A DNA stretch of 55,777 bases from Fibrobacter sp. GTDB taxonomy: Bacteria; Fibrobacterota; Fibrobacteria; Fibrobacterales; Fibrobacteraceae. Under the pieces are notes generated by a model. The model saw only the letters and a program-made list of their open reading frames with translations, was not told the origin of the DNA and did not search any database. Below, piece by piece: positions 1-55,777 of the stretch (position 1 is the stretch's first letter; each line of letters starts with the position of its first letter). The DNA is taken from NCBI GenBank assembly GCA_024398965.1, contig JAKSIF010000017.1, forward strand, positions 1 through 55,777, in the 5' to 3' direction. The position numbers were made by a program, and so were the translations under genes.

Positions 1-111
1 ATGCTGAATGACGCCTTCCTGGGATTCTCTGCCGTGGCATTTGGCCTGGTGATTTGGCTTGCCATGCTCCTCATTAAAGACCCCAAGGGTCGTTTCCATA
101 AGGTGGCATAA
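1..111 (+). CDS. C-terminal end of a membrane transporter (partial)
   Basis: The window opens inside a reading frame that stops at 109-111. The visible 36 residues are one hydrophobic helix (FGLVIWLAMLLI) followed by a short basic tail ending in FHKVA. This is how many MFS-type permeases end, with the last membrane helix and a cytoplasmic positive tail, but the fragment is too short to name the family. The stop codon is directly followed by the ATG of the next gene, so the two are almost certainly cotranscribed. An internal ATG at position 1 could be mistaken for a start; the hydrophobic content fits a longer upstream gene better. Confidence 0.5.
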   Translation: MLNDAFLGFSAVAFGLVIWLAMLLIKDPKGRFHKVA

Positions 112-1119
112 ATGGATCGTCGTGATTTTATAAAGACTGTAGGCTCTGCCGCATTGATCAGCGCCATGGCTACTCCCGTTTTTGGTAAGCCCAAGAACCA
201 GGAAGTGAAGGAAGCCGGCAAGGATGTTTCCAACGTCTATTTCACCAAGGATCTTTCTGCCGAAGGCCTCATCAAGTTGTACAACAAGGTGAACCAGAAT
301 ATTTCCGGCAAGGTGGCCATCAAGGTTCACACCGGCGAAAAGAACGGCCCCAACATTTTGCCCCGCGAATGGGTGAAGGCTGTGCAGGCCCTGATTCCCA
401 ATTCCAATATCGTGGAAACCAACACTTACTACCATCCCAGCGACCGCGACACCACCGAAAAGCATCGCGAGACTTTGAAGGTAAACGGCTGGACTTTCTG
501 CCCTGTAGATATCATGGACGAAGAAGGCACTGTGATGCTCCCTGTTCCTGGCGGCAAGCACTTTAAGGAAATGAGCATGGGCGGCCACATCGTGAATTAC
601 GATTCCATGGTGGTGCTGACCCACTTCAAGGGCCATACCATGGGCGGTTTCGGCGGTTCCCTCAAGAACATCGCCATCGGCTGTGCCGACGCCAATGTGG
701 GCAAGAAGATGATCCACGAAAAGATGGAAGATCCGGATTACAACGCAAAGCCGGAACTTTACCCCAAGTGGAGCAATAGCGGCAAGCGCTTCATGGAAGC
801 CATGGCTGAATCCGGCAAGGCGACTGTCAATCATTTCAAGGGCAAGATGTGCTTTATCAATGTACTGCGCCGTATGTCCGTGGACTGCGACTGTGCTGGC
901 GTTGGCGCTGCCGAACCCACCTGCCGTGACATCGGTATCCTTGCTTCCACCGATATTCTCGCTGTGGACCAGGCCAGCGTAGACATGGTTTACAAGCTGC
1001 CCATTGGCGAACTGAAGGATATCAAGGAACGTATCGAAACTCGCGAAGGCTTGCATCAGCTCCCTGCCATGGAAGCTCTGAAGATGGGCAACCGCAAGTA
1101 TCGTATCATTGAACTTTAA
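112..1119 (+). CDS. Twin-arginine signal DUF362 protein (copy 1)
   Basis: A 335-residue protein that begins MDRRDFIKTVGSAALISAM, a textbook Tat signal: RRDFIK followed by a weakly hydrophobic stretch ending near residue 25. The mature part matches the DUF362 family, with the conserved VAIKVHTGE segment near residue 70, HFKGH near 170 and a cysteine cluster (MCFINV, then DCDC and PTC) at about 245-270 that plausibly binds an iron-sulfur cluster. Tat export carries folded, often cofactor-loaded proteins, which fits. Function is unknown; DUF362 proteins often occur with redox genes. It starts on the base after the upstream transporter's stop and overlaps nothing. A close paralogue follows at once, then tatA and tatC. 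Confidence 0.85.
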   Translation: MDRRDFIKTVGSAALISAMATPVFGKPKNQEVKEAGKDVSNVYFTKDLSAEGLIKLYNKVNQNISGKVAIKVHTGEKNGPNILPREWVKAVQALIPNSNIVETNTYYHPSDRDTTEKHRETLKVNGWTFCPVDIMDEEGTVMLPVPGGKHFKEMSMGGHIVNYDSMVVLTHFKGHTMGGFGGSLKNIAIGCADANVGKKMIHEKMEDPDYNAKPELYPKWSNSGKRFMEAMAESGKATVNHFKGKMCFINVLRRMSVDCDCAGVGAAEPTCRDIGILASTDILAVDQASVDMVYKLPIGELKDIKERIETREGLHQLPAMEALKMGNRKYRIIEL

Positions 1120-1132
1120 TAAAAAGGCCGTT

Positions 1133-2122
1133 ATGGATCGTCGTGATTTTCTTAAGGTTTCTGCGGGTGCCGTTGCTGTGGCTGGTCTTGCAAGTGCAGC
1201 AAACGCCGCTAACGCTGCTCCTGCAAAAAACTCCAAGGAGGACAAGGTGTCTACCGTCTATTTTACTAAGGATCTCAGTGCCGCTGGCGTTCTGAAACTT
1301 TACGAAAAGGTGAAGCAGAACATCTCTGGCAAGGTGGCCATCAAGCTCCATACCGGCGAACCTAACGGCCCTAACATTATTCCCCGCGAATGGGATGAAG
1401 CCTTGCAGAAGGCCATTCCTAACAGCACTATCGTAGAAACCAACACTCTTTACCAGGGCGGACGTTATACTACTGCAGACCACCGCAAGGCTCTCGAAGT
1501 CAATGGCTTTACCAAGTTCACCGTGGTGGACATTATGGACGAAGACGGCGAAACTCCCATTCCAGTGAAGGACGGTTACTGGCTCAAGGAATTGCATGTA
1601 GGCAAGCACATGCTGAACTACGATTCCATGGTGGTGTTCACCCACTTCAAGGGTCATGCCATGGGCGGCTTCGGCGGCTCCATGAAGAACATTGCCATCG
1701 GCTGTGCCGGCGGTCAGATAGGCAAGCGTGAAGTCCACATGAATACTTCCGACGTGAATGCCTCTGCCGATTGGATTATGGGTGCCAAGTTCATGGAACT
1801 GATGGGCGACTCCGCCAAGGCCACCTGCGATCATTTCAAGGGCAAGATGTGCTTTATCAATGTGCTGCGCCGTATGTCCGTGGACTGCGACTGCGCTGGT
1901 ACCAGTGCCGCGGAACCCACCTGCCGTGACATCGGTATCCTTGCGTCTACCGACATTCTGGCTGTGGACCAGGCCAGTATCGACATGGTGTACAAGCTTC
2001 CGCCTAAGGAACTGAAGGACCTGAAGGAACGAATTGAGTCCCGCGAAGGTCTGCATCAGCTTGATGCCATGGAACACCATAAGATGGGTTCCCGCAAGTA
2101 CAAGCTGGTGGAAGTTTTGTAA
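1133..2122 (+). CDS. Twin-arginine signal DUF362 protein (copy 2)
   Basis: A 329-residue paralogue of the preceding gene. I chose the ATG at 1133 because it places MDRRDFLK at the N-terminus as in copy 1; an earlier in-frame ATG at 1109 overlaps the end of copy 1. The Tat motif RRDFLK is followed by an Ala-rich hydrophobic stretch that ends in ANAANAA, a plausible cleavage region. The same HTGE, HFKGH and Cys-rich (DCDC, PTC) elements are present. Nucleotide identity with copy 1 is very uneven: high over the Cys-rich segment and lower elsewhere. It is probably exported by the TatAC encoded just downstream. The physiological substrate is unknown. Confidence 0.85.
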   Translation: MDRRDFLKVSAGAVAVAGLASAANAANAAPAKNSKEDKVSTVYFTKDLSAAGVLKLYEKVKQNISGKVAIKLHTGEPNGPNIIPREWDEALQKAIPNSTIVETNTLYQGGRYTTADHRKALEVNGFTKFTVVDIMDEDGETPIPVKDGYWLKELHVGKHMLNYDSMVVFTHFKGHAMGGFGGSMKNIAIGCAGGQIGKREVHMNTSDVNASADWIMGAKFMELMGDSAKATCDHFKGKMCFINVLRRMSVDCDCAGTSAAEPTCRDIGILASTDILAVDQASIDMVYKLPPKELKDLKERIESREGLHQLDAMEHHKMGSRKYKLVEVL

Positions 2123-2164
2123 CTTTCCATTGAACGGAAATTTTTATAAAGCGTCGAGGTTCCC

Positions 2165-2374
2165 ATGTCTCTTGGAATTCCAGAAATCATCCTGATTGTT
2201 GTTGTGGTTTTGCTGCTGTTCGGTGGCAAGCGCATTCCTGAACTGGCCCGCTCTCTTGGCCGTGCCCAGCACGAATACAAGAAGGCAAAGGACGCCCTGA
2301 AGGAAGAAGCTGAAGATTTGCAAAAGACCGTTGAAAAGGTCGGCGAAGCAGAAGCCAAGAAGGAACAGGGCTAA
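2165..2374 (+). CDS. tatA: Twin-arginine translocase subunit TatA/TatE
   Basis: A 69-residue protein with the TatA architecture: a short N-terminal membrane helix at residues 6-21, the hinge and [14 protein letters not shown] amphipathic segment at 20-33, then a charged Lys/Glu-rich cytoplasmic tail. TatA oligomers form the passage for folded proteins that carry RR signals. TatA and TatB look alike at this length; the [14 protein letters not shown] element and the absence of another tatA/B here suggest a single bifunctional TatA. A GAGG ribosome site lies 7-8 bases before the ATG. It sits between two likely Tat substrates and tatC. Confidence 0.93.
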
Positions 2375-2400
2375 AAGGACGACTTTGGTGCGGCCAAGTC

Positions 2401-2420
2401 ATCCTCGCGAAAGCGAGGAT
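2401..2420 (+). promoter_or_regulatory. Perfect GAAA-tetraloop hairpin between tatA and tatC
   Basis: ATCCTCGC-GAAA-GCGAGGAT is an exact eight-pair stem closed by a GNRA-type tetraloop. No run of T follows, so it is not an ordinary terminator. It ends ten bases before the tatC start and covers the region where a ribosome site would lie; tatC has no visible Shine-Dalgarno sequence. It may protect the 3' end of a processed tatA message or reduce tatC translation, giving the usual excess of TatA over TatC. That role is inference. Confidence 0.6.
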
Positions 2421-2430
2421 CTAGCTTCGG

Positions 2431-3342
2431 ATGATCAGTAAAGATTCTCAGGAACAGACGTTGGTCTCTCATTTGGAGGCCTTGCGTACGGCGCTGATTC
2501 ACTGTTTTGTGGCGCTAGGCATCGGGATTATCCCGATGTTTTTGTTGTCGTCCTATGTTCTTGACTGGTTCAGCGCAGAACTTGTGGCCCAGAGTGGTGC
2601 CACCCTCCATTACTTTTCCCCAATGGAAGTGTTCCTGCTGCAACTAAAAATCGCGGCACTTATGGATTGCGTCATCTGTTCTCCGTACATTGCCTGGAAC
2701 TTGTGGAAGTTCGTGCTGCCGGGCCTTTACGAAAACGAACGGAAGTTTGTTCGTTCTATCGTGTGGATGACCAGCGGGCTTTTTGTTTCGGGCGTGGTGT
2801 TCTGCCTGGGAATTTGCTTTCCGCTGGTGGTGCGCTTCGGTATGAGTTTTGAAAGTGCGAACCTGCAGCCGATTTTCGGTGTAGAAAATATCGTTACCCT
2901 GGCGCTGTGGCTGTCTCTCGCCTTTGGATGCATGTTCCAGTTCCCGCTGGTGACTTACGCCTTGATTCGTTCCGGCGTTGTTTATTACGAAACCGTCTGT
3001 CACGCCCGCCCTTATGTGGTGGTGGGCATTCTTGTGTTGGCCGCATTGCTGACTCCTCCGGATATTATTAGCCAGCTGATTCTGGGCGCTCCCACTTACT
3101 TGCTTTTCGAAGCCGGCCTGTTTGCCGCACGAAAGTATAAAGGCGAACAGTTCAAGGAATACAACGAAGAAAATGCTCCGAACAGGGTGGAACCGAAAAC
3201 TCAGGAATCGCGCAGCACCCAAGATTCCGCGACGCAGAAATCTGCAAATCAAGATTCCCAGGATGATGTGGACTTTACAAAGGCTTCTTCTCCGTATCAA
3301 GTTGGAACAGAGCGGAATGCAGACAAGTGGAAACCTAATTAA
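2431..3342 (+). CDS. tatC: Sec-independent translocase subunit TatC
   Basis: A 303-residue polytopic membrane protein. Near the N-terminus it has SHLEALRTALIHCF, matching the conserved TatC cytoplasmic segment, then about six hydrophobic helices up to residue 230. TatC is the receptor that recognises twin-arginine signals and nucleates TatA assembly. The family core is about 240-250 residues; here an extra hydrophilic Gln/Ser/Thr/Asn-rich tail of some 60 residues follows, probably cytoplasmic and disordered. It lies 56 bases behind tatA, with a hairpin in the gap, and no ribosome site is evident. The next gene begins 17 bases downstream. Confidence 0.93.
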   Translation: MISKDSQEQTLVSHLEALRTALIHCFVALGIGIIPMFLLSSYVLDWFSAELVAQSGATLHYFSPMEVFLLQLKIAALMDCVICSPYIAWNLWKFVLPGLYENERKFVRSIVWMTSGLFVSGVVFCLGICFPLVVRFGMSFESANLQPIFGVENIVTLALWLSLAFGCMFQFPLVTYALIRSGVVYYETVCHARPYVVVGILVLAALLTPPDIISQLILGAPTYLLFEAGLFAARKYKGEQFKEYNEENAPNRVEPKTQESRSTQDSATQKSANQDSQDDVDFTKASSPYQVGTERNADKWKPN

Positions 3343-3359
3343 TGATGGCTTAAAGGATT

Positions 3360-3974
3360 ATGACTGAGCTGGAAAAAATGTTGGCAGGGAAAATTTATGA
3401 TCCCGCGGATGAAACCTTGGCAAAGCTAAGGTCGAAGGCTCATGGATTATGCCTGAAATATAATCAGCTGCTTGAAACGGATTCCTCTCGCCAGAACATT
3501 CTTGATGAACTTTTGCCTCATAGGGGAGAAAACGTATATCTGCAAGGGCCCATTCAGTTTGACTATGGATGTAATACCTTTATAGGCAAGAATTCCTATG
3601 CCAATTTCAATTTTACATGTCTTGATTGTTGCCCTGTAACTATTGGTGAAAATGTTTTCTTTGGTCCTAATGTATCTCTGTTGACACCTATACATCCTTT
3701 AAGATATCAGGATCGAAATCCTTATCGCAGGGAAGATGGCGTTAACACGGATCGCGAGTACGCAAAACCGATCATCATTAAGGATAATTGCTGGATTGCG
3801 GGAAACGTTACCATATGTGGTGGCGTTACTATTGGAGCGGGCTCCGTGATAGGTGCAGGAAGTGTCGTAACCAGGGATATTCCTGAAAATGTATTGGCAG
3901 CAGGTGTTCCCTGCAAGGTGATTCGCGAAATTACGGAAGAGGATCGCCTGGAAAATCATCCGGAATTATTTTGA
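3360..3974 (+). CDS. Maltose/galactoside O-acetyltransferase-like enzyme
   Basis: A 204-residue left-handed beta-helix acetyltransferase of the Maa/LacA/NodL type. The N-terminal Mac domain (LEKMLAGKIYDPADETL) is followed by hexapeptide repeats such as ITIGENVFFG-type turns and the run VTIGAGSVIGAGSVV, ending in VLAAGVPCKVIREI. The likely catalytic His lies in TPIHPL near residue 113. The family acetylates sugars with acetyl-CoA; the substrate here cannot be told. A TAAAGGA ribosome site precedes the start. It sits between tatC and larB and overlaps the region just ahead of larB, so it may simply ride in the operon. Two related sequences occur later in the window (a gene at 10682 and a remnant at 7066). 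Confidence 0.85.
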   Translation: MTELEKMLAGKIYDPADETLAKLRSKAHGLCLKYNQLLETDSSRQNILDELLPHRGENVYLQGPIQFDYGCNTFIGKNSYANFNFTCLDCCPVTIGENVFFGPNVSLLTPIHPLRYQDRNPYRREDGVNTDREYAKPIIIKDNCWIAGNVTICGGVTIGAGSVIGAGSVVTRDIPENVLAAGVPCKVIREITEEDRLENHPELF

Positions 3975-3985
3975 AGAATTTGACT

Positions 3986-4696
3986 ATGAAGAACTCTCTT
4001 GCAAATGAACGTTATGAAGACATTGGCTTTGCCAAGCTGGATATCAGCCGTGAAAAACGTACTGGTACAGCCGAGGCAATCTACTGCTCCGGAAAAACAA
4101 AGGAACAGCTTCTGAAAATTCTCCAGACCTTCAAGGAGAATGGATGTTCCGTTCTCGGAACCAAGTGTAGCGCCGAACAGTACGAGTTTGTAAGAGCGAA
4201 AATGCCCCAAGCTTGCTATAACGAAACTGCAAAAATCATCTCCATAAAAGCGGTCAAGGGCGATCATTCCAACGCTTCAAAGAAATCAGCAAAACTGCGC
4301 GGAACAGTCGCGGTCTGCTGTGCAGGAACCGCTGATTTGCCCATCGCTGAAGAAGCTGCCATGACCGCTGAATTTTTTGGAGCCAAGGTTTCGCGACATT
4401 ATGATGTTGGCATTGCCGGCCTCCATCGTTTGCTTTCCAAAATTGATGAAATTCGCAAGGCGGATGTGGTTATCGCTGTGGCTGGTATGGAAGGGGCGCT
4501 GGCTGGTGTCATTGCTGGGCTCGTAAAAGCACCCGTGATTGCAGTGCCGACATCCGTTGGCTACGGCGCCTCGTTTCAAGGTGTCGCACCACTTCTAACA
4601 ATGCTGAATACCTGCGCCGAGGGCGTTACCGTGGTGAACATCGACAACGGTTTTGGCGCTGCCGTAAGCGCTTGCCGTATGCTGAGGATTAAGTAA
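3986..4696 (+). CDS. larB: Nickel-pincer cofactor biosynthesis protein LarB
   Basis: A 236-residue protein matching LarB, the enzyme that carboxylates and hydrolyses nicotinic acid adenine dinucleotide in the first step of the nickel-pincer nucleotide made for lactate racemase LarA. The C-terminal two thirds is the PurE-like domain: VAVCCAGTADLPIAEEA, then AVAGMEGALAGVIAGLV and PTSVGYGASFQG, which lie in the nucleotide-binding core. I prefer the ATG at 3986; a TTG at 3971 would extend it by five residues and overlap the acetyltransferase stop. larC begins two bases after the stop, a tight pair. LarE, the sulfur-transfer enzyme, is not in this window. Confidence 0.9.
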   Translation: MKNSLANERYEDIGFAKLDISREKRTGTAEAIYCSGKTKEQLLKILQTFKENGCSVLGTKCSAEQYEFVRAKMPQACYNETAKIISIKAVKGDHSNASKKSAKLRGTVAVCCAGTADLPIAEEAAMTAEFFGAKVSRHYDVGIAGLHRLLSKIDEIRKADVVIAVAGMEGALAGVIAGLVKAPVIAVPTSVGYGASFQGVAPLLTMLNTCAEGVTVVNIDNGFGAAVSACRMLRIK

Positions 4697-4698
4697 TT

Positions 4699-5973
4699 AT
4701 GAAATATCTTTATCTGGACGGATCTTGTGGAATCAGTGGCGACATGACTGTTGCCGCCTTGCTGGATTTGGGCGCATCCCGTGAAAAGCTGGAGGCTGCC
4801 ATCAACAGCATGCACCTGGATGGAATGCATTGCCACTTCGGTCGTGGAAATTCCTACAGTATCGCTGGAGCAACTTTTGATGTCCATGTGCATACCCATC
4901 ATGGCGAAGAAAGCGCAGACCACGTGCATGCTCACGAAGAAGGTTACGTAGAACACCACCACGAGCATCACCACTCTCACGAGCATCGTCATCTAAAGGA
5001 ATGTTACGACATCCTGGACCATGTAGCAGGTCATGGAACTCTTTCCCAGAATGCACTCGCCATTGCCAAGAAAATTTTTCTGATTATCGCCGAAGCAGAA
5101 GCAAAGGCCCACGGCGTCGCTGTAGAGGATGTTCACTTTCATGAAGTGGGCGCCATCGACTCCATCGTAGATATTATGGCGGTGGCCATCTTGGTAGATG
5201 ACTTGCAGGAAACTCAAGGTGTTTCTCAAGTTGTGGTGACTGGCCTTAATGAAGGTACGGGTTTTGTACAAACCCAGCACGGTATGCTTCCGATTCCTGT
5301 TCCCGCAGTGGCAAGCATTGCAGAAGCTGCAGGCATTGCACTTCACATTACCGAAACCAAGGGCGAAATGGTGACTCCTACGGGTATTGGCGTCGTTGCC
5401 GCTCTCCGCACCTGCGAAAAACTTCCGGCCAACTACAAAATTTTAAAGTCTGGCATTGGTCTTGGCAAACGCGACTTTGGCCGCGCCAATTTCCTTCGCG
5501 CCCAGATTATTGAAGATGTTAGTTCCACGGGCAATTCCCCAAACGACTTGAACGTCACCATTCTGGAATGCAGCATCGATGACGCAAGCCCCGAGGAACT
5601 TGGCCTTGCCATGGATAAGATCATGGAAACTGGCGCCCGCGACGTTCATTTTATCCCGTGCTACATGAAAAAGAATCGCCCCGGTATTTTGCTTCGCGCC
5701 ATTGTAGATGGCGAAAAAATGGGGCAGGTTGAAACCGCTATTTTCAAGAATACAACAACCATCGGACTTCGTAGAATTCCCGTAGTTCGCAACTGCATGA
5801 GCCGCAGTTTCCTGGATGTTGAAACGCCCTTTGGAGTGGTAACTGTCAAGAAATGCGAACTTGGCGATATCGTGAAGTTTAAACCTGAGTTTGAAAGCGT
5901 CAAGGAAGTTGCTGAAAAGGCGGGAGTCTCCTTCCGTGAAATTTTTGACGCCGCAAGATCAAAAGCTCGTTAA
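4699..5973 (+). CDS. larC: Nickel insertion protein LarC (single reading frame)
   Basis: A 424-residue LarC, which uses CTP to insert nickel into the pincer precursor. N-terminal LDGSCGISGDMTVAALLDLG is the family start, and DVHFHEVGAIDSIVDIMA is a conserved central motif near residues 145-165. A histidine-rich stretch at residues 63-98 holds 16 His and probably binds or stores nickel. In Lactiplantibacillus plantarum LarC is made from two frames by programmed frameshifting; here one uninterrupted frame covers both parts. It follows larB by two bases and is followed six bases on by a lipoprotein gene that may belong to a different function. Confidence 0.92.
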   Translation: MKYLYLDGSCGISGDMTVAALLDLGASREKLEAAINSMHLDGMHCHFGRGNSYSIAGATFDVHVHTHHGEESADHVHAHEEGYVEHHHEHHHSHEHRHLKECYDILDHVAGHGTLSQNALAIAKKIFLIIAEAEAKAHGVAVEDVHFHEVGAIDSIVDIMAVAILVDDLQETQGVSQVVVTGLNEGTGFVQTQHGMLPIPVPAVASIAEAAGIALHITETKGEMVTPTGIGVVAALRTCEKLPANYKILKSGIGLGKRDFGRANFLRAQIIEDVSSTGNSPNDLNVTILECSIDDASPEELGLAMDKIMETGARDVHFIPCYMKKNRPGILLRAIVDGEKMGQVETAIFKNTTTIGLRRIPVVRNCMSRSFLDVETPFGVVTVKKCELGDIVKFKPEFESVKEVAEKAGVSFREIFDAARSKAR

Positions 5974-5979
5974 GGAAGT

Positions 5980-6498
5980 ATGAAACATCTATTTGGTTTG
6001 CTTTATGCCGCATTTGTGATGTGGCCTCTATGCGCTTGCGCAGATTCTGGTTCAAGTGCGGAACAGAACTCAATCGCTGTTGAAAATAGTTCATCAAGCG
6101 AACAATCCGTCCAAATTAGCAGTTCCTCATCGGCAAAAATTGAAATGAACAAAATCAAGATCACCATCGGCTCTCAAGAATTCACAGCAACTCTGGCAGA
6201 CAACGCCACTGCCAAGGCATTTGCCGAACGTCTTCCCCTGACCGTTTCCATGACAGAACTTCACGGCAACGAATATTACGTCTACCTAGATTCCGGTTTC
6301 AAGACCACAGGCTACGCCCCCGACACAATCAAGAAAGGCGACATCAAGGTTTATGGTTCCGACTGCCTCGTCTTTTTCTACGAGACCTTCAGCAATCCAG
6401 GCTACAGTTACAGCGACATCGGAACTTTTGAAAATCCAGACAGTTTAAAGGACTCCCTAAAAGCTGGCGCCAAAAAAATCACAATCCAAAGTTTTTAA
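5980..6498 (+). CDS. Cyclophilin-like fold lipoprotein
   Basis: A 172-residue exported protein. The signal peptide ends in the lipobox-like LCAC around residues 17-20, then a Ser-rich linker to about residue 50 that is typical of Fibrobacter lipoproteins. The remaining domain (KIKITIGSQEFTATLADN, FAERLPLTVSM, GDIKVYGSDCLVFFYE) matches the small cyclophilin-like domain often found beside flavodoxin and aldo/keto reductase genes in gut bacteria. Whether it has prolyl isomerase activity is unknown. It starts six bases after larC and lies 30 bases before a flavodoxin-like gene, so it fits better with that downstream cluster. An AAGGAAG ribosome site precedes it. Confidence 0.75.
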   Translation: MKHLFGLLYAAFVMWPLCACADSGSSAEQNSIAVENSSSSEQSVQISSSSSAKIEMNKIKITIGSQEFTATLADNATAKAFAERLPLTVSMTELHGNEYYVYLDSGFKTTGYAPDTIKKGDIKVYGSDCLVFFYETFSNPGYSYSDIGTFENPDSLKDSLKAGAKKITIQSF

Positions 6499-6528
6499 TT
6501 CACGCAGCATTTTCATGGAGACACGCAA

Positions 6529-7065
6529 ATGAAAAAAGTTCTCGTTATTTCTTCCAGCCTCCGTAAGGGAAGCAACTCCGACATTCTTGCAAAAGAGTTC
6601 GCCAAGGGCGCAAAGGACGCCGGTAACGAAGTGGAATACATTTCCCTGCAGGGCAAGAATATCGCATTCTGTCGCGGTTGCCTCGCCTGCCAAAAGAAGG
6701 GCAAGTGCGTCATCAAGGACGACGCCAACGAAATCACCGAAAAGATGAAGAACGCAGAAGTCATCGCCTTTGCAACGCCCATCTATTACTACGAAATGTG
6801 CGGTCAGCTAAAAACCATGCTGGACCGTGCCAATTCCCTTTACGCAAGCGAATACAAGTTCCGCGAAATCTACCTGCTGGCCACCGCCGCAGAAAATGAA
6901 AAGACCACCCCGAAGAACGCCATAAACGGAATCAAGGGCTGGATAGCCTGTTTCGACAACGTCAAGCTGAAGGGAACTGTTTTCGCCAGCGCCTTCGAGC
7001 CCAAGGAAACCGCAAGCAACAAGATCGCTCTCGCCGAAGCCTACAAGAAGGGAAGCAAGGTATAA
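6529..7065 (+). CDS. Flavodoxin-like NAD(P)H-dependent FMN reductase family protein
   Basis: A 178-residue flavoprotein. VLVISSSLRKGSNSDILA near the N-terminus is the FMN phosphate loop, and ATPIYYYEMCGQLKTMLDR at about 85-103 is the conserved substrate-side segment. A CRGCLAC cluster near residue 50, with a further Cys in GKC, resembles iron-sulfur flavoproteins and suggests redox-active thiols or a cluster. Family members move electrons between pyridine nucleotides and quinones, nitro compounds or partner proteins. Directly after the stop codon, and in the same frame, lies the tail of an unrelated acetyltransferase, so the 3' end of this locus has been rearranged; the protein end (GSKV) itself looks normal. 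Confidence 0.85.
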   Translation: MKKVLVISSSLRKGSNSDILAKEFAKGAKDAGNEVEYISLQGKNIAFCRGCLACQKKGKCVIKDDANEITEKMKNAEVIAFATPIYYYEMCGQLKTMLDRANSLYASEYKFREIYLLATAAENEKTTPKNAINGIKGWIACFDNVKLKGTVFASAFEPKETASNKIALAEAYKKGSKV

Positions 7066-7125
7066 AACGTCGCCCCCAACACGGTGGTAGGCGGCGTCCC
7101 TGCGAAAGTCATAAAGACAATTTAA
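7066..7125 (+). pseudogene. 3' remnant of a hexapeptide O-acetyltransferase gene
   Basis: The 19 codons after the flavodoxin stop read NVAPNTVVGGVPAKVIKTI and then a stop. This is the characteristic closing segment of Maa-type acetyltransferases; compare [19 protein letters not shown] at the end of the gene at 10682. No start codon or upstream acetyltransferase sequence is present, so it is a relic left by a deletion or recombination. Confidence 0.75.
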
Positions 7126-7137
7126 CGCTATTGTGAC

Positions 7138-7654
7138 TTACTTCTCAAACAGGTTCTGTGCATTTTTGTACAGGACCTGTTCTACATTTTGAGAAACAAT
7201 TTCTTGCAGATTTTTCTTTAGAATAGACAAGTTCTTTATCAGAACAGGTTCAGCGACGTAGGGATAATCCGTTCCATAAAGCAGATGTTCGGGAGTGGTA
7301 ATTGTCAAAAGTTCACGAATAGTTTCTGGAGTTGCGGCCCCAGCCAAGTCGTAGTAGAAAGCTTCCAAATTCTTTGCGATGTCGACGCCTTTCAAATACC
7401 CGCCGTTATCAGGGCTGGGGCGCAGGCAATGTCAAAATGGAAGTCTGTATGCCGGCGGCATCCATAAACTTGATATGTTTTTCAAGATTCCACTGAGGAA
7501 TGGGAAAATCTTCATCAAGAAGGGCATTATGTTTTTCCAAATAATCCCGATAGGATTTAGGAATCATGTGGGAATGGGTATCGATGGGTTTCTGTGCGTA
7601 AGTCATATTTGCAAGAACAAAGATTGGTAGGATTTTCAGTAAAAGCTTTTTCAT
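7138..7654 (-). pseudogene. Amidohydrolase (Amidohydro_2 type) with internal deletion
   Basis: Two pieces of one metal-dependent amidohydrolase lie in different frames. The 5' piece (from the ATG at 7654) has a signal peptide, then IDTHSHMIP, the HxH metal motif, and runs to GIQTSILTLPAPQP before a stop at about 7409. The 3' piece (7395 to 7138) has NLEAFYYDLAGAATPETI and LLYGTDYPY, which hold the family's last metal-binding Asp. Intact relatives are near 300 residues; the roughly 100 residues between the pieces, with the central histidines, are missing. The junction near 7400-7412 is both a deletion and a frameshift, so no active enzyme is expected. The promoter upstream looks intact. Confidence 0.85.
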
Positions 7655-7661
7655 AAACCAC

Positions 7662-7692
7662 AATATAATACCTAGAGTTCGCTCAAAGTCAA
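7662..7692 (-). promoter_or_regulatory. MerR-type promoter of the amidohydrolase pseudogene
   Basis: On the minus strand TTGACT (7687-7692) and TATATT (7662-7667) are separated by exactly 19 bases. That long spacer is the hallmark of promoters twisted into shape by MerR-family activators. The spacer holds the dyad CCTAGAGTTCGCTCAA, close in form to the SoxR box. The -10 ends seven bases before the ATG at 7654, so transcription should start at the start codon itself. Confidence 0.65.
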
Positions 7693-7779
7693 TGGGTAGA
7701 GCGCAAAAAATCGCCACACATTTTCAGTGGGCGACTTTTCTAGAAATTGAATTTATGTGCTATTGCGAAAAGTTGAATC

Positions 7780-8400
7780 TTATCGCACAAAGTTCATGGG
7801 CTGCCAGGGTTCCTTGGCTTCAACCTCTGCGGTGCCGGTGGCGAACTTTTTCAGCATAAAAGCCATGTTGTTTGCCAAGGTACGCATGGTCTGCATGCCT
7901 TCTGTATCTTGGGCGGATTCCGCTTCATTGCGGCCGTAGGCGATGTTCCAATACTGGGAAGTAACGATAGGCATGTTCAGCATCTGGAAAGGCATTTGCA
8001 AAGTTTGGAATGCAGCAGACGCACCACCGCGACGGCACACGCAAACAGCGGCAGCGGGCTTGCCCTGGAAATATGCGCCGGCAGCGTAAGCCATGCGCTG
8101 GATCAAGGAAAGTACGGAACCGTTGGGCTGGCCCCAGTAAACCGGAGAACCAACAATCAATGCGTCGCTGGTTTCCATCTTGGCGATGACTTCGTTACAG
8201 ATGTCTTCGTCAAAGGCGCAGCGGCAATTGCCCTTGGTCTTGCAAACGTTACAGGCAATGCAGCCACGAACGGCCTTGTTGCCGATCCACACGATTTCGC
8301 TATCGATGCCGTTCTTCTTCAGCTGTTCTGCAGCTTCGTTCAATGCGGTAAAAGTGTTGCCATTCTTGCGGGGGCTTCCGTTAATCAATAAAACTTTCAT
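7780..8400 (-). CDS. Flavodoxin family protein (NADPH-dependent FMN reductase-like)
   Basis: A 206-residue flavoprotein beginning MKVLLINGSPRKNGNTFTAL, the FMN-binding loop of this family. GSPVYWGQPNGSVLSLIQR near residue 90 and CRRGGASAAFQTLQMPF near 125 are the usual flavin- and substrate-side segments. A cysteine cluster GCIACNVCKTKGNC at about 47-60 resembles that of iron-sulfur flavoproteins. The ATG at 8400 is chosen because the family motif begins there and a GAGGT ribosome site precedes it. It lies 46 bases downstream of the aldo/keto reductase gene on the same strand and may share its transcript. It is a distant relative of the flavoprotein at 6529. Confidence 0.87.
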   Translation of the reverse strand: MKVLLINGSPRKNGNTFTALNEAAEQLKKNGIDSEIVWIGNKAVRGCIACNVCKTKGNCRCAFDEDICNEVIAKMETSDALIVGSPVYWGQPNGSVLSLIQRMAYAAGAYFQGKPAAAVCVCRRGGASAAFQTLQMPFQMLNMPIVTSQYWNIAYGRNEAESAQDTEGMQTMRTLANNMAFMLKKFATGTAEVEAKEPWQPMNFVR

Positions 8401-8446
8401 TTTGTTACCTCTGTTGCAAATATAATTTCTAGAATTTTTTGTGAAA

Positions 8447-9388
8447 TTACCAGTTTTCAAAACGGCGTCCCGTATCCATTCCGCCAATCTTTTTCATTTC
8501 TTCGGCAGATAATTCAATGTCGAAGATGTTGAAATTTTCTTCCAAGTATTTGAGCGAATCAATTCCCGGAATGGCGATGTAGCCGGCCTGAATATGCCAG
8601 CGTAAATCCACCTGAGCTGCTGTTTTTCCGTGAGCTTTCGCAATTTCTTTCAGCGTAGAATTGCCAAGAGTTTTCTGGGTATTTCCGCGACCGCCGAGTG
8701 GATAGTAGGATTCCACAACAGTGCCGTACTTGGCCACATATTTCTGGAATTCCGTATTCTGGTACAGCGGATGATTTTCATTCTGCACAACTGCAGGCTT
8801 TATTTTTGCACCTGCGGTCACACGCTCAAATTCCTCTGCGGTATAATAATTGGAAATTCCGATGGAGCGAATCTTCCCCGCAGCAACGCCTTTTTCTAGA
8901 GCCTTGTAGACGCCGTCGTCATTAGGTCCCGATTGATGAACAAGCATCAAGTCAATATAATCCAATCCCAATGTTTCATTGGACTCGTCAATAGCCTTTT
9001 CCGGATTACGGTAATAGCCTGGCATCACCTTGGTAGTCACGAAAACATCTTCACGTTTCACAAGGCCATCCTTGATGGCGCGGCGAACGCCTTCACCTAC
9101 GCCCTTTTCGTTGCCGTAATACTCCGCCGTATCAAAAAGGCGATAGCCCATCTTGATTGCTTCATAAACAGCATCCGATGCAAAAGAATCGCTCATAGTC
9201 CAGGTTCCAAGACCAAGAACCGGCATGGAGTAGCCGCTATTCAACTTGATTGTATTCGCACTTGGCACAGCCTCACCTCCACTGACCTGGGGTTCACTTT
9301 CCACATTTTTTGCTGCAACACTTTCGCTGGAGCAACCCAGCAAAAACGTCGCCGACGCCACAAGAAAACTTGAAAGGAGGTTTTTCAT
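8447..9388 (-). CDS. Aldo/keto reductase with lipoprotein signal
   Basis: A 313-residue aldo/keto reductase. The barrel has GLGTWTM, the tetrad region FDTAEYYGNE (Asp, Tyr), VTTKVM (Lys) and LVHQSG (His), and IGISNYY. Unusually, the N-terminus is a signal peptide with the lipobox LLGC at about residues 16-19, so the enzyme is predicted to be a membrane-anchored extracytoplasmic lipoprotein although the family uses NAD(P)H. I chose the ATG at 9388 over 9394: the -10 box abuts 9394 and the expected transcription start falls on 9388. A flavodoxin gene follows on the same strand. The substrate is unknown. Confidence 0.85.
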   Translation of the reverse strand: MKNLLSSFLVASATFLLGCSSESVAAKNVESEPQVSGGEAVPSANTIKLNSGYSMPVLGLGTWTMSDSFASDAVYEAIKMGYRLFDTAEYYGNEKGVGEGVRRAIKDGLVKREDVFVTTKVMPGYYRNPEKAIDESNETLGLDYIDLMLVHQSGPNDDGVYKALEKGVAAGKIRSIGISNYYTAEEFERVTAGAKIKPAVVQNENHPLYQNTEFQKYVAKYGTVVESYYPLGGRGNTQKTLGNSTLKEIAKAHGKTAAQVDLRWHIQAGYIAIPGIDSLKYLEENFNIFDIELSAEEMKKIGGMDTGRRFENW

Positions 9389-9394
9389 ATTCAT

Positions 9395-9425
9395 AATTTA
9401 ACACCTAGAGTTGACTCAATGTCAA
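9395..9425 (-). promoter_or_regulatory. MerR-type promoter of the aldo/keto reductase gene
   Basis: On the minus strand TTGACA (9420-9425) and TAAATT (9395-9400) are 19 bases apart, and the spacer holds the dyad CCTAGAGTTGACTCAA. This is nearly the same element as the one before the amidohydrolase pseudogene and resembles SoxR/AdhR-type operators. The gap from the -10 to the ATG at 9388 is six bases, again leaderless in form. No merR-like gene is present in the window, so the regulator must be elsewhere. Confidence 0.7.
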
Positions 9426-9435
9426 ATCATTTTTT

Positions 9436-9466
9436 ATAAAAAAAGAAGGCAGCAAGCCACCTTCTT
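9436..9466 (-). terminator. Terminator behind the hydrolase gene
   Basis: Read on the minus strand, AAGAAGG and CCTTCTT pair around an inner GC-containing loop and are followed by a run of seven T. It lies about 30 bases after the hydrolase stop and before the aldo/keto reductase promoter, so it separates the two units. Confidence 0.75.
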
Positions 9467-9497
9467 TTCAAATGCATTTCGCAACGGTTCAAGTCGA

Positions 9498-10661
9498 TTA
9501 CTTCAGGTTGGTCTTGAAGAATTCGTCAAGTTTTGCAAAGGGAATCTTTTCCATGTTGTCGTAAAGATCCACATGAGATGCTCCAGGAATCACCAGAAGT
9601 TCCTTGTTGGAAGGATTTGGATTTGCCTTGATGCCTGCAGCAGGATTGCCTTCAACCATGTACTTGTAAGCATCCTTGCCGAAGTAGAAGGAATGAGCCT
9701 TGTCACCGTGCATTACGAGAACAGCGGAACGAATTTCGTTGGTGTAACGGAGGAAGCGGGCGTTAGCATAAGCCTGGGTGCCTGTAGCGTTCCATCCGTC
9801 GTTGGAATTGCCAGAGCGTTTGTGGTAACCGCGGGGAGTCTTGTAGTAAGCGAAATAATCCTTCACAAAATAGGGAGCGTCATCCGGAAGCGGGTCCACA
9901 ACGCCACCGGCACGCAGGTAGGAACCTGCGGCGCGATCCTTTACGCGCTGGGCTGCGAGAGCCTTGCGGCCTTCGTAACGGGCTTCTTCATTGTCAGCAG
10001 AATCGAAGTAACCGTTGCCACCCACGCGGGTCATGTCATACATGGTGCTTGCCACAGTTGCCTTGATGCGTGTATCGGCGGCAGCAGCGTTCAAGGCGAT
10101 GCCACCCCAACCGCAAATACCGATAATGCCGATGCGTTCAGCATCCACATTTTCCTGGGCGCCGAGGAAGTCTACAGCAGCCATAAAGTCTTCGGTGTTG
10201 ATATCCGGAGAAGCTACACGGCGGGGCATGCCGCTGCTTTCACCAGTAAAGCTTGGGTCAAATGCGATGGACAAGAAGCCCTTTTCAGCCATGGTCTGTG
10301 CGTAAAGACCACTGGACTGTTCCTTCACGGCGCCGAAGGGGCCTGAAACAGCGATGGCCGGGAACTTGCCGTTTGCAGCAAGGCTTGCATCCTTCGGGAT
10401 GTACATATCGGCAGCCAAGGTGATGCCGAAATTGTTGGCGAAGGTCACCTTCTTGTGATCCACCTTTTCACTCTTTTTGAAAACCTTGTCCCATTCTTGA
10501 GTCAGTTCCAATTTTTCATTCTGTGCCATAGTGGTCTCGTTTGCGGAGTAGTTTGTTTTTGCGGAAGCCTGGCTTGCATCGTTCTTGTCGCAGCAAGCGG
10601 TGAATAATGCAGTGCCCAGGGCGATGCCAATTCCTGCGGCAATTTTTGTAGTAATGTTCAT
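9498..10661 (-). CDS. Dienelactone-hydrolase-like alpha/beta hydrolase lipoprotein
   Basis: A 387-residue exported hydrolase. The signal peptide ends in the lipobox FTAC near residue 22, so it is probably an outer-membrane or periplasmic lipoprotein. The alpha/beta fold is shown by AIAVSGPFGAVKEQ, the nucleophile elbow GICGWGG near 190, VMHGDKAHS (acid) near 305 and PGASHVDLYD (His) near 360. The nucleophile is Cys rather than Ser, as in dienelactone hydrolases. A GAGGA ribosome site precedes the ATG. It follows an O-acetyltransferase gene by 20 bases on the same strand and probably shares its promoter, under the divergent LysR gene. The substrate is unknown. Confidence 0.82.
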   Translation of the reverse strand: MNITTKIAAGIGIALGTALFTACCDKNDASQASAKTNYSANETTMAQNEKLELTQEWDKVFKKSEKVDHKKVTFANNFGITLAADMYIPKDASLAANGKFPAIAVSGPFGAVKEQSSGLYAQTMAEKGFLSIAFDPSFTGESSGMPRRVASPDINTEDFMAAVDFLGAQENVDAERIGIIGICGWGGIALNAAAADTRIKATVASTMYDMTRVGGNGYFDSADNEEARYEGRKALAAQRVKDRAAGSYLRAGGVVDPLPDDAPYFVKDYFAYYKTPRGYHKRSGNSNDGWNATGTQAYANARFLRYTNEIRSAVLVMHGDKAHSFYFGKDAYKYMVEGNPAAGIKANPNPSNKELLVIPGASHVDLYDNMEKIPFAKLDEFFKTNLK

Positions 10662-10681
10662 GTTGTCCTCTTATTTAATGT

Positions 10682-11284
10682 TTAAACTTTGATGTCCTTG
10701 ATTTTCTTTGCCGGAACGCCAGCCACAACTGTTTTGGGTTCCACATTTTTTGTTACTACGGCGGCGGCTGCCACAATGGCTCCATAACCGATTGTAACTC
10801 CTGGCAGAATAATGGCTCCAGCACCAATCCAGACGTTGTCCTCGATGTGAATCGGTTTAAAGACCATATCGCCGCGATGCTCTGGATCTTGGTTGTGGTT
10901 GATTGTGCAAAGAGTCACGTTGTGCCCGAATAGTACTCCGTTACCAATACGGATGCCGCCCTGATCCTGGAACTTGCAACCAGAATTGATAAATACGTTT
11001 TCTCCAATAAAGGTGTTCTTGCCGCAATCGGTGTTGAACGGCGGGAACATTCCTGTGCTTTCGGGAACAGCGATTCCCCAAAGGTCCGAAAGAAGCTTGC
11101 GTAGTTCTTCTGGCTCGTGATACCTACTGTTGATTTCCGCTGTGATGCGAAGGGCTTCCTGGGAGTATCTGTGCATTTGCTGGTGTACATCGGACCCTGC
11201 GATGACGGGTTTTCCTGAAGCCATGTATTCACGAAATTCTTCTATAGACATGCTAAACCTGTTTTGCGTTCCAAATTTAGACAC
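10682..11284 (-). CDS. Sugar O-acetyltransferase (hexapeptide family)
   Basis: A 200-residue Maa/LacA-type acetyltransferase. The N-terminus carries the Mac-like domain ([11 protein letters not shown] to about residue 60), then hexapeptide coils with [28 protein letters not shown]-like turns and [15 protein letters not shown], closing in [15 protein letters not shown]. The catalytic His is expected in [12 protein letters not shown] near residue 113. It is the first gene of a leftward pair with the lipoprotein hydrolase and is divergent from a LysR regulator across a 123-base gap with palindromic sites. Acetyl-CoA dependence is known for the family; the acceptor is not evident. Confidence 0.87.
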
Positions 11285-11314
11285 GAAATACTAAAATAAC
11301 CAATACTTTGTTTT

Positions 11315-11340
11315 TATAGTCAACTATAACTATAAGTTAT
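11315..11340. promoter_or_regulatory. Overlapping palindromes between lysR-type gene and acetyltransferase gene
   Basis: TATAGTCAACTATA (11315-11328) is a dyad with arms TATAGT and ACTATA. ATAACT-ATA-AGTTAT (11326-11340) is a second perfect dyad that overlaps it by three bases. They lie midway between the divergent genes, where LysR-type regulators bind T-N11-A sites to control themselves and their neighbour. Assignment as the LysR operator is inference from position and symmetry. Confidence 0.5.
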
Positions 11341-11375
11341 GTTTGTATATTATGGAGAACAAATCCGTATAACCC

Positions 11376-11410
11376 CTAATTTCTAAACTCTAGTTTCTAG
11401 CCTCTATATG
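11376..11410. repeat. Heptanucleotide tandem array abutting the lysR-type start
   Basis: Five consecutive seven-base units, each beginning CTA: CTAATTT, CTAAACT, CTAGTTT, CTAGCCT and CTATATG. The last contains the ATG of the regulator gene. Read on the minus strand each unit holds a TAG. No ribosome site is visible in the array. A similar periodicity occurs before pyrC and before the last aminotransferase. Confidence 0.6.
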
Positions 11411-12274
11411 GAACTTCGTCATTTACGATATTTTTTAGCAGTTGCCCATGAGCAGAATTTTACGGCGGCGGCAAACTTGATGTGTGTTTCCCAGCCGGCT
11501 CTTTCAAAGCAGATCAAGGATCTAGAAGAAGAAATAGGGAAGTCCCTCTTTGTGCGCAGCTCCAAGAACGTTCTTCTTACGGAGGCAGGGATGTTCCTTA
11601 GACAGCGCGCCGAGGAAATTCTGGATTTGTCGAATAGAACCTTGATGGAGCTGAAGGCGGATGAAGAGGAAGTCATCGGAGAAATTAATGTGGTCTGTGG
11701 CGAAATTGAGGCGGTCTCCTTTATTGCGGGCGCCATCAAGAAAATGAATCGGCAGTACCCTCGAGTAAAGTTTAACATGACCACCGGTGACGAAGAGACC
11801 GTCCGTTATCAGCTGGATAAGGGCGTTGCCGATTTCGGCATGTTCGTTGACTTGACGGTTCTCCCTGGATATGAAAGCGTTTCTGTTCCCATCGTTTCGC
11901 CTTGGGGGGTTATGACCTGGAAAGGAAATTCCCTTGCAAAAAAGAAATTTGCAACACCTAGGGACTTGCTCCATATTCCGCTGTTTATTTCTAGGCAGAT
12001 GTTGAACAACAATACCTTGACAACTTGGCTGGGTTACAGTGCCGACAAGCTGAATATTGTCGGCACCAACGATATGCTTTACAATGCGTCAAAGCTTGCC
12101 GAAGCGGAGGTGGCGAGTATTGTGACCATTGATGGCATTGTGAATACCAGGGGGACGAAGCTTTGCTTTGTTCCCTTCAAGCCGTTTTTTCCCATCAAGG
12201 TTTCCGTTGCCTGGAAAAAGAAACAGGCCTTGAGCAAGGCCTGCGAAAAATTCCTGGAGATTATAAAGGAATAA
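11408..12274 (+). CDS. LysR family transcriptional regulator
   Basis: A 288-residue LysR-type regulator. The N-terminal helix-turn-helix is classic: MELRHLRYFLAVAHEQNFTA, then LCVSQPALSKQIKDLEEEIGKSLFVR to about residue 58 and a linker helix to 90. The co-inducer domain follows, with the usual EAVSFIAGAIKKMNRQYP start. It is divergent from the O-acetyltransferase/hydrolase pair, the common arrangement in which such a regulator senses a small molecule related to the adjacent enzymes. The start codon is inside a heptanucleotide repeat array and lacks a clear Shine-Dalgarno sequence. The inducer is unknown. Confidence 0.9.
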   Translation: MELRHLRYFLAVAHEQNFTAAANLMCVSQPALSKQIKDLEEEIGKSLFVRSSKNVLLTEAGMFLRQRAEEILDLSNRTLMELKADEEEVIGEINVVCGEIEAVSFIAGAIKKMNRQYPRVKFNMTTGDEETVRYQLDKGVADFGMFVDLTVLPGYESVSVPIVSPWGVMTWKGNSLAKKKFATPRDLLHIPLFISRQMLNNNTLTTWLGYSADKLNIVGTNDMLYNASKLAEAEVASIVTIDGIVNTRGTKLCFVPFKPFFPIKVSVAWKKKQALSKACEKFLEIIKE

Positions 12275-12297
12275 TTTTGTCACGTTTTGCAAGAATA

Positions 12298-13122
12298 CTA
12301 GAACGTCACTAACAATCCTGCCGCGTTGGGGCTAGCAAAGAATGATATGTGATCTGGAGATTCTCCGTCACGAAGTTTCTTGAAGTTGTTACCCACGGTA
12401 CGACCAATAAGAAATCCGGTGATGGCTCCTGCAAAGATGTCGCTTGCCCAGTGGGCCATGAAGGACATGCTGACGCCCACCATGACAGAATAGCCGATGG
12501 CTCCCGCGAGGATGTAGTTGTTGTCTGGGTGGAGCGTTGCCAGGGTGACGGCCATGGCGGTGGCTGTTGCCGTGTGTCCGCTGGGCCAGCCGTTAAAGAT
12601 TCCACCACGCCAGAATCCAAAACGGAATCCGTCACTGTAATCGTCCTGGAAATCTTCGTCGCCGTCCGCGGCTTCCCTAACGTGCGGGGGAATGCGTCCG
12701 GTAAACGCCTTGATGACGGAAGTGTAGCCCCAGCCGAGTAGGGCCGCCTGGCCCATGGCAAGTCCGTCGAATTGAATGTCGTGATTGTCGCTGCCGTAGT
12801 ACATGGCGAGAGGAACTGCGAAGGGAGCAAAGGATCCGATGATTCCGCCGGGAAGTGTTGCAATCGTTGACGCGGTCTCATGTCGGACACAGAAACGGTT
12901 CCACTTCCAGTCGATTCCGCTTTCTATAAACCCGTAGGTGCCGCCGGCTGCTGCAACCCAGGGAAGGCCGTATCCGTAGGTAAGAACGCCTAGGGTGTTC
13001 CAGCCGATGTCGTGGAAGAGGGTAGCGAACAGCGGGATGCGCTGTCTTGTTTCGTCAACGCTTTCTGCAGCAAAAGCCTGGCAGCTTACTGCAAAAAGGA
13101 TTGTGAACAAAATCTTCCTCAT
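12298..13122 (-). CDS. PAP2 family phosphatase
   Basis: A 274-residue exported or membrane-bound phosphatase. A signal peptide of about 18 residues (FAVSCQAFA) precedes a domain with the three PAP2 elements: KAFTGRIPPHVR (motif 1), PSGHTATATAMA (motif 2) and MAHWASDIFAG (motif 3, with the catalytic His). The family dephosphorylates lipid phosphates such as phosphatidic acid or undecaprenyl pyrophosphate; which one is not evident. Several hydrophobic stretches surround the motifs. It starts five bases after the DUF167 gene and is the last gene of a divIVA-led leftward unit. It ends 23 bases from the convergent LysR-type gene. Confidence 0.85.
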   Translation of the reverse strand: MRKILFTILFAVSCQAFAAESVDETRQRIPLFATLFHDIGWNTLGVLTYGYGLPWVAAAGGTYGFIESGIDWKWNRFCVRHETASTIATLPGGIIGSFAPFAVPLAMYYGSDNHDIQFDGLAMGQAALLGWGYTSVIKAFTGRIPPHVREAADGDEDFQDDYSDGFRFGFWRGGIFNGWPSGHTATATAMAVTLATLHPDNNYILAGAIGYSVMVGVSMSFMAHWASDIFAGAITGFLIGRTVGNNFKKLRDGESPDHISFFASPNAAGLLVTF

Positions 13123-13127
13123 GAAGA

Positions 13128-13352
13128 TTAAATTCCGTCGATTTCTACAACTTTCTTGTTGTTGGTGCTGCCAATGACAACCCGTACATCACGCTTGTGA
13201 ACCTTGAAGTGTTCAGCCAGGAGTTCACAGATGGCTTCGTTTGCCGCGCCCTCTACAGGAGGGGCCTTGACTTCTACCTTGAAGCTTCCGTCGGGTTGAG
13301 GCGTTACGGACTCTCGCTTACTGCGGGCGTGTACCTTGATATTGATTCGCAT
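13128..13352 (-). CDS. DUF167 (YggU-like) protein
   Basis: A 74-residue protein matching the DUF167/YggU family: INIKVHARSKRESV, then VEVKAPPVEGAANEAICELLAEHF and VVIGSTNNKKVVEI. The family has a small alpha/beta fold of unknown function and is often found beside divIVA, yggT and cell-division genes. Here its first base overlaps the last base of the divIVA stop, so the two are translationally coupled. Length is normal for the family. Confidence 0.88.
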   Translation of the reverse strand: MRINIKVHARSKRESVTPQPDGSFKVEVKAPPVEGAANEAICELLAEHFKVHKRDVRVVIGSTNNKKVVEIDGI

Positions 13353-13873
13353 TAGGCCAGAACGTTTCCCATGGGAGGAACCTGGCGCTTGGGCTGCTGG
13401 CTCAGGGCTTCAAGTTCCTTCTGGTCGTTTTCCATGGCTGCCAGCAGGTCTTCCTGACCGCGGATCAGGGCGCGGCAGCGGATGAAGTAGTTGGTGCGCA
13501 GCTGCTTCAGCTGTTCGATTTCGGCACGGAGTTCCTCTGCTTCGCGCTTGGTGCTTTCCACTTCACGTACTGCGCGGGCCTTGGCTTCGGCGATGATAAT
13601 TTCAGCTTCCTTTTCGGCGGTGGCCTTGACTTCGTCCACGGTGCGCTGCATGGTAACAACGGCGTCCTGGATGGTCTTTTCGATCTGACGGTAATAGTTG
13701 ACTCGTTCTTCGGCGACCTTCAGGCGTTCGGTCAGATCGGTGCGGTCTCTAGACATCTGTTCAAAGGCGTTGGCTGCGGTTTCCAGGAAAGCCTTGACTT
13801 CTTCGGGGTCGATGCCGCCGAAGTTCTTCTTGTGGAAAGTCTGGTTTCTAATGTCTAGCGGTGTAAGTTCCAT
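13352..13873 (-). CDS. divIVA: DivIVA domain protein
   Basis: A 173-residue DivIVA-type coiled-coil protein. MELTPLDIRNQTFHKKNFGGIDPEEVKAFL is the conserved N-terminal membrane-curvature domain, here described by its key residues FxKxxxGxDxxEV. A long heptad coiled coil covers residues 35-150. The family marks poles or septa and recruits cell-division or envelope factors. It heads a leftward unit with DUF167 and PAP2, which fits an envelope role. The promoter region is shared with the divergent GGDEF gene at 14002. Confidence 0.88.
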   Translation of the reverse strand: MELTPLDIRNQTFHKKNFGGIDPEEVKAFLETAANAFEQMSRDRTDLTERLKVAEERVNYYRQIEKTIQDAVVTMQRTVDEVKATAEKEAEIIIAEAKARAVREVESTKREAEELRAEIEQLKQLRTNYFIRCRALIRGQEDLLAAMENDQKELEALSQQPKRQVPPMGNVLA

Positions 13874-14001
13874 TTTTTACCTGCCGATAAATAAAACTCT
13901 TTTCGTTGGTCTGCCAACTGATGAAAATATAGTATTTGATTTGACTTTGGAAAAAATGCCCTGCTAAAAACAAATTATATTAGAGGCAAAGGAGGGTGTG
14001 T

Positions 14002-15081
14002 ATGCAGTTTGTCAAAAAGTTCTGGAAACGTCAGGACACCCTGGAACGAAAGCTTTTTTGGACAATTCTTGTTGTGGTCTCCGCGGCTACAATTTCCTCC
14101 GCCGTCTTTACTGTCTATGAAGGGTTGAGCTATGCGGCCTCCCTTTGCAGCATCGGATGCGCCATCGTGTGCGTGCTTGTTGGCCTGATTGCTGTCAAGA
14201 CATCCCTGTATTCCCAGTGCTATCTGGTGATGTGCTGCATTCTAAGCTGTTTTCTGCTTCCCTTGCTGTTTCTTTTCTGTGGTGGAATTACCAGTGGCAT
14301 GCCGCTGTACTTTATATCCTCCGTGGTGTTGCTGGCGTACTCTGACCGCAAGGTGGGTAAGAGCGTAGCCTTTGCTTTCTCCCTAGTGATCCAAGTGTCT
14401 GTGCTTGTGGCTTCTTGGAATGATCCTTCCCTTGTAATTGTTTCGCTGGATAGGGATTCCTCCTATTTGGACTTTGTGGCGTCTACCGTGGTGAATAGCC
14501 TGACACTGTTCCTGGTGGCAGCCTTTGCCATGGGTTCCTACAGTCGGGAACGATTCAAGAAGGAAGCTCTCCTGGCCAAGCTGGATTACCTTTCCATGCG
14601 GGATCCCCTGACCGAGATATATAACCGTCGCTACTTGATGAATTACCTGGAAAATGTGGTATGGCACAGGCGCAATGACTTTTGCCTGCTGATGTTCGAC
14701 ATCGACGACTTTAAGCGCGTAAACGACTACTGCGGCCACATGTTCGGAGACCAGGTGGTAACTTCTGTGGCTAAACTGCTGAAGGGATTCTGCGATTCCT
14801 CTACAGAGGGATGCGTTGCCCGCTATGGTGGAGAGACCTTTGTCTATATATACAGGGCCGGGAGCGAGGTAGATGCTGTCGCCAAGTCCGAAAGTGTTCG
14901 TAAGGGGATTACCCAGCTGCGTTGGGAGAAGTACCCCCAGGTCCATGTGACGGTGAGCGGAGGCCTCGTGAACCTTGGAAGCCATGTCTTGAAGGATGTT
15001 GGACAGGCGCTCGCCATGGCGGATGGACTGGTTAAGCAGGCTAAATCCAAGGGCAAGAACCAGGTGTGCGGGATGGCCTAA
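14002..15081 (+). CDS. Membrane GGDEF-domain protein with degenerate motif
   Basis: A 359-residue protein with about six hydrophobic helices in residues 15-180, then a C-terminal GGDEF domain from DPLTEIYNRRYL near 200. The metal-binding segment FDIDDFKRVND is intact, but the signature reads GGETF near residue 275 instead of GG(D/E)EF. The fourth position, normally acidic, is Thr, so diguanylate cyclase activity is uncertain. No RxxD inhibitory site precedes it. I chose the ATG at 14002 because GGAGGG ends six bases before it; an upstream GTG is only two codons away. It is divergent from divIVA. Confidence 0.85.
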   Translation: MQFVKKFWKRQDTLERKLFWTILVVVSAATISSAVFTVYEGLSYAASLCSIGCAIVCVLVGLIAVKTSLYSQCYLVMCCILSCFLLPLLFLFCGGITSGMPLYFISSVVLLAYSDRKVGKSVAFAFSLVIQVSVLVASWNDPSLVIVSLDRDSSYLDFVASTVVNSLTLFLVAAFAMGSYSRERFKKEALLAKLDYLSMRDPLTEIYNRRYLMNYLENVVWHRRNDFCLLMFDIDDFKRVNDYCGHMFGDQVVTSVAKLLKGFCDSSTEGCVARYGGETFVYIYRAGSEVDAVAKSESVRKGITQLRWEKYPQVHVTVSGGLVNLGSHVLKDVGQALAMADGLVKQAKSKGKNQVCGMA

Positions 15082-15247
15082 AATTAAACCTGTTGATAGA
15101 ATGTGAATAAGTTGAAATAATGCTTGGGGAATACCTTGTGGTGGCGCTAAAAGTTGTGATTAGCCGAAACCGACCCCTTGATTTATCATGAATATTTACT
15201 AATTTTGCGAATCGAAAAATTTTTGACTTTTAATAAAGGTTACTACA

Positions 15248-15403
15248 ATGAAAAGAACATTCCAGCCTCATAATCGTAAGCGCGCTAACAAGCATGGTTT
15301 CCGCACCCGTATGGAAGACCGTTGGGGTCGCGCAGTTCTGAGCCGTCGTCGTGCCAAGGGCCGCAAGCGCTTGACCGTTAGCGACACCATCTACAAGAAG
15401 TAA
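15248..15403 (+). CDS. rpmH: 50S ribosomal protein L34
   Basis: A 51-residue basic protein: [19 protein letters not shown] at the start and [14 protein letters not shown] in the second half are diagnostic of L34. The C-terminus has a short extension (SDTIYKK) beyond the usual 44-46 residues. It heads the conserved rpmH-rnpA-yidD-yidC cluster. An AAAGG ribosome site precedes the ATG. The 166-base gap upstream is AT-rich and may hold the operon promoter. Confidence 0.95.
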
Positions 15404-15419
15404 GAGAGGCGGTTGGCCA

Positions 15420-15779
15420 ATGGCCACCCAGCGCTCCTTGCGTTCTTATAGGCTGCCTAACCAGCCTGCTTACCGGCAAGTAGCCGTCCAAGGGAAGTTT
15501 GTCCGCGGTTCATCCTTCACGATGAAGTGGATTGACAGTCCGGACGGTTTTTGTCGTTTCTGCTTTTTGGCGAAAAAGAAGAACGGGAATGCGGTTTACC
15601 GCAATCACTGCCGCCGTTTGCTGCGCCCCCTGTTCTACGGGATGGTTCCCTATATCAAAAAGCCTGTCTGGGCGATGATTGTCGTTAGCGACAAGGCCGA
15701 CGAGGTGACGTCGGAACGCTTCCGCGAGACTGCGGAAAAAATCTTCAAGAAGATGGAATGGACCCGTGGAGAAGGTTAG
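15420..15779 (+). CDS. rnpA: Ribonuclease P protein component
   Basis: A 119-residue basic protein. [12 protein letters not shown] corresponds to the beta-strand region that binds the pre-tRNA leader, and [15 protein letters not shown] near residues 55-70 is the RNR-type motif that contacts RNase P RNA. The second half of the family fold ([28 protein letters not shown]) is present. It matures tRNA 5' ends with the catalytic RNA rnpB, which is not in the window. It lies 16 bases after rpmH and overlaps yidD by 14 bases. Confidence 0.92.
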
Positions 15780-16014
15780 CCGTTTTTTCAGGGCCCTCCT
15801 TATTGCTCCCATCCGGCTGTACCAGGTCATCCATCCCTATTTCTTTCATGGCGTATGCCGGTTCCAGCCAACCTGTTCTCAGTATGCAATTGAAGCCATC
15901 CGTGTCCACGGAGTGTTCAAAGGTTTCTATCTTGCGGTTTTTAGAATTTTAAGGTGCAATCCATTTTGCAAGGGCGGGTACGATCCTGTGCCCCCTAAAA
16001 AGGAAAGGACATGA
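15766..16014 (+). CDS. yidD: Membrane protein insertion efficiency factor YidD
   Basis: An 82-residue protein with the YidD pattern: [18 protein letters not shown] near the start, then [19 protein letters not shown] and [13 protein letters not shown] with the conserved cysteines. The start is a GTG at 15766 inside the end of rnpA, and its stop overlaps the yidC start in an ATGA. It assists YidC-dependent membrane insertion. Position and sequence agree. Confidence 0.93.
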
Positions 16015-17858
16015 ACAAGAACACCCTTATCGGCTCTATTCTTATCGTAGTCATTATGATCTGGTGGTTCGCCACCTCCTCCGCAAATAACGAGGCTGCC
16101 CGCGCCGCTGCTGAAGCCAAGAAGGCTGCTGCAGATTCCGTGGCCGCTCTCCAGGCTGACCAGGCCACCACAAATGGCAGTCTTGTCTTGCCGGTGACTG
16201 GCAATACCGAACTGAAGGCTGCTCCGGTTCTTGGCGATGCCGCTCCTGCTGCTCCTGTCGCGGTTGCTGCCGACAGTGCCGCTACGGATTCCGCCAAGGC
16301 CGAGGAAGTTGCCAAGGTGATTGAGCCTCGCACCGTGACGGTGGAAACCGACAAGTTCATTGTGACCCTGTCCAACAAGGGCGCAAAGATCCAGAGCGTC
16401 GTAGTAAAGGCCCTGCCTGATTCCGCTGGCAAGTTCCCTGAGCTTATCCAAGATACGACTCTTGGTGCCCTGGACCTGAAGCTCGGCGCTGCCGACCTTA
16501 GCACTGTGTTCTTTGATGCCGGCGATGCTCCCGAAAAGATTGTTGTTGAAAACGAAGCTTCCGTGGAATTTGTATTCCAGGATGCCAACGGAAACAAGGT
16601 GATTCGCTCCTACGGCTTTACCAAGGATGGTCCCGCAGTCCGCCAGGTGAACAAGTTTGTCGGCTTCCGCGTGAATGATTACGAACTGTCCTGGAACGGC
16701 GGCATGAGGGAAACCGAAGAACTGCCCCAGGGCAAGAGCTTCGGCGGTACTTCCTATTACTTCAGCGAAGTCGTCTATAACAATGGCGATGGCGTTGAAC
16801 GCGAAATGATTTCCGACGCCCAGTCCTTCAACGACGGTAAGCTTGCATGGGTCGGTCTCCGCCGTAAGTATGTGGCTATGACCATCCAGTACGATATGCC
16901 TACTGGCGCCTCCTTCGATGTGAAGCATGTGAAGGATATGGAAGACGACAAGAACCCTGGCACCTACAAGCTGGTGGTGAAGAACGAGTTCCGTGGCGAT
17001 TCCCTGGCATATGACTTCATGATTCTCCCTCTGCAGTGGGATGCCCTTGAATCCCTGGACAAGGGTTACGAAAAGATCATCGTTACCGGTTCCAAGTGGT
17101 TCATCGGTTCCAGCGTCTGGTTCGTATGGATCTGCAAGATGCTCCTTAAGCTCCTGAACCTGTTCTACAGCATTATTCCGAACTACGGTGTGGCTATCAT
17201 CCTGGTGACCTTCATCGTTCGTGGCATTACCACTCCGTTTACCGTAAAGCAGATGAAGTCCACCGGCGCCATGAGCAAGCTCAAGCCCCAGATGGATGAA
17301 ATCAATGTGAAGTACCGTAGCGATCCCCAGAAGAAGCAGGCCGCCATTATGGAACTCTACCAGAAGAATGGCGTGAACCCGCTGGCCAGCTGCACTGGTG
17401 GCTGCCTCCCCATGATTATCCAGATGCCTGTGTTCATGGGCCTGTTCTTCGTGCTTGGTCGCGCTGTGGAACTTCGTGGCATGCCCGCCTTCCTCTGGAT
17501 TACCGACTTGAGCCGTAGCGACGTTATTTTCAGCGGATTCAGCATTCCGTTCCTCATGCCTGCTGGCCTTGCCGTTCTCCCTTGGATCATGGTGATTACC
17601 ACCTACTTCCAGACCAAGGTGACTATGGGTGGTGGCGCCGGCATGGATCCCGCCCAGGCCAAGATGATGACCTGGATGATGCCTGCCATGATGTTCCTGT
17701 TCAGTGCCGTGATGCCTTCCGGCCTGGTGCTCTACTGGATCGTTTCCAACATCTGGTCCATCGTCCAGTACAAGCTTATCCGCGGCAAGATGAATGGCGG
17801 TAACGACTCCAAGACTGTAAAGGGCAAGAAGGTCCAGGACGCAGAAATCGTCAAGTAA
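16011..17858 (+). CDS. yidC: Membrane protein insertase YidC
   Basis: A 615-residue insertase. One membrane helix at residues 4-20 anchors a long Ala-rich linker and a periplasmic beta-sandwich domain (about 100-350), as in Gram-negative YidC. The conserved core follows with helices at roughly 370-590; it includes [11 protein letters not shown] with the groove Arg, the cytoplasmic hairpin [16 protein letters not shown], and [16 protein letters not shown]. It inserts and folds inner-membrane proteins alone or with SecYEG. It closes the rpmH cluster and is followed by a strong terminator; mnmE is not next as in many genomes. Confidence 0.96.
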
Positions 17859-17881
17859 ACAGTTTGAATCGGCTTAAAGAA

Positions 17882-17914
17882 AATGCTCGCGCAGATTTGC
17901 GCGGGCATTTTTTT
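17882..17914 (+). terminator. Terminator of the rpmH-yidC operon
   Basis: AATGCTCGCGCA and TGCGCGGGCATT pair around a GATT loop with one mismatch, and six or more T follow. It lies 23 bases after the yidC stop. Confidence 0.9.
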
Positions 17915-17980
17915 ATGGGGGGAGAGAATTGTTTTTTTAGTAAAAAAATGTATTTTATGGGAGTGGTTTAGGAGGCTTAT

Positions 17981-18955
17981 ATGACAAAGAATGCTTATTG
18001 CATTGCTTTCGCTGCGTTGGTATTTTTTAGCGCCTGCGGAGATAGCGATAGCTCAAGTTCCGCTCCCCGCGAAGATGATGAACGTGTTGATGAATTTCCC
18101 TCAGGAATTCAGGATTCGTCTGTGGTTCATGAAGACTCGGTTGAAACAAGTGTTGTTGTGTACGATACGGTTCGCTATGTCAGCTTCAAGCAACAGATTG
18201 ATGACTCTTCATTTGAATATGTTACTGAGAATGCTGAGTTTATGTCTTGCGAGGTGGTGGGAGATTCGTTTACTTGTGAAAAAATCGGGTATTCGGGTTT
18301 GTGCGGTGGGGCTTCAAAACCGATACTTTTGGCAGCATGCTTTAATGGATTAGGAGAGAAAGTTCCGTGCGATATTCAGACCGTGCTAGACACTTTGAAA
18401 ATAAATTATGGCGAAGAGCCTCTTACGTCTTATGTGCCTTATGTTAAGATGCCAGAATTTGATTCGGCTGCGGCTCAGTCTGTCTTTGGAAATGTGAAGG
18501 GTACCTGCGGTGCTGTGTCTGAAAAAATTTTCACGAGTCGCTACTCCATTTATGCCGATTCTCTGCCGGAAGGATTCTCATTGGACCATACCGGAGAATG
18601 GGCTCCAAAATTTTGCTGGAGTTCCGATCAGTATATGGGTGAACGCATAACGATTCCCTTGACAGAAAATTATTACGAGTCGTCCTGCCAAAAATTTGAA
18701 AACGAGGGTATTCCTCACGATTCCATTAGTGAATTCAAGACCTGTTCCAAAAGAACTGTTTTCTCGATGCTTCAGATTGATAAATGCTGGACATCCACCA
18801 CAACTTATCCGATGCCCATGCCGGAGGAAGATGGCTATGCATTGTATTCTACGCGTACTGTGCCGGTTGATACTGCCTTTACATGGTGGCTTAAGTATTA
18901 TGACATGTATGGCAAAGTTGACAGTTTGAAAATCACGACAACGTATACGAAGTAG
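17981..18955 (+). CDS. Hypothetical lipoprotein
   Basis: A 324-residue exported protein of unknown function. The signal peptide ends in the lipobox FSAC near residue 19, followed by a short Asp/Ser-rich linker (GDSDSSSS). The remainder is beta-rich with paired cysteines (for example FTCEKIGYSGLCGG and FKTCSKR) that could form disulfides, which fits an extracytoplasmic site. I do not recognise a domain. A TTTAGGAGG ribosome site precedes the ATG, and TTGTTT and TATTTT with a 16-base spacer at 17929-17956 are a possible promoter. It stands alone between two terminators. Confidence 0.8.
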   Translation: MTKNAYCIAFAALVFFSACGDSDSSSSAPREDDERVDEFPSGIQDSSVVHEDSVETSVVVYDTVRYVSFKQQIDDSSFEYVTENAEFMSCEVVGDSFTCEKIGYSGLCGGASKPILLAACFNGLGEKVPCDIQTVLDTLKINYGEEPLTSYVPYVKMPEFDSAAAQSVFGNVKGTCGAVSEKIFTSRYSIYADSLPEGFSLDHTGEWAPKFCWSSDQYMGERITIPLTENYYESSCQKFENEGIPHDSISEFKTCSKRTVFSMLQIDKCWTSTTTYPMPMPEEDGYALYSTRTVPVDTAFTWWLKYYDMYGKVDSLKITTTYTK

Positions 18956-18970
18956 TTAAGAAATAGCTGA

Positions 18971-19003
18971 AAAAAAAGAACTCCATGAAGGAGTTCTTTT
19001 TTA
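18971..19003. terminator. Bidirectional terminator
   Basis: AAGAACTCC-ATGAA-GGAGTTCTT is a perfect nine-pair stem flanked by A on the left and T on the right, so it can end transcription from both sides. It serves the lipoprotein gene on the plus strand and the RgpF-like gene on the minus strand, whose stop codon lies inside the T run. Confidence 0.88.
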
Positions 19004-19933
19004 CTTGTATTCTTCGCCTTCCAGCTTGCGACCTAGAATCTTGTACTTGGTCTTGATTGCGGTGCGAAGTAGAGGCCAGCCCACTTTTTGGAAGGGCTTC
19101 TCCCAAAGCTTGTCGGCCACCTGTTTTGCCGAACTGTCTACGGGCTGGGGGAGCCAGGAAATGTCGAAGTCAGGAGCGACACCTGCATCCTCGATCATCT
19201 TTACGTAATCGGCGTTTAGTGCGTCGTAGGCGCCTCGGCGGATAAAGTGGACTTTTTCCTTGAAGTCGAAACGCTTTTGCAACAGCTTGCGCTTGATGAA
19301 ACCTGCTCCCTGTGCAATGAGCTCGGGATAGGCGAACATGATGTGGCCGTGGGTTTGGAACAGTGCCGCCATTTGGACTTCCGCTTCGTCAAAGATGTTG
19401 GCCATGCCGATTTCAAGACGGTGCACTACGTCGTAGAAGGTGCTTTGTTCCGGAGTTTCCATCAGGTGGGTGTAGAAGGCGCCCAGGGCTTCCTGCTTTA
19501 GATACAGGAAGAAACTTTGCAGGTGAGGGCGGACTTCGTCGTTTTGCGTCAGGGATATTGCATCTGCGTTGCTGGCTTCGGCACGCTTGATGAAGTCTGC
19601 AAAGTTATTCTGGAAATAGACGATGGAATCGTTTATCAGCAGAAGACGCTCAACGTTGCTTAGGGAGACTAAGTTCCCGCGGCCGTTGGCGATATCTTTG
19701 AGGAACCTGCGCCACATGCCGAAATCGAAGCCCCGGTTTTCCGTGAGATACAGTGTGATGTTGTTCTCTTTCAAGAAACTGTGGGTAGCTTCTGAAAGTT
19801 CACGTTCGTTTGTCAGCAGTATAACGGTAAAGTCGGTCTCCGCCAGATGTTTAAGAGCAAACTGGACATAGCCGGGGAGAGTGTCCCCGGTCTGGTAACT
19901 GGCGTAGAGAATGACTTTAGTCGATGCGCTCAT
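19001..19933 (-). CDS. RgpF-like rhamnan synthesis / glycan family protein
   Basis: A 310-residue protein resembling RgpF (rhamnan synthesis F) proteins: VILYASYQTGDTLPGYVQFALKHL at the start, ENRGFDFGMWRRFL near 75 and LLLINDSIVYF near 97 are characteristic, the last being the SDSSxFG-like segment of the family. Members take part in building cell-surface polysaccharides, often as putative glycosyltransferases. It begins exactly where the rnr gene ends (one shared base) and is the last gene of a plsC-rnr unit, with no other glycan gene near it. Specificity cannot be told. Confidence 0.75.
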   Translation of the reverse strand: MSASTKVILYASYQTGDTLPGYVQFALKHLAETDFTVILLTNERELSEATHSFLKENNITLYLTENRGFDFGMWRRFLKDIANGRGNLVSLSNVERLLLINDSIVYFQNNFADFIKRAEASNADAISLTQNDEVRPHLQSFFLYLKQEALGAFYTHLMETPEQSTFYDVVHRLEIGMANIFDEAEVQMAALFQTHGHIMFAYPELIAQGAGFIKRKLLQKRFDFKEKVHFIRRGAYDALNADYVKMIEDAGVAPDFDISWLPQPVDSSAKQVADKLWEKPFQKVGWPLLRTAIKTKYKILGRKLEGEEYK

Positions 19934-22371
19934 TATCTTCTACCGCTGCGGCCGCGACCACCGCGACCTCTTGAAAGTTTTTCGCCGTAGGCCTTGGCGC
20001 CGGATGACTTGCCGGACTTGCCACCTCGGGAACTACGTGAACCGCGGGAGTCTTCATCGCCATAACCGCGTCCACTGCGGGAGCCACGAGAGGCTTTGCC
20101 TCGAGCGTCGCGGCCGGTACGTTCAAAACTGGGTGCGTCTGCATCGGAACCGCGTCGACCCTGACGGCCGCGGCCGCCATTGCGGTTGCGGGCGCCTGCG
20201 GATACAAATTCCGGAGCGTCGTCAAAGTCGCGGTCGTCGTCGGGCTGGCTTACGTAACCCAAGGCTTCTGCGGCTTCCGCACGGTCCATGCGTTCATTGA
20301 AGTTGCGGGCGTCTTCGTCTACGTCGCGACGGGTACGGCGGCTCTTCTTAGGCTCGGGAGAAAGCTTCTCGATGATGGAGAAGTCCACCTGGCCGCGGAG
20401 CGGGTCCACACGGAGCAGCTGTGCCATGACCTTGTCGCCACGACGGAAGGTGCGTCCACTGCGCTTACCGAAGGCAAGGCCCTGGTCGGCGTTGAATACG
20501 TAGAAGTCGTCTCCTGCGATATCGCGATAGCGGCACAGGCCTTCTGCAATGGGATCGCTAATGGAGAGGTAAATGCCCCATTCCTCGATGCCGTTGACGG
20601 TTGCCTCGAAGTTATCGCCGATGCGGTCCTTCAAAAGCCATGTGGAGCAGACCTTGATGGCCTGGCGTTCCACCTTCATGTTCTTGATTTCGTTGGCGGA
20701 AATCAGGTCGCAAACATCGATGACGCTTTCCTTGCGTTCCGCAGAAATTTCCTTGCCCTTGCGAGCCAGTTCACGATGGCACCACAGGTCCGCGTAGCGG
20801 CGGATGGGAGAAGTGAAGTGGCTATAGTCCTGCCAGTTCAAGGCGAAGTGACCGAAACTGTTGGAGTCGTAGTGGGCCTTCTGCATGGAGCGAAGGATTC
20901 GGTTTGTGAGAGTTTCGTCATCACCGGCCTTCTTTACCAAGTGTTCGTAAAGCTTGAAGGCGGTGGGGTTCAAGTTGGTGTCGCCACTGCGGGGCTTGCC
21001 CAGTTCGCGAAGCATCACAGGAGAACCCTGGAACAGGTTGGGGTACATGTAGTACAGTTCCATGATGTCCTTGGTATCTGGGGCTTCGTGGATACGGTAG
21101 ATGCCCTGGAGACCGCGCTTCTTCAGTTCCTTGGCGCAGCAGTTGTTGGCAATCAACATACATTCTTCAACCCAAGAGTTGGAGATGTCTGTGGTGCGAG
21201 GATAAATATCGGTAGGTTCGCCAGCTTCGTTGAAGTGGCATCCCATTTCGGTAGACTTGAATTCCAGCTGGCCATCCTTGGTGCGGTTGGCCTTAAGCTT
21301 GGCGGTTACATCGGCAAGAGCGACAAGGTCCGGGTCTCCCTGTTCCCAGAGGGCCTTTGCCTGCTGGTAAGTGAGGGATCGGGTAATACGGACGATACTG
21401 CGATGGAAATCCCAGCTAAGGACGTTGGCGTCCTTGTCCAGCTCGATCATGCAGGTATGGGCGCAACGGTCCACGTCTTCGTGCAAGGAGCAAATATCGC
21501 TGGATAGTTCGTCGGGGATCATGGGCACGGCGGTCCAGGGCAGGTACTGGGTGTAGCTGCGTTCCAATGCTTCTTCGTCGAGAGCGCTTCCTTCGGGAAC
21601 GTAGTAGCTTACGTCTGCAATGTGCACGCCCAGCTTGTAGCCGGTCGCAGTCTTTTCCACGGAAATGGCGTCATCATGGTCCATGGCGCCTTCCGGGTCG
21701 ATGCAGAGAATCACCGTGTTGCGGTAATCCACGCGTCCCTTGAAATCCTTGGTGGTAGGTGCCTTGAGGCCCTTGACGTAGTCCTGAATTTCCTTGCTGA
21801 AGCCCTTGGGAAGGTTGGCTTCTTCCATGAACTTCTGGGTGATTTCCTTCCAGGTCATGGTGATGAGATCAGCGGAGTGGTCCACCTTTGCAAGGTAGCT
21901 GTGCTTGAGGCGCGGGTGAGGATACAGGGTGAAGCTGATGACTTCGCCTTCCTTGCCAGGAGCCTGACGGCGGTGGCACATTTCAAATTCTTTTTCGGTT
22001 TCCAGTTCGGTGACGATCCAGTCCTCTTCTCCAACCTGGTGGAGAACGCCGCGACGTACGCGGGTGCTCTTGTCTTCGGTCTGGCGGCGGCTACGGGCAC
22101 CGGGGCGGCGGTTGTCATCACCACCTTGCTCAGCGACTTTCTTTAGGCGCTTTTCGCGTTTTTCTTCAAGAGGCTCGCCATCGCCAATCTGGTATTCCTT
22201 GTGGTTGGTACGCTTCAAGATGCCCTGTTCCACCATGTCGGCCAGGAGCTGCTTAAAAGCCATTTTCTGTTTCTTGGGAAGGCCCAGGGAGGCGCGGAGA
22301 CGGCTTCCCACCATGGGTTCATCACGTAAAACTGCTACAATCTGTTCTTCGGTAGGTAACTGCTGAGCCAT
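19933..22371 (-). CDS. rnr: Ribonuclease R with an RG-rich tail
   Basis: An 812-residue RNase R/VacB exoribonuclease. A winged-helix segment at about 1-75 (EEQIVAVLRDEPMVGSRLRASLGL), cold-shock domains, the RNB catalytic domain with IDPEGAMDHDDAIS near 225-240, and an S1 domain near 590-670 appear in the family order. It degrades structured RNA 3' to 5'. The last 135 residues or so are a disordered tail of Arg/Gly/Ser repeats (GGRGRQGRRG, SRGSRSGRG). The ATG at 22371 has AGGAGG six bases upstream; earlier in-frame starts lack this. It follows plsC by one base. Confidence 0.95.
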   Translation of the reverse strand: MAQQLPTEEQIVAVLRDEPMVGSRLRASLGLPKKQKMAFKQLLADMVEQGILKRTNHKEYQIGDGEPLEEKREKRLKKVAEQGGDDNRRPGARSRRQTEDKSTRVRRGVLHQVGEEDWIVTELETEKEFEMCHRRQAPGKEGEVISFTLYPHPRLKHSYLAKVDHSADLITMTWKEITQKFMEEANLPKGFSKEIQDYVKGLKAPTTKDFKGRVDYRNTVILCIDPEGAMDHDDAISVEKTATGYKLGVHIADVSYYVPEGSALDEEALERSYTQYLPWTAVPMIPDELSSDICSLHEDVDRCAHTCMIELDKDANVLSWDFHRSIVRITRSLTYQQAKALWEQGDPDLVALADVTAKLKANRTKDGQLEFKSTEMGCHFNEAGEPTDIYPRTTDISNSWVEECMLIANNCCAKELKKRGLQGIYRIHEAPDTKDIMELYYMYPNLFQGSPVMLRELGKPRSGDTNLNPTAFKLYEHLVKKAGDDETLTNRILRSMQKAHYDSNSFGHFALNWQDYSHFTSPIRRYADLWCHRELARKGKEISAERKESVIDVCDLISANEIKNMKVERQAIKVCSTWLLKDRIGDNFEATVNGIEEWGIYLSISDPIAEGLCRYRDIAGDDFYVFNADQGLAFGKRSGRTFRRGDKVMAQLLRVDPLRGQVDFSIIEKLSPEPKKSRRTRRDVDEDARNFNERMDRAEAAEALGYVSQPDDDRDFDDAPEFVSAGARNRNGGRGRQGRRGSDADAPSFERTGRDARGKASRGSRSGRGYGDEDSRGSRSSRGGKSGKSSGAKAYGEKLSRGRGGRGRSGRR

Positions 22372-22372
22372 T

Positions 22373-23122
22373 TTAAGCCTCCTTGGTGCCATCGGCCGTG
22401 GCCGCGGCTTCCGCCTGCTTATAAGGCAGTGCGGATTCAATCATATTAAACACTTCGTCGCGTAAATCTGCTGCGGTCTTTTCTGCAAAGCTTTCCGGGG
22501 TCTGCAGGGGGTGTACCACGATCTTGACTACGCCTGGAGTAAACGCCCATTTGGTCTTGGCAAGGCGTTCTCCTGTCCCTACTAATGTAATTGGCAAAAG
22601 GGGAAAATGATTTTCTTTTGCCATACGAAATATTCCATTTTGGAACTTGAGCAGGCGACCGTCTGCGCTGCGATGACCTTCGGGGAATACGCTGATGACA
22701 TAATTGTGGGAAAGTCGTTCAACCACCCTCTTGCCGATGTCTGCATTCTTGCGTGGGTCCTTATGGACAGGAATGCAACCGATGTGGGTTATGACCCAGC
22801 CAAAAACGGGAATATGCCAAAGCGCTTCCTTGGCAATAAAGGCGCACACGGCGATGGAGGGCCAGATGACGTTAATGTCCAAAAAGCTCTGGTGGTTTGA
22901 GACGATTACGAAATTCCTTTCGGTGGGAATGTTCTCTTTGCCGACAATCTCCAGCTTAATTCCGAACAGTTTGAAAACCACTCTGAAAAACAGGATGCAA
23001 AGTTCGGTGCATTTTTCCCATTGGCCAAAAATACCCCCGCGCACGAGCATATAGGGTACGCCGATAATCACCAGCGATACGGCGATGGTGAGGTAGTAAA
23101 GAATTGCTCTGATAAAAGCCAT
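22373..23122 (-). CDS. plsC: 1-acyl-glycerol-3-phosphate acyltransferase (PlsC family)
   Basis: A 249-residue membrane acyltransferase. An N-terminal helix (AILYYLTIAVSLVIIGVPYMLV) is followed by the catalytic NHQSFLD (NHxxxxD motif) near residue 78 and the glycerophosphate-binding FPEGHRS near 145. It makes phosphatidic acid from lysophosphatidic acid, a step of phospholipid synthesis. The C-terminus is Ala-rich and hydrophilic. It is first in a leftward unit with rnr and the RgpF-like gene. Other acyl acceptors are possible for this family. Confidence 0.88.
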   Translation of the reverse strand: MAFIRAILYYLTIAVSLVIIGVPYMLVRGGIFGQWEKCTELCILFFRVVFKLFGIKLEIVGKENIPTERNFVIVSNHQSFLDINVIWPSIAVCAFIAKEALWHIPVFGWVITHIGCIPVHKDPRKNADIGKRVVERLSHNYVISVFPEGHRSADGRLLKFQNGIFRMAKENHFPLLPITLVGTGERLAKTKWAFTPGVVKIVVHPLQTPESFAEKTAADLRDEVFNMIESALPYKQAEAAATADGTKEA

Positions 23123-23212
23123 AATTTCCCAGTTTTATGGCGCATGGCGCCTTGTTCTCTTAAGGATAATCTATATAAAAAAGAAGTTCGAAAATAAGAA
23201 ATACAAATAAAA

Positions 23213-23239
23213 AATCCCAAGTATTTTCTACTTGGGATT
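23213..23239 (-). terminator. Terminator behind pyrC
   Basis: Read on the minus strand, AATCCCAAGTA-GAAAA-TACTTGGGATT is a perfect 11-pair stem followed by TTTTATTTG. It lies 22 bases after the pyrC stop and separates it from plsC. Confidence 0.9.
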
Positions 23240-23260
23240 GAAAGTACACTTTTTTTAGTA

Positions 23261-24262
23261 TTACTTAATTCGCCATTCTAGAGTCTGGCCTGCGGCGAGG
23301 GGTACTACACCGTTGACGACTGCGGGAACGGTCCAGCTTTCCTTGACCACTTCGATCTGCTTTGTGGTGCGGGGAATGCCATAGAAGTCTGCGCCAAAGC
23401 CTGCGATAAAGTTGGGAAGCTTGTCCAGGGCGCCGGCGCGGTCGAATTCCTGGACTAGGAGAGGAAGGGCCACCGGAGCGCTGTAGACGCCCGCTGCCCC
23501 GCATGGGCATTCCTTTTTACCCTGCTGGTGCGGGGCAGAGTCCGTGCCGAGGAAGAACTTCGGGTTGCCGCTGAAGGCGGCTTCTCTAATGGCGGCACGG
23601 TCTTCAGGCCGCTTCGGTAACGGCTTGCAGAAATGGTGCGGCCTGAGGGCGTCTCCGATGACGTCGTCCAGAGTCATCATCAGGTGATGAACCGTAAAGG
23701 TGGCAGCCACATTTGCGGGCAGACGCTTGACCGCTTCCACGGCCTTGGCGCTGGAAAGATGTTCAAAAACAATCTTCAGCTTGGGGAACTTTTCTGCAAG
23801 AATTTCAACGCGCTTGATAAAGGCGGGCTCGCGGTCTAGGCAGAATTCGCCCGGTTCTTCGCCGTGGACGCAGAGCACGAGGCCAAGCTTTTCCATCATG
23901 GCTACAACGGGAAATACCGCTTCAAAATCGCTGATGCCATCGGCGCTATTGGTGGTGACGCCTGCAGGGTAGTACTTGCCTGCCACTACGCCTGCGGCCA
24001 TCATGTCCTTCAGATCCTGTTCGGTGTAGCTGGGATTCAGCTTGAAGGTCATGAGGGGCTCAAAGTCCGGGCGAATGTCCGCTGCGGCTTCCAAGATTTC
24101 CTTCTTGTACTGAGCAATGGACGCGGCACTGGTCATTGCCGGGATGGTGTTGGGCATAATGATTGCGCGGCCGAATTGGGAAACAAGGTCGCGAACGTAG
24201 CCGGGCATCAATTCGCCCTGACGCAGGTGAGCATGAAAATCGTCTGGTAAAGGAAGGAACAT
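23261..24262 (-). CDS. pyrC: Dihydroorotase, class II
   Basis: A 333-residue dihydroorotase that closes carbamoyl-aspartate to dihydroorotate in pyrimidine synthesis. DDFHAHLRQG gives the HxH zinc pair near residues 9-11, and MPNTIP, AGKYYPAG (the carboxylated Lys), CVHGE, FEHLSSA and LGTDSAPH follow in the order of the PyrC (class II) enzymes. The ATG at 24262 is chosen because the family starts with PLPDDFHAHLR; an upstream in-frame ATG lies inside the repeat array. The start codon directly abuts a heptanucleotide array and no ribosome site is visible. Confidence 0.95.
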   Translation of the reverse strand: MFLPLPDDFHAHLRQGELMPGYVRDLVSQFGRAIIMPNTIPAMTSAASIAQYKKEILEAAADIRPDFEPLMTFKLNPSYTEQDLKDMMAAGVVAGKYYPAGVTTNSADGISDFEAVFPVVAMMEKLGLVLCVHGEEPGEFCLDREPAFIKRVEILAEKFPKLKIVFEHLSSAKAVEAVKRLPANVAATFTVHHLMMTLDDVIGDALRPHHFCKPLPKRPEDRAAIREAAFSGNPKFFLGTDSAPHQQGKKECPCGAAGVYSAPVALPLLVQEFDRAGALDKLPNFIAGFGADFYGIPRTTKQIEVVKESWTVPAVVNGVVPLAAGQTLEWRIK

Positions 24263-24367
24263 AGTGATTAGTGAAGAGTGAATAATGAACAATTAACAAT
24301 TAACAATGAACAGTTAACAATGAATAATGAAAGATGAAGGATGAAAAATGAAGGATGAGAAATTAGG
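24263..24367. repeat. Degenerate heptanucleotide tandem array upstream of pyrC
   Basis: Fifteen seven-base units in perfect register fill the gap between mlaF and pyrC. On the plus strand they read AGTGATT, AGTGAAG, AGTGAAT, AATGAAC, AATTAAC and so on, with consensus RRTKARN (one exception at position 6). T at position 3 and A at position 5 never change, while positions 1, 2, 6 and 7 vary. As a result every unit holds TGA, TAA or TAG on the strand opposite to pyrC. The same AATGAAC and AATTAAC units recur at 55674-55701. Confidence 0.85.
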
Positions 24368-24368
24368 G

Positions 24369-25208
24369 CTACAGGAGGGAATGCTGCATGGGGGATTCCT
24401 GTGCCCGCAGGTCACGGAACAGTTCCCTGGAAATTTCGGTATCGGAATTCAGCCAGTAGTCAAAACTTTGGGGTTTTGTCAATGTCTTGCGGTGAAGGAA
24501 GCAGATATTGCAATCCAGTTCCTTGGACATAAGCAAGTCGTGGGTCACGATGACAATCGTGGTCTTGAACAGCATTCGCATGTTGTCAATCAGCGGCAGC
24601 AGATTACGGCGGTTGTAGTTGTCCAGACCGGCGGTAGGTTCGTCCATCAACAGCAACTTCGGGTCCATGGCCCAGGAACGGGCGATAGCTACACGCTTCT
24701 GCATACCCATACTCAGCTGGTGAGGGAATAAATCCGCATGGTCGCGGACTCGCATCAGGTCCATGGCCATCTGGATCTTTTCTTCGATTTCTGCAGGAGA
24801 TCCCCTCTTGTGGTAACGAAGCGGTAGCGCAATGTTGTCGCGCACACGCATGTTGGAAATGAGGGCTCCGTTCTGGAATACGAGACCTACCTGGCGCTTC
24901 GCTACTTCCAATGCAGTCAAACGTTCCGGAGAAATGTATTCGCCGAAGTAGTACATGTTGCCGGAAGTTGGGCGGACAAGACCTGCGATAATTCGGAGAA
25001 GGGCGCTCTTGCCCTGGCCGGAACCGCCACCAATGCAAAGGGTCTCGCCACGATTGACCACCAGGTTGGCGCCAATAATGAGTTCCTTCTGGGGGTCTTC
25101 TTCCTTCTTGCTGAAAAAGCCCAAAGAGCGGGGCTTAGAAAAGATTGTACCAGCCAAGTCCTTATAGGCCAGGTGGATGTTTTCCATTCTTAAGGCTTCG
25201 TCTTGCAT
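24369..25208 (-). CDS. mlaF: MlaF-like ABC transporter ATPase
   Basis: A 279-residue ABC ATPase. Walker A is GGGSGQGKSALL near residue 60, the Q-loop follows in LVFQNGALISNM, the signature is LSMGMQKR and Walker B is LLLMDEPTAGLD near 190, with the switch His in VTHD. GALISNMRVRDNIALPL is typical of the MlaF/Ttg2A group that powers phospholipid movement between membranes. It follows the MlaE-like permease by one base. An insertion of about 25 residues (FSKPRSLGFFSKKEEDPQKE) before Walker A is unusual. The substrate-binding MlaD is not in the window. Confidence 0.87.
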   Translation of the reverse strand: MQDEALRMENIHLAYKDLAGTIFSKPRSLGFFSKKEEDPQKELIIGANLVVNRGETLCIGGGSGQGKSALLRIIAGLVRPTSGNMYYFGEYISPERLTALEVAKRQVGLVFQNGALISNMRVRDNIALPLRYHKRGSPAEIEEKIQMAMDLMRVRDHADLFPHQLSMGMQKRVAIARSWAMDPKLLLMDEPTAGLDNYNRRNLLPLIDNMRMLFKTTIVIVTHDLLMSKELDCNICFLHRKTLTKPQSFDYWLNSDTEISRELFRDLRAQESPMQHSLL

Positions 25209-25209
25209 A

Positions 25210-26091
25210 CTAGATAATCGTGGAAATATTGTTCATGTAGTCTACGAAATAGAATATTGACAAAACCACGTCGGCGCACACAACATACAGGAAGGATTTA
25301 ATGACAGATTTGGATGTTGCCTTGGGAACCTGGCGAACATCTCGCTGGATATCAAGAGCTTGGTAGCAGGCGTTGGTTGTAATGATGGCACCAAAGACCA
25401 AGGGCTTGATAATGATAAAGATAAAGTCCGAAAGAGTCAGTGCATTCAGAATCTCGGTACTTAGGTAAGACCAGGTCAGCTGAATGTTGATGATGTTTCC
25501 AGTAAGGGCAATAACGCCCTTTGTCGCCAGGAATCCGGCACAGATGGCGCTGGTACTAAAGACGATGTTCATGAAGAATAGGGCTATGCATCCACCAAAG
25601 AGACCGGGCATCACGAGGAAACGGATTGGGTCTACACCCATGGTGGCGAGAGCGTCTACTTCGGAATTGATGACCATGGTGCCGATGTAGGTTGTAAGAG
25701 AAGATCCACTTCGACCTGCAATCAAGAACGCTGTAAGAATGGGCCCTAGTTCGCGGATAATCACGATTACGATAAGATTACCCACAATGTCATCAAAGCC
25801 CATTTTGCCCATCATGGAAATCACTTCAATAATCACCACGGTGCCGAACAAGGTGGCCACTACGAATAAAACCGGGAAGATTTCGACACCAGTAAAGAAC
25901 GTCTGCATGATGATGTTCCTGGAGTCGGTCTTGAAGCTACGGCTGCTGCTGTAGAATAGACTTTTCACGGCGTTCCAAAACAGAGCAAACTGCTGACCGA
26001 TTGTGCGGCTCAGCAGAAACAGGCCCAGCTTGTGGAAAATCTTTCCAAGTGGGGTCAGCTTTTGTCCGTTTTGTTCTACGTCGTTACTCAT
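25210..26091 (-). CDS. mlaE: MlaE-like ABC transporter permease
   Basis: A 293-residue integral membrane protein of the MlaE/YrbE permease family. Hydrophobic helices occupy about 75-100, 105-130, 155-205 and 235-290, and the conserved GPILTAFLIAGRSGSSLTTYIG and INSEVDALATMGVDPIRFLV segments of the family are present near 115-160. With an MlaF ATPase and an MlaD-type protein it moves glycerophospholipids to keep outer-membrane asymmetry. Its start overlaps the engB stop by four bases. Confidence 0.9.
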   Translation of the reverse strand: MSNDVEQNGQKLTPLGKIFHKLGLFLLSRTIGQQFALFWNAVKSLFYSSSRSFKTDSRNIIMQTFFTGVEIFPVLFVVATLFGTVVIIEVISMMGKMGFDDIVGNLIVIVIIRELGPILTAFLIAGRSGSSLTTYIGTMVINSEVDALATMGVDPIRFLVMPGLFGGCIALFFMNIVFSTSAICAGFLATKGVIALTGNIINIQLTWSYLSTEILNALTLSDFIFIIIKPLVFGAIITTNACYQALDIQRDVRQVPKATSKSVIKSFLYVVCADVVLSIFYFVDYMNNISTII

Positions 26092-26786
26092 CGTTTAAGT
26101 TGTATCGCCAAGAGAATGTTGTTCCAAAGGTCTTCCAGGCCAAATTTCTTGAGGGAGCTGACACAATGGGGATTAGTATCGAGATCGAACTTTTCCTTGA
26201 TCGAGCGAAGTCCCTTGGCCAGTTCGGACTGGTTGACTTTGTCGCGTTTGCTTGCAATGATCAGCACCGGGCAACCTGTGGCGCGGATGCTTTCGACGGT
26301 TTCCACGTCAATATCGTGACCGCCATGACGAATGTCCACCAGGTAGACGAGACCCTTCAGGTCCTGACACTTTTCCACGTACTCGCGGATAAATTCGGAC
26401 ATTTGGTCTCGTTTTGCGTTGTTGACCTTTGCGAAGCCTACACCTGGTAAATCTACAAGAAAAAACTGGTCATTGACTTTGAAGAAATTGATTTCGCGGG
26501 TCTTTCCGGGGGTAGAACTGACCTTTACCAGGTCTTTCTTGCCCATAAGGGCGTTCATCAGGGAAGATTTGCCCACGTTGGAGCGTCCAAGGAAGGCAAT
26601 CTGGGGAAGGCGTTCCTCGGGAATGCCCTTGAGGCTGACTGCAGCCTTGGCGAACTTGGCGGAAGTAATCTTGAAACCGCCAACCACTACGGTGGCCTGG
26701 GCGGTTTCCACTTTCGGGGGGCGAGCCTTCTTGCCCTTGGGGGCCATAGGGTGCTGTGCCTTAGGTTTCTTTTCTTCGGGGGTCAT
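26088..26786 (-). CDS. engB: Ribosome biogenesis GTPase EngB (YihA/YsxC)
   Basis: A 232-residue GTPase. The G motifs are in order: FLGRSNVGKSSLMNAL (G1), SSTPGKT (G2), VDLPGVGFA (G3) and ASKRDK (G4, where TKxD is usual). The family helps assemble the large ribosomal subunit. About 35 extra basic and proline-rich residues precede the usual start (PKAQHPMAPKGKKARPPK); an internal ATG near residue 17 could be the real start. It overlaps recR by four bases and mlaE by four bases. Confidence 0.92.
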   Translation of the reverse strand: MTPEEKKPKAQHPMAPKGKKARPPKVETAQATVVVGGFKITSAKFAKAAVSLKGIPEERLPQIAFLGRSNVGKSSLMNALMGKKDLVKVSSTPGKTREINFFKVNDQFFLVDLPGVGFAKVNNAKRDQMSEFIREYVEKCQDLKGLVYLVDIRHGGHDIDVETVESIRATGCPVLIIASKRDKVNQSELAKGLRSIKEKFDLDTNPHCVSSLKKFGLEDLWNNILLAIQLKR

Positions 26787-27379
26787 AGGCTTACTCTTCC
26801 TTCGAAGGCACGTAACATGGTGACTTCGTCGACGAATTCAAGGTCGCTACCCATGGGGATGCCGCGGGCGAGACGGGTACGCTTTACATTGACTCCTGCC
26901 AGCATGCGGTCGATCATCAGGGCGGTGCTGTCTGCTTCGGGACTGCTACCGAGGGCGAGGACCAGTTCCTCGATGCCTTCTTCCTTGATGCGGTTGACCA
27001 ATTGTGCCAGGTGCAGTTTTTCGGGACCGATTCCATCTAGGGGTGAAATGACACCGCCTAGAACAAAGTAAAGGCCTCGGTAGATTCCGGAACGTTCAAA
27101 GGGAATGATGTCTGAACTTTTTTCAACAACGCAGATGGACTTTGCGCCAGCGCGGCCCTTGCAAGTGGGGCAAACGTCTTCGTCTGTGAAGGCGTAGCAC
27201 TGGGGACAGCAATGAACCTTGGTGACGGCGTTAACGAGGTTGTCCGCAAAGCGTTCCACGTCGGCTTTGTTCTTGGAAAGGATATGATAGGCAAGACGTC
27301 GGGCAGTCTTCTGACCGATTCCCGGGAGTCCTGCGAACTCTCCAATCAATGCTTCCAGGCTTTGCGGTTCAATACTCAT
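26783..27379 (-). CDS. recR: Recombination protein RecR
   Basis: A 198-residue RecR. The N-terminal helix-hairpin-helix (LPGIGQKTARRLAYHIL), the four-Cys zinc finger (CCPQCYAFTDEDVCPTC) and the Toprim domain with VVEKSSDIIPFERSG and ALGSSPEADSTALMI are all present in the usual order and length. With RecO and RecF it loads RecA at gaps. It shares one base with the upstream EAL/HDOD gene and overlaps engB by four bases, so it sits inside a tight operon. Confidence 0.96.
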   Translation of the reverse strand: MSIEPQSLEALIGEFAGLPGIGQKTARRLAYHILSKNKADVERFADNLVNAVTKVHCCPQCYAFTDEDVCPTCKGRAGAKSICVVEKSSDIIPFERSGIYRGLYFVLGGVISPLDGIGPEKLHLAQLVNRIKEEGIEELVLALGSSPEADSTALMIDRMLAGVNVKRTRLARGIPMGSDLEFVDEVTMLRAFEGRVSL

Positions 27380-28611
27380 TATGCGTTGGCCCAGTTGTAG
27401 GATTCTGCTATGCAGTACTTGAGCTGGGTTGCGGTAATGCCGAGCTCGTTGATGATGGACTGTATGGCCTGGCTGTCGTCAAGTTCTACGGAGTCTGCCA
27501 GGTAGAGCAGTTGACCAAGACGTCCGGTACGGCCAAGCAATGCGTCCTGCATTTCGTCGTCGGTGGGAGCGTCGGGGAGAATGGTTTCCAGCGGGGCGCG
27601 CACCAGGGCGTCCATACGGCTGAGAAGCCCCACCATGAAGGCCTTGGCGCAGAAGTCATCGTTTTCCGGATCGATTTCGCGGGCCAGTGTTTCCAGGAAC
27701 TTGGCTCGGTGGCTTGCGTTCTGGAACAGGGGAGAATCCTGAGGCGTAATGCCCATCTCGGGGCGGGCGTAAAGCATGAGCATCAACCATTCCTGAATGC
27801 GGCGCATTCCTACCCAGAGGATAGCGTCCTTGACAGATTCGATGTGGCTATGCTTGCGCTCTGCGTTGGAATTGACGAAACGAAGCAGGTTGGTTGCGAT
27901 GTCCGGGTTCTTGTCTAGACTTTCGCACAGAGCCTCGAGGCTGGGGCGGGAGTGAAGCAACAGGATCAGCTGCAGGATGGCGGCGGAGGTTGCGTCGATC
28001 TTACGGCCTGTCACCAGTTCCGGTTTTGCAAAGAAGAATCCCTGGAAGTAATCGTAACCTGCATCCTGGCAGCGCTTGAAGGTAGACTCGTCTTCCACCT
28101 TTTCTGCCAAAAGTTTGATACCGAGAACCTTGAAGAATCCTGCGGCCTTGGTCATGGCCTCCAGGCTGTTGTCCACCACGTCCATCTTTACATAGCTGAC
28201 ATAGGGGAACAAGGGCTTGAAGCGCTGGATGAAGTCTTCATTGAAGATGAAGTCGTCCAGGGCGATCTCGAAACCGAGAGCCTTGTAGCGCTGTACAGCC
28301 TTGACGACGGCATCATCCACTTCCACGTCTTCAAGAACCTCGAGTACGAAATACTTGGGGTTAAGGAGACCGAACAGGTTGTCCAGCAGCATGTTTCGGC
28401 TGCAGTTGACGAATGCCTTGTTGTCGCCGATAATGCGCTGGATGCCGATGTTGTTCAGTACGTTTTCCAGCACCTGGGCTGTGGCCAGGACGTCGCTGGC
28501 AATAATTGCCGTATCGCTGGTCGGGGAATCCCTGAACAGCAGTTCATAGGCGAAAATCTTCCCATCGCGGTCAAGGATGGGTTGGCGAGCTAGGTAAGCT
28601 AATGATTCCAT
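27379..28611 (-). CDS. EAL-like plus HDOD signalling protein (YuxH type)
   Basis: A 410-residue protein with an N-terminal EAL-like domain (about 1-200) and a C-terminal HDOD domain (about 210-400). The start LARQPILDRDGKIFAYELLFRD is typical of the YuxH group, in which the catalytic EAL motif is replaced by ELL. The DDFG-type metal motif is also altered (LDDFIF), so c-di-GMP hydrolysis is unlikely and a binding or scaffold role is more probable. HDOD domains are catalytically inactive HD relatives linked to signalling. It lies between hisG and recR in the operon. Confidence 0.88.
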   Translation of the reverse strand: MESLAYLARQPILDRDGKIFAYELLFRDSPTSDTAIIASDVLATAQVLENVLNNIGIQRIIGDNKAFVNCSRNMLLDNLFGLLNPKYFVLEVLEDVEVDDAVVKAVQRYKALGFEIALDDFIFNEDFIQRFKPLFPYVSYVKMDVVDNSLEAMTKAAGFFKVLGIKLLAEKVEDESTFKRCQDAGYDYFQGFFFAKPELVTGRKIDATSAAILQLILLLHSRPSLEALCESLDKNPDIATNLLRFVNSNAERKHSHIESVKDAILWVGMRRIQEWLMLMLYARPEMGITPQDSPLFQNASHRAKFLETLAREIDPENDDFCAKAFMVGLLSRMDALVRAPLETILPDAPTDDEMQDALLGRTGRLGQLLYLADSVELDDSQAIQSIINELGITATQLKYCIAESYNWANA

Positions 28612-28629
28612 CGTAGGGTTAGTACGAGA

Positions 28630-29469
28630 TTAGATACGAGCGGACTTGATACCGAAGAGCAGGATGCTGCGTGCGCCTGCGTCCCAGAGCTTGTCCATGA
28701 TGGCGTTGGCATCTTCCTGGGGCACCATGGCCTTTACGGAGTACCAGTCGCGACCGTGGAGCTTGGCGACGGTGGGAGCGTCCAGACCCGGGGTGAGGGC
28801 TACGGCCTTGTCCAGCACGTCGGCGGGGCAGTCGTATTCGATCATCATGTAGGACTGGGCAACAAGCTTACCCTGGATTCTGCGGATCAGGGTGTTCACT
28901 TCTTCAAGGTCGGTCTTCTGGGGGTTGCAGTAGAGGGCTGCATTGGAGCGGAACAGAGGTTCGCCGATAATGCGAAGGCCTGCCTGCTTTAGGGTAGTAC
29001 CGGTTTCCACAACGTCGACGATAGCGTCGGCAACACCGAGGCTCACGGAAATTTCCACAGCGCCTTCCAGAACCACAAAGTTCATGGGCTTCTTGTAGAA
29101 ACCTTCCACAATGTTGGGGAAGGAGGTGGCGATGGTGGAGTCCTTCAGTTCGTCGAGAGTCTGGATGGGGCTTTCGTTAGGAACTGCGGCGCACATCTTG
29201 GAAGCGCCAAAGGGCAGGTCCAGAACCTTAACAGCCGGGCTCTTGGCTTCGGCGTTGAAGTCGATACCGGTGATGCCTGCGTCGATAATGCCGCGACCCA
29301 CGTACATGGGGATGTCGCTAGGACGCAGGAAGAAGAATTCGATACCATTCTTGGTGTCGATCTGGGTCAAAGTCTTGTAGGGCTTGGATGCCTTGTAACC
29401 GCAGGCCTTCAGAAGTTCCTGGGTGGGTTCAAAGAGCATGCCCTTATTCGGGAGAGCTACCTTAATCAT
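28630..29469 (-). CDS. hisG: ATP phosphoribosyltransferase (long form)
   Basis: A 279-residue HisG that joins ATP and PRPP in the first step of histidine synthesis. IKVALPNKGMLFEP opens the protein, and DAIVDVVETGTTLKQAGL near 150-165 is the PRPP-binding loop. The C-terminal 75 residues form the ACT-like domain that binds histidine for feedback inhibition, so this is the long, HisZ-independent type. It overlaps hisE by four bases. Other his genes are not in the window. Confidence 0.95.
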   Translation of the reverse strand: MIKVALPNKGMLFEPTQELLKACGYKASKPYKTLTQIDTKNGIEFFFLRPSDIPMYVGRGIIDAGITGIDFNAEAKSPAVKVLDLPFGASKMCAAVPNESPIQTLDELKDSTIATSFPNIVEGFYKKPMNFVVLEGAVEISVSLGVADAIVDVVETGTTLKQAGLRIIGEPLFRSNAALYCNPQKTDLEEVNTLIRRIQGKLVAQSYMMIEYDCPADVLDKAVALTPGLDAPTVAKLHGRDWYSVKAMVPQEDANAIMDKLWDAGARSILLFGIKSARI

Positions 29470-29726
29470 AGTTTAGCGTACACTTCTTCGAGGGTGAGAC
29501 CTTTTTCTGCCATCATGCAGGCAACATAGTAGAGCACCTGGGAAAGTTCCAGACACTGGTCGTCGCGAGTTTCGTAACGGGCGGCCATCCAGCTTTCGCC
29601 GGCTTCTTCCACCAGCTTCTTGCCGATGCCGTGAGCACCCTTCTTAAACAGTTCGGTAGTGCTCTTGCCTTCGGGCATGGTTCTCTTGCGCTCGCAAACC
29701 AGCGCGTAGATTTCTTCAAACGTCAT
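29466..29726 (-). CDS. hisE: Phosphoribosyl-ATP pyrophosphatase
   Basis: An 86-residue single-domain HisE, which hydrolyses PR-ATP to PR-AMP, the second histidine step. The metal-binding KLVEEAGESWMAAR near residues 37-50 matches the ExxE pattern of the all-alpha NTP-PPase fold. It is not fused to hisI as in enterobacteria. It heads the leftward unit hisE-hisG-EAL/HDOD-recR-engB-mlaE-mlaF. TATAAA 25 bases before the start and GAGG close to the ATG are visible. Confidence 0.92.
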   Translation of the reverse strand: MTFEEIYALVCERKRTMPEGKSTTELFKKGAHGIGKKLVEEAGESWMAARYETRDDQCLELSQVLYYVACMMAEKGLTLEEVYAKL

Positions 29727-29772
29727 AGTTGACCTCGTTTAGAATTTTATACGGGAGAAAAGATAAAAAATC

Positions 29773-29778
29773 TATATT
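29773..29778 (+). promoter_or_regulatory. -10 box of the Y-family polymerase gene
   Basis: TATATT lies eight bases before the ATG at 29787, so the transcript would start at or beside the start codon. No Shine-Dalgarno sequence follows it. No convincing -35 box or LexA-type palindrome is seen in the 60-base gap with hisE. Confidence 0.45.
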
Positions 29779-29786
29779 GCGTCTGT

Positions 29787-31184
29787 ATGCCGGGTCCGTC
29801 GAAACGCACCTTTATCGCTATAGATCTCAAGTCTTTCTTTGCCTCCGTGGAATGTGTGCTGCGGGGGCTTGATCCGCTTAAGACGAACTTGGTGGTTGCC
29901 GATGCGAGCAGAACCGAAAAGACCATCTGCCTGGCGGTTACCCCGAGCTTGAAGGCCTATGGAATTCCCGGGAGAGCGCGACTTTTTGAAGTAAACCAGA
30001 AGGTCCGAGAAATCAAGGCGAAAACGGGCAAGACGGTGGAGTTTACCATTGCGGCTCCCCAGATGGCAAAATACGTGGAGTTCTCTACCCGAGTCTATAA
30101 CGTTTATCTGAAATACGTCAGTTCCGAGGACATTCATGTGTATTCCATCGATGAATGTTTTATTGACGTGACGCAGTATCTGTCTTTGTACAAGAAGTCT
30201 CCTCGGGAACTTGCGAAGACCATGATTCAGGATGTCTTCAACACCACCGGGATTACGGCTACGGCGGGAATCGGTTCCAATCTCTATCTATGCAAGATAG
30301 CCATGGACATCAAGGCAAAACATGTGGAACCCGATGAAGACGGCGTCCGCATTGCGGAACTGGATGAAATGGCTTTCCGTAGGGAAATGTGGAGCCACCG
30401 CCCCTTGACTAGTTTCTGGCAGGTTGGCCGCGGTATTGCAGAACGATTGGAAACCTGCCGCCTGAATGACGGCCGCGGAATATACACCATGGGCGATCTA
30501 GCCCGTGTCAGCATCAAGCGATACGACGATCTCTACAAGATGTTTGGCATCAATGCTGAAATTCTCATTGATCATGCCTGGGGTTATGAGCCCTGCACCA
30601 TTGCGGAAATCAAGAAGTACAAGCCCAAGTCCAACAGCATTGGCGGCGGCCAGGTTCTAAGCTGTGCCTATACGGCAGACAAGGCCCGCATTGTGGTGCG
30701 AGAGATGGTTGACACGCTGGTTCTAGATTTGATCGACAAGAACCTGGTTACGAATGGACTTACGCTCCACATGGGCTATGACCGCGAAAATGTGGATAAG
30801 GGAATATATCACGGAGAGACCGTTGTAGATGTATATGGTCGAACCATTCCAAAGCCGGCTCATGGTACGGCAAGTCTTGGCCGCTACACCAGTTCTCTTA
30901 CGGTTATTGCCGATGCGGTCATGAAACTTTACGACCGTGTAGTAAACCCCGCCTTGACCTTAAAACGTCTGAACCTTGTGGCGAATGATGTTCTTGACGT
31001 GAGCTATGAACAGTCGGACCTGTTTACCGATGTGCAGAAAGAGGAAAGGGAAAAGAAGCGCTTGAAGGCGGAAGTCCTAATCAAGAAGCGCTTTGGCAAG
31101 AACGCCATCATCAAGGGCATGGATTTGCAGGATGGTGCCACAACTGTGGAACGCAACGGACAGATTGGAGGTCACCGTGCCTAA
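29787..31184 (+). CDS. Y-family DNA polymerase (UvrX/UmuC-like)
   Basis: A 465-residue translesion polymerase. FIAIDLKSFFASVEC holds the first catalytic Asp and the steric-gate region near residues 10-22, YSIDECFIDVT near 115 holds the second acidic pair, and TATAGIGSNLYLCKIAMD is the conserved finger segment. The little-finger domain follows from about 260. Sequence style and the downstream YolD-like partner resemble the UvrX/YqjW group of Firmicutes and their phages rather than enterobacterial UmuC. It copies damaged DNA at low fidelity. It overlaps the next gene by eight bases. Confidence 0.88.
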   Translation: MPGPSKRTFIAIDLKSFFASVECVLRGLDPLKTNLVVADASRTEKTICLAVTPSLKAYGIPGRARLFEVNQKVREIKAKTGKTVEFTIAAPQMAKYVEFSTRVYNVYLKYVSSEDIHVYSIDECFIDVTQYLSLYKKSPRELAKTMIQDVFNTTGITATAGIGSNLYLCKIAMDIKAKHVEPDEDGVRIAELDEMAFRREMWSHRPLTSFWQVGRGIAERLETCRLNDGRGIYTMGDLARVSIKRYDDLYKMFGINAEILIDHAWGYEPCTIAEIKKYKPKSNSIGGGQVLSCAYTADKARIVVREMVDTLVLDLIDKNLVTNGLTLHMGYDRENVDKGIYHGETVVDVYGRTIPKPAHGTASLGRYTSSLTVIADAVMKLYDRVVNPALTLKRLNLVANDVLDVSYEQSDLFTDVQKEEREKKRLKAEVLIKKRFGKNAIIKGMDLQDGATTVERNGQIGGHRA

Positions 31185-31611
31185 CTTCAATTACGATGAT
31201 ATCATCAATTTGCCCTATCCGCGAAACGACTGGAATTTTTTGATAAAGCATCCGCGAATGTCCATCGAGAATCGCGCAAAGATTTTCAGCCCCTTTGCTG
31301 CCTTGCGGGGGCATAGCGATGCCATTGACGAAACTGCAGAAAGAAACCTGACGGTCCGTCAAGATGAATTGATGGAAGATTCCAGGATAGAGTTGAACGA
31401 AACCATAGCCATTTTGATGGAAAGCCTGTCTCACGGAGAGCATCCCATAGTGAAGGTGACGCATTTTGTACAGGACCGTGTGTTGGCCGAAGGTATTGGC
31501 CGCTACGAGGAAATTGAAGGCATGGTTGCAAAGCTCGATGCAAACGCCCAAACCATCCAGATTGTAGATAAAGTAATCTTTCTTGCTAACCTGAAATCTC
31601 TGAAGTTTTAA
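31177..31611 (+). CDS. YolD-like protein
   Basis: A 144-residue protein with the YolD-like pattern RMSIENRAKIFSPFAALRGHSDAI and a C-terminal beta segment (EIEGMVAKLDANAQTIQIVDKVIFLANL). The family accompanies UvrX/YqjW-type Y-family polymerases and is thought to act as a UmuD-like accessory; its biochemistry is poorly known. The GTG at 31177 is chosen because GGAGG ends five bases upstream and the family similarity starts there. It overlaps the polymerase gene by eight bases. Confidence 0.82.
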   Translation: MPNFNYDDIINLPYPRNDWNFLIKHPRMSIENRAKIFSPFAALRGHSDAIDETAERNLTVRQDELMEDSRIELNETIAILMESLSHGEHPIVKVTHFVQDRVLAEGIGRYEEIEGMVAKLDANAQTIQIVDKVIFLANLKSLKF

Positions 31612-31692
31612 AGTAACCAAAAGAATTTTTTGAACTATTTTTTTATAAAAAGACGTTGTCGAAGACTTTTTATAATTATCCCTAAAGAAGGT

Positions 31693-31713
31693 TTTTAGGA
31701 ATCAGTCCTAAAA
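31693..31713. terminator. Possible terminator between convergent genes
   Basis: TTTTAGGA-ATCAG-TCCTAAAA is a perfect eight-pair hairpin between the YolD-like gene and the convergent GGDEF gene. It has no long T run on either side, so activity is uncertain. Confidence 0.4.
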
Positions 31714-31716
31714 TCG

Positions 31717-33438
31717 TTATCCCATGGAATTGGTGACGTTCTTCGTCGCAAGAACAATCTTGTCTCGGTCGCTCTTCAATCTGAAGAAGTAGAACTGGCT
31801 GTAGCTTGGGGTCTTAGTGTTATGGAATTCAGGAATGGTTCGGAACAGGACCGTTGCAACATCTTTTTCTTCCAGCTTGTCTTTTACATTACTGAAGTTC
31901 AGGAAGGCAAGCACTCGTTCCTTATCTTCGGGAACGACGTATTTCTTGACAAACCATCTGACAACCGTGTCGTATTCCAAGGAATTAACGGCTGTGGTAA
32001 TGGTTTCGAGTAACGACAGGTTCTTGTAAAGAAGAATTTTTCTGGTGGACAGTTCTATTTGGCAAATCATGCTGTAGCCCATGCTGAGGCCTTCGATGAT
32101 TTGGTGTTCAATCAGCAAGTCCCTGTTCTTTTCAAGCTGGTTGGCTCGGCTGTGGTCCACGTTTTCCATAATGAACAGAGCCTTGGAGGGATTACCGTCC
32201 AGCATTTCGATAATGCGGAAGGTCACTTGGCGCCAGTGACCGCGAATGCTCTTGTATTCGCAGACGAGGGTTCGGTTCTTCTGGAACTGGGTTTTAAGAT
32301 GATCGATGCTGAAGAAGGTGGACACCAGGTCGTGATAATCGGGGTCCACAAGGGGCAACATTTCCAGAATCAATTCAGAATAGGTGTCTGCAATGGGATA
32401 CTGTCCTTCTTTGGCGATGCTCTTAAGGATCCTGAAGGAGTCCTTAATCAGGTCTACAGTGGCCATGATGGCGTAGGTGTTGGACAGGTTCTGCAGAATA
32501 GCGTCGATTTCGCGCTTATAGTTCAGTTCCGCAATGCCACGCTTGTACTCAGGATGCTTTTCGTAGAAGGCTTCCTTGCTTTCGTACATGTGGGTTTCTG
32601 CATCCCGGGTGACGTCTTCGATATGAGACGGCTCCTGCTGCCATGCAAAGCCGAGAGATGCCTGGGGTACTTCTTCGCAATTCAGGAAATTGTTGAATTT
32701 TTCGTAGGCAGCCAAGGCTGTATCGCGGTCCATATTCTGCATTACGATAAGGAATTCGTCGCCGCTGATGCGGTAGATGTCATCCTTGCAGAAATGGCTT
32801 GAAACCTTGTGGGTGAAAGAACGTAGAAAGTCGTTGCCAGCGGTGTGACCGCGGGTGTCGTTGATCAGTTTAAGACCGTTCAGGTCGGCAAAAATGACTG
32901 CGACGGATTTCTTTTCTTCTTCGGATGCAAAGCTGCGGCACAAGGTCTGGTAGGAGTAGAAATTGTTCAGCCCTGTCAGAGTGTCGTATTTGCAGAAATG
33001 TTCCAGTTCACGTTGAACTTCCATTTCGTGGATGTAGGAATCGTGAATGTCCTGGACGAAGAACCAGACGTTCTGATTGTCTTCGGAAAAGTTTTCGTCG
33101 CGCAGGATTTCCATGAAGACCCAGCGGAAGACATTGTCTGTTTTTCGCCTATAGCGAAGTCTAAAGCGGTCCTTATCCTTGAAGTAACGACGAAGAGAAT
33201 CCGACGAAAGCCTGGAACGGAAAATATTCACGTCAGCTTCGTAGACATTTCCCTTGTCGGCAAAAGTCGTAAGCCAATAGGACAGGTTCTTTTTTTCAAG
33301 AGCCTGTTCCTCGGCTCGTTCGGAATCCATAACCTTGACAACCTCGTAGGTATCCGAGGTGAGGTTTGCCTTTATAACCTTGTAGTAGGTCTTGGAAAGG
33401 ACACTCAGGGCTTTGGTTATATCCGAACTTGTGTTCAT
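31717..33438 (-). CDS. PAS/GGDEF signalling protein
   Basis: A 573-residue soluble protein. Residues 1-125 look PAS-like, and a GGDEF domain follows (YDTLTGLNNFYSYQTL, then IFADLNGLKLINDTRGH) with the signature SGDEF near residue 224. The first Gly of the motif is Ser, which is found in some active enzymes. The last 270 residues hold two further PAS-like regions (EYKSIRGHWRQVTFRIIE; LSTRKILLYKNLSLL), so the GGDEF domain is central instead of terminal. The ATG at 33438 is preceded by TATATT at seven bases. It is divergent from the EF-G-like gene. Confidence 0.82.
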   Translation of the reverse strand: MNTSSDITKALSVLSKTYYKVIKANLTSDTYEVVKVMDSERAEEQALEKKNLSYWLTTFADKGNVYEADVNIFRSRLSSDSLRRYFKDKDRFRLRYRRKTDNVFRWVFMEILRDENFSEDNQNVWFFVQDIHDSYIHEMEVQRELEHFCKYDTLTGLNNFYSYQTLCRSFASEEEKKSVAVIFADLNGLKLINDTRGHTAGNDFLRSFTHKVSSHFCKDDIYRISGDEFLIVMQNMDRDTALAAYEKFNNFLNCEEVPQASLGFAWQQEPSHIEDVTRDAETHMYESKEAFYEKHPEYKRGIAELNYKREIDAILQNLSNTYAIMATVDLIKDSFRILKSIAKEGQYPIADTYSELILEMLPLVDPDYHDLVSTFFSIDHLKTQFQKNRTLVCEYKSIRGHWRQVTFRIIEMLDGNPSKALFIMENVDHSRANQLEKNRDLLIEHQIIEGLSMGYSMICQIELSTRKILLYKNLSLLETITTAVNSLEYDTVVRWFVKKYVVPEDKERVLAFLNFSNVKDKLEEKDVATVLFRTIPEFHNTKTPSYSQFYFFRLKSDRDKIVLATKNVTNSMG

Positions 33439-33502
33439 GGAATAAAATATAACCGATTTTATGCATGTTTTTCTATAATTTGCACTGTAAAAGGTGGCCC
33501 AT

Positions 33503-35464
33503 ATGACCCAAGACACACAATCCATCCGAAACATTGCGATTTTAGCCCATGTGGACGCAGGAAAGACTACTTTATCTGAAAGAATCCTGTTCGCAGCGGG
33601 GGAAGTGCGCCGCCCGGGCAAGGTGGAAGAAGGTCTTGCCACCATGGATTACATGCCCGAGGAAAAGGAACGTGGCATTACCATTGAGAGTGGCGTAGCC
33701 CATTTTGAATGGAAGAACACCTGGTTCAATTTTATTGATACCCCAGGCCATGTAGATTTTGGCGCCGAAGTGGATATGGCACTCACGGCGGTCGAAGGCG
33801 CTGTTCTTGTGGTGAGTGCTGCCAGCGGTGTAGAAACTCAGACTGTTGCTGCTTTTAAGAAGTTACGCGAGGCGGGTGTTCCCACGATTTTATTCGTGAA
33901 CAAGCTGGATAATCCTGACTATTCCCTGGATGAAACCTTGATCAATATCGAGGAAATCCTGGGTGTACGTCCGGTGTTGATGACCATCCCGGAATATAAG
34001 GATGGGCAGATGTGCTCGGTACAGGATGTATTGAGCAAGAGCAGGCTAGTTCATAACGAAAACGGCGAGGAAGTTGTAGATTCCTCTTTTGAATCTAGCG
34101 AAGAACTTCTCCAAAAACACTACAAGGAAGCCTGCGAATTTGCCAGCAATTTTGACGACGAAGTTCTTGAAATGGCCTTGGAAAATAAGCCTGTGCCGCC
34201 CAAGGTTTTGCTTCGCGGTTTAAAGGGCTTGGCTGCCAGTGACGATTATGCGCTCTGTTATGCAGGTTCTGCCATGGCGGGCTTTGGTGTTCGCAGCTTA
34301 CTTACGGCACTGACATTCTTCTTGCCGGAAGTCCCGAAATTTCCGGAGGGAAACCTGGGGCAGGTGATTCGCTTGCGTCATTTCAAGGGCGTGGGGGAGA
34401 TTTCCTTGTTCCGTGCTCACTGCGATATGGAACGTAAGGAATGGCCGGCCGGATTTGAATTTTCACGCCTCAAGGCCAACCTGCTTTTGCCTGTAGATGA
34501 AATTCGCGGGGGTGATATTTATGCCATGCGTGCGCCCTACGAAACGGAACTGGGTCAGGTTGTTTTGCAGGATGGTTCTATTGGGGGCGCCGCGGACCAA
34601 AACATCCGCGACCGCTATCAGCCGCTTTTGCAGACCCGCGTGGAATGCATTAGCACCGATGACTACCATCATGTAGAAAAGAGCTTGAATACATTGAGCC
34701 GTATGGACCCCAGCTTCCGTGTGGTTCATGACGATGGCGGCTTCTGGTATTTGCATACTGTAGGTGAAGTCCAGCTGGATGTTTTGCTGGCTCGTCTCCG
34801 CAGAGAATTCGGCTGTGAAGTGCAGGCCGGCGATCCGGAAGTCCGCTGGCAGGAACGTTTGACCCGCTCTCTGGAATCTGTAGAAAATACTTTCCAGATC
34901 GGCCCTCACAAAATTAGCATTAGGCTGTCTGCAAGTCCCATAGAAAATGATGTGGTGGAAAATGCGACAGAATTGCCTGTGAATCATGACATTCGTTTGT
35001 CTGCAGACTTCTTGGAAAATGCGCCTCGTGAAATTTTGGCGGGTGTCCGTTCCGCCCTGCTGGAAACCGCAGAAATTGGCGTGCTTGGCAAGGGCCCTCT
35101 GGTAGGCGTTCGTTTCGAAGTTTTGGACTTTAGCTGGAGTGACGGTGCCCTGCCTCCCATGATCAAGAAGTGTTGTGCCGATGCGGTAACAAAATTGATC
35201 AAGCCTGCAGATATCGCTGCCTACGAGCCTATTATGGAACTTTCCCTGGAATGTCCGGTGAATTTTGCCGGCGTCATTACCGGAGATATCCAGTCCCGCG
35301 ATGGCAAGGTAAAGGAAATCGGCGGCGATGGCCGCACCCATTTCTTGAAGGCGGACATTCCGCTCCGCAATATCTTTGGCTATGCCACCAACGTTCGTAG
35401 CATTAGCAAGGGTACGGCACTGTATAGCCTGAAGTTGCTGGGCTATAGAATTGCTACGCTTTAA
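33503..35464 (+). CDS. EF-G-like translational GTPase (paralogue)
   Basis: A 653-residue GTPase of the EF-G/TetM superfamily. G1 is AHVDAGKTTL, switch regions follow in EKERGITIES, G3 is DTPGHVDFG and G4 is NKLD. Domains II-V are recognisable, the last being FLKADIPLRNIFGYATNVRSISKGTALYSL. It is about 45 residues shorter than housekeeping EF-G, with a divergent domain IV. This suits an EF-G2-like or ribosome-protection relative better than the main elongation factor. The ATG at 33503 has AAGGTGG just upstream. It is a single gene with no ribosomal-protein neighbours. Confidence 0.8.
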   Translation: MTQDTQSIRNIAILAHVDAGKTTLSERILFAAGEVRRPGKVEEGLATMDYMPEEKERGITIESGVAHFEWKNTWFNFIDTPGHVDFGAEVDMALTAVEGAVLVVSAASGVETQTVAAFKKLREAGVPTILFVNKLDNPDYSLDETLINIEEILGVRPVLMTIPEYKDGQMCSVQDVLSKSRLVHNENGEEVVDSSFESSEELLQKHYKEACEFASNFDDEVLEMALENKPVPPKVLLRGLKGLAASDDYALCYAGSAMAGFGVRSLLTALTFFLPEVPKFPEGNLGQVIRLRHFKGVGEISLFRAHCDMERKEWPAGFEFSRLKANLLLPVDEIRGGDIYAMRAPYETELGQVVLQDGSIGGAADQNIRDRYQPLLQTRVECISTDDYHHVEKSLNTLSRMDPSFRVVHDDGGFWYLHTVGEVQLDVLLARLRREFGCEVQAGDPEVRWQERLTRSLESVENTFQIGPHKISIRLSASPIENDVVENATELPVNHDIRLSADFLENAPREILAGVRSALLETAEIGVLGKGPLVGVRFEVLDFSWSDGALPPMIKKCCADAVTKLIKPADIAAYEPIMELSLECPVNFAGVITGDIQSRDGKVKEIGGDGRTHFLKADIPLRNIFGYATNVRSISKGTALYSLKLLGYRIATL

Positions 35465-35541
35465 AGCTTCTGCCGACGTTGATTTTTTGTGTAAATGCCT
35501 TTAAAAAAAGATTATATCGGGTGAGTGTTAAGGAGGTTATC

Positions 35542-35964
35542 ATGAAGCATTACGCTCGTTTTGCAACTTTATTGTCTGTCGCATCCCTCATGTTGGTTCT
35601 TGCTGCTTGTGGTGACGACTCAAGTTCCACTTCTGCAAACAATGATTCCGAAACCAAATCCTCCAGTTCCTCGGTGATTGAGCCGGAGTCCAGTGATTCC
35701 GTTGATGAACCGTCCAGTTCGCAATCCGAGCCGCAGGAAACACAATTGAGTTCTTCGTCGGAAGCAGAATCCGCTTTGGTTGTTCCTGAAGGCGGCCTGT
35801 TCCGCTGGGTAGGTTCCGAAGGAGCCCGAGTTATCACAGGTCTCGACACTGATGTTGCTACGGCCACTGAAAAGTTGGTCTCTGTCAAGTTTATGATCCA
35901 GGGCGAAGATAAGGACACCGGTAGTTTCAACATCATGTCCATTGGCTCCTACGTTGAAATGTAA
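35542..35964 (+). CDS. Small Ser-rich lipoprotein
   Basis: A 140-residue lipoprotein. The signal peptide ends in LAAC near residue 21, and a low-complexity Ser/Glu/Asp linker covers about residues 24-75 before a small domain (VPEGGLFRWVGSEGARVITGLDTDV). The last part is beta-rich and has no family I recognise. An AAGGAGG ribosome site six bases before the ATG fixes the start. A terminator follows, so it is a single-gene unit. Confidence 0.75.
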   Translation: MKHYARFATLLSVASLMLVLAACGDDSSSTSANNDSETKSSSSSVIEPESSDSVDEPSSSQSEPQETQLSSSSEAESALVVPEGGLFRWVGSEGARVITGLDTDVATATEKLVSVKFMIQGEDKDTGSFNIMSIGSYVEM

Positions 35965-35996
35965 GAGATCCGCTGCAATGGCGATTGTCGTCTACG

Positions 35997-36028
35997 AAAA
36001 AAGGTCGCTTGGTTAAGCGACCTTTTGT
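35997..36028. terminator. Bidirectional terminator
   Basis: AAAAGGTCGCTT-GGTT-AAGCGACCTTTT is a perfect 12-pair stem flanked by A and T runs. It separates the lipoprotein gene from the convergent PD-(D/E)XK gene. Confidence 0.9.
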
Positions 36029-36043
36029 TTGTAAATACTGAAG

Positions 36044-36919
36044 TTATTGCGCTGCGAGTTTTGCCTTAAGTTCCGCTATAATTCGATCCTTTTCTGCGGC
36101 TTCTTGTTTGATTGCTGCAATCTCTTGCTTCTGTTCCGCGATTTCTTTTTCCTGCTCGGCAATCAGTTCTTCGGTGTACTTGCGTGTTGAAATTGCGTCC
36201 AGTCTACGACGTTCTTCCATCTCCTTGCGGTAGGCTTCGATTTGCTCTGCGCTGAATGCCATAAGATCCTCGTACACATTTTCAAAAGGTTTAACCCGTG
36301 TAGGCTTGGCTATAAACTTACATAAATCCAGAAGGTTTTGCAAGTATTCATCGTTGCGTCCCACGTTTTCGCGAATCGCTTGTTTCAGGAAATTCAGCTG
36401 GATAATGCACCAGTGCATGGTGTCGAATTTGAACATGCGATTTTCCTGTGCGGAAATATCCAAATTCAAGAGCCATGATGTGTTCGGGAAAATGCAATCC
36501 TGCGAAATGATGATCTGGTAGCATTTATTTAGTTCCTTATATTTAGCGCCCTTGGCTGCCTGGGAGGCGTAGAGCTTGGCCCCGTAATACGAAAGCCTCT
36601 TGGCGTAATCGTCCTTTTCTGTCCACAGCTGAACTTCTACATCGGCCTCGTCGCCATCGTCCATGACCACGCGGACATCGAAGCGTGAGGTCTTTTCAGT
36701 TTTAGGCTGCGTGGATGCGAAGGTTTCTGTAACAAGAGGCTCCGCCTTTTGCAGCTTCTTGCCAATGAGCGTTGACATTAGCTGCCGCAAGTTCTCCCGG
36801 GACTTGGGATTGTCGCGGGTATATACATACTTGAAGGCGCAATCCGCCAACAGCGAGGCAATTTCAGTTTTTGGGGATTCGTTGTGAGCGAAGGTGTTTG
36901 CTGTTTTTTGTGAGGGCAT
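36044..36919 (-). CDS. Rpn / PD-(D/E)XK nuclease family protein
   Basis: A 291-residue protein of the Rpn (recombination-promoting nuclease, once called PD-(D/E)XK transposase) family. The start LLADCAFKYVYTRDNPKSRENLRQLMSTLIG and the catalytic pattern RFDVRVVMDDGDEADVEVQLW (Asp, then ExQ) near 80-100 are characteristic. The C-terminal 70 residues are a strong coiled coil of Glu/Lys/Gln heptads. Related genes are numerous in gut bacteria and their ends vary. It lies alone between two hairpins, and its role in the cell is not established. Confidence 0.85.
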   Translation of the reverse strand: MPSQKTANTFAHNESPKTEIASLLADCAFKYVYTRDNPKSRENLRQLMSTLIGKKLQKAEPLVTETFASTQPKTEKTSRFDVRVVMDDGDEADVEVQLWTEKDDYAKRLSYYGAKLYASQAAKGAKYKELNKCYQIIISQDCIFPNTSWLLNLDISAQENRMFKFDTMHWCIIQLNFLKQAIRENVGRNDEYLQNLLDLCKFIAKPTRVKPFENVYEDLMAFSAEQIEAYRKEMEERRRLDAISTRKYTEELIAEQEKEIAEQKQEIAAIKQEAAEKDRIIAELKAKLAAQ

Positions 36920-36933
36920 ATTATCTCCTATAA

Positions 36934-36962
36934 GAAAAAAACACTTGATTAACTCAAGTGTT
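36934..36962 (-). terminator. Terminator behind the DUF58 gene
   Basis: Read on the minus strand, AACACTTGA-GTTAA-TCAAGTGTT is a perfect nine-pair stem followed by TTTTTTCTT. It lies between the DUF58 stop and the Rpn-like start. Confidence 0.85.
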
Positions 36963-37045
36963 CAGGAGACGATTCGTAACGCTCGGGATGTAATATAGCT
37001 AAGCCGCCTATTTTGTAAAGGGCCGTAAAGTAAAAGAATTGTAAA

Positions 37046-37936
<891 letters not shown>

Positions 37937-38150
37937 TTTTAATCTCTTCTCCCGAAAGAATATACAAAATTCCGAAAGTGAAGTCTGGTTTTCATGAAAA
38001 ACTTTGTTTTTTACGTAAAAACGCCGTAATTTACAGTACGATGTTGTTGTCTAGAGACTACGGGAATGGGGACGCATCTATATGAGAAATGGAAATTATT
38101 ATATAGATTTAGAATGAACCGGTTTGGTGTTACGGTTCTATGGAGTTGTT

Positions 38151-40751
38151 ATGGGATACAAGTTTGGATTTTCCAAGGCCCTTTGTGTTGGTGCCTTTGG
38201 CTTGTTGAATTTTGCTGGGTCGGTTGTGGCGGCTCCTTTGGCTTTCCCGGAAGCCTTGGGCTTTGGCGCCAATGTGACCGGTGGTCGTGGCGGAACCGTC
38301 TACCATGTGACCAATTTGAACGACTCTGGCGAAGGTTCTTTCCGAGACGCAGTCAGTGCACCTAATCGAATTGTTGTGTTTGATGTGGGTGGGTATGTGA
38401 CTTTGAAGTCTGCGGTTACCATCAAGAGTAATATCACCATTGCCGGCCAGACTGCTCCCGGTGAAGGCATCGGTTTTCGTGGAGGAAAACTTTCTACGGG
38501 TAAGCAGAAGAATATCATCATTCGATATATTCGTGTGCGCCCCGGTAGTATTACCGCAAGCACCAAGGACGATGCTCTGAACCTTTACGACTCCAAGGAC
38601 ATTATTGTTGACCATAGTTCCATTGAGTTTGCTCCCTGGAATAATTTCGGTGGCAGCTCCGATAATGCGGACTATCGAGTCACCGGCATTACAGTGCAGA
38701 ATTCCCTGATTGCTAATCCCATTTATCAGCAATTTGGCGCTCACATTGAATCCATCGATGGAACTTGGGCTTGGTACAACAACGCGTTCATTAACACCCA
38801 TAATCGAAATCCTCTGGACAAGATCAACGATATTTTTGTGAACAATGTCCATTACAATTTCGAGGCAGGATTTACTACCCATACAAGTGCCAAGTTCAAG
38901 CACGATATTGTGAACAACTATTTTGTCTACGGCCCCAAAGGTAAGAATGAATGGTTCCAGATGGATCCGAACCAGATTATTTATGCCAGTGGCAATATGG
39001 TGGATTCCAATCGCGATGGTATTTTGAATGGTGGCGCCTCTAAAATCTATTGGTACAATGGCCAGGGAACTTTGCTCAATGAACCGTGGAATGAATTGAC
39101 CTCCAAGGGACCCATGTTGAGTGCGGCAAGCGCCTGGCGTTATGTGAACTCCCAGAGTGGTGTACTTCCTTACGACGACATTGACTCCCTAATTTGGTAC
39201 CAGGCAAGCACCTTAGGAAAAGTGGGTGGTCATGATGCCAGTGGATCTCTCTATACCACAGAGGCTCAAACAGGTTTGGCAGACAACGGTTGGGGAATTA
39301 TCAAGGGCGGCGAAAAACCGGCCGACTCCGACAACGATGGTGTTCCTGATTTCTTCGAGGAATCCATGGGCTACAATTCCGGAAAGGATGACGCCATGAC
39401 CATCGGTGAAGACGGCTATGCCTACATTGAGAAGTACATCAACTGGCTGGGGGCTATGCACACGAAGGTTCCCCAGAACGGTTCTGGTGATTTCGATCTT
39501 CGTACGATTACTCGCGGGTTTGCTGCCGTAGCTCCGACTTATAGCGTGGAAGCTGTTGATGGCGGAACTGTCGCTCTGCAGGGTAACGGCTATGTAGTCC
39601 GTTTTACTCCTAACGCAAATTATACGGGCCTGGCTGCGTTCAAGTACACTGTGAAGGGTAATGACGGCACCCAGTACACAGGGCGCGTGGAAGTTCTCGT
39701 GGAAAAGAGTGATCTGGTTGTGGGCCCGTCGCTGTTCCCCCAGAGCGGCTCCTTGAATCAGGAGATTTTCAAGGGCGATGCCATTAAGGATATTGTCTTG
39801 AAGTTTGCCAACTGCGGTGGCGCTGAGGCTACGGAGCTGCCCGATGGCATCAAGGCAACTGTGGATAAGACTGCAAAGACCATTACGTTGAGCGGAACTC
39901 CCTCCAAGACCGGCGTGCAGAAGATCTCTGTGAAGACGATCGATGACGATGGCGAGACTGTCGTGGTGGATGGGTCTATCAATGTGAGATTCAATGCGGA
40001 ACCTGTTGCCGGTGCCGCTGTGTTGAGCGATGTCAATGCAGCTTATCCTAATGATGGCATTGGTAACTATGAAGAGAACAATGCCGGCTGGCGTAACGAA
40101 GGCTACTACAACTTCAATAACACCATGGATAGCTACGGCGTTTGGAACCTGATGGCAGAAACTGGCAAGGCCGGCGCTTTGGTGACAATCCGTTTTGCCA
40201 ATGGAGGCAAGTCCGCTCGCCCCATGGAACTGTTCGTAAACGATGTCAGCTATGGAATCATTGATTTTCCGGCAACTGGCGCCTGGACGACCTGGGACAG
40301 CGTTTCCGTGAAGGCAGACCTTGTGAAGAATGGAAATATTCTGAAGTTGGTTTCCCAGAGTGCGGATGGCGGCCCCAATGTGGACCAGATTGGTTTTGAC
40401 GTGGCTGGCGTTAAGCAGGTGGAAGGCGAAGTCGTTGTGGAAAAGGATGACCAGACGGATTCCTGTGAAGAAGGCAAGGAAGACGAGTGTGATTCGGAAG
40501 AAAAGGATCCGACCGCGATTTCTTACGGGTCTACAGTACCCCTGACTCATGCAGCTGTTGCAAGTTTCGACTTTGAGCGAGGTGCGATATTTGCCTCCCG
40601 CGATGGTTACGCAGTTGTTTCCGTGTTTAATGCAAGCGGTCGCCTGGTGGCAAAGTTTGCTGGCGATGTGAAGGCCGGAGTAAACCGTCTTGACATTAAG
40701 AAGGCGAATCTGCCTAGAGGGCATTACGAAACCAAGGTGACTTTCCGCTAG
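38151..40751 (+). CDS. Secreted pectate lyase with CBM35-like and sorting domains
   Basis: An 866-residue secreted enzyme. A signal peptide of about 28 residues precedes a right-handed beta-helix lyase domain (to about 390; GGRGGTVYHVTNLNDSG and ITIAGQTAPGEGI match family PL1). Then come a calcium-type repeat DSDNDGVPD near 391, Ig/cadherin-like regions, a CBM35-like carbohydrate-binding domain at about 620-754 (NAGWRNEGYYNF, VDQIGFD), an acidic linker and a C-terminal domain from 790 (VSVFNASGRLVAKF, LPRGHYETKV) that looks like a type IX sorting signal. It should cleave pectin in plant cell walls. The ATG at 38151 is chosen for the signal peptide. Confidence 0.87.
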   Translation: MGYKFGFSKALCVGAFGLLNFAGSVVAAPLAFPEALGFGANVTGGRGGTVYHVTNLNDSGEGSFRDAVSAPNRIVVFDVGGYVTLKSAVTIKSNITIAGQTAPGEGIGFRGGKLSTGKQKNIIIRYIRVRPGSITASTKDDALNLYDSKDIIVDHSSIEFAPWNNFGGSSDNADYRVTGITVQNSLIANPIYQQFGAHIESIDGTWAWYNNAFINTHNRNPLDKINDIFVNNVHYNFEAGFTTHTSAKFKHDIVNNYFVYGPKGKNEWFQMDPNQIIYASGNMVDSNRDGILNGGASKIYWYNGQGTLLNEPWNELTSKGPMLSAASAWRYVNSQSGVLPYDDIDSLIWYQASTLGKVGGHDASGSLYTTEAQTGLADNGWGIIKGGEKPADSDNDGVPDFFEESMGYNSGKDDAMTIGEDGYAYIEKYINWLGAMHTKVPQNGSGDFDLRTITRGFAAVAPTYSVEAVDGGTVALQGNGYVVRFTPNANYTGLAAFKYTVKGNDGTQYTGRVEVLVEKSDLVVGPSLFPQSGSLNQEIFKGDAIKDIVLKFANCGGAEATELPDGIKATVDKTAKTITLSGTPSKTGVQKISVKTIDDDGETVVVDGSINVRFNAEPVAGAAVLSDVNAAYPNDGIGNYEENNAGWRNEGYYNFNNTMDSYGVWNLMAETGKAGALVTIRFANGGKSARPMELFVNDVSYGIIDFPATGAWTTWDSVSVKADLVKNGNILKLVSQSADGGPNVDQIGFDVAGVKQVEGEVVVEKDDQTDSCEEGKEDECDSEEKDPTAISYGSTVPLTHAAVASFDFERGAIFASRDGYAVVSVFNASGRLVAKFAGDVKAGVNRLDIKKANLPRGHYETKVTFR

Positions 40752-40770
40752 AATAAACCCTTCATATGAT

Positions 40771-40797
40771 AGCCCGAGCGTAAGCCCGGGCTTTTTA
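40771..40797 (+). terminator. Terminator of the pectate lyase gene
   Basis: AGCCCGAGC-GTAA-GCCCGGGCT forms a nine-pair stem with one mismatch, followed by TTTTT. It lies 20 bases after the stop. Confidence 0.85.
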
Positions 40798-40800
40798 CGT

Positions 40801-40828
40801 TTGAAAATTCGATGTCATTTGTTAAATT
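40801..40828 (+). promoter_or_regulatory. Promoter of prmA
   Basis: TTGAAA (40801-40806) and TAAATT (40823-40828) are 16 bases apart, and the ATG follows six bases after the -10. The mRNA would begin at the start codon; no ribosome site is present. Confidence 0.5.
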
Positions 40829-40834
40829 TTGGCT

Positions 40835-41680
40835 ATGCAGAAAGTTGATACATGGTATAAGGCTGAGGGCTACTGCCCGGAAGAAGAATTTGAAATTGCA
40901 AGCTACCTGCTTTTTGAAGCTGGTGTTGCCACCCTTGAGGAATTGGATCCCAAGGAAGAAGGCCGTACGGACTTCTGTTTCTACACAGGCGATGTGGAAG
41001 AACGCGACCGTATCGTTGCGGAATTCCCCCAGTATCATTTTACGGTTTCCGAGGAACCTGCCAAGGATTGGGACAAGTGGTGGCGTGATCGTGCCCAGCC
41101 CGTGTCTGTGTGCCCCCATCTGGTTGTGCGTCCGCCTTGGGTTGAATATAATCCGGAAGACGCCGAAACTGTAGTGCTTGAACTGGAAGCAAAGACTGCT
41201 TTTGGTACTGGTGAGCATGATACCACCAGCAGCTGCGCCCACTTGATGGAATCCATTGATTTTAACGGCAAGTCCGTTCTTGATATCGGTACGGGAACTG
41301 GCATCTTGGCTATGTTTGCCCGCCGTCGCGGAGCAAAGATTGCGGTGGGTACAGAAATCGATCCTCAGGCAATTCCCTGCATTAACGAAAACTTTGAACG
41401 TAACGGCTTTGACGCCAGCGATTGCGTCCTTGGCTTCCTGGATTCCTTCAAGGACGGAACCAAGTTCGACGTTATCCTCTGTAATATGATTCGCAGTGAG
41501 CTGTGGCCCATGCGCGATGACATGGAAGACCTGCTGGCTCCCGGTGGCGAAATCATTATTTCTGGTCAGCTCCTTACCGAAAAGGATTACATCCTCAAGT
41601 GGTTTGAAGAAGCCGGCTTCTCCGTAGTTAAGGAAAGAGAAAGTGGCGAGTGGTGGAGCGTTCTTGCAAAGAACGCGTAG
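40835..41680 (+). CDS. prmA: Ribosomal protein L11 methyltransferase
   Basis: A 281-residue methyltransferase. The N-terminal substrate-binding domain (about 1-90) is followed by the SAM domain with TAFGTGEHDTTSSC near 125 and DIGTGTGILAMFARRRGA near 148, and CNMIRSELW near 210, which corresponds to the NPPY-like active-site loop. It trimethylates L11 in known cases. The ATG at 40835 agrees with the promoter spacing; a TTG two codons upstream is less likely. It is a single gene between two terminators. Confidence 0.92.
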   Translation: MQKVDTWYKAEGYCPEEEFEIASYLLFEAGVATLEELDPKEEGRTDFCFYTGDVEERDRIVAEFPQYHFTVSEEPAKDWDKWWRDRAQPVSVCPHLVVRPPWVEYNPEDAETVVLELEAKTAFGTGEHDTTSSCAHLMESIDFNGKSVLDIGTGTGILAMFARRRGAKIAVGTEIDPQAIPCINENFERNGFDASDCVLGFLDSFKDGTKFDVILCNMIRSELWPMRDDMEDLLAPGGEIIISGQLLTEKDYILKWFEEAGFSVVKERESGEWWSVLAKNA

Positions 41681-41751
41681 CTGCAAACGCCGTCGATAAT
41701 TTCGGCTAGATATTCGCCCCCGTAGGGGTGTCGGACTGGTCTACAGAATAA

Positions 41752-41789
41752 AAGAAAAACGGTTCCCCCAAGGGGAGCCGTTTTTTGGT
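41752..41789. terminator. Bidirectional terminator
   Basis: AAACGGTTCCCC-CAA-GGGGAGCCGTTT is a 12-pair stem with one wobble, flanked by A-rich and T-rich runs. It ends prmA on the plus strand and the metalloprotease gene on the minus strand. Confidence 0.88.
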
Positions 41790-41813
41790 GTTTGTTGTTT
41801 GGTATGAGGAACT

Positions 41814-44255
41814 TTATCGATTGATGGTAATGCTTCTTGCTTCCAGGTAGCTTCCTGTGGAAACCTTGACAATGTAGGTTCCTGCGGTCAGCCCCATGCG
41901 GTTCATGTCAAGCTGAAGAGCATGAGTGCCTGCACTTTGGAGACCAGTGACGTTTAGACCCAGCAATGCTCCATAGCCGTTGAAGAGACTGATCTTGACG
42001 TTGTCATGGCGTTCCAGCTTGTAAGTGATCGTCAGGATGCCGTGATTATGGGATAGTCCGATATGCTTGGGGAGTCCCTTGATGCCGTACATCAGGGAAG
42101 TGGTACTTCCTGCGTCATCACTAGACTCTTCATTGGTCAAGCTTACATCAGTGGAGAACAGTACTGCCTTTCCGTTGTAGGCAAGACCCTGCTGGAAAGA
42201 AACCTTGTCACCGTTGTTTGCTCGGTTGGGATAGTGACCGACGTTGATTGCGCTGTTACCTAAGTCAAGTTCGGAGAAGGCGTAGGAGTTCTCGTTTGCC
42301 CATTCCGTAACAGACCCGTCCTTTGCGAACCAGTGGCCCGGGGCGTTGGCGGTAGAAGTGGTGTTGATTGCTCCCTTGTCTACAGCAAAGTAAGTCGCCT
42401 TATCAAGAGTTGCTTCTGTGAGACCCAGGGTCTTTGCAACTTCAGCAGCATTGAAGCTTGCCTTGGCGGTTGCATAGTTGTCATCGATGGGCAAGGACAC
42501 TTTCAAAGAAATCTTGGTTGCCTTTGCAATGTCGATGGAACTGCTGGAAGTCGGCTGCTGATTGCTAGAAGAGGAGACAGAACTGCTGGAAGAAGACGTA
42601 ATGCTGCTGGAGGAAGAATTCGGCTTTACGCTGCTAGAGCTGGAGCTCGTAGAAGAACTGGAACTGGCAGGAAGTTTGTTCCAGTCATATTTCAGTACAA
42701 AGTCGTTGTGGTATCTTGTATTTGCGCTGCCGGCACCGCTTAGGCCTTCCTCAAGTTTTAGCTTGTAGTTGAAGTGCTTTGTACGGATGTTTTCGTTGCC
42801 GGTGAACTTATAGTCCGTATTGACGATGACGGCGAAAACCATCTGAGTGCCGCTGGTGCTTGAAGGAGTCTTGTCAAGACGCAGGGTGACAGAGCCTTCG
42901 CCAGTAATGGGCTCGCTATAGACAGGTGTGCCGTCTGTGGCGCGGTAGCACAGCAGGTAGTTCATGTTGGTGTTGTTGGAATTGCTTCCCACATTGTAGA
43001 ATGAAACCTTGACCTGTTTTGCTCCGTTCTGAACCTTCAGCGGAATCACGTTACTGCCGGACCAGCCCGGTGTAGTGGCTTCGTCGGGAATGATGTAATC
43101 GCCACTTACAGAAGTTGTCTGGTAGGGTGTCATGGTCCAGCCGTTACGGTACTGGCCGTTATCCCAGTAGTACTGCTCCTCGTAGGCGTTTCCACCGAAG
43201 TTGTTGTTGATCAGGTTCTTCATTTCGTTGGACCATTCCTTCATATCCAGCATGGCCAACTTGGCGCGGAATTCTGTAATTAGACGGCGGACACCTGCAT
43301 CACCAAGGCCCTTGTCCAGACCATAGGTTTCCAGCAGGTACTTGGTGCTGCCATAGGCGTTTCCGTAAATCCAGCGGACTGCACCGGTACCAAGCCAGGT
43401 ACCGATGAAGGTGGGGAAGATGTTGCTGTATTGCGCGCCACCCAAAAGATTACGCTGGTTCTTTCCGGTAACGCCCTGAGCGCCAGGGCCACCGAAGGTG
43501 CCATCTACAAGCCAACCGGAGTAGCATTCAATAGGCATGAAAGGAGCCATAAGGGTGGCTGCATTTAGGAAGCCCATGCCGCTGTAGATTGCGTTACGAT
43601 GGCTGAACATGTCCTGCTGAATCCAGGTATTGCCTGCTTCCTGGAACCAGTGGGCTTCCTTTGCTCCGGGATAGCCGTTGGTCATGGAATGGATGCCTTC
43701 GTGAATCATGGCGTCCATCTGGGAAACGCGATCGCGGTAGGGGCAGCTGGTATTGAAACTGTAAAGCGGGTAGAAGGAAGCCGCCACTGCAGTGTAGCCA
43801 GCGACGAACGTCTGCCAGCCTCCGGTTGTATCCGTCTTGGCGCCGCCTGCGCAGGTTCCGGAACCGTAGTAATATATGGCGCTATACTGGCCTTTTTGCG
43901 CCTGGGCGTCGGGAGCCCAACCCATGGTGTTGTACAGGTATTCAAAGTCAGTATCATACTTTTTTAGGATACTGTCGATGGTTACGTCTGTAATGCGGGA
44001 ATCGCGATCCTTACCCCAGTAAAAAGCCCACCATTTGCCGGCTTTTTGACCGGTAACACCGGAACAATTGTTGTTGAACTTGGTTGGCGGAGTCAAATCC
44101 TTTCCGCCTAGAACAGTTTTCGTGTTGTAATCCAGGTCGGTTCGATAACCAGGCCAAACGTAAGCATCGCCGGAAGCTGCAAGGCAGGATTCTACGGCAG
44201 TCAAGGAAACCGCCAACACCATGGCGGATCCCAATCCAAAACATCCTTTACGCAT
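41814..44255 (-). CDS. Secreted zinc metalloprotease-like protein with DUF4859 and sorting domain
   Basis: An 813-residue secreted protein. After a signal peptide of about 27 residues comes a protease-like domain with HEGIH (HExxH zinc motif) at 185-189 and WFQEAGN with a likely third ligand Glu206. A beta-rich region covers 375-520, then a Ser-rich linker at 530-573, a DUF4859-type domain at about 578-710 (FNAAEVAKTLGLTEATL, GHWFAKDGSVTEW) and a C-terminal type IX-like sorting domain (KISLFNGYGALLGL, GLTAGTYIVKVS). The DUF4859 part may bind polysaccharide or protein. The substrate is unknown. Its start lies 200 bases below the FISUMP gene with a terminator between. Confidence 0.8.
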   Translation of the reverse strand: MRKGCFGLGSAMVLAVSLTAVESCLAASGDAYVWPGYRTDLDYNTKTVLGGKDLTPPTKFNNNCSGVTGQKAGKWWAFYWGKDRDSRITDVTIDSILKKYDTDFEYLYNTMGWAPDAQAQKGQYSAIYYYGSGTCAGGAKTDTTGGWQTFVAGYTAVAASFYPLYSFNTSCPYRDRVSQMDAMIHEGIHSMTNGYPGAKEAHWFQEAGNTWIQQDMFSHRNAIYSGMGFLNAATLMAPFMPIECYSGWLVDGTFGGPGAQGVTGKNQRNLLGGAQYSNIFPTFIGTWLGTGAVRWIYGNAYGSTKYLLETYGLDKGLGDAGVRRLITEFRAKLAMLDMKEWSNEMKNLINNNFGGNAYEEQYYWDNGQYRNGWTMTPYQTTSVSGDYIIPDEATTPGWSGSNVIPLKVQNGAKQVKVSFYNVGSNSNNTNMNYLLCYRATDGTPVYSEPITGEGSVTLRLDKTPSSTSGTQMVFAVIVNTDYKFTGNENIRTKHFNYKLKLEEGLSGAGSANTRYHNDFVLKYDWNKLPASSSSSTSSSSSSVKPNSSSSSITSSSSSSVSSSSNQQPTSSSSIDIAKATKISLKVSLPIDDNYATAKASFNAAEVAKTLGLTEATLDKATYFAVDKGAINTTSTANAPGHWFAKDGSVTEWANENSYAFSELDLGNSAINVGHYPNRANNGDKVSFQQGLAYNGKAVLFSTDVSLTNEESSDDAGSTTSLMYGIKGLPKHIGLSHNHGILTITYKLERHDNVKISLFNGYGALLGLNVTGLQSAGTHALQLDMNRMGLTAGTYIVKVSTGSYLEARSITINR

Positions 44256-44376
44256 AAAAACACACTCCTTATTATTATGCTACCCTATAAATAAATTTTA
44301 AGTGTGAAAAATCCTAGGTTTTTGTGTTTGCTGAAGTCTGTTTCCGTGTTGAGGGTGTGTAAAAATTTTTTCTGTG

Positions 44377-44428
44377 GTAGGATTTGCTGTAAATCCTACA
44401 AAAAAAGTCCCCGGAAACTTTCCAGGGA
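44377..44428 (-). terminator. Tandem hairpin terminator behind the FISUMP gene
   Basis: On the minus strand TCCCTGG and CCGGGGA pair (44408-44428) and are followed by CTTTTTTTG. A second perfect nine-pair hairpin, GTAGGATTT-ACAGC-AAATCCTAC (44377-44399), begins directly after that T run. Confidence 0.8.
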
Positions 44429-44455
44429 TCTTAAAATCATTTTTTATTAAAACGC

Positions 44456-46054
44456 CTATTTTTCGGAAGTTTCAGAGGAATCTGCCTTGGCTTTTTCTGA
44501 GTCCTTCTGCGGTTCTTCCTTAGGCTCTTCCACTTTCTTTTCGCCCTTGATGCAACGGAGAGAAATCTTTGTTGTGGTCAGTGCGTTGCCGCCAAATTCC
44601 ATACGGTCGCCATCGCTAATGGCAATGTTGTAGGCTCCGAGCAAAGTTCCGTCTCTGTATACCACATGGTCGGTCCAGAAATAGGTGATTGAACCGAATC
44701 CACCGAAAAAGTGGACGCCTGCAGGCAGGGCCGAGAATCCATATTCGTCCTTGTCCTTCAAGGTGCTTGGGAATTGGGTTGTATTCCAGCCGCCGATAGC
44801 GCGGAGCTTGGGGCCTGCGATGCTGTCGCCACCAAGAAGGTCTGCCAATTCCTTCCAATCGCTTTCAGAAGGAATGCGGAAGCCTTCAGGGCAAGAGACC
44901 AGGGCTGCATTAAGATCGTAGAGGAAACCGTACTTGTCGCAGTTGACTTCCTTGTCGTCATAGCAGGCTGTAATTTCGTTGGCGCCCTTGGGCTTGTACT
45001 TCATGTTTTCTGCCATCCAGACCTGGTTGCCAATCTTTGTGGTTCTATAAGTCTGGCCGTCACGTTTGTCGGTAATGGTGTCGTACTTGTAATCAGGATT
45101 GTAGTAGATAGCCTTCCAGTGACCATCCTTGCAGAGGAAGTTGGTGGATACATACTGGCTCTGCTTGTTTCCGTTTTTCTTGATCTTGCCTTCGTTATCC
45201 TTGTCGCAGGTGCCCAGCTTGTACTGGTTGGCCCAGAAGTTTTCAATGAAGTTTTCGAAAGCCGGAATTGAATCGCTCATTTCCCACTTTTGGATATTCT
45301 TACGAATCTTGGCAACATCGAGGTCGAATGCGACGCGGTCTGCAATGGAGACTTGAGTTGAATCGTTGTCAATCTTGCCATTTTCCATGTCTTCGGCAAT
45401 GTCGTAGAGAAGCTCTGTTATTTCAGCTTCGGTATTGCCTGCAAGAATCATGATGGATGCAGCTAAGAGCAGGGCATCGCCTTCACCGGATTCAAAGATG
45501 TTCAAGTCTTCAAAATCAAGGCTGTCGTTGCTGTAGAATAAGGCCTTGAGGATTTCTTTCTTTGCCTGTTTTTTGGCTTCGCTAACGGAGAGAGAGTCTT
45601 TTTCTACAAGCTGAATGACACGTTCGTATTCCAGCTGGGTCAGGAGATTGATGTTGACGTTGTCTCGGTCAGAAATGTCTGCAATGGCATTCAGGGTAAT
45701 GGGGGCCTTGGACTTTTCACCTGTGATTTCGTTCCAGTAGTAGCCGTTGGCTTCTAGAATGGCGTAGTTGGATTCCAGATTCAGTCCCTTGACGATAAAG
45801 TTTCCGTTGTCTGTAACCTTACCGCGGAAGGCGCGCCCAGTCTGCTTGAGGGTCTTTTCTTCAAGTTCAAGGACTGTAACCGGCGAACCCTTGATGAACG
45901 GACCCTTCTGGGAGACGCCAGAGATGTCCTTATCTACAATTGCTAATGCGTTGGTGCCTTCGGTGGTTCCTCCTGCAGAATCCTTTCCGTTGGAGCAGGC
46001 TGAAAAAATGCAGGCGAGAGTAAATGCGACTGAAACAAGGGCTCTATTTTTCAT
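44456..46054 (-). CDS. FISUMP-domain lipoprotein
   Basis: A 532-residue lipoprotein. The signal peptide ends in the lipobox FSAC near residue 20. Residues 45-120 look like a carboxypeptidase-regulatory-type beta domain (VSQKGPFIKGSPVTVLELEE), 120-280 are helical, and 330-505 is the Fibrobacter succinogenes major paralogous domain: RTTKIGNQVWMAENMKY, CPEGFRIPSESDWKEL and GFSALPAGVHF. A Lys/Glu-rich tail closes it. The domain is abundant in Fibrobacter surface proteins and its role is not established. It overlaps the TIGR02147-type gene by 11 bases, so the two are translated together. Confidence 0.92.
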   Translation of the reverse strand: MKNRALVSVAFTLACIFSACSNGKDSAGGTTEGTNALAIVDKDISGVSQKGPFIKGSPVTVLELEEKTLKQTGRAFRGKVTDNGNFIVKGLNLESNYAILEANGYYWNEITGEKSKAPITLNAIADISDRDNVNINLLTQLEYERVIQLVEKDSLSVSEAKKQAKKEILKALFYSNDSLDFEDLNIFESGEGDALLLAASIMILAGNTEAEITELLYDIAEDMENGKIDNDSTQVSIADRVAFDLDVAKIRKNIQKWEMSDSIPAFENFIENFWANQYKLGTCDKDNEGKIKKNGNKQSQYVSTNFLCKDGHWKAIYYNPDYKYDTITDKRDGQTYRTTKIGNQVWMAENMKYKPKGANEITACYDDKEVNCDKYGFLYDLNAALVSCPEGFRIPSESDWKELADLLGGDSIAGPKLRAIGGWNTTQFPSTLKDKDEYGFSALPAGVHFFGGFGSITYFWTDHVVYRDGTLLGAYNIAISDGDRMEFGGNALTTTKISLRCIKGEKKVEEPKEEPQKDSEKAKADSSETSEK

Positions 46055-46925
46055 TGGGCTCGGATTCTTTATCAGAGGAACGTTTCTTTTTTAGGGACGG
46101 TTTGCTGGTGTTCTTATGGGTTAGCGGGAACAGCTGGAAGTTCATTGCGTAAACCCTATCCATGCCTTCGTTCTGTGCAGCGATGGAAACGATTTTTTGC
46201 CTGAAATCAGCAATTTCCGCGATGATTTTTTCATAGCCTTCCTTGGTGACGCCAAAAATAACTTCGGAAAAGTTTCTTTCGGAAACAGGAACGGAATCCA
46301 GTGTATCAAGGGCGAGGGTTCCAATTTGCTTGTGCAGGGAACGGAGTGCTGCCGAGGTTACGGTCTTGTTTCCAGAGGATATGGAACGGTCTGTCTGGGC
46401 GTACGTACCATCGGGATTGACGGTAAGAAGCCCATTCTTGACTAGGAAGGCAAGAGAACTCTTGACGTCGTCTCCGGTTGTGTTGGGCAGCATGCGGCGA
46501 GCGATTTCGCTTGGCTTGGTGCTGGATACATTGGGAGCCAATTCTCTGAGTACAGGATTCAGCCAGGATGAGAAATAGGAGAACATGTTGTCGTCCAGAA
46601 TCTTGACCTGGTACGTCTTTGAAAATTCATTAAGCTTAGCAAGATAGACTTGCTGTTCCTCGGCTTTTTTTGCTTGGTTGAATTTGACAAGGATTCTAAA
46701 GTAGTCCAGTTGGAACCCTTTCAACTCCATGGCCTTGGCGACTTGTTCGATGCCGTCGTCGCTCAGGGTAGACTTGCCTTGGCAAATCAGTTTAAGGTAG
46801 GAGGGTGAAGAAAAACCGGCCTGCTTTGCAAAAATACGCCAAGACAACAGGCGACGGGATTTCATCTCGTCGTAATAGTCCTGTATAAAGGCTCGGTAAT
46901 TTTGATATTCAAGCACTGATTTCAT
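46044..46925 (-). CDS. TIGR02147 family protein, probable regulator
   Basis: A 293-residue protein of the Fibrobacter-expanded TIGR02147 family: YQNYRAFIQDYYDEMKSRR at the start, then FAKQAGFSSPSYLKLICQGKSTLS, which has the shape of a helix-turn-helix near residues 30-50, and a long helical region ending in DRVYAMNFQLFPLT. The family is presumed to regulate transcription, based on the N-terminal fold and its pairing with surface-protein genes. A basic tail (SLKKKRSSDKESE) follows. It overlaps the FISUMP lipoprotein start by 11 bases. Confidence 0.87.
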   Translation of the reverse strand: MKSVLEYQNYRAFIQDYYDEMKSRRLLSWRIFAKQAGFSSPSYLKLICQGKSTLSDDGIEQVAKAMELKGFQLDYFRILVKFNQAKKAEEQQVYLAKLNEFSKTYQVKILDDNMFSYFSSWLNPVLRELAPNVSSTKPSEIARRMLPNTTGDDVKSSLAFLVKNGLLTVNPDGTYAQTDRSISSGNKTVTSAALRSLHKQIGTLALDTLDSVPVSERNFSEVIFGVTKEGYEKIIAEIADFRQKIVSIAAQNEGMDRVYAMNFQLFPLTHKNTSKPSLKKKRSSDKESEPNEK

Positions 46926-46941
46926 TCAAATTAAAAGATAC

Positions 46942-46969
46942 AAAAATGGACTAGGTTAGTCTAGTGTCC
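46942..46969 (-). terminator. Possible terminator at the end of ygiQ
   Basis: On the minus strand GGACACTAG and CTAGTCC pair with a two-base bulge and are followed by ATTTTTG. The stem includes the stop codon of the YgiQ gene. Activity is likely partial. Confidence 0.5.
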
Positions 46970-49165
46970 AAAACGTCTTTTAGAACTGAACTGTACAGGA
47001 GAAAATTCACGTTTTCCTTGTGAATTTCCGCGTTTTTCCTTATTATTTTCTTCACGACGGTTGCCTCGATTGTTTCCGCGTCCTTCTTGACGCTGGTCGT
47101 CACGGCGGGCGTTGCGCTGTTCATGGCGCGGTGTCCAGGTCTTGTCGCCGAATTCAGCTTGACGGCGTTCGCGGCGGGCGGAATTTTCCCAGCGGCCCTT
47201 TTCGCCTGATTTCTGCGGTACTATGGAAATTGCGCTGCGTTCTGCACGCTTTTGAAGATCACGTTCACGGAACTCGGGATTTTCCTCACGTTCCTTGCTG
47301 GGGCTGAAATTCTTGCCCTCGGCCATGGCGGTTCTGCTCAGCAGCAGGCGGCCGATCTTGCCTAACTTCAAACGTTCCAAGGTGGCGCGGATCTGCGGGC
47401 GGTTCTCGGGAATGTACCAGAAGAAGAACTGCTTCTGTGCCTTCTTCTGTTCCGGAGTCTTTGCAACGTACAGCGGAGTTCCATCGGGCTTCATTTCGGC
47501 GTAGAACATTTCCGTGGCGACGGTCATGGGGGTGGGCGTAAAGTCCTGAACCTGTTCCAGCTGGAAACCCAACTGCTTGGTCTCTAGGGCCAGTTCTGCC
47601 ATGTCGGCCTCAGTACATCCCGGGTGGCTACTGATGAAGTAGGGGATAATCTGCTGCTTCTTGCCGATGCGCTTGCATTCCTCGTCGAAGAATTCCTTGA
47701 ACTTGTGGAACAGTGTAAAGCTGGGTTTGCGGATCAGCTTCAGCACTTCTTCCACGGTGTGTTCCGGGGCCACCTTCAGGCGGCCGCTGACGTGATAGTC
47801 GATAAGCTCGCGGGCGTATTCCTCATGGTCCTTTTGCAGGGCAGCGTCGTTGGTCTCCTGCAAAATCAAGTCGTAACGGACGCCACTGCCAATAAACAGG
47901 TGCTTGACCTTCGGGTGGTTTCGGACTTCGCGATACAAATCCAGAAGTTCCGCATGGCGGGTGTCCATGTTGTCGCAAATCTTGGGGGTGCAGCAGCTGG
48001 GGCGTGCGCACTTGGCGCAGCGGGAACGGTCGCGGCCACGCATCTTGTACATGTTGGCGCTGGGACCGCCCAGGTCCGTAATGGTGCCGGCGAAACCTTC
48101 CATGTTGGTGACGATTTCCACCTCACGCAAAATGCTTTCGCGGCTGCGGCTGGCGATGAACTTTCCCTGCTGGGCGTTGATGGCGCAGAAACTGCAACCG
48201 CCAAAGCAACCGCGGTGAGTATTGATGCTGAACTTGATCATCTCGAATGCAGGAATGTCACCGCGCTTCTTGTATCGCGGGTGAGGTGCTCGTGCGTACG
48301 GGTATTCAAAGCTTTCGTCCAGTTCGCCGTATTCCATAGGCGGGTAGGCCGGATTGATGACAACAGTCTTGTCGCCAACGTCTTGCAGAATGCGGCGCTG
48401 GAACATCTTGTTGCATTCGATGTCCACCTTGTTGTAGCTCTGGATCTGGGTCTTTTTGCTGGCCACACATTCTTCGTGGCTAGGCAGGCGCAGGTCTTCC
48501 CAGGAGGTTCCCAGTTCCTTGTGCTTGCCGGGAGCGGGAACCTTGTCCTTGTCCACAAGAACTGCAGTTTGGGGAATGTTCTTCAGGCTGCTGAAAGGAA
48601 CGCCCTTTTTCAAGAGGCGTACAATTTCCTTCAGGGGCTTTTCGCCCATGCCGTACACCAAAATGTCTGCTTCCGTATCTGCCAAAATACTTGGCTTCAG
48701 ACGGTCGCTCCAGTAATCGTAATGGGTCACGCGACGTAAGCTGCTTTCCAGGCCGCCAATCAAAAGCGGAACATCGGGGTAAAGCATCTTCACGATCTTT
48801 GCGTAAGTGTAGGTGGCGTAATCCGGGCGGAATCCGGCCTTGTTGCCGGCGGTAAAGGCGTCGTCACTGCGCAAGCGCTTTGCTGCAGTGTAGTGGTTCA
48901 CCATGCTGTCCATGCCGCTACTGATGGCAAAGAACATTCGGGGCTTACCCAGCTTCTTAAAATCTCGTAGGTCATCGCGCCAGTTGGGCTGCGGCAAGAT
49001 TGCCACACGCAGGCCTTCGTGCTCGAAAAGTCGAGCCACCACGGCATGGCCAAAACTGGGATGGTCCACATAACAGTCCGCGCTGATTACCACTACGTCA
49101 ACGTAGTCCCAGCCAAGTTCGTCTAGATCTTCTTTGCAAATCGGTAAAAAGCGCGGATCGTACAT
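46961..49165 (-). CDS. YgiQ family radical SAM protein with basic tail
   Basis: A 734-residue radical SAM enzyme. It starts with DELGWDYVDVVVISADCYVDHPSFG, the family N-terminus, and has HRGCFGGCSFC (CxxxCxxC) near 318 for the 4Fe-4S cluster, followed by the family's DLGGPSANMY and a second Cys region CAKCARPSCC. The function of YgiQ is not established. About 120 residues at the end, from 612, are a disordered Arg/Asn/Glu-rich tail (RREENNKEKRGN). I chose the ATG at 49165 over upstream TTG codons because the family similarity begins there; no strong ribosome site is seen. Confidence 0.88.
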   Translation of the reverse strand: MYDPRFLPICKEDLDELGWDYVDVVVISADCYVDHPSFGHAVVARLFEHEGLRVAILPQPNWRDDLRDFKKLGKPRMFFAISSGMDSMVNHYTAAKRLRSDDAFTAGNKAGFRPDYATYTYAKIVKMLYPDVPLLIGGLESSLRRVTHYDYWSDRLKPSILADTEADILVYGMGEKPLKEIVRLLKKGVPFSSLKNIPQTAVLVDKDKVPAPGKHKELGTSWEDLRLPSHEECVASKKTQIQSYNKVDIECNKMFQRRILQDVGDKTVVINPAYPPMEYGELDESFEYPYARAPHPRYKKRGDIPAFEMIKFSINTHRGCFGGCSFCAINAQQGKFIASRSRESILREVEIVTNMEGFAGTITDLGGPSANMYKMRGRDRSRCAKCARPSCCTPKICDNMDTRHAELLDLYREVRNHPKVKHLFIGSGVRYDLILQETNDAALQKDHEEYARELIDYHVSGRLKVAPEHTVEEVLKLIRKPSFTLFHKFKEFFDEECKRIGKKQQIIPYFISSHPGCTEADMAELALETKQLGFQLEQVQDFTPTPMTVATEMFYAEMKPDGTPLYVAKTPEQKKAQKQFFFWYIPENRPQIRATLERLKLGKIGRLLLSRTAMAEGKNFSPSKEREENPEFRERDLQKRAERSAISIVPQKSGEKGRWENSARRERRQAEFGDKTWTPRHEQRNARRDDQRQEGRGNNRGNRREENNKEKRGNSQGKREFSPVQFSSKRRFGH

Positions 49166-49204
49166 AAGGGGAAAGATAGAAAAAGTCGAGCGTTGCAAAA
49201 AAAG

Positions 49205-50599
49205 CTAGTGCGTGGGAATCCACTTCTTGCTTGCAAGCCGAATCAGATAAATTGTACCGCGGAAGCAGAGCTCAAGGCACATGGCCATCCAGGCGCCACG
49301 AAGTCCGTATTTTGTAACGAGGAATGCGGCCAGGGGGAGGCGAACCACCCACATGCTCACAAGGTTCATAATGCTGGGCGCAAAGGTACTGCCTGCGCCG
49401 CGGAATACTCCGTTGGCCACGATGGATGCTGCGTAGAAAGGTTCCGCAAAGGCTTCAATCCGAAGGATTGCTGTTCCGAAGGCACGGATTTCTTCGTCGG
49501 GTGTAAACAGGCCGATAAGTTCCGGAGCAAAAATGAACATGAGGATCGCAAGCAAGGTCATGACTGCCATGCCCAATCCTGTTGTCATGAATCCCATTTT
49601 ATAGGCAAGGTCAAAACGCTTGGCGCCAATACCTTGGCCAATCAATGTGGTTGCGGCATGACTGATTCCGTGGCCGGGCATGTAGCATAAGCTTTCGATG
49701 GTGATGGCAAAGGAGTTGGCGGCGATGGCTGCCATTCCCAAGGGGGAGACGATGGCGGTGAACATCACGTAGGCGCTGCACATGACCAGATGTTCCAAAC
49801 CGATGGGCCATGAAATGCGGAATGCCTTCTTCAACTGTTTTGCAGAGAAACAGATTTTTTCCTTGGCACGCAATCGCAGGTTCTTGCTTCTGAAAAGCAG
49901 GAAGTAGAGCATCAGCGACATGATGGAGAATTCTGTAATGACGGTACCGAGGGCGGCTCCCATAACGCCAAGGCCTGCGCCGGGCATTGTGAAACTGATT
50001 CCGGCGACGGTAATTTCACGGGTTCCAAAAATCAGGAAGAAATTTAAGATGACGTCCAAAAAGCAGGAAAGGACTTGCAGGGCGCTGGGCAGTTTCATGT
50101 TGCCACTGCACTGCAGCATGCCTGCGGCCATGCCGTTCAGCTGCATGGCGGGAAGGCCAAGGGCAATAATCAAGAAGTAGGTGGATGCGTTTTGGTGAAG
50201 GCTTGCGTCGGCACCCAACAATCCGGGAATCTTGTCGTGCATGAAAACGCCAAAACCCATGAGGAGGGCGCTAAAGCATATACCGAAAAGCAGGCCCACT
50301 TTTACCAGGTTCCGAGCGCGAACGTCTCGCTTGGCACCGATGGCGTGGGCGATCTGTACCGTAAAACCGGGGCTCACCGCATAGCACAAACAACCCAAAA
50401 GCCATGTGCTGGAAGCCACAAGCCCGATGGAAGCCGCTTCGCTGGAACCCAGGTGCCCCACCATGGAGGCGTCAATATATTCCATGACGATGTTGGAAAT
50501 CTGCGCTAGAATTGCAGGAAGACTCAGTTGTACGATAAGGTACAACATCTGGCGCCTGCTTAGGGCTTTTCCATCGCGTAGGAGTTCTAGACCATCCAT
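49205..50599 (-). CDS. MATE family efflux transporter
   Basis: A 464-residue membrane protein with about 12 helices in two MatE repeats. SLPAILAQISNIVMEYIDASMVGHLG at the start and the matching second repeat (ISWPIGLEHLVMCSAYVMFTAIV near 255) are characteristic. The family exports drugs and metabolites by proton or sodium antiport. Substrate is not evident. It lies 32 bases behind the PatB-like gene and 39 bases ahead of ygiQ on the same strand. Confidence 0.9.
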   Translation of the reverse strand: MDGLELLRDGKALSRRQMLYLIVQLSLPAILAQISNIVMEYIDASMVGHLGSSEAASIGLVASSTWLLGCLCYAVSPGFTVQIAHAIGAKRDVRARNLVKVGLLFGICFSALLMGFGVFMHDKIPGLLGADASLHQNASTYFLIIALGLPAMQLNGMAAGMLQCSGNMKLPSALQVLSCFLDVILNFFLIFGTREITVAGISFTMPGAGLGVMGAALGTVITEFSIMSLMLYFLLFRSKNLRLRAKEKICFSAKQLKKAFRISWPIGLEHLVMCSAYVMFTAIVSPLGMAAIAANSFAITIESLCYMPGHGISHAATTLIGQGIGAKRFDLAYKMGFMTTGLGMAVMTLLAILMFIFAPELIGLFTPDEEIRAFGTAILRIEAFAEPFYAASIVANGVFRGAGSTFAPSIMNLVSMWVVRLPLAAFLVTKYGLRGAWMAMCLELCFRGTIYLIRLASKKWIPTH

Positions 50600-50631
50600 G
50601 GGAAGTTTCGCTTTTGGCGGCTGTCCAACAG

Positions 50632-51792
50632 TTACTTGTCGAAGTATGCCTTAAGGCGGTTTAACGCTTCCTGCAGGGTGGCCTTGGGGCATGCGATGTT
50701 CATACGCATGAAGCCTTCGCCGGCGTCGCCGTAGACACTTCCGTCGGAAAGGAACACTTGGGCGTTTTCCCGAAGGTCCTGTTGCAACTGGACGGAATTC
50801 ATCCTGTGGCGTTTGCAGAAGTCCTTGCAGTCTAGCCACAGCAAATAGGTGGCTTCGGCGTCAATGAGCTTTACCTGCGGAATTTCCCGGGCGATAAAAT
50901 CTGTTACAAGTTCCCTGTTGCCCTGAATGTACTGCAAAAGTTCGTCGAGCCAGGGCTCGCCTTCGTTATAGGCGGCAATGGCTGCCTGGATGGCAAATAC
51001 GTTTGGTTCTGCTACTTCGTCGGTATTCAGCCCGCGCCAAACCTTATGACGCAACGTGGGGTTGGCTACAGAAACCGCTGCCGTCTGGAGACCCGCAATG
51101 TTGAAGGTCTTTGTAGGAGCCATGCAGACAATGCTAATGTCGCGGCAGGTGTCCGAAACGCTGGCAAAGGGAATGTAGCACTTGTTGGGCTTCGTCAGGT
51201 CGCAATGGATTTCGTCGGAAATCACGGTGACGCTGTGCTTCTTGCAAAGTTCGCCCACACGGGCCATTTCTTCTGCGGTCCAGATTTTACCTACAGGGTT
51301 GTGAGGGTTGCAGAAAATCAAGAGACTTGTCTGCGGATTTGCCAGAGCTTTTTCTAATGCGTCCCAGTCGATGCTGTAAACTCCCGCGGTGTTCTTAAGT
51401 GGGCACTGCAGAACATTTCTTCCGTTGTTCACGATGGAGTTGAAGAAGATGTTGTACACTGGTGTTAAAATCACCACGTTTTCTGCAGGGGTGGTTACCT
51501 TACGTACGATACTGGAAATGGCGGGCACCACACCGGTGCAGAAAATCAAGGATTCCGGATCCATCTCGTAATTGTAGCGGCGCTTCCACCAGCCTACATA
51601 AGCCTGGTTCCATTCCTCGGGAATGATGGAGTAACCGAAGGCGGCACATTCCGTGCGCTTCTTGATGGCGTCCACAACGGCAGGGGCTGTGGCGAAATCC
51701 ATGTCGGCGACCCACAGGGGCAATTCATTTTCGGGAACGTCCCACTTGAGGGAATTGGTTCCGCGACGGTTTACCACTTTGTCAAAATTCAT
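50632..51792 (-). CDS. PatB/MalY-like aminotransferase (C-S lyase)
   Basis: A 386-residue PLP enzyme of fold type I. The start RRGTNSLKWD, PLWVADMDFATAPAV and the SDEIHCDL segment near 190 are typical of the PatB/MalY group, and the PLP-binding Lys is in APTKTFNIAGLQ near 228. These enzymes cleave C-S bonds of cystathionine-type substrates, and some act as regulators. It lies 12 bases behind the DUF3737 gene. A more general aminotransferase function cannot be excluded. Confidence 0.9.
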   Translation of the reverse strand: MNFDKVVNRRGTNSLKWDVPENELPLWVADMDFATAPAVVDAIKKRTECAAFGYSIIPEEWNQAYVGWWKRRYNYEMDPESLIFCTGVVPAISSIVRKVTTPAENVVILTPVYNIFFNSIVNNGRNVLQCPLKNTAGVYSIDWDALEKALANPQTSLLIFCNPHNPVGKIWTAEEMARVGELCKKHSVTVISDEIHCDLTKPNKCYIPFASVSDTCRDISIVCMAPTKTFNIAGLQTAAVSVANPTLRHKVWRGLNTDEVAEPNVFAIQAAIAAYNEGEPWLDELLQYIQGNRELVTDFIAREIPQVKLIDAEATYLLWLDCKDFCKRHRMNSVQLQQDLRENAQVFLSDGSVYGDAGEGFMRMNIACPKATLQEALNRLKAYFDK

Positions 51793-51804
51793 GGAAACCT
51801 CGAA

Positions 51805-52644
51805 TTAAATGGTCTCGAACTTGGTCTTGGAAACGTCAACCTTGTCGCTTTCCATGATCAGTTCCTTGATGCCTGCAGAACGGATGATGCCGCTGGTGGG
51901 ATTCTTGACGCTGTCAATGACGTTCGTGATTTCTGCATCAACAGTAGAGTATTCAAATGCCAAGGTGGTGTTGATGAGCTTGCAATTCTTCATCACAAGA
52001 TTTTCAATGTAGCACATGCCTTGCAGGCTTTCGATGGTGCAGTTGATGAGTGTCAAATTCTTGGCGTTCCATCCCAGGTATTCGCCGGAAATAAAGGAAT
52101 CGTAAACAGTCACGTTGTCGGTATTCCAGAAGGAATCCTTGGAAAGCATTTTTGCGTTGCGAATCACAACGTTCCGGGCGCCGTCAAAGGAATAGTTTTC
52201 GTCCAGATTGAAGTTGGAAACTTCCATATCGCTGCAGTTCATGGCAAAGTAATCGCCCTTGGCGTTGACGTTTTCCATCTTTACGTTTTTGCAGTGCCAG
52301 AGGGTTTCTGCGGCGTTGGTGAAGTTCACGTTCTTTAGGGTAAGACCATTGCAGCGACGGAAATTCTTGGGAGCCTGAATCAGTGCGCTCTCTACAGAAA
52401 TGTTGTCCGTGTACCAGACGCCTGCACGTGCCATTTCGAACCAGTCGGTATTCTTTGCAGAAATGTTTTTGCAGTACCACAGCGGATATTTCCACTTGAA
52501 CATGCTACCCAGCAATTCAATGTTGCTAGATTCCTTGAGAGGAGATTCTCCGTCGTCAAAGATGGAATCATCGATTCTTAAATTGTTGCTCTTGAAAAGG
52601 GCGCGTTCGCCAGTCAAAAATTGCTGCTTGATCAGTTCTGCCAT
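51805..52644 (-). CDS. DUF3737 family protein
   Basis: A 279-residue protein matching DUF3737, a right-handed beta-helix built of repeated short strands (FKWKYPLWYCKNISAKNTDWFEM and later repeats such as FWNTDNVTVYDSFISGEYLGW). Aromatic and Asn residues recur roughly every 20-22 residues, which gives the regular coil. It has no signal peptide and should be cytoplasmic. Function is unknown. AAAGGTG lies upstream of the ATG. It heads a leftward run with the PatB-like, MATE and ygiQ genes. Confidence 0.85.
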   Translation of the reverse strand: MAELIKQQFLTGERALFKSNNLRIDDSIFDDGESPLKESSNIELLGSMFKWKYPLWYCKNISAKNTDWFEMARAGVWYTDNISVESALIQAPKNFRRCNGLTLKNVNFTNAAETLWHCKNVKMENVNAKGDYFAMNCSDMEVSNFNLDENYSFDGARNVVIRNAKMLSKDSFWNTDNVTVYDSFISGEYLGWNAKNLTLINCTIESLQGMCYIENLVMKNCKLINTTLAFEYSTVDAEITNVIDSVKNPTSGIIRSAGIKELIMESDKVDVSKTKFETI

Positions 52645-52699
52645 AAATACACCTTTTGCTTTTATACAAATTTAGCAAATTGCTGATTCGATTTGAAAA

Positions 52700-52715
52700 T
52701 TAGAGTCAACTCTAA
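52700..52715. promoter_or_regulatory. Perfect 16-base palindrome upstream of azlC
   Basis: TTAGAGTCAACTCTAA has seven-base arms around CA. On the minus strand it reads TTAGAGTTGACTCTAA, close to the dyads CCTAGAGTTGACTCAA and CCTAGAGTTCGCTCAA of the MerR-type promoters at 9401-9419 and 7668-7686. It lies between divergent DUF3737 and azlC, ahead of TATATT at 52732. A shared regulator is inference. Confidence 0.55.
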
Positions 52716-52731
52716 CAATTGTAAAAAAATC

Positions 52732-52737
52732 TATATT
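52732..52737 (+). promoter_or_regulatory. -10 box of azlC
   Basis: TATATT is nine bases from the azlC ATG, with no ribosome site between. No good -35 is seen at 16-18 bases; the palindrome at 52700-52715 occupies that region, as expected for an activator-dependent promoter. Confidence 0.45.
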
Positions 52738-52746
52738 TCCCGCCCG

Positions 52747-53520
52747 ATGTTAAACGCCTCCCAGTCCACCTTCAAAAAATCACTGAAGATTGCCTTCAAG
52801 CTATCTCTGCCTGTACTTACGGGATACTGGTTTCTGGGCATTACTTATGGCGTGCTGGCGGAATCCATGGGATTTAGCTATTGGTATCCGCTGAGCATGG
52901 CTGTGTTCATCTTTAGCGGTTCTGCGGAATTCTTGGGCCTGGGAATGTTGGCTGCAAATTTCAACCCGCTGGCAGCGGCAAGCATGGCCCTCGTGGTGGG
53001 CGCCCGTCACTTATTCTATGGCGTCTCCATGCTGGATCGCTACAAAGGTATGGGCTGGCGAAAGCCCTTCCTGATTTTCTGGCTTACGGATGAAACTTTT
53101 GCGGTGAACTACAATGCTCGTGAAGCTACGGCAACAGAAATGCTGCTGGTCAGTTTTCTGGATTATTTCTACTGGATTTCCGGTGGCTTCATGGGCTACA
53201 TATTTGGCTCTCTCCTGAAGTTTGACATTCACGGTTTGGAGTTTGTGGTGACCGCCATGTTTACCGCCATCTTTATGGACCAATTCCTGAAGGAAAAGGA
53301 ACTGCGTCCGGCGTGGATTGGAATTGGCTGCACTGCCGTCAGCTTGTATGTTGTGGGCTCCCAGTACTTCGTGATTCCTGCCATGATTGGGATTCTCCTG
53401 ATGCTGACTGCGTTTCGCAAGACGTTGGAACCGAGTTATGTTATGTCTGAAAATCGCGCGGAACTTGCGGAAAATCGCGCAGCCCCCGCCGGCGAAAAAT
53501 TAGAGGAGGTCCGCAAATGA
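52747..53520 (+). CDS. azlC: AzlC family branched-chain amino acid exporter subunit
   Basis: A 257-residue membrane protein of the AzlC/YgaZ family. [26 protein letters not shown] near the N-terminus and [14 protein letters not shown] near 85 are characteristic, and the C-terminus ends in a hydrophilic Glu/Arg/Ala tail. With AzlD it exports branched-chain amino acids or related compounds. I chose the ATG at 52747, where the similarity begins; an upstream ATG at 52693 would start before the -10 box. It overlaps azlD by four bases (ATGA). Confidence 0.87.
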
Positions 53521-53843
53521 CTTCCCAGCAGCAGATTATCACCATCGTAATTCTTGCGGTAATTACATTTATGACCCGCGCCTTGCCCTTCCTCATTTTC
53601 CCTGCAGGAAAGCCTACGCCAAAATACATCCAGTATCTGGGCAAGGCCTTGCCGCTTTCCGTTTTTGGAATGCTTGTGGTGTATTGCCTTAAGGATGTGC
53701 AATGGCTTGAGGGCTCTCATGGCATTCCTGAAATTTTGGGCATTGCCGCCGTGGTGCTTATGCACTTATGGCGTCGTCAGCTGTTCCTTTCCATGGCGGT
53801 AGGAACTGCTATATATATGATTTTGATTCGCGTTCTGCAATAG
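53517..53843 (+). CDS. azlD: AzlD family transporter subunit
   Basis: A 108-residue membrane protein with four hydrophobic helices: [23 protein letters not shown] opens it, and [18 protein letters not shown] follows near 43. These match AzlD/YgaH, the small partner of AzlC. A GAGGTC-type ribosome site lies in the end of azlC. Its last 35 bases overlap the convergent flavodoxin gene. Confidence 0.87.
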
Positions 53844-54444
53844 CGTCCATTCTTGCGGCGAAGTCTTCCATTCGCTTCAGGTCATTTTCATTCGGCTTGC
53901 TTGCTGCATCGGCCCAGCGTTTCTTGCATTCCTCAAGATTCTCGCCTCTGTGCCCGGGAACGCTTCCTTCAAGTCGCTTCTTGATAAGCATAGGGTTTAC
54001 AGCCCCCTGGCAGCTGAAGGTTCCAAGAATCTTGTTGCCCGCTCCCAGTAAGGATCCAGCTCTGGCGAAGGCTGTTATTGCGTGCTCTGTACCTTCGTAG
54101 GCTCCGTGAGTCTGGAACAAAGCGACCTTCTTTCCGGTAATTCTGGAAAGTAAAATGGATGCCTTCTTGTCGGGAGCTCCGCGGCGGAGCCAGTAGCCAA
54201 CCATGACGCCGTCGTATGGGGCTAGTTTTTTGCTAATGTTTTTTTCGAGGACTTCAGTGGAAACGGCAAGACTGTTGTGACCTATGCTGATGGAGACTTC
54301 ATCGTCGTCATTGTCGCGAATGTTGGCTGTTCCAATTAAATCCTGTACGTTTATAATGTCGGCTCCGATTTTTTTTGCCGCAGCCTCTGCTAGCCTACGG
54401 GTGTTTCCCGTAGCGCTTGAATACGCAATAATCCATTTCACCAT
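53809..54444 (-). CDS. Flavodoxin family protein (BilS-like)
   Basis: A 211-residue protein. [22 protein letters not shown] is the FMN phosphate loop at the start, and [22 protein letters not shown] near 115 and [20 protein letters not shown] near 145 follow. The latter pattern is typical of a flavodoxin group that includes the BilS electron carriers, but I cannot confirm that role. The C-terminus is helical and basic. It is convergent with azlD, overlapping by 35 bases. Confidence 0.82.
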
Positions 54445-54541
54445 GCCTATAATCTAATAATAAAAAAAGCCCAAGGCGAGTGTGATGCACAAAACACTTG
54501 TTTTTTTGTATTACCGAGCCGATGCGTTTATAAGTGAAACG

Positions 54542-54566
54542 AAAAAACGCCCCCATTCCTGGGAGC
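54542..54566 (-). terminator. Terminator behind the SDR gene
   Basis: On the minus strand ACGCTCCCA and TGGGGGCGT pair with one mismatch and are followed by TTTTTC. It lies about 100 bases after the SDR stop, beyond an AT-rich inverted repeat. Confidence 0.7.
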
Positions 54567-54583
54567 GTCTTTTTAAATAGCTT

Positions 54584-54657
54584 AAAGTTTAAAGGATAAA
54601 GCTTAAAGGACTGTAGGACTCGTCCCGAACACCTTTCTACTTTAACCTTTACACTCT
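54584..54657. repeat. Imperfect inverted repeat with seven-base periodicity
   Basis: The left arm (54584-54609) and the right arm (54632-54657), read on opposite strands, match at 20 of 26 positions, with a 22-base loop. The left arm shows TAA at 54583, 54590, 54597 and 54604, exactly seven bases apart. The repeat starts seven bases after the SDR stop codon on its transcript and precedes the terminator. Confidence 0.55.
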
Positions 54658-54663
54658 CACCTA

Positions 54664-55437
54664 TTACATGCAGGTGTAGCCGCCGTCAACCGGAACCATG
54701 ATGCCGGTAACGTAGCTAGAGGACGGAGAAGCAAGGAAGATTGCTGCAGAGTCCAGTTCGCCTTCGTTTCCATAGCGTTCTGCCGGGATCATAGTCTTGG
54801 CATTTGCCTGGAAGAAGTCGGAATCCAGAGTTTCCTTGGTGAGCGGGGTGTAGAAGTAACCCGGGCAGATTGCGTTCACGTTGATGCCCTTGCTGGACCA
54901 TTCAGCGGCCAGAGCGCGGGTCAGGTTCACGACAGCACCCTTGGCTGCGTGGTACGGAGCGGAACCGCAGATCTTGTTACCAACAAGGCCGTACATGGAG
55001 GCGATGTTGATGATGCGGCCATACTTTGCAGGCAACATTGCCTTCTTGGCGACGGCGCGAGCCATCTTGAAGGTACCGCCCAGGTCCACGTTCATTTCGT
55101 GGTTCAGCTGGTCGTCGGTAATGTCTTCTGCCGGAGCAACAGCGCCGGTACCGGCATTGTTGATCAGGATGTCGATGCGGCCGAACTTGGCGAGGATTTC
55201 GTCAACGGCGGCTTCGACCTTAGCGGTGTCGGTAATGTCGCACTGAACGCCGATAGCTTCAACGCCAAATTCAGCGGTGAGGTCGGCAGCAACCTTGTCA
55301 ATCATTTCCTTACGGCGAGCGATTGCAACAATCTTTGCGCCCTGATTAGCGAGAGCCTTGGCCATCTGAACGCCGAGACCAGTGGAGCAACCAGTGACAA
55401 CTGCAACCTGGCCGGAGAGATCGAAATAATTCTTCAT
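54664..55437 (-). CDS. SDR family oxidoreductase (gluconate 5-dehydrogenase-like)
   Basis: A 257-residue short-chain dehydrogenase. VTGCSTGLGVQMAKAL is the TGxxxGxG cofactor loop, DILINNAGTGAVAP holds the NNAG motif near 95, and the catalytic Ser is in NIASMYGLVGN with YHAAKGAVVNLTR (YxxxK) near 165. The closest impression is of the gluconate 5-dehydrogenase/3-oxoacyl-ACP reductase group, but SDR names are rarely safe from sequence alone. A long AT-rich gap of 267 bases separates it from the divergent aminotransferase gene. AAGGA lies upstream of the ATG. Confidence 0.88.
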   Translation of the reverse strand: MKNYFDLSGQVAVVTGCSTGLGVQMAKALANQGAKIVAIARRKEMIDKVAADLTAEFGVEAIGVQCDITDTAKVEAAVDEILAKFGRIDILINNAGTGAVAPAEDITDDQLNHEMNVDLGGTFKMARAVAKKAMLPAKYGRIINIASMYGLVGNKICGSAPYHAAKGAVVNLTRALAAEWSSKGINVNAICPGYFYTPLTKETLDSDFFQANAKTMIPAERYGNEGELDSAAIFLASPSSSYVTGIMVPVDGGYTCM

Positions 55438-55673
55438 TTTTTATTCCTTGTGTTAGTTTAATTGTTTTTGCGGAAATAAAATACATTCAAATTTGATGAA
55501 AAAACTACAAAGTGACGTTTTTTGGGGGCAATTTATTGTAAAAAGTTGTTGTTCTAGGGGAAAATGCAAATAAAAACGCAAAAATCGAAAAAAAGATGAC
55601 GTTTAAAAGGATTTCGTAATTCGAAACGTTGAGAATCCGGCGAGTGTTTTGCAATTATTTGTAATTTTTCACC

Positions 55674-55701
55674 GTTCATTATTCATTGTTAATTGTTCAT
55701 T
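55674..55701. repeat. Heptanucleotide array upstream of the last aminotransferase
   Basis: Four seven-base units in register on the minus strand: AATGAAC, AATTAAC, AATGAAT and AATGAAC. These are the same units as in the array before pyrC. The array ends three bases before the ATG at 55705, and again the TGA/TAA-bearing strand is opposite to the gene. The remaining 55438-55673 is AT-rich with A and T runs and shows no gene. Confidence 0.7.
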
Positions 55702-55704
55702 GCT

Positions 55705-55777
55705 ATGAAACCTCTAAGCGATCGCACTAACCATTTTACGGAATCCGTTATCCGCTACATGACCCGCATTGCAAACG
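55705..55777 (+). CDS. Class I/II PLP-dependent aminotransferase, N-terminus (partial)
   Basis: The first 24 residues read MKPLSDRTNHFTESVIRYM and continue TRIAN up to the window edge. This matches the start of class I/II aminotransferases of the kynurenine/aspartate type, where the pattern xxFTESVIRxMTxxAN precedes the substrate loop. Only the N-terminus is visible, so subfamily and activity cannot be named. The ATG follows a heptanucleotide array with no Shine-Dalgarno sequence. Confidence 0.7.
   Translation, partial: MKPLSDRTNHFTESVIRYMTRIAN

Follow-up and report, generated by a model that had tools for sequence, protein, structure and literature searches.

Why should the entire spacer between two co-directional genes consist of a seven-base tandem repeat? 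The question arises from a 55,777-nt stretch of a Fibrobacter sp. genome (the window; contig 17 of a source genome, G000, that comprises 3.59 Mb in 151 contigs and is 99.9% complete), in which 15 units of 7 bp, read directly from the sequence, occupy positions 24263-24367 (+ strand). The units are AGTGATT, AGTGAAG, AGTGAAT, AATGAAC, AATTAAC, AATTAAC, AATGAAC, AGTTAAC, AATGAAT, AATGAAA, GATGAAG, GATGAAA, AATGAAG, GATGAGA and AATTAGG, and form a family that can be written RRTKARN (AATKAAN). The array makes up 105 of the 106 bp of the gap: it directly abuts the ATG (24262-24260) of pyrC (dihydroorotase, 23261-24262, - strand), and 1 bp separates it from the stop codon TAG (24371-24369) of the gene upstream, mlaF (ABC transporter ATP-binding protein, 24369-25208, - strand). 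Because the pyrC start codon is conserved in relatives, the array truly reaches the start. The preliminary description had T3 and A5 invariant and a TGA, TAA or TAG on the + strand of every unit, and both statements are correct for 15 of 15 units; its form RRTKARN also fits, save that R6 is broken once, in unit 1 (AGTGATT). The array is far beyond chance, as 15 three-unit matches in the window, 12 of them within this array, compare with an expectation of 0.01 after dinucleotide shuffling. Tandem Repeats Finder describes the repeat as 10.6 copies of period 7 with an 80% match. The purine-rich strand is the + strand, and the pyrC-sense RNA is therefore pyrimidine-rich.

Is the array a signal for pyrC? 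As to a transcript feature, which had been suggested at the outset, the pyrC leader is predicted to be unstructured (-3.3 kcal/mol, z -0.6), no stable RNA fold indicative of an intrinsic terminator or structured leader being predicted for it; an Rfam search of the window and five other G000 stretches gave no match except one tRNA. Of 25 starts that have an array no more than 12 bp away, 1 carries a Shine-Dalgarno-like motif, compared with 38% of all genes (p=1.5e-4). The pyrC leader, pyrimidine-rich and predicted to be unstructured, lacks such a motif. We envision that transcription turns the array into this leader of 106 nt, which would separate pyrC translation from mlaF translation; pyrC would then be initiated in an A/U-rich and probably S1-assisted manner. 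The array is probably filler that is tolerated rather than a switch specific to pyrC.

The history of this gap can be followed in related genomes. Close pyrC homologs, with identities of up to 97%, come from Fibrobacter or from Fibrobacteraceae/Fibrobacterales bins; in the nearest of them and in several others the mlaF-pyrC junction measures 5-20 bp, and 30 of 52 Fibrobacter genomes lack an array in this gap. Elsewhere the gap contains period-7 arrays of ACACATT, ATCAATC, AGTAACT, GAGTAGT, TTATGAA or other units, which are often arranged in inverted pairs. On an mlaF+pyrC tree of 52 genomes other than G000, the array label changes 11 times, with at least eight changes on well-supported branches. 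A comparison of copy number between strains, proposed in the preliminary description, bears out changes by whole units: sisters differ in 7-bp steps (L045, 119 bp, and L051, 126; L071, 106, and L072, 99), and L076 has one extra GAGTTTT unit relative to L077. A smaller tree groups G000 with L046, the locus of sister species G010, with moderate support (83/86). A sub-block of ~5 units (24313-24348, + strand; RNA sense ATTTTTCATCCTTCATCTTTCATTATTCATTGTTAA) is identical in 36 of 36 nt to the same-locus array of G010, although identity between the two genomes is 85% for pyrC and 79% for mlaF. We rejected a copying of the array from another G000 array, since the longest block shared with others in the fetched stretches is 24-27 nt compared with 36 nt for the orthologous array. 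It is likely that a short pyrC operon junction (~6-18 bp) was filled by such an array, probably before the split between G000 and G010. A separate dispersed repeat, the hairpin element CTGGATTCTTCCCCTTACAGGGTCAGAATGACGCCAG, adjoins heptamer arrays in the pyrC spacer of G010 (L046) and at ~5985-6020 of G000 stretch L151, the two copies being in opposite orientation as printed.

The array is one of many and not a pyrC-specific signal. Related arrays had been placed before two other genes of the window. This holds for a second array of the AATKAAN family (55657-55702, purine strand -), which ends 3 bp before the ATG at 55706 (+). The other (54579-54608, +) is of a different family, GGWTAAA, and is situated beyond the stop codon of the gene at 54664-55437 rather than ahead of its start; it is the purine arm of an inverted pair, the pyrimidine arm of which (54630-54668, -) runs to that stop codon. 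Across G000, four-unit matches number 68 + 83 as opposed to 3 + 15 for the reversed pattern, and a simple edge pattern marks 53 array starts as opposed to 15 for its reverse. Arrays were located by such patterns and by stretches, and ~50 is a rough lower bound. Heptamer arrays are also found at or within ~1 kb of contig ends (C12 end, C37 start, both ends of C10, C17 end). Since contigs end in or near arrays, assemblies probably break there, which again makes the count a lower bound.

In spacers, periods other than 7 and its multiples are almost absent. In 41 stretches around G000 arrays (512 kb, 484 predicted genes), 77 period-7 segments lie in spacers (53.5 kb), none in coding sequence and none in shuffles; in the spacers the multiples 14 and 21 are also present, and periods 2-6, 8 and 10-13 yield zero segments. 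Unselected Fibrobacter DNA (0.91 Mb, coding included) contains 35 period-7 segments compared with 0-5 at each of periods 2-6 and 8. None was seen in the 150 kb of E. coli K-12 that were scanned. As for the letters, G000 contains further families (GGWTAAA, AATTAYG, GGCTCRA, AATKGAT, GGTCTAG and TAACTGA), and a single array may switch families without leaving the 7-bp register. A long array in G030 (L234 687-1009) carries several families in one register, and a similar succession recurs ~220 bp on.

How are the arrays arranged relative to genes? In spacers of 80-250 bp they occupy 45 of 111 co-directional, 3 of 27 convergent and 4 of 39 divergent cases, numbers of which only the ratio between spacer classes counts, as the stretches were chosen around arrays. 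The purine strand of single arms is directed away from the nearer gene in 28 of 33 instances (p=7e-5). Paired arms in G000 are purine-rich, then pyrimidine-rich on the strand read in 23 cases and the reverse in none, and seven Fibrobacter genomes, weaker arms included, provide 62 convergent '+-' neighbour pairs and no '-+' pair. A stricter score with wider distances recovers two '-+' neighbours, in G006 and G008; the convergence rule is therefore near-absolute rather than absolute. Many arm pairs span from no more than a few tens of bp off the left gene to no more than a few tens off the right. In G000, the cores between arms consist of short A/T linkers and short GC hairpins, with 15 perfect hairpins (9 distinct stems) compared with 0.7 in shuffles, and spacers with arrays fold more stably as RNA than spacers without them (mean z -2.1 versus -1.25). 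In a genome from another genus of the class (G044), GC-rich CGTCGGG heptamers form a convergent pair that flanks a terminator-like hairpin (L191 8468-8560). With respect to genes, the arrays are placed in a strongly non-random way, and the conditions that the preliminary description had named as refuting, random placement or an equal signal in shuffled sequence, were not borne out. Because the period is always 7 and the direction nearly always away from genes while spelling varies between species, step and direction are what is kept.

Such regularities bear on the simplest explanation, ordinary slippage in low-complexity, AT-rich spacers. Slippage would fit the unit-step changes in copy number and the confinement of G000 arrays to non-coding DNA. 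However, it would not be expected to avoid periods 2-6 and 8 almost entirely, to impose a fixed polarity and convergent pairing or to leave array-free spacers without a purine gradient, none being seen there; moreover, the GC-rich heptamers of G044 behave alike. We consider slippage in this ordinary sense very unlikely, and its simple form is ruled out by the period spectrum and the geometry.

Are arrays maintained once established? We compared orthologous spacers of G000 and G010 in five regions. G010 has arrays in 9 of 9 spacers that contain one in G000 and in 0 of 12 that are array-free in G000 (p=3e-6). The same family is kept in five of the nine shared array spacers, and in the other four G010 has a different one (AATTGAT, AATTGAC, GGTTAGT and AGTAGAG/GGCTAGG). 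At the pyrC gap and at L124 5962 the two genomes have only blocks in common. Three spacers are nearly identical: 99% over 134 bp (L137 6201-6334), 94% over 158 bp (L124 13102-13259) and 97% over a shared 59 bp, the last being a spacer (L121 5269-5396) in which G010 has both arms but lacks the core. In the first two, which are among the most conserved, a window-by-window comparison gives 97-100% identity across most of the spacer, with a drop near the gene ends; for the genes on either side the values are mostly 67-93%. Spacers of 94-99% identity next to genes of mostly 67-93% look like the product of constraint or recent exchange, which speaks against neutral filler. Among the next relatives, G023 has an array in one of six of the same spacers and G024 in none of four, and conservation in the same gene context holds for the sister species only (9/9).

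Conceivably, a small element of ~100-130 bp, mobile or dispersed and composed of an arm, a hairpin core and an inverted arm, inserts at the borders of genes. The arrays would then be its ends, and a single array like that at pyrC would be a decayed or partial copy. Such an element would be consistent with the convergence of 62 of 62 opposed arm pairs, with the common layout of G000 cores, with the coreless pair of arms in G010 (L121), and with a 110-bp element of L124 that has 80-85% matches at several non-orthologous G010 sites. The presence of this dispersed, repeated core in both genomes suggests that whole elements also move. On the other hand, neither a target duplication nor a clean empty site was found, cores differ in other species (in G044 the core is the terminator-like hairpin), and two arms of the same element agree in unit family only a little more often than arms taken from different elements (p=0.02), with complementarity no higher. 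Y1 transposases, moreover, were not detected in the array-bearing genomes G006, G008 and G010. On balance, we hold a mobile origin of the arrays to be doubtful. Two related candidates were discarded: REP/REPIN sequences with a RAYT, because arrays do not correlate with Y1 transposases, none being detected in G006, G008 and G010; and arm pairing as a selected feature, because arms of one element complement each other no better than arms of different elements do (p=0.72). G000 itself contains two Y1 transposase domains (C32:23965-24321 and C9:59849-60205) in frames of 160-163 aa, an IS200-like size, unlinked to arrays.

What, then, do the constant letters mean? Neighbouring AATKAAN units differ at positions 1-7 in 25, 19, 8, 25, 10, 11 and 33% of comparisons; the constancy claimed in the preliminary description is thus real, with differences of 8-11% at positions 3, 5 and 6 versus 19-33% at 1, 2, 4 and 7. 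A conserved role tied to these letters, which had been read from it, is not supported, given that other Fibrobacter species fill the pyrC gap with other heptamers or with nothing. A protein that stacks every 7 bp could regulate or organise the locus, and a precedent exists in the parS heptads WATCACW of plasmid pSM19035, which are arranged in 7-10 contiguous units overlapping promoters and are bound by the ribbon-helix-helix protein Omega/ParB, with at least four contiguous heptads needed for full activity (PMC9499535). Seven base pairs is hence a known stacking step, and the constancy of positions 3, 5 and 6 within a genome as well as the hyperconservation of some array spacers between sister species would be in keeping with binding. 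Beyond contiguous 7-bp units, however, the likeness is limited: the parS heptads serve partition and repression by a known protein, and their consensus fits only 1 of 15 units here (AGTGATT). The letters, furthermore, vary from species to species and among the arrays of a single genome, the family has changed in four of nine orthologous spacers, and the hyperconserved spacers retain even freely variable positions, which selection for sites would not need. An Omega family search of G000 gave no match, and neither did its control. Taken together, this makes a heptad-binding protein of this kind quite unlikely as an explanation for the arrays.

Alternatively, the strand that leads out of a gene might receive stops in every frame from the arrays, which would thereby block readthrough or antisense translation. 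Each of the 15 units does carry TGA, TAA or TAG on the + strand, and a period of 7 distributes these over all three frames. Yet A at position 4 would keep TAA and is found in only 2 of 339 units, where G and T dominate; arrays of the same type are built from families without a stop on that strand (GGCTCGA, AATTACG, GACGAGA, CGTCGGG); and beside a start codon there is no protein whose synthesis could be ended. The rarity of A4 and the stop-free families contradict the block to antisense translation proposed earlier, and the broader stop-codon role is highly improbable.

Unit variation also bears on how arrays arise. In G000, unit identity falls with distance from 0.83 at lag 1 to 0.65 at lag 8, as expected from tandem duplication. 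RRTGAGC arrays of G008 differ between neighbours at positions 1-7 by 59, 49, 15, 17, 8, 7 and 22%, the two purine positions being random already at lag 1, and tandem duplication alone does not account for this. In individual G008 arrays (e.g., L223 761-840), positions 1-2 are random A/G from unit to unit and the other five nearly constant. Position-specific misincorporation by a templated, telomerase-like enzyme would explain such randomness; if the enzyme added repeats to 3' DNA ends that were subsequently joined, convergent purine-rich arms would result. Convergent purine-rich arms are the geometry of fused telomeres. However, no RVT_1 domain was detected in the array-bearing genomes G000 (99.9% complete) and G030, and we regard this scenario as the most improbable of those considered.

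Given the observed period of 7, placement, pairing geometry, unit-step changes, in-place family replacement and missing Shine-Dalgarno sites, we consider it probable that the pyrC-gap array belongs to a class of intergenic heptamer repeats that is found throughout the genus, derives from in-register duplication and deletion of 7-bp units and constitutes a multi-family variant of the class known from Xanthomonas and Nostoc. We envision that 7-bp units are duplicated and deleted in register within spacers between co-directional genes and that purine-rich strands run into the spacer from the genes on both sides, in many cases forming two convergent arms that enclose a core with short GC hairpins. 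Duplication would be the generating process, and the letters would have no specific function. Plain duplication and drift, nevertheless, do not account for a period of only 7 or for outward polarity at both start and stop sides.

The literature searched (open sources) yielded no report of heptamer arrays in Fibrobacter. The closest parallel is formed by the G-rich GGGNATC and GGGGA(C/T)T heptamers of Xanthomonas and Nostoc (Rehm et al., 2015; PMC4692102). These are mostly intergenic, mostly between aligned ORFs and rarely between divergent ones. Within 50 bp, the purine-rich strand is the coding one 3' of stops and the non-coding one 5' of starts; Xanthomonas has 70-75 cases of convergent inverted pairs, positional conservation is reported for its heptamers, and gene context is retained between species while length and sequence vary (PMC4692102). 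Fibrobacter shares the period of 7, the intergenic site, the preference for aligned ORFs, the outward polarity, the convergent pairs and, between G000 and G010, the retention of arrays in the same gene context. It differs in that its units are mostly AT-rich and devoid of G-tracts, that several families coexist per genome and are swapped in place between species, and that cores contain paired GC hairpins. G-tracts of at least three per unit are absent from the 24263-24367 array, which places it outside the narrow GGGNATC class. Without G-tracts, Fibrobacter units form no quadruplex, and because they nonetheless follow the placement rules of Xanthomonas and Nostoc, it is unlikely that quadruplexes account for placement in all of these genera.

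TAACTGA direct repeats of Beggiatoaceae, Cyanobacteria and Bacteroidetes mostly end a few bases before a start codon, where a ribosome binding site is usually missing, and show 7-nt indels between close cyanobacterial strains (MacGregor, 2015; PMC4679880). Fibrobacter shares the proximity to start codons, the rarity of Shine-Dalgarno motifs and the 7-bp differences between strains; the unit TAACTGA itself is absent from the pyrC-gap array and present in G000 array L153. That system has one dominant heptamer in 2-6 copies in the type genome, with only one inverted repeat listed there (PMC4679880). As a further case, the STRR heptanucleotide repeats of Calothrix and Anabaena are tandem heptamers of several kinds per genome, though of other letters and in another phylum; heptanucleotides of Calothrix are mentioned in PMC4692102.

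What do these arrays imply for heptamer repeats in general? Heptamers in bacterial spacers have so far been explained by their letters, as quadruplexes if G-rich or as protein sites in the case of TAACTGA. Since mostly AT-rich heptamers, and GC-rich ones in a relative of the same class, obey a period, polarity and pairing like those of Xanthomonas, a letter-dependent explanation is unlikely as the common cause. The observation made at pyrC stands; its letter-specific interpretations do not. As a tentative and on the whole rather unlikely proposal, a letter-independent bacterial process might add DNA at gene borders in steps of exactly 7 bp, the purine-rich strand facing outward, such that Fibrobacter, Xanthomonas and Nostoc would differ only in spelling; its cause could be a DNA-binding or replication factor that steps in heptads and changes its specificity quickly. 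Sister genomes show arrays kept, lengthened, shortened and swapped within the same spacer, and the questions of why seven and why outward become testable in cultivable Fibrobacter. The phenomenon is worth study across the genus and the phylum.
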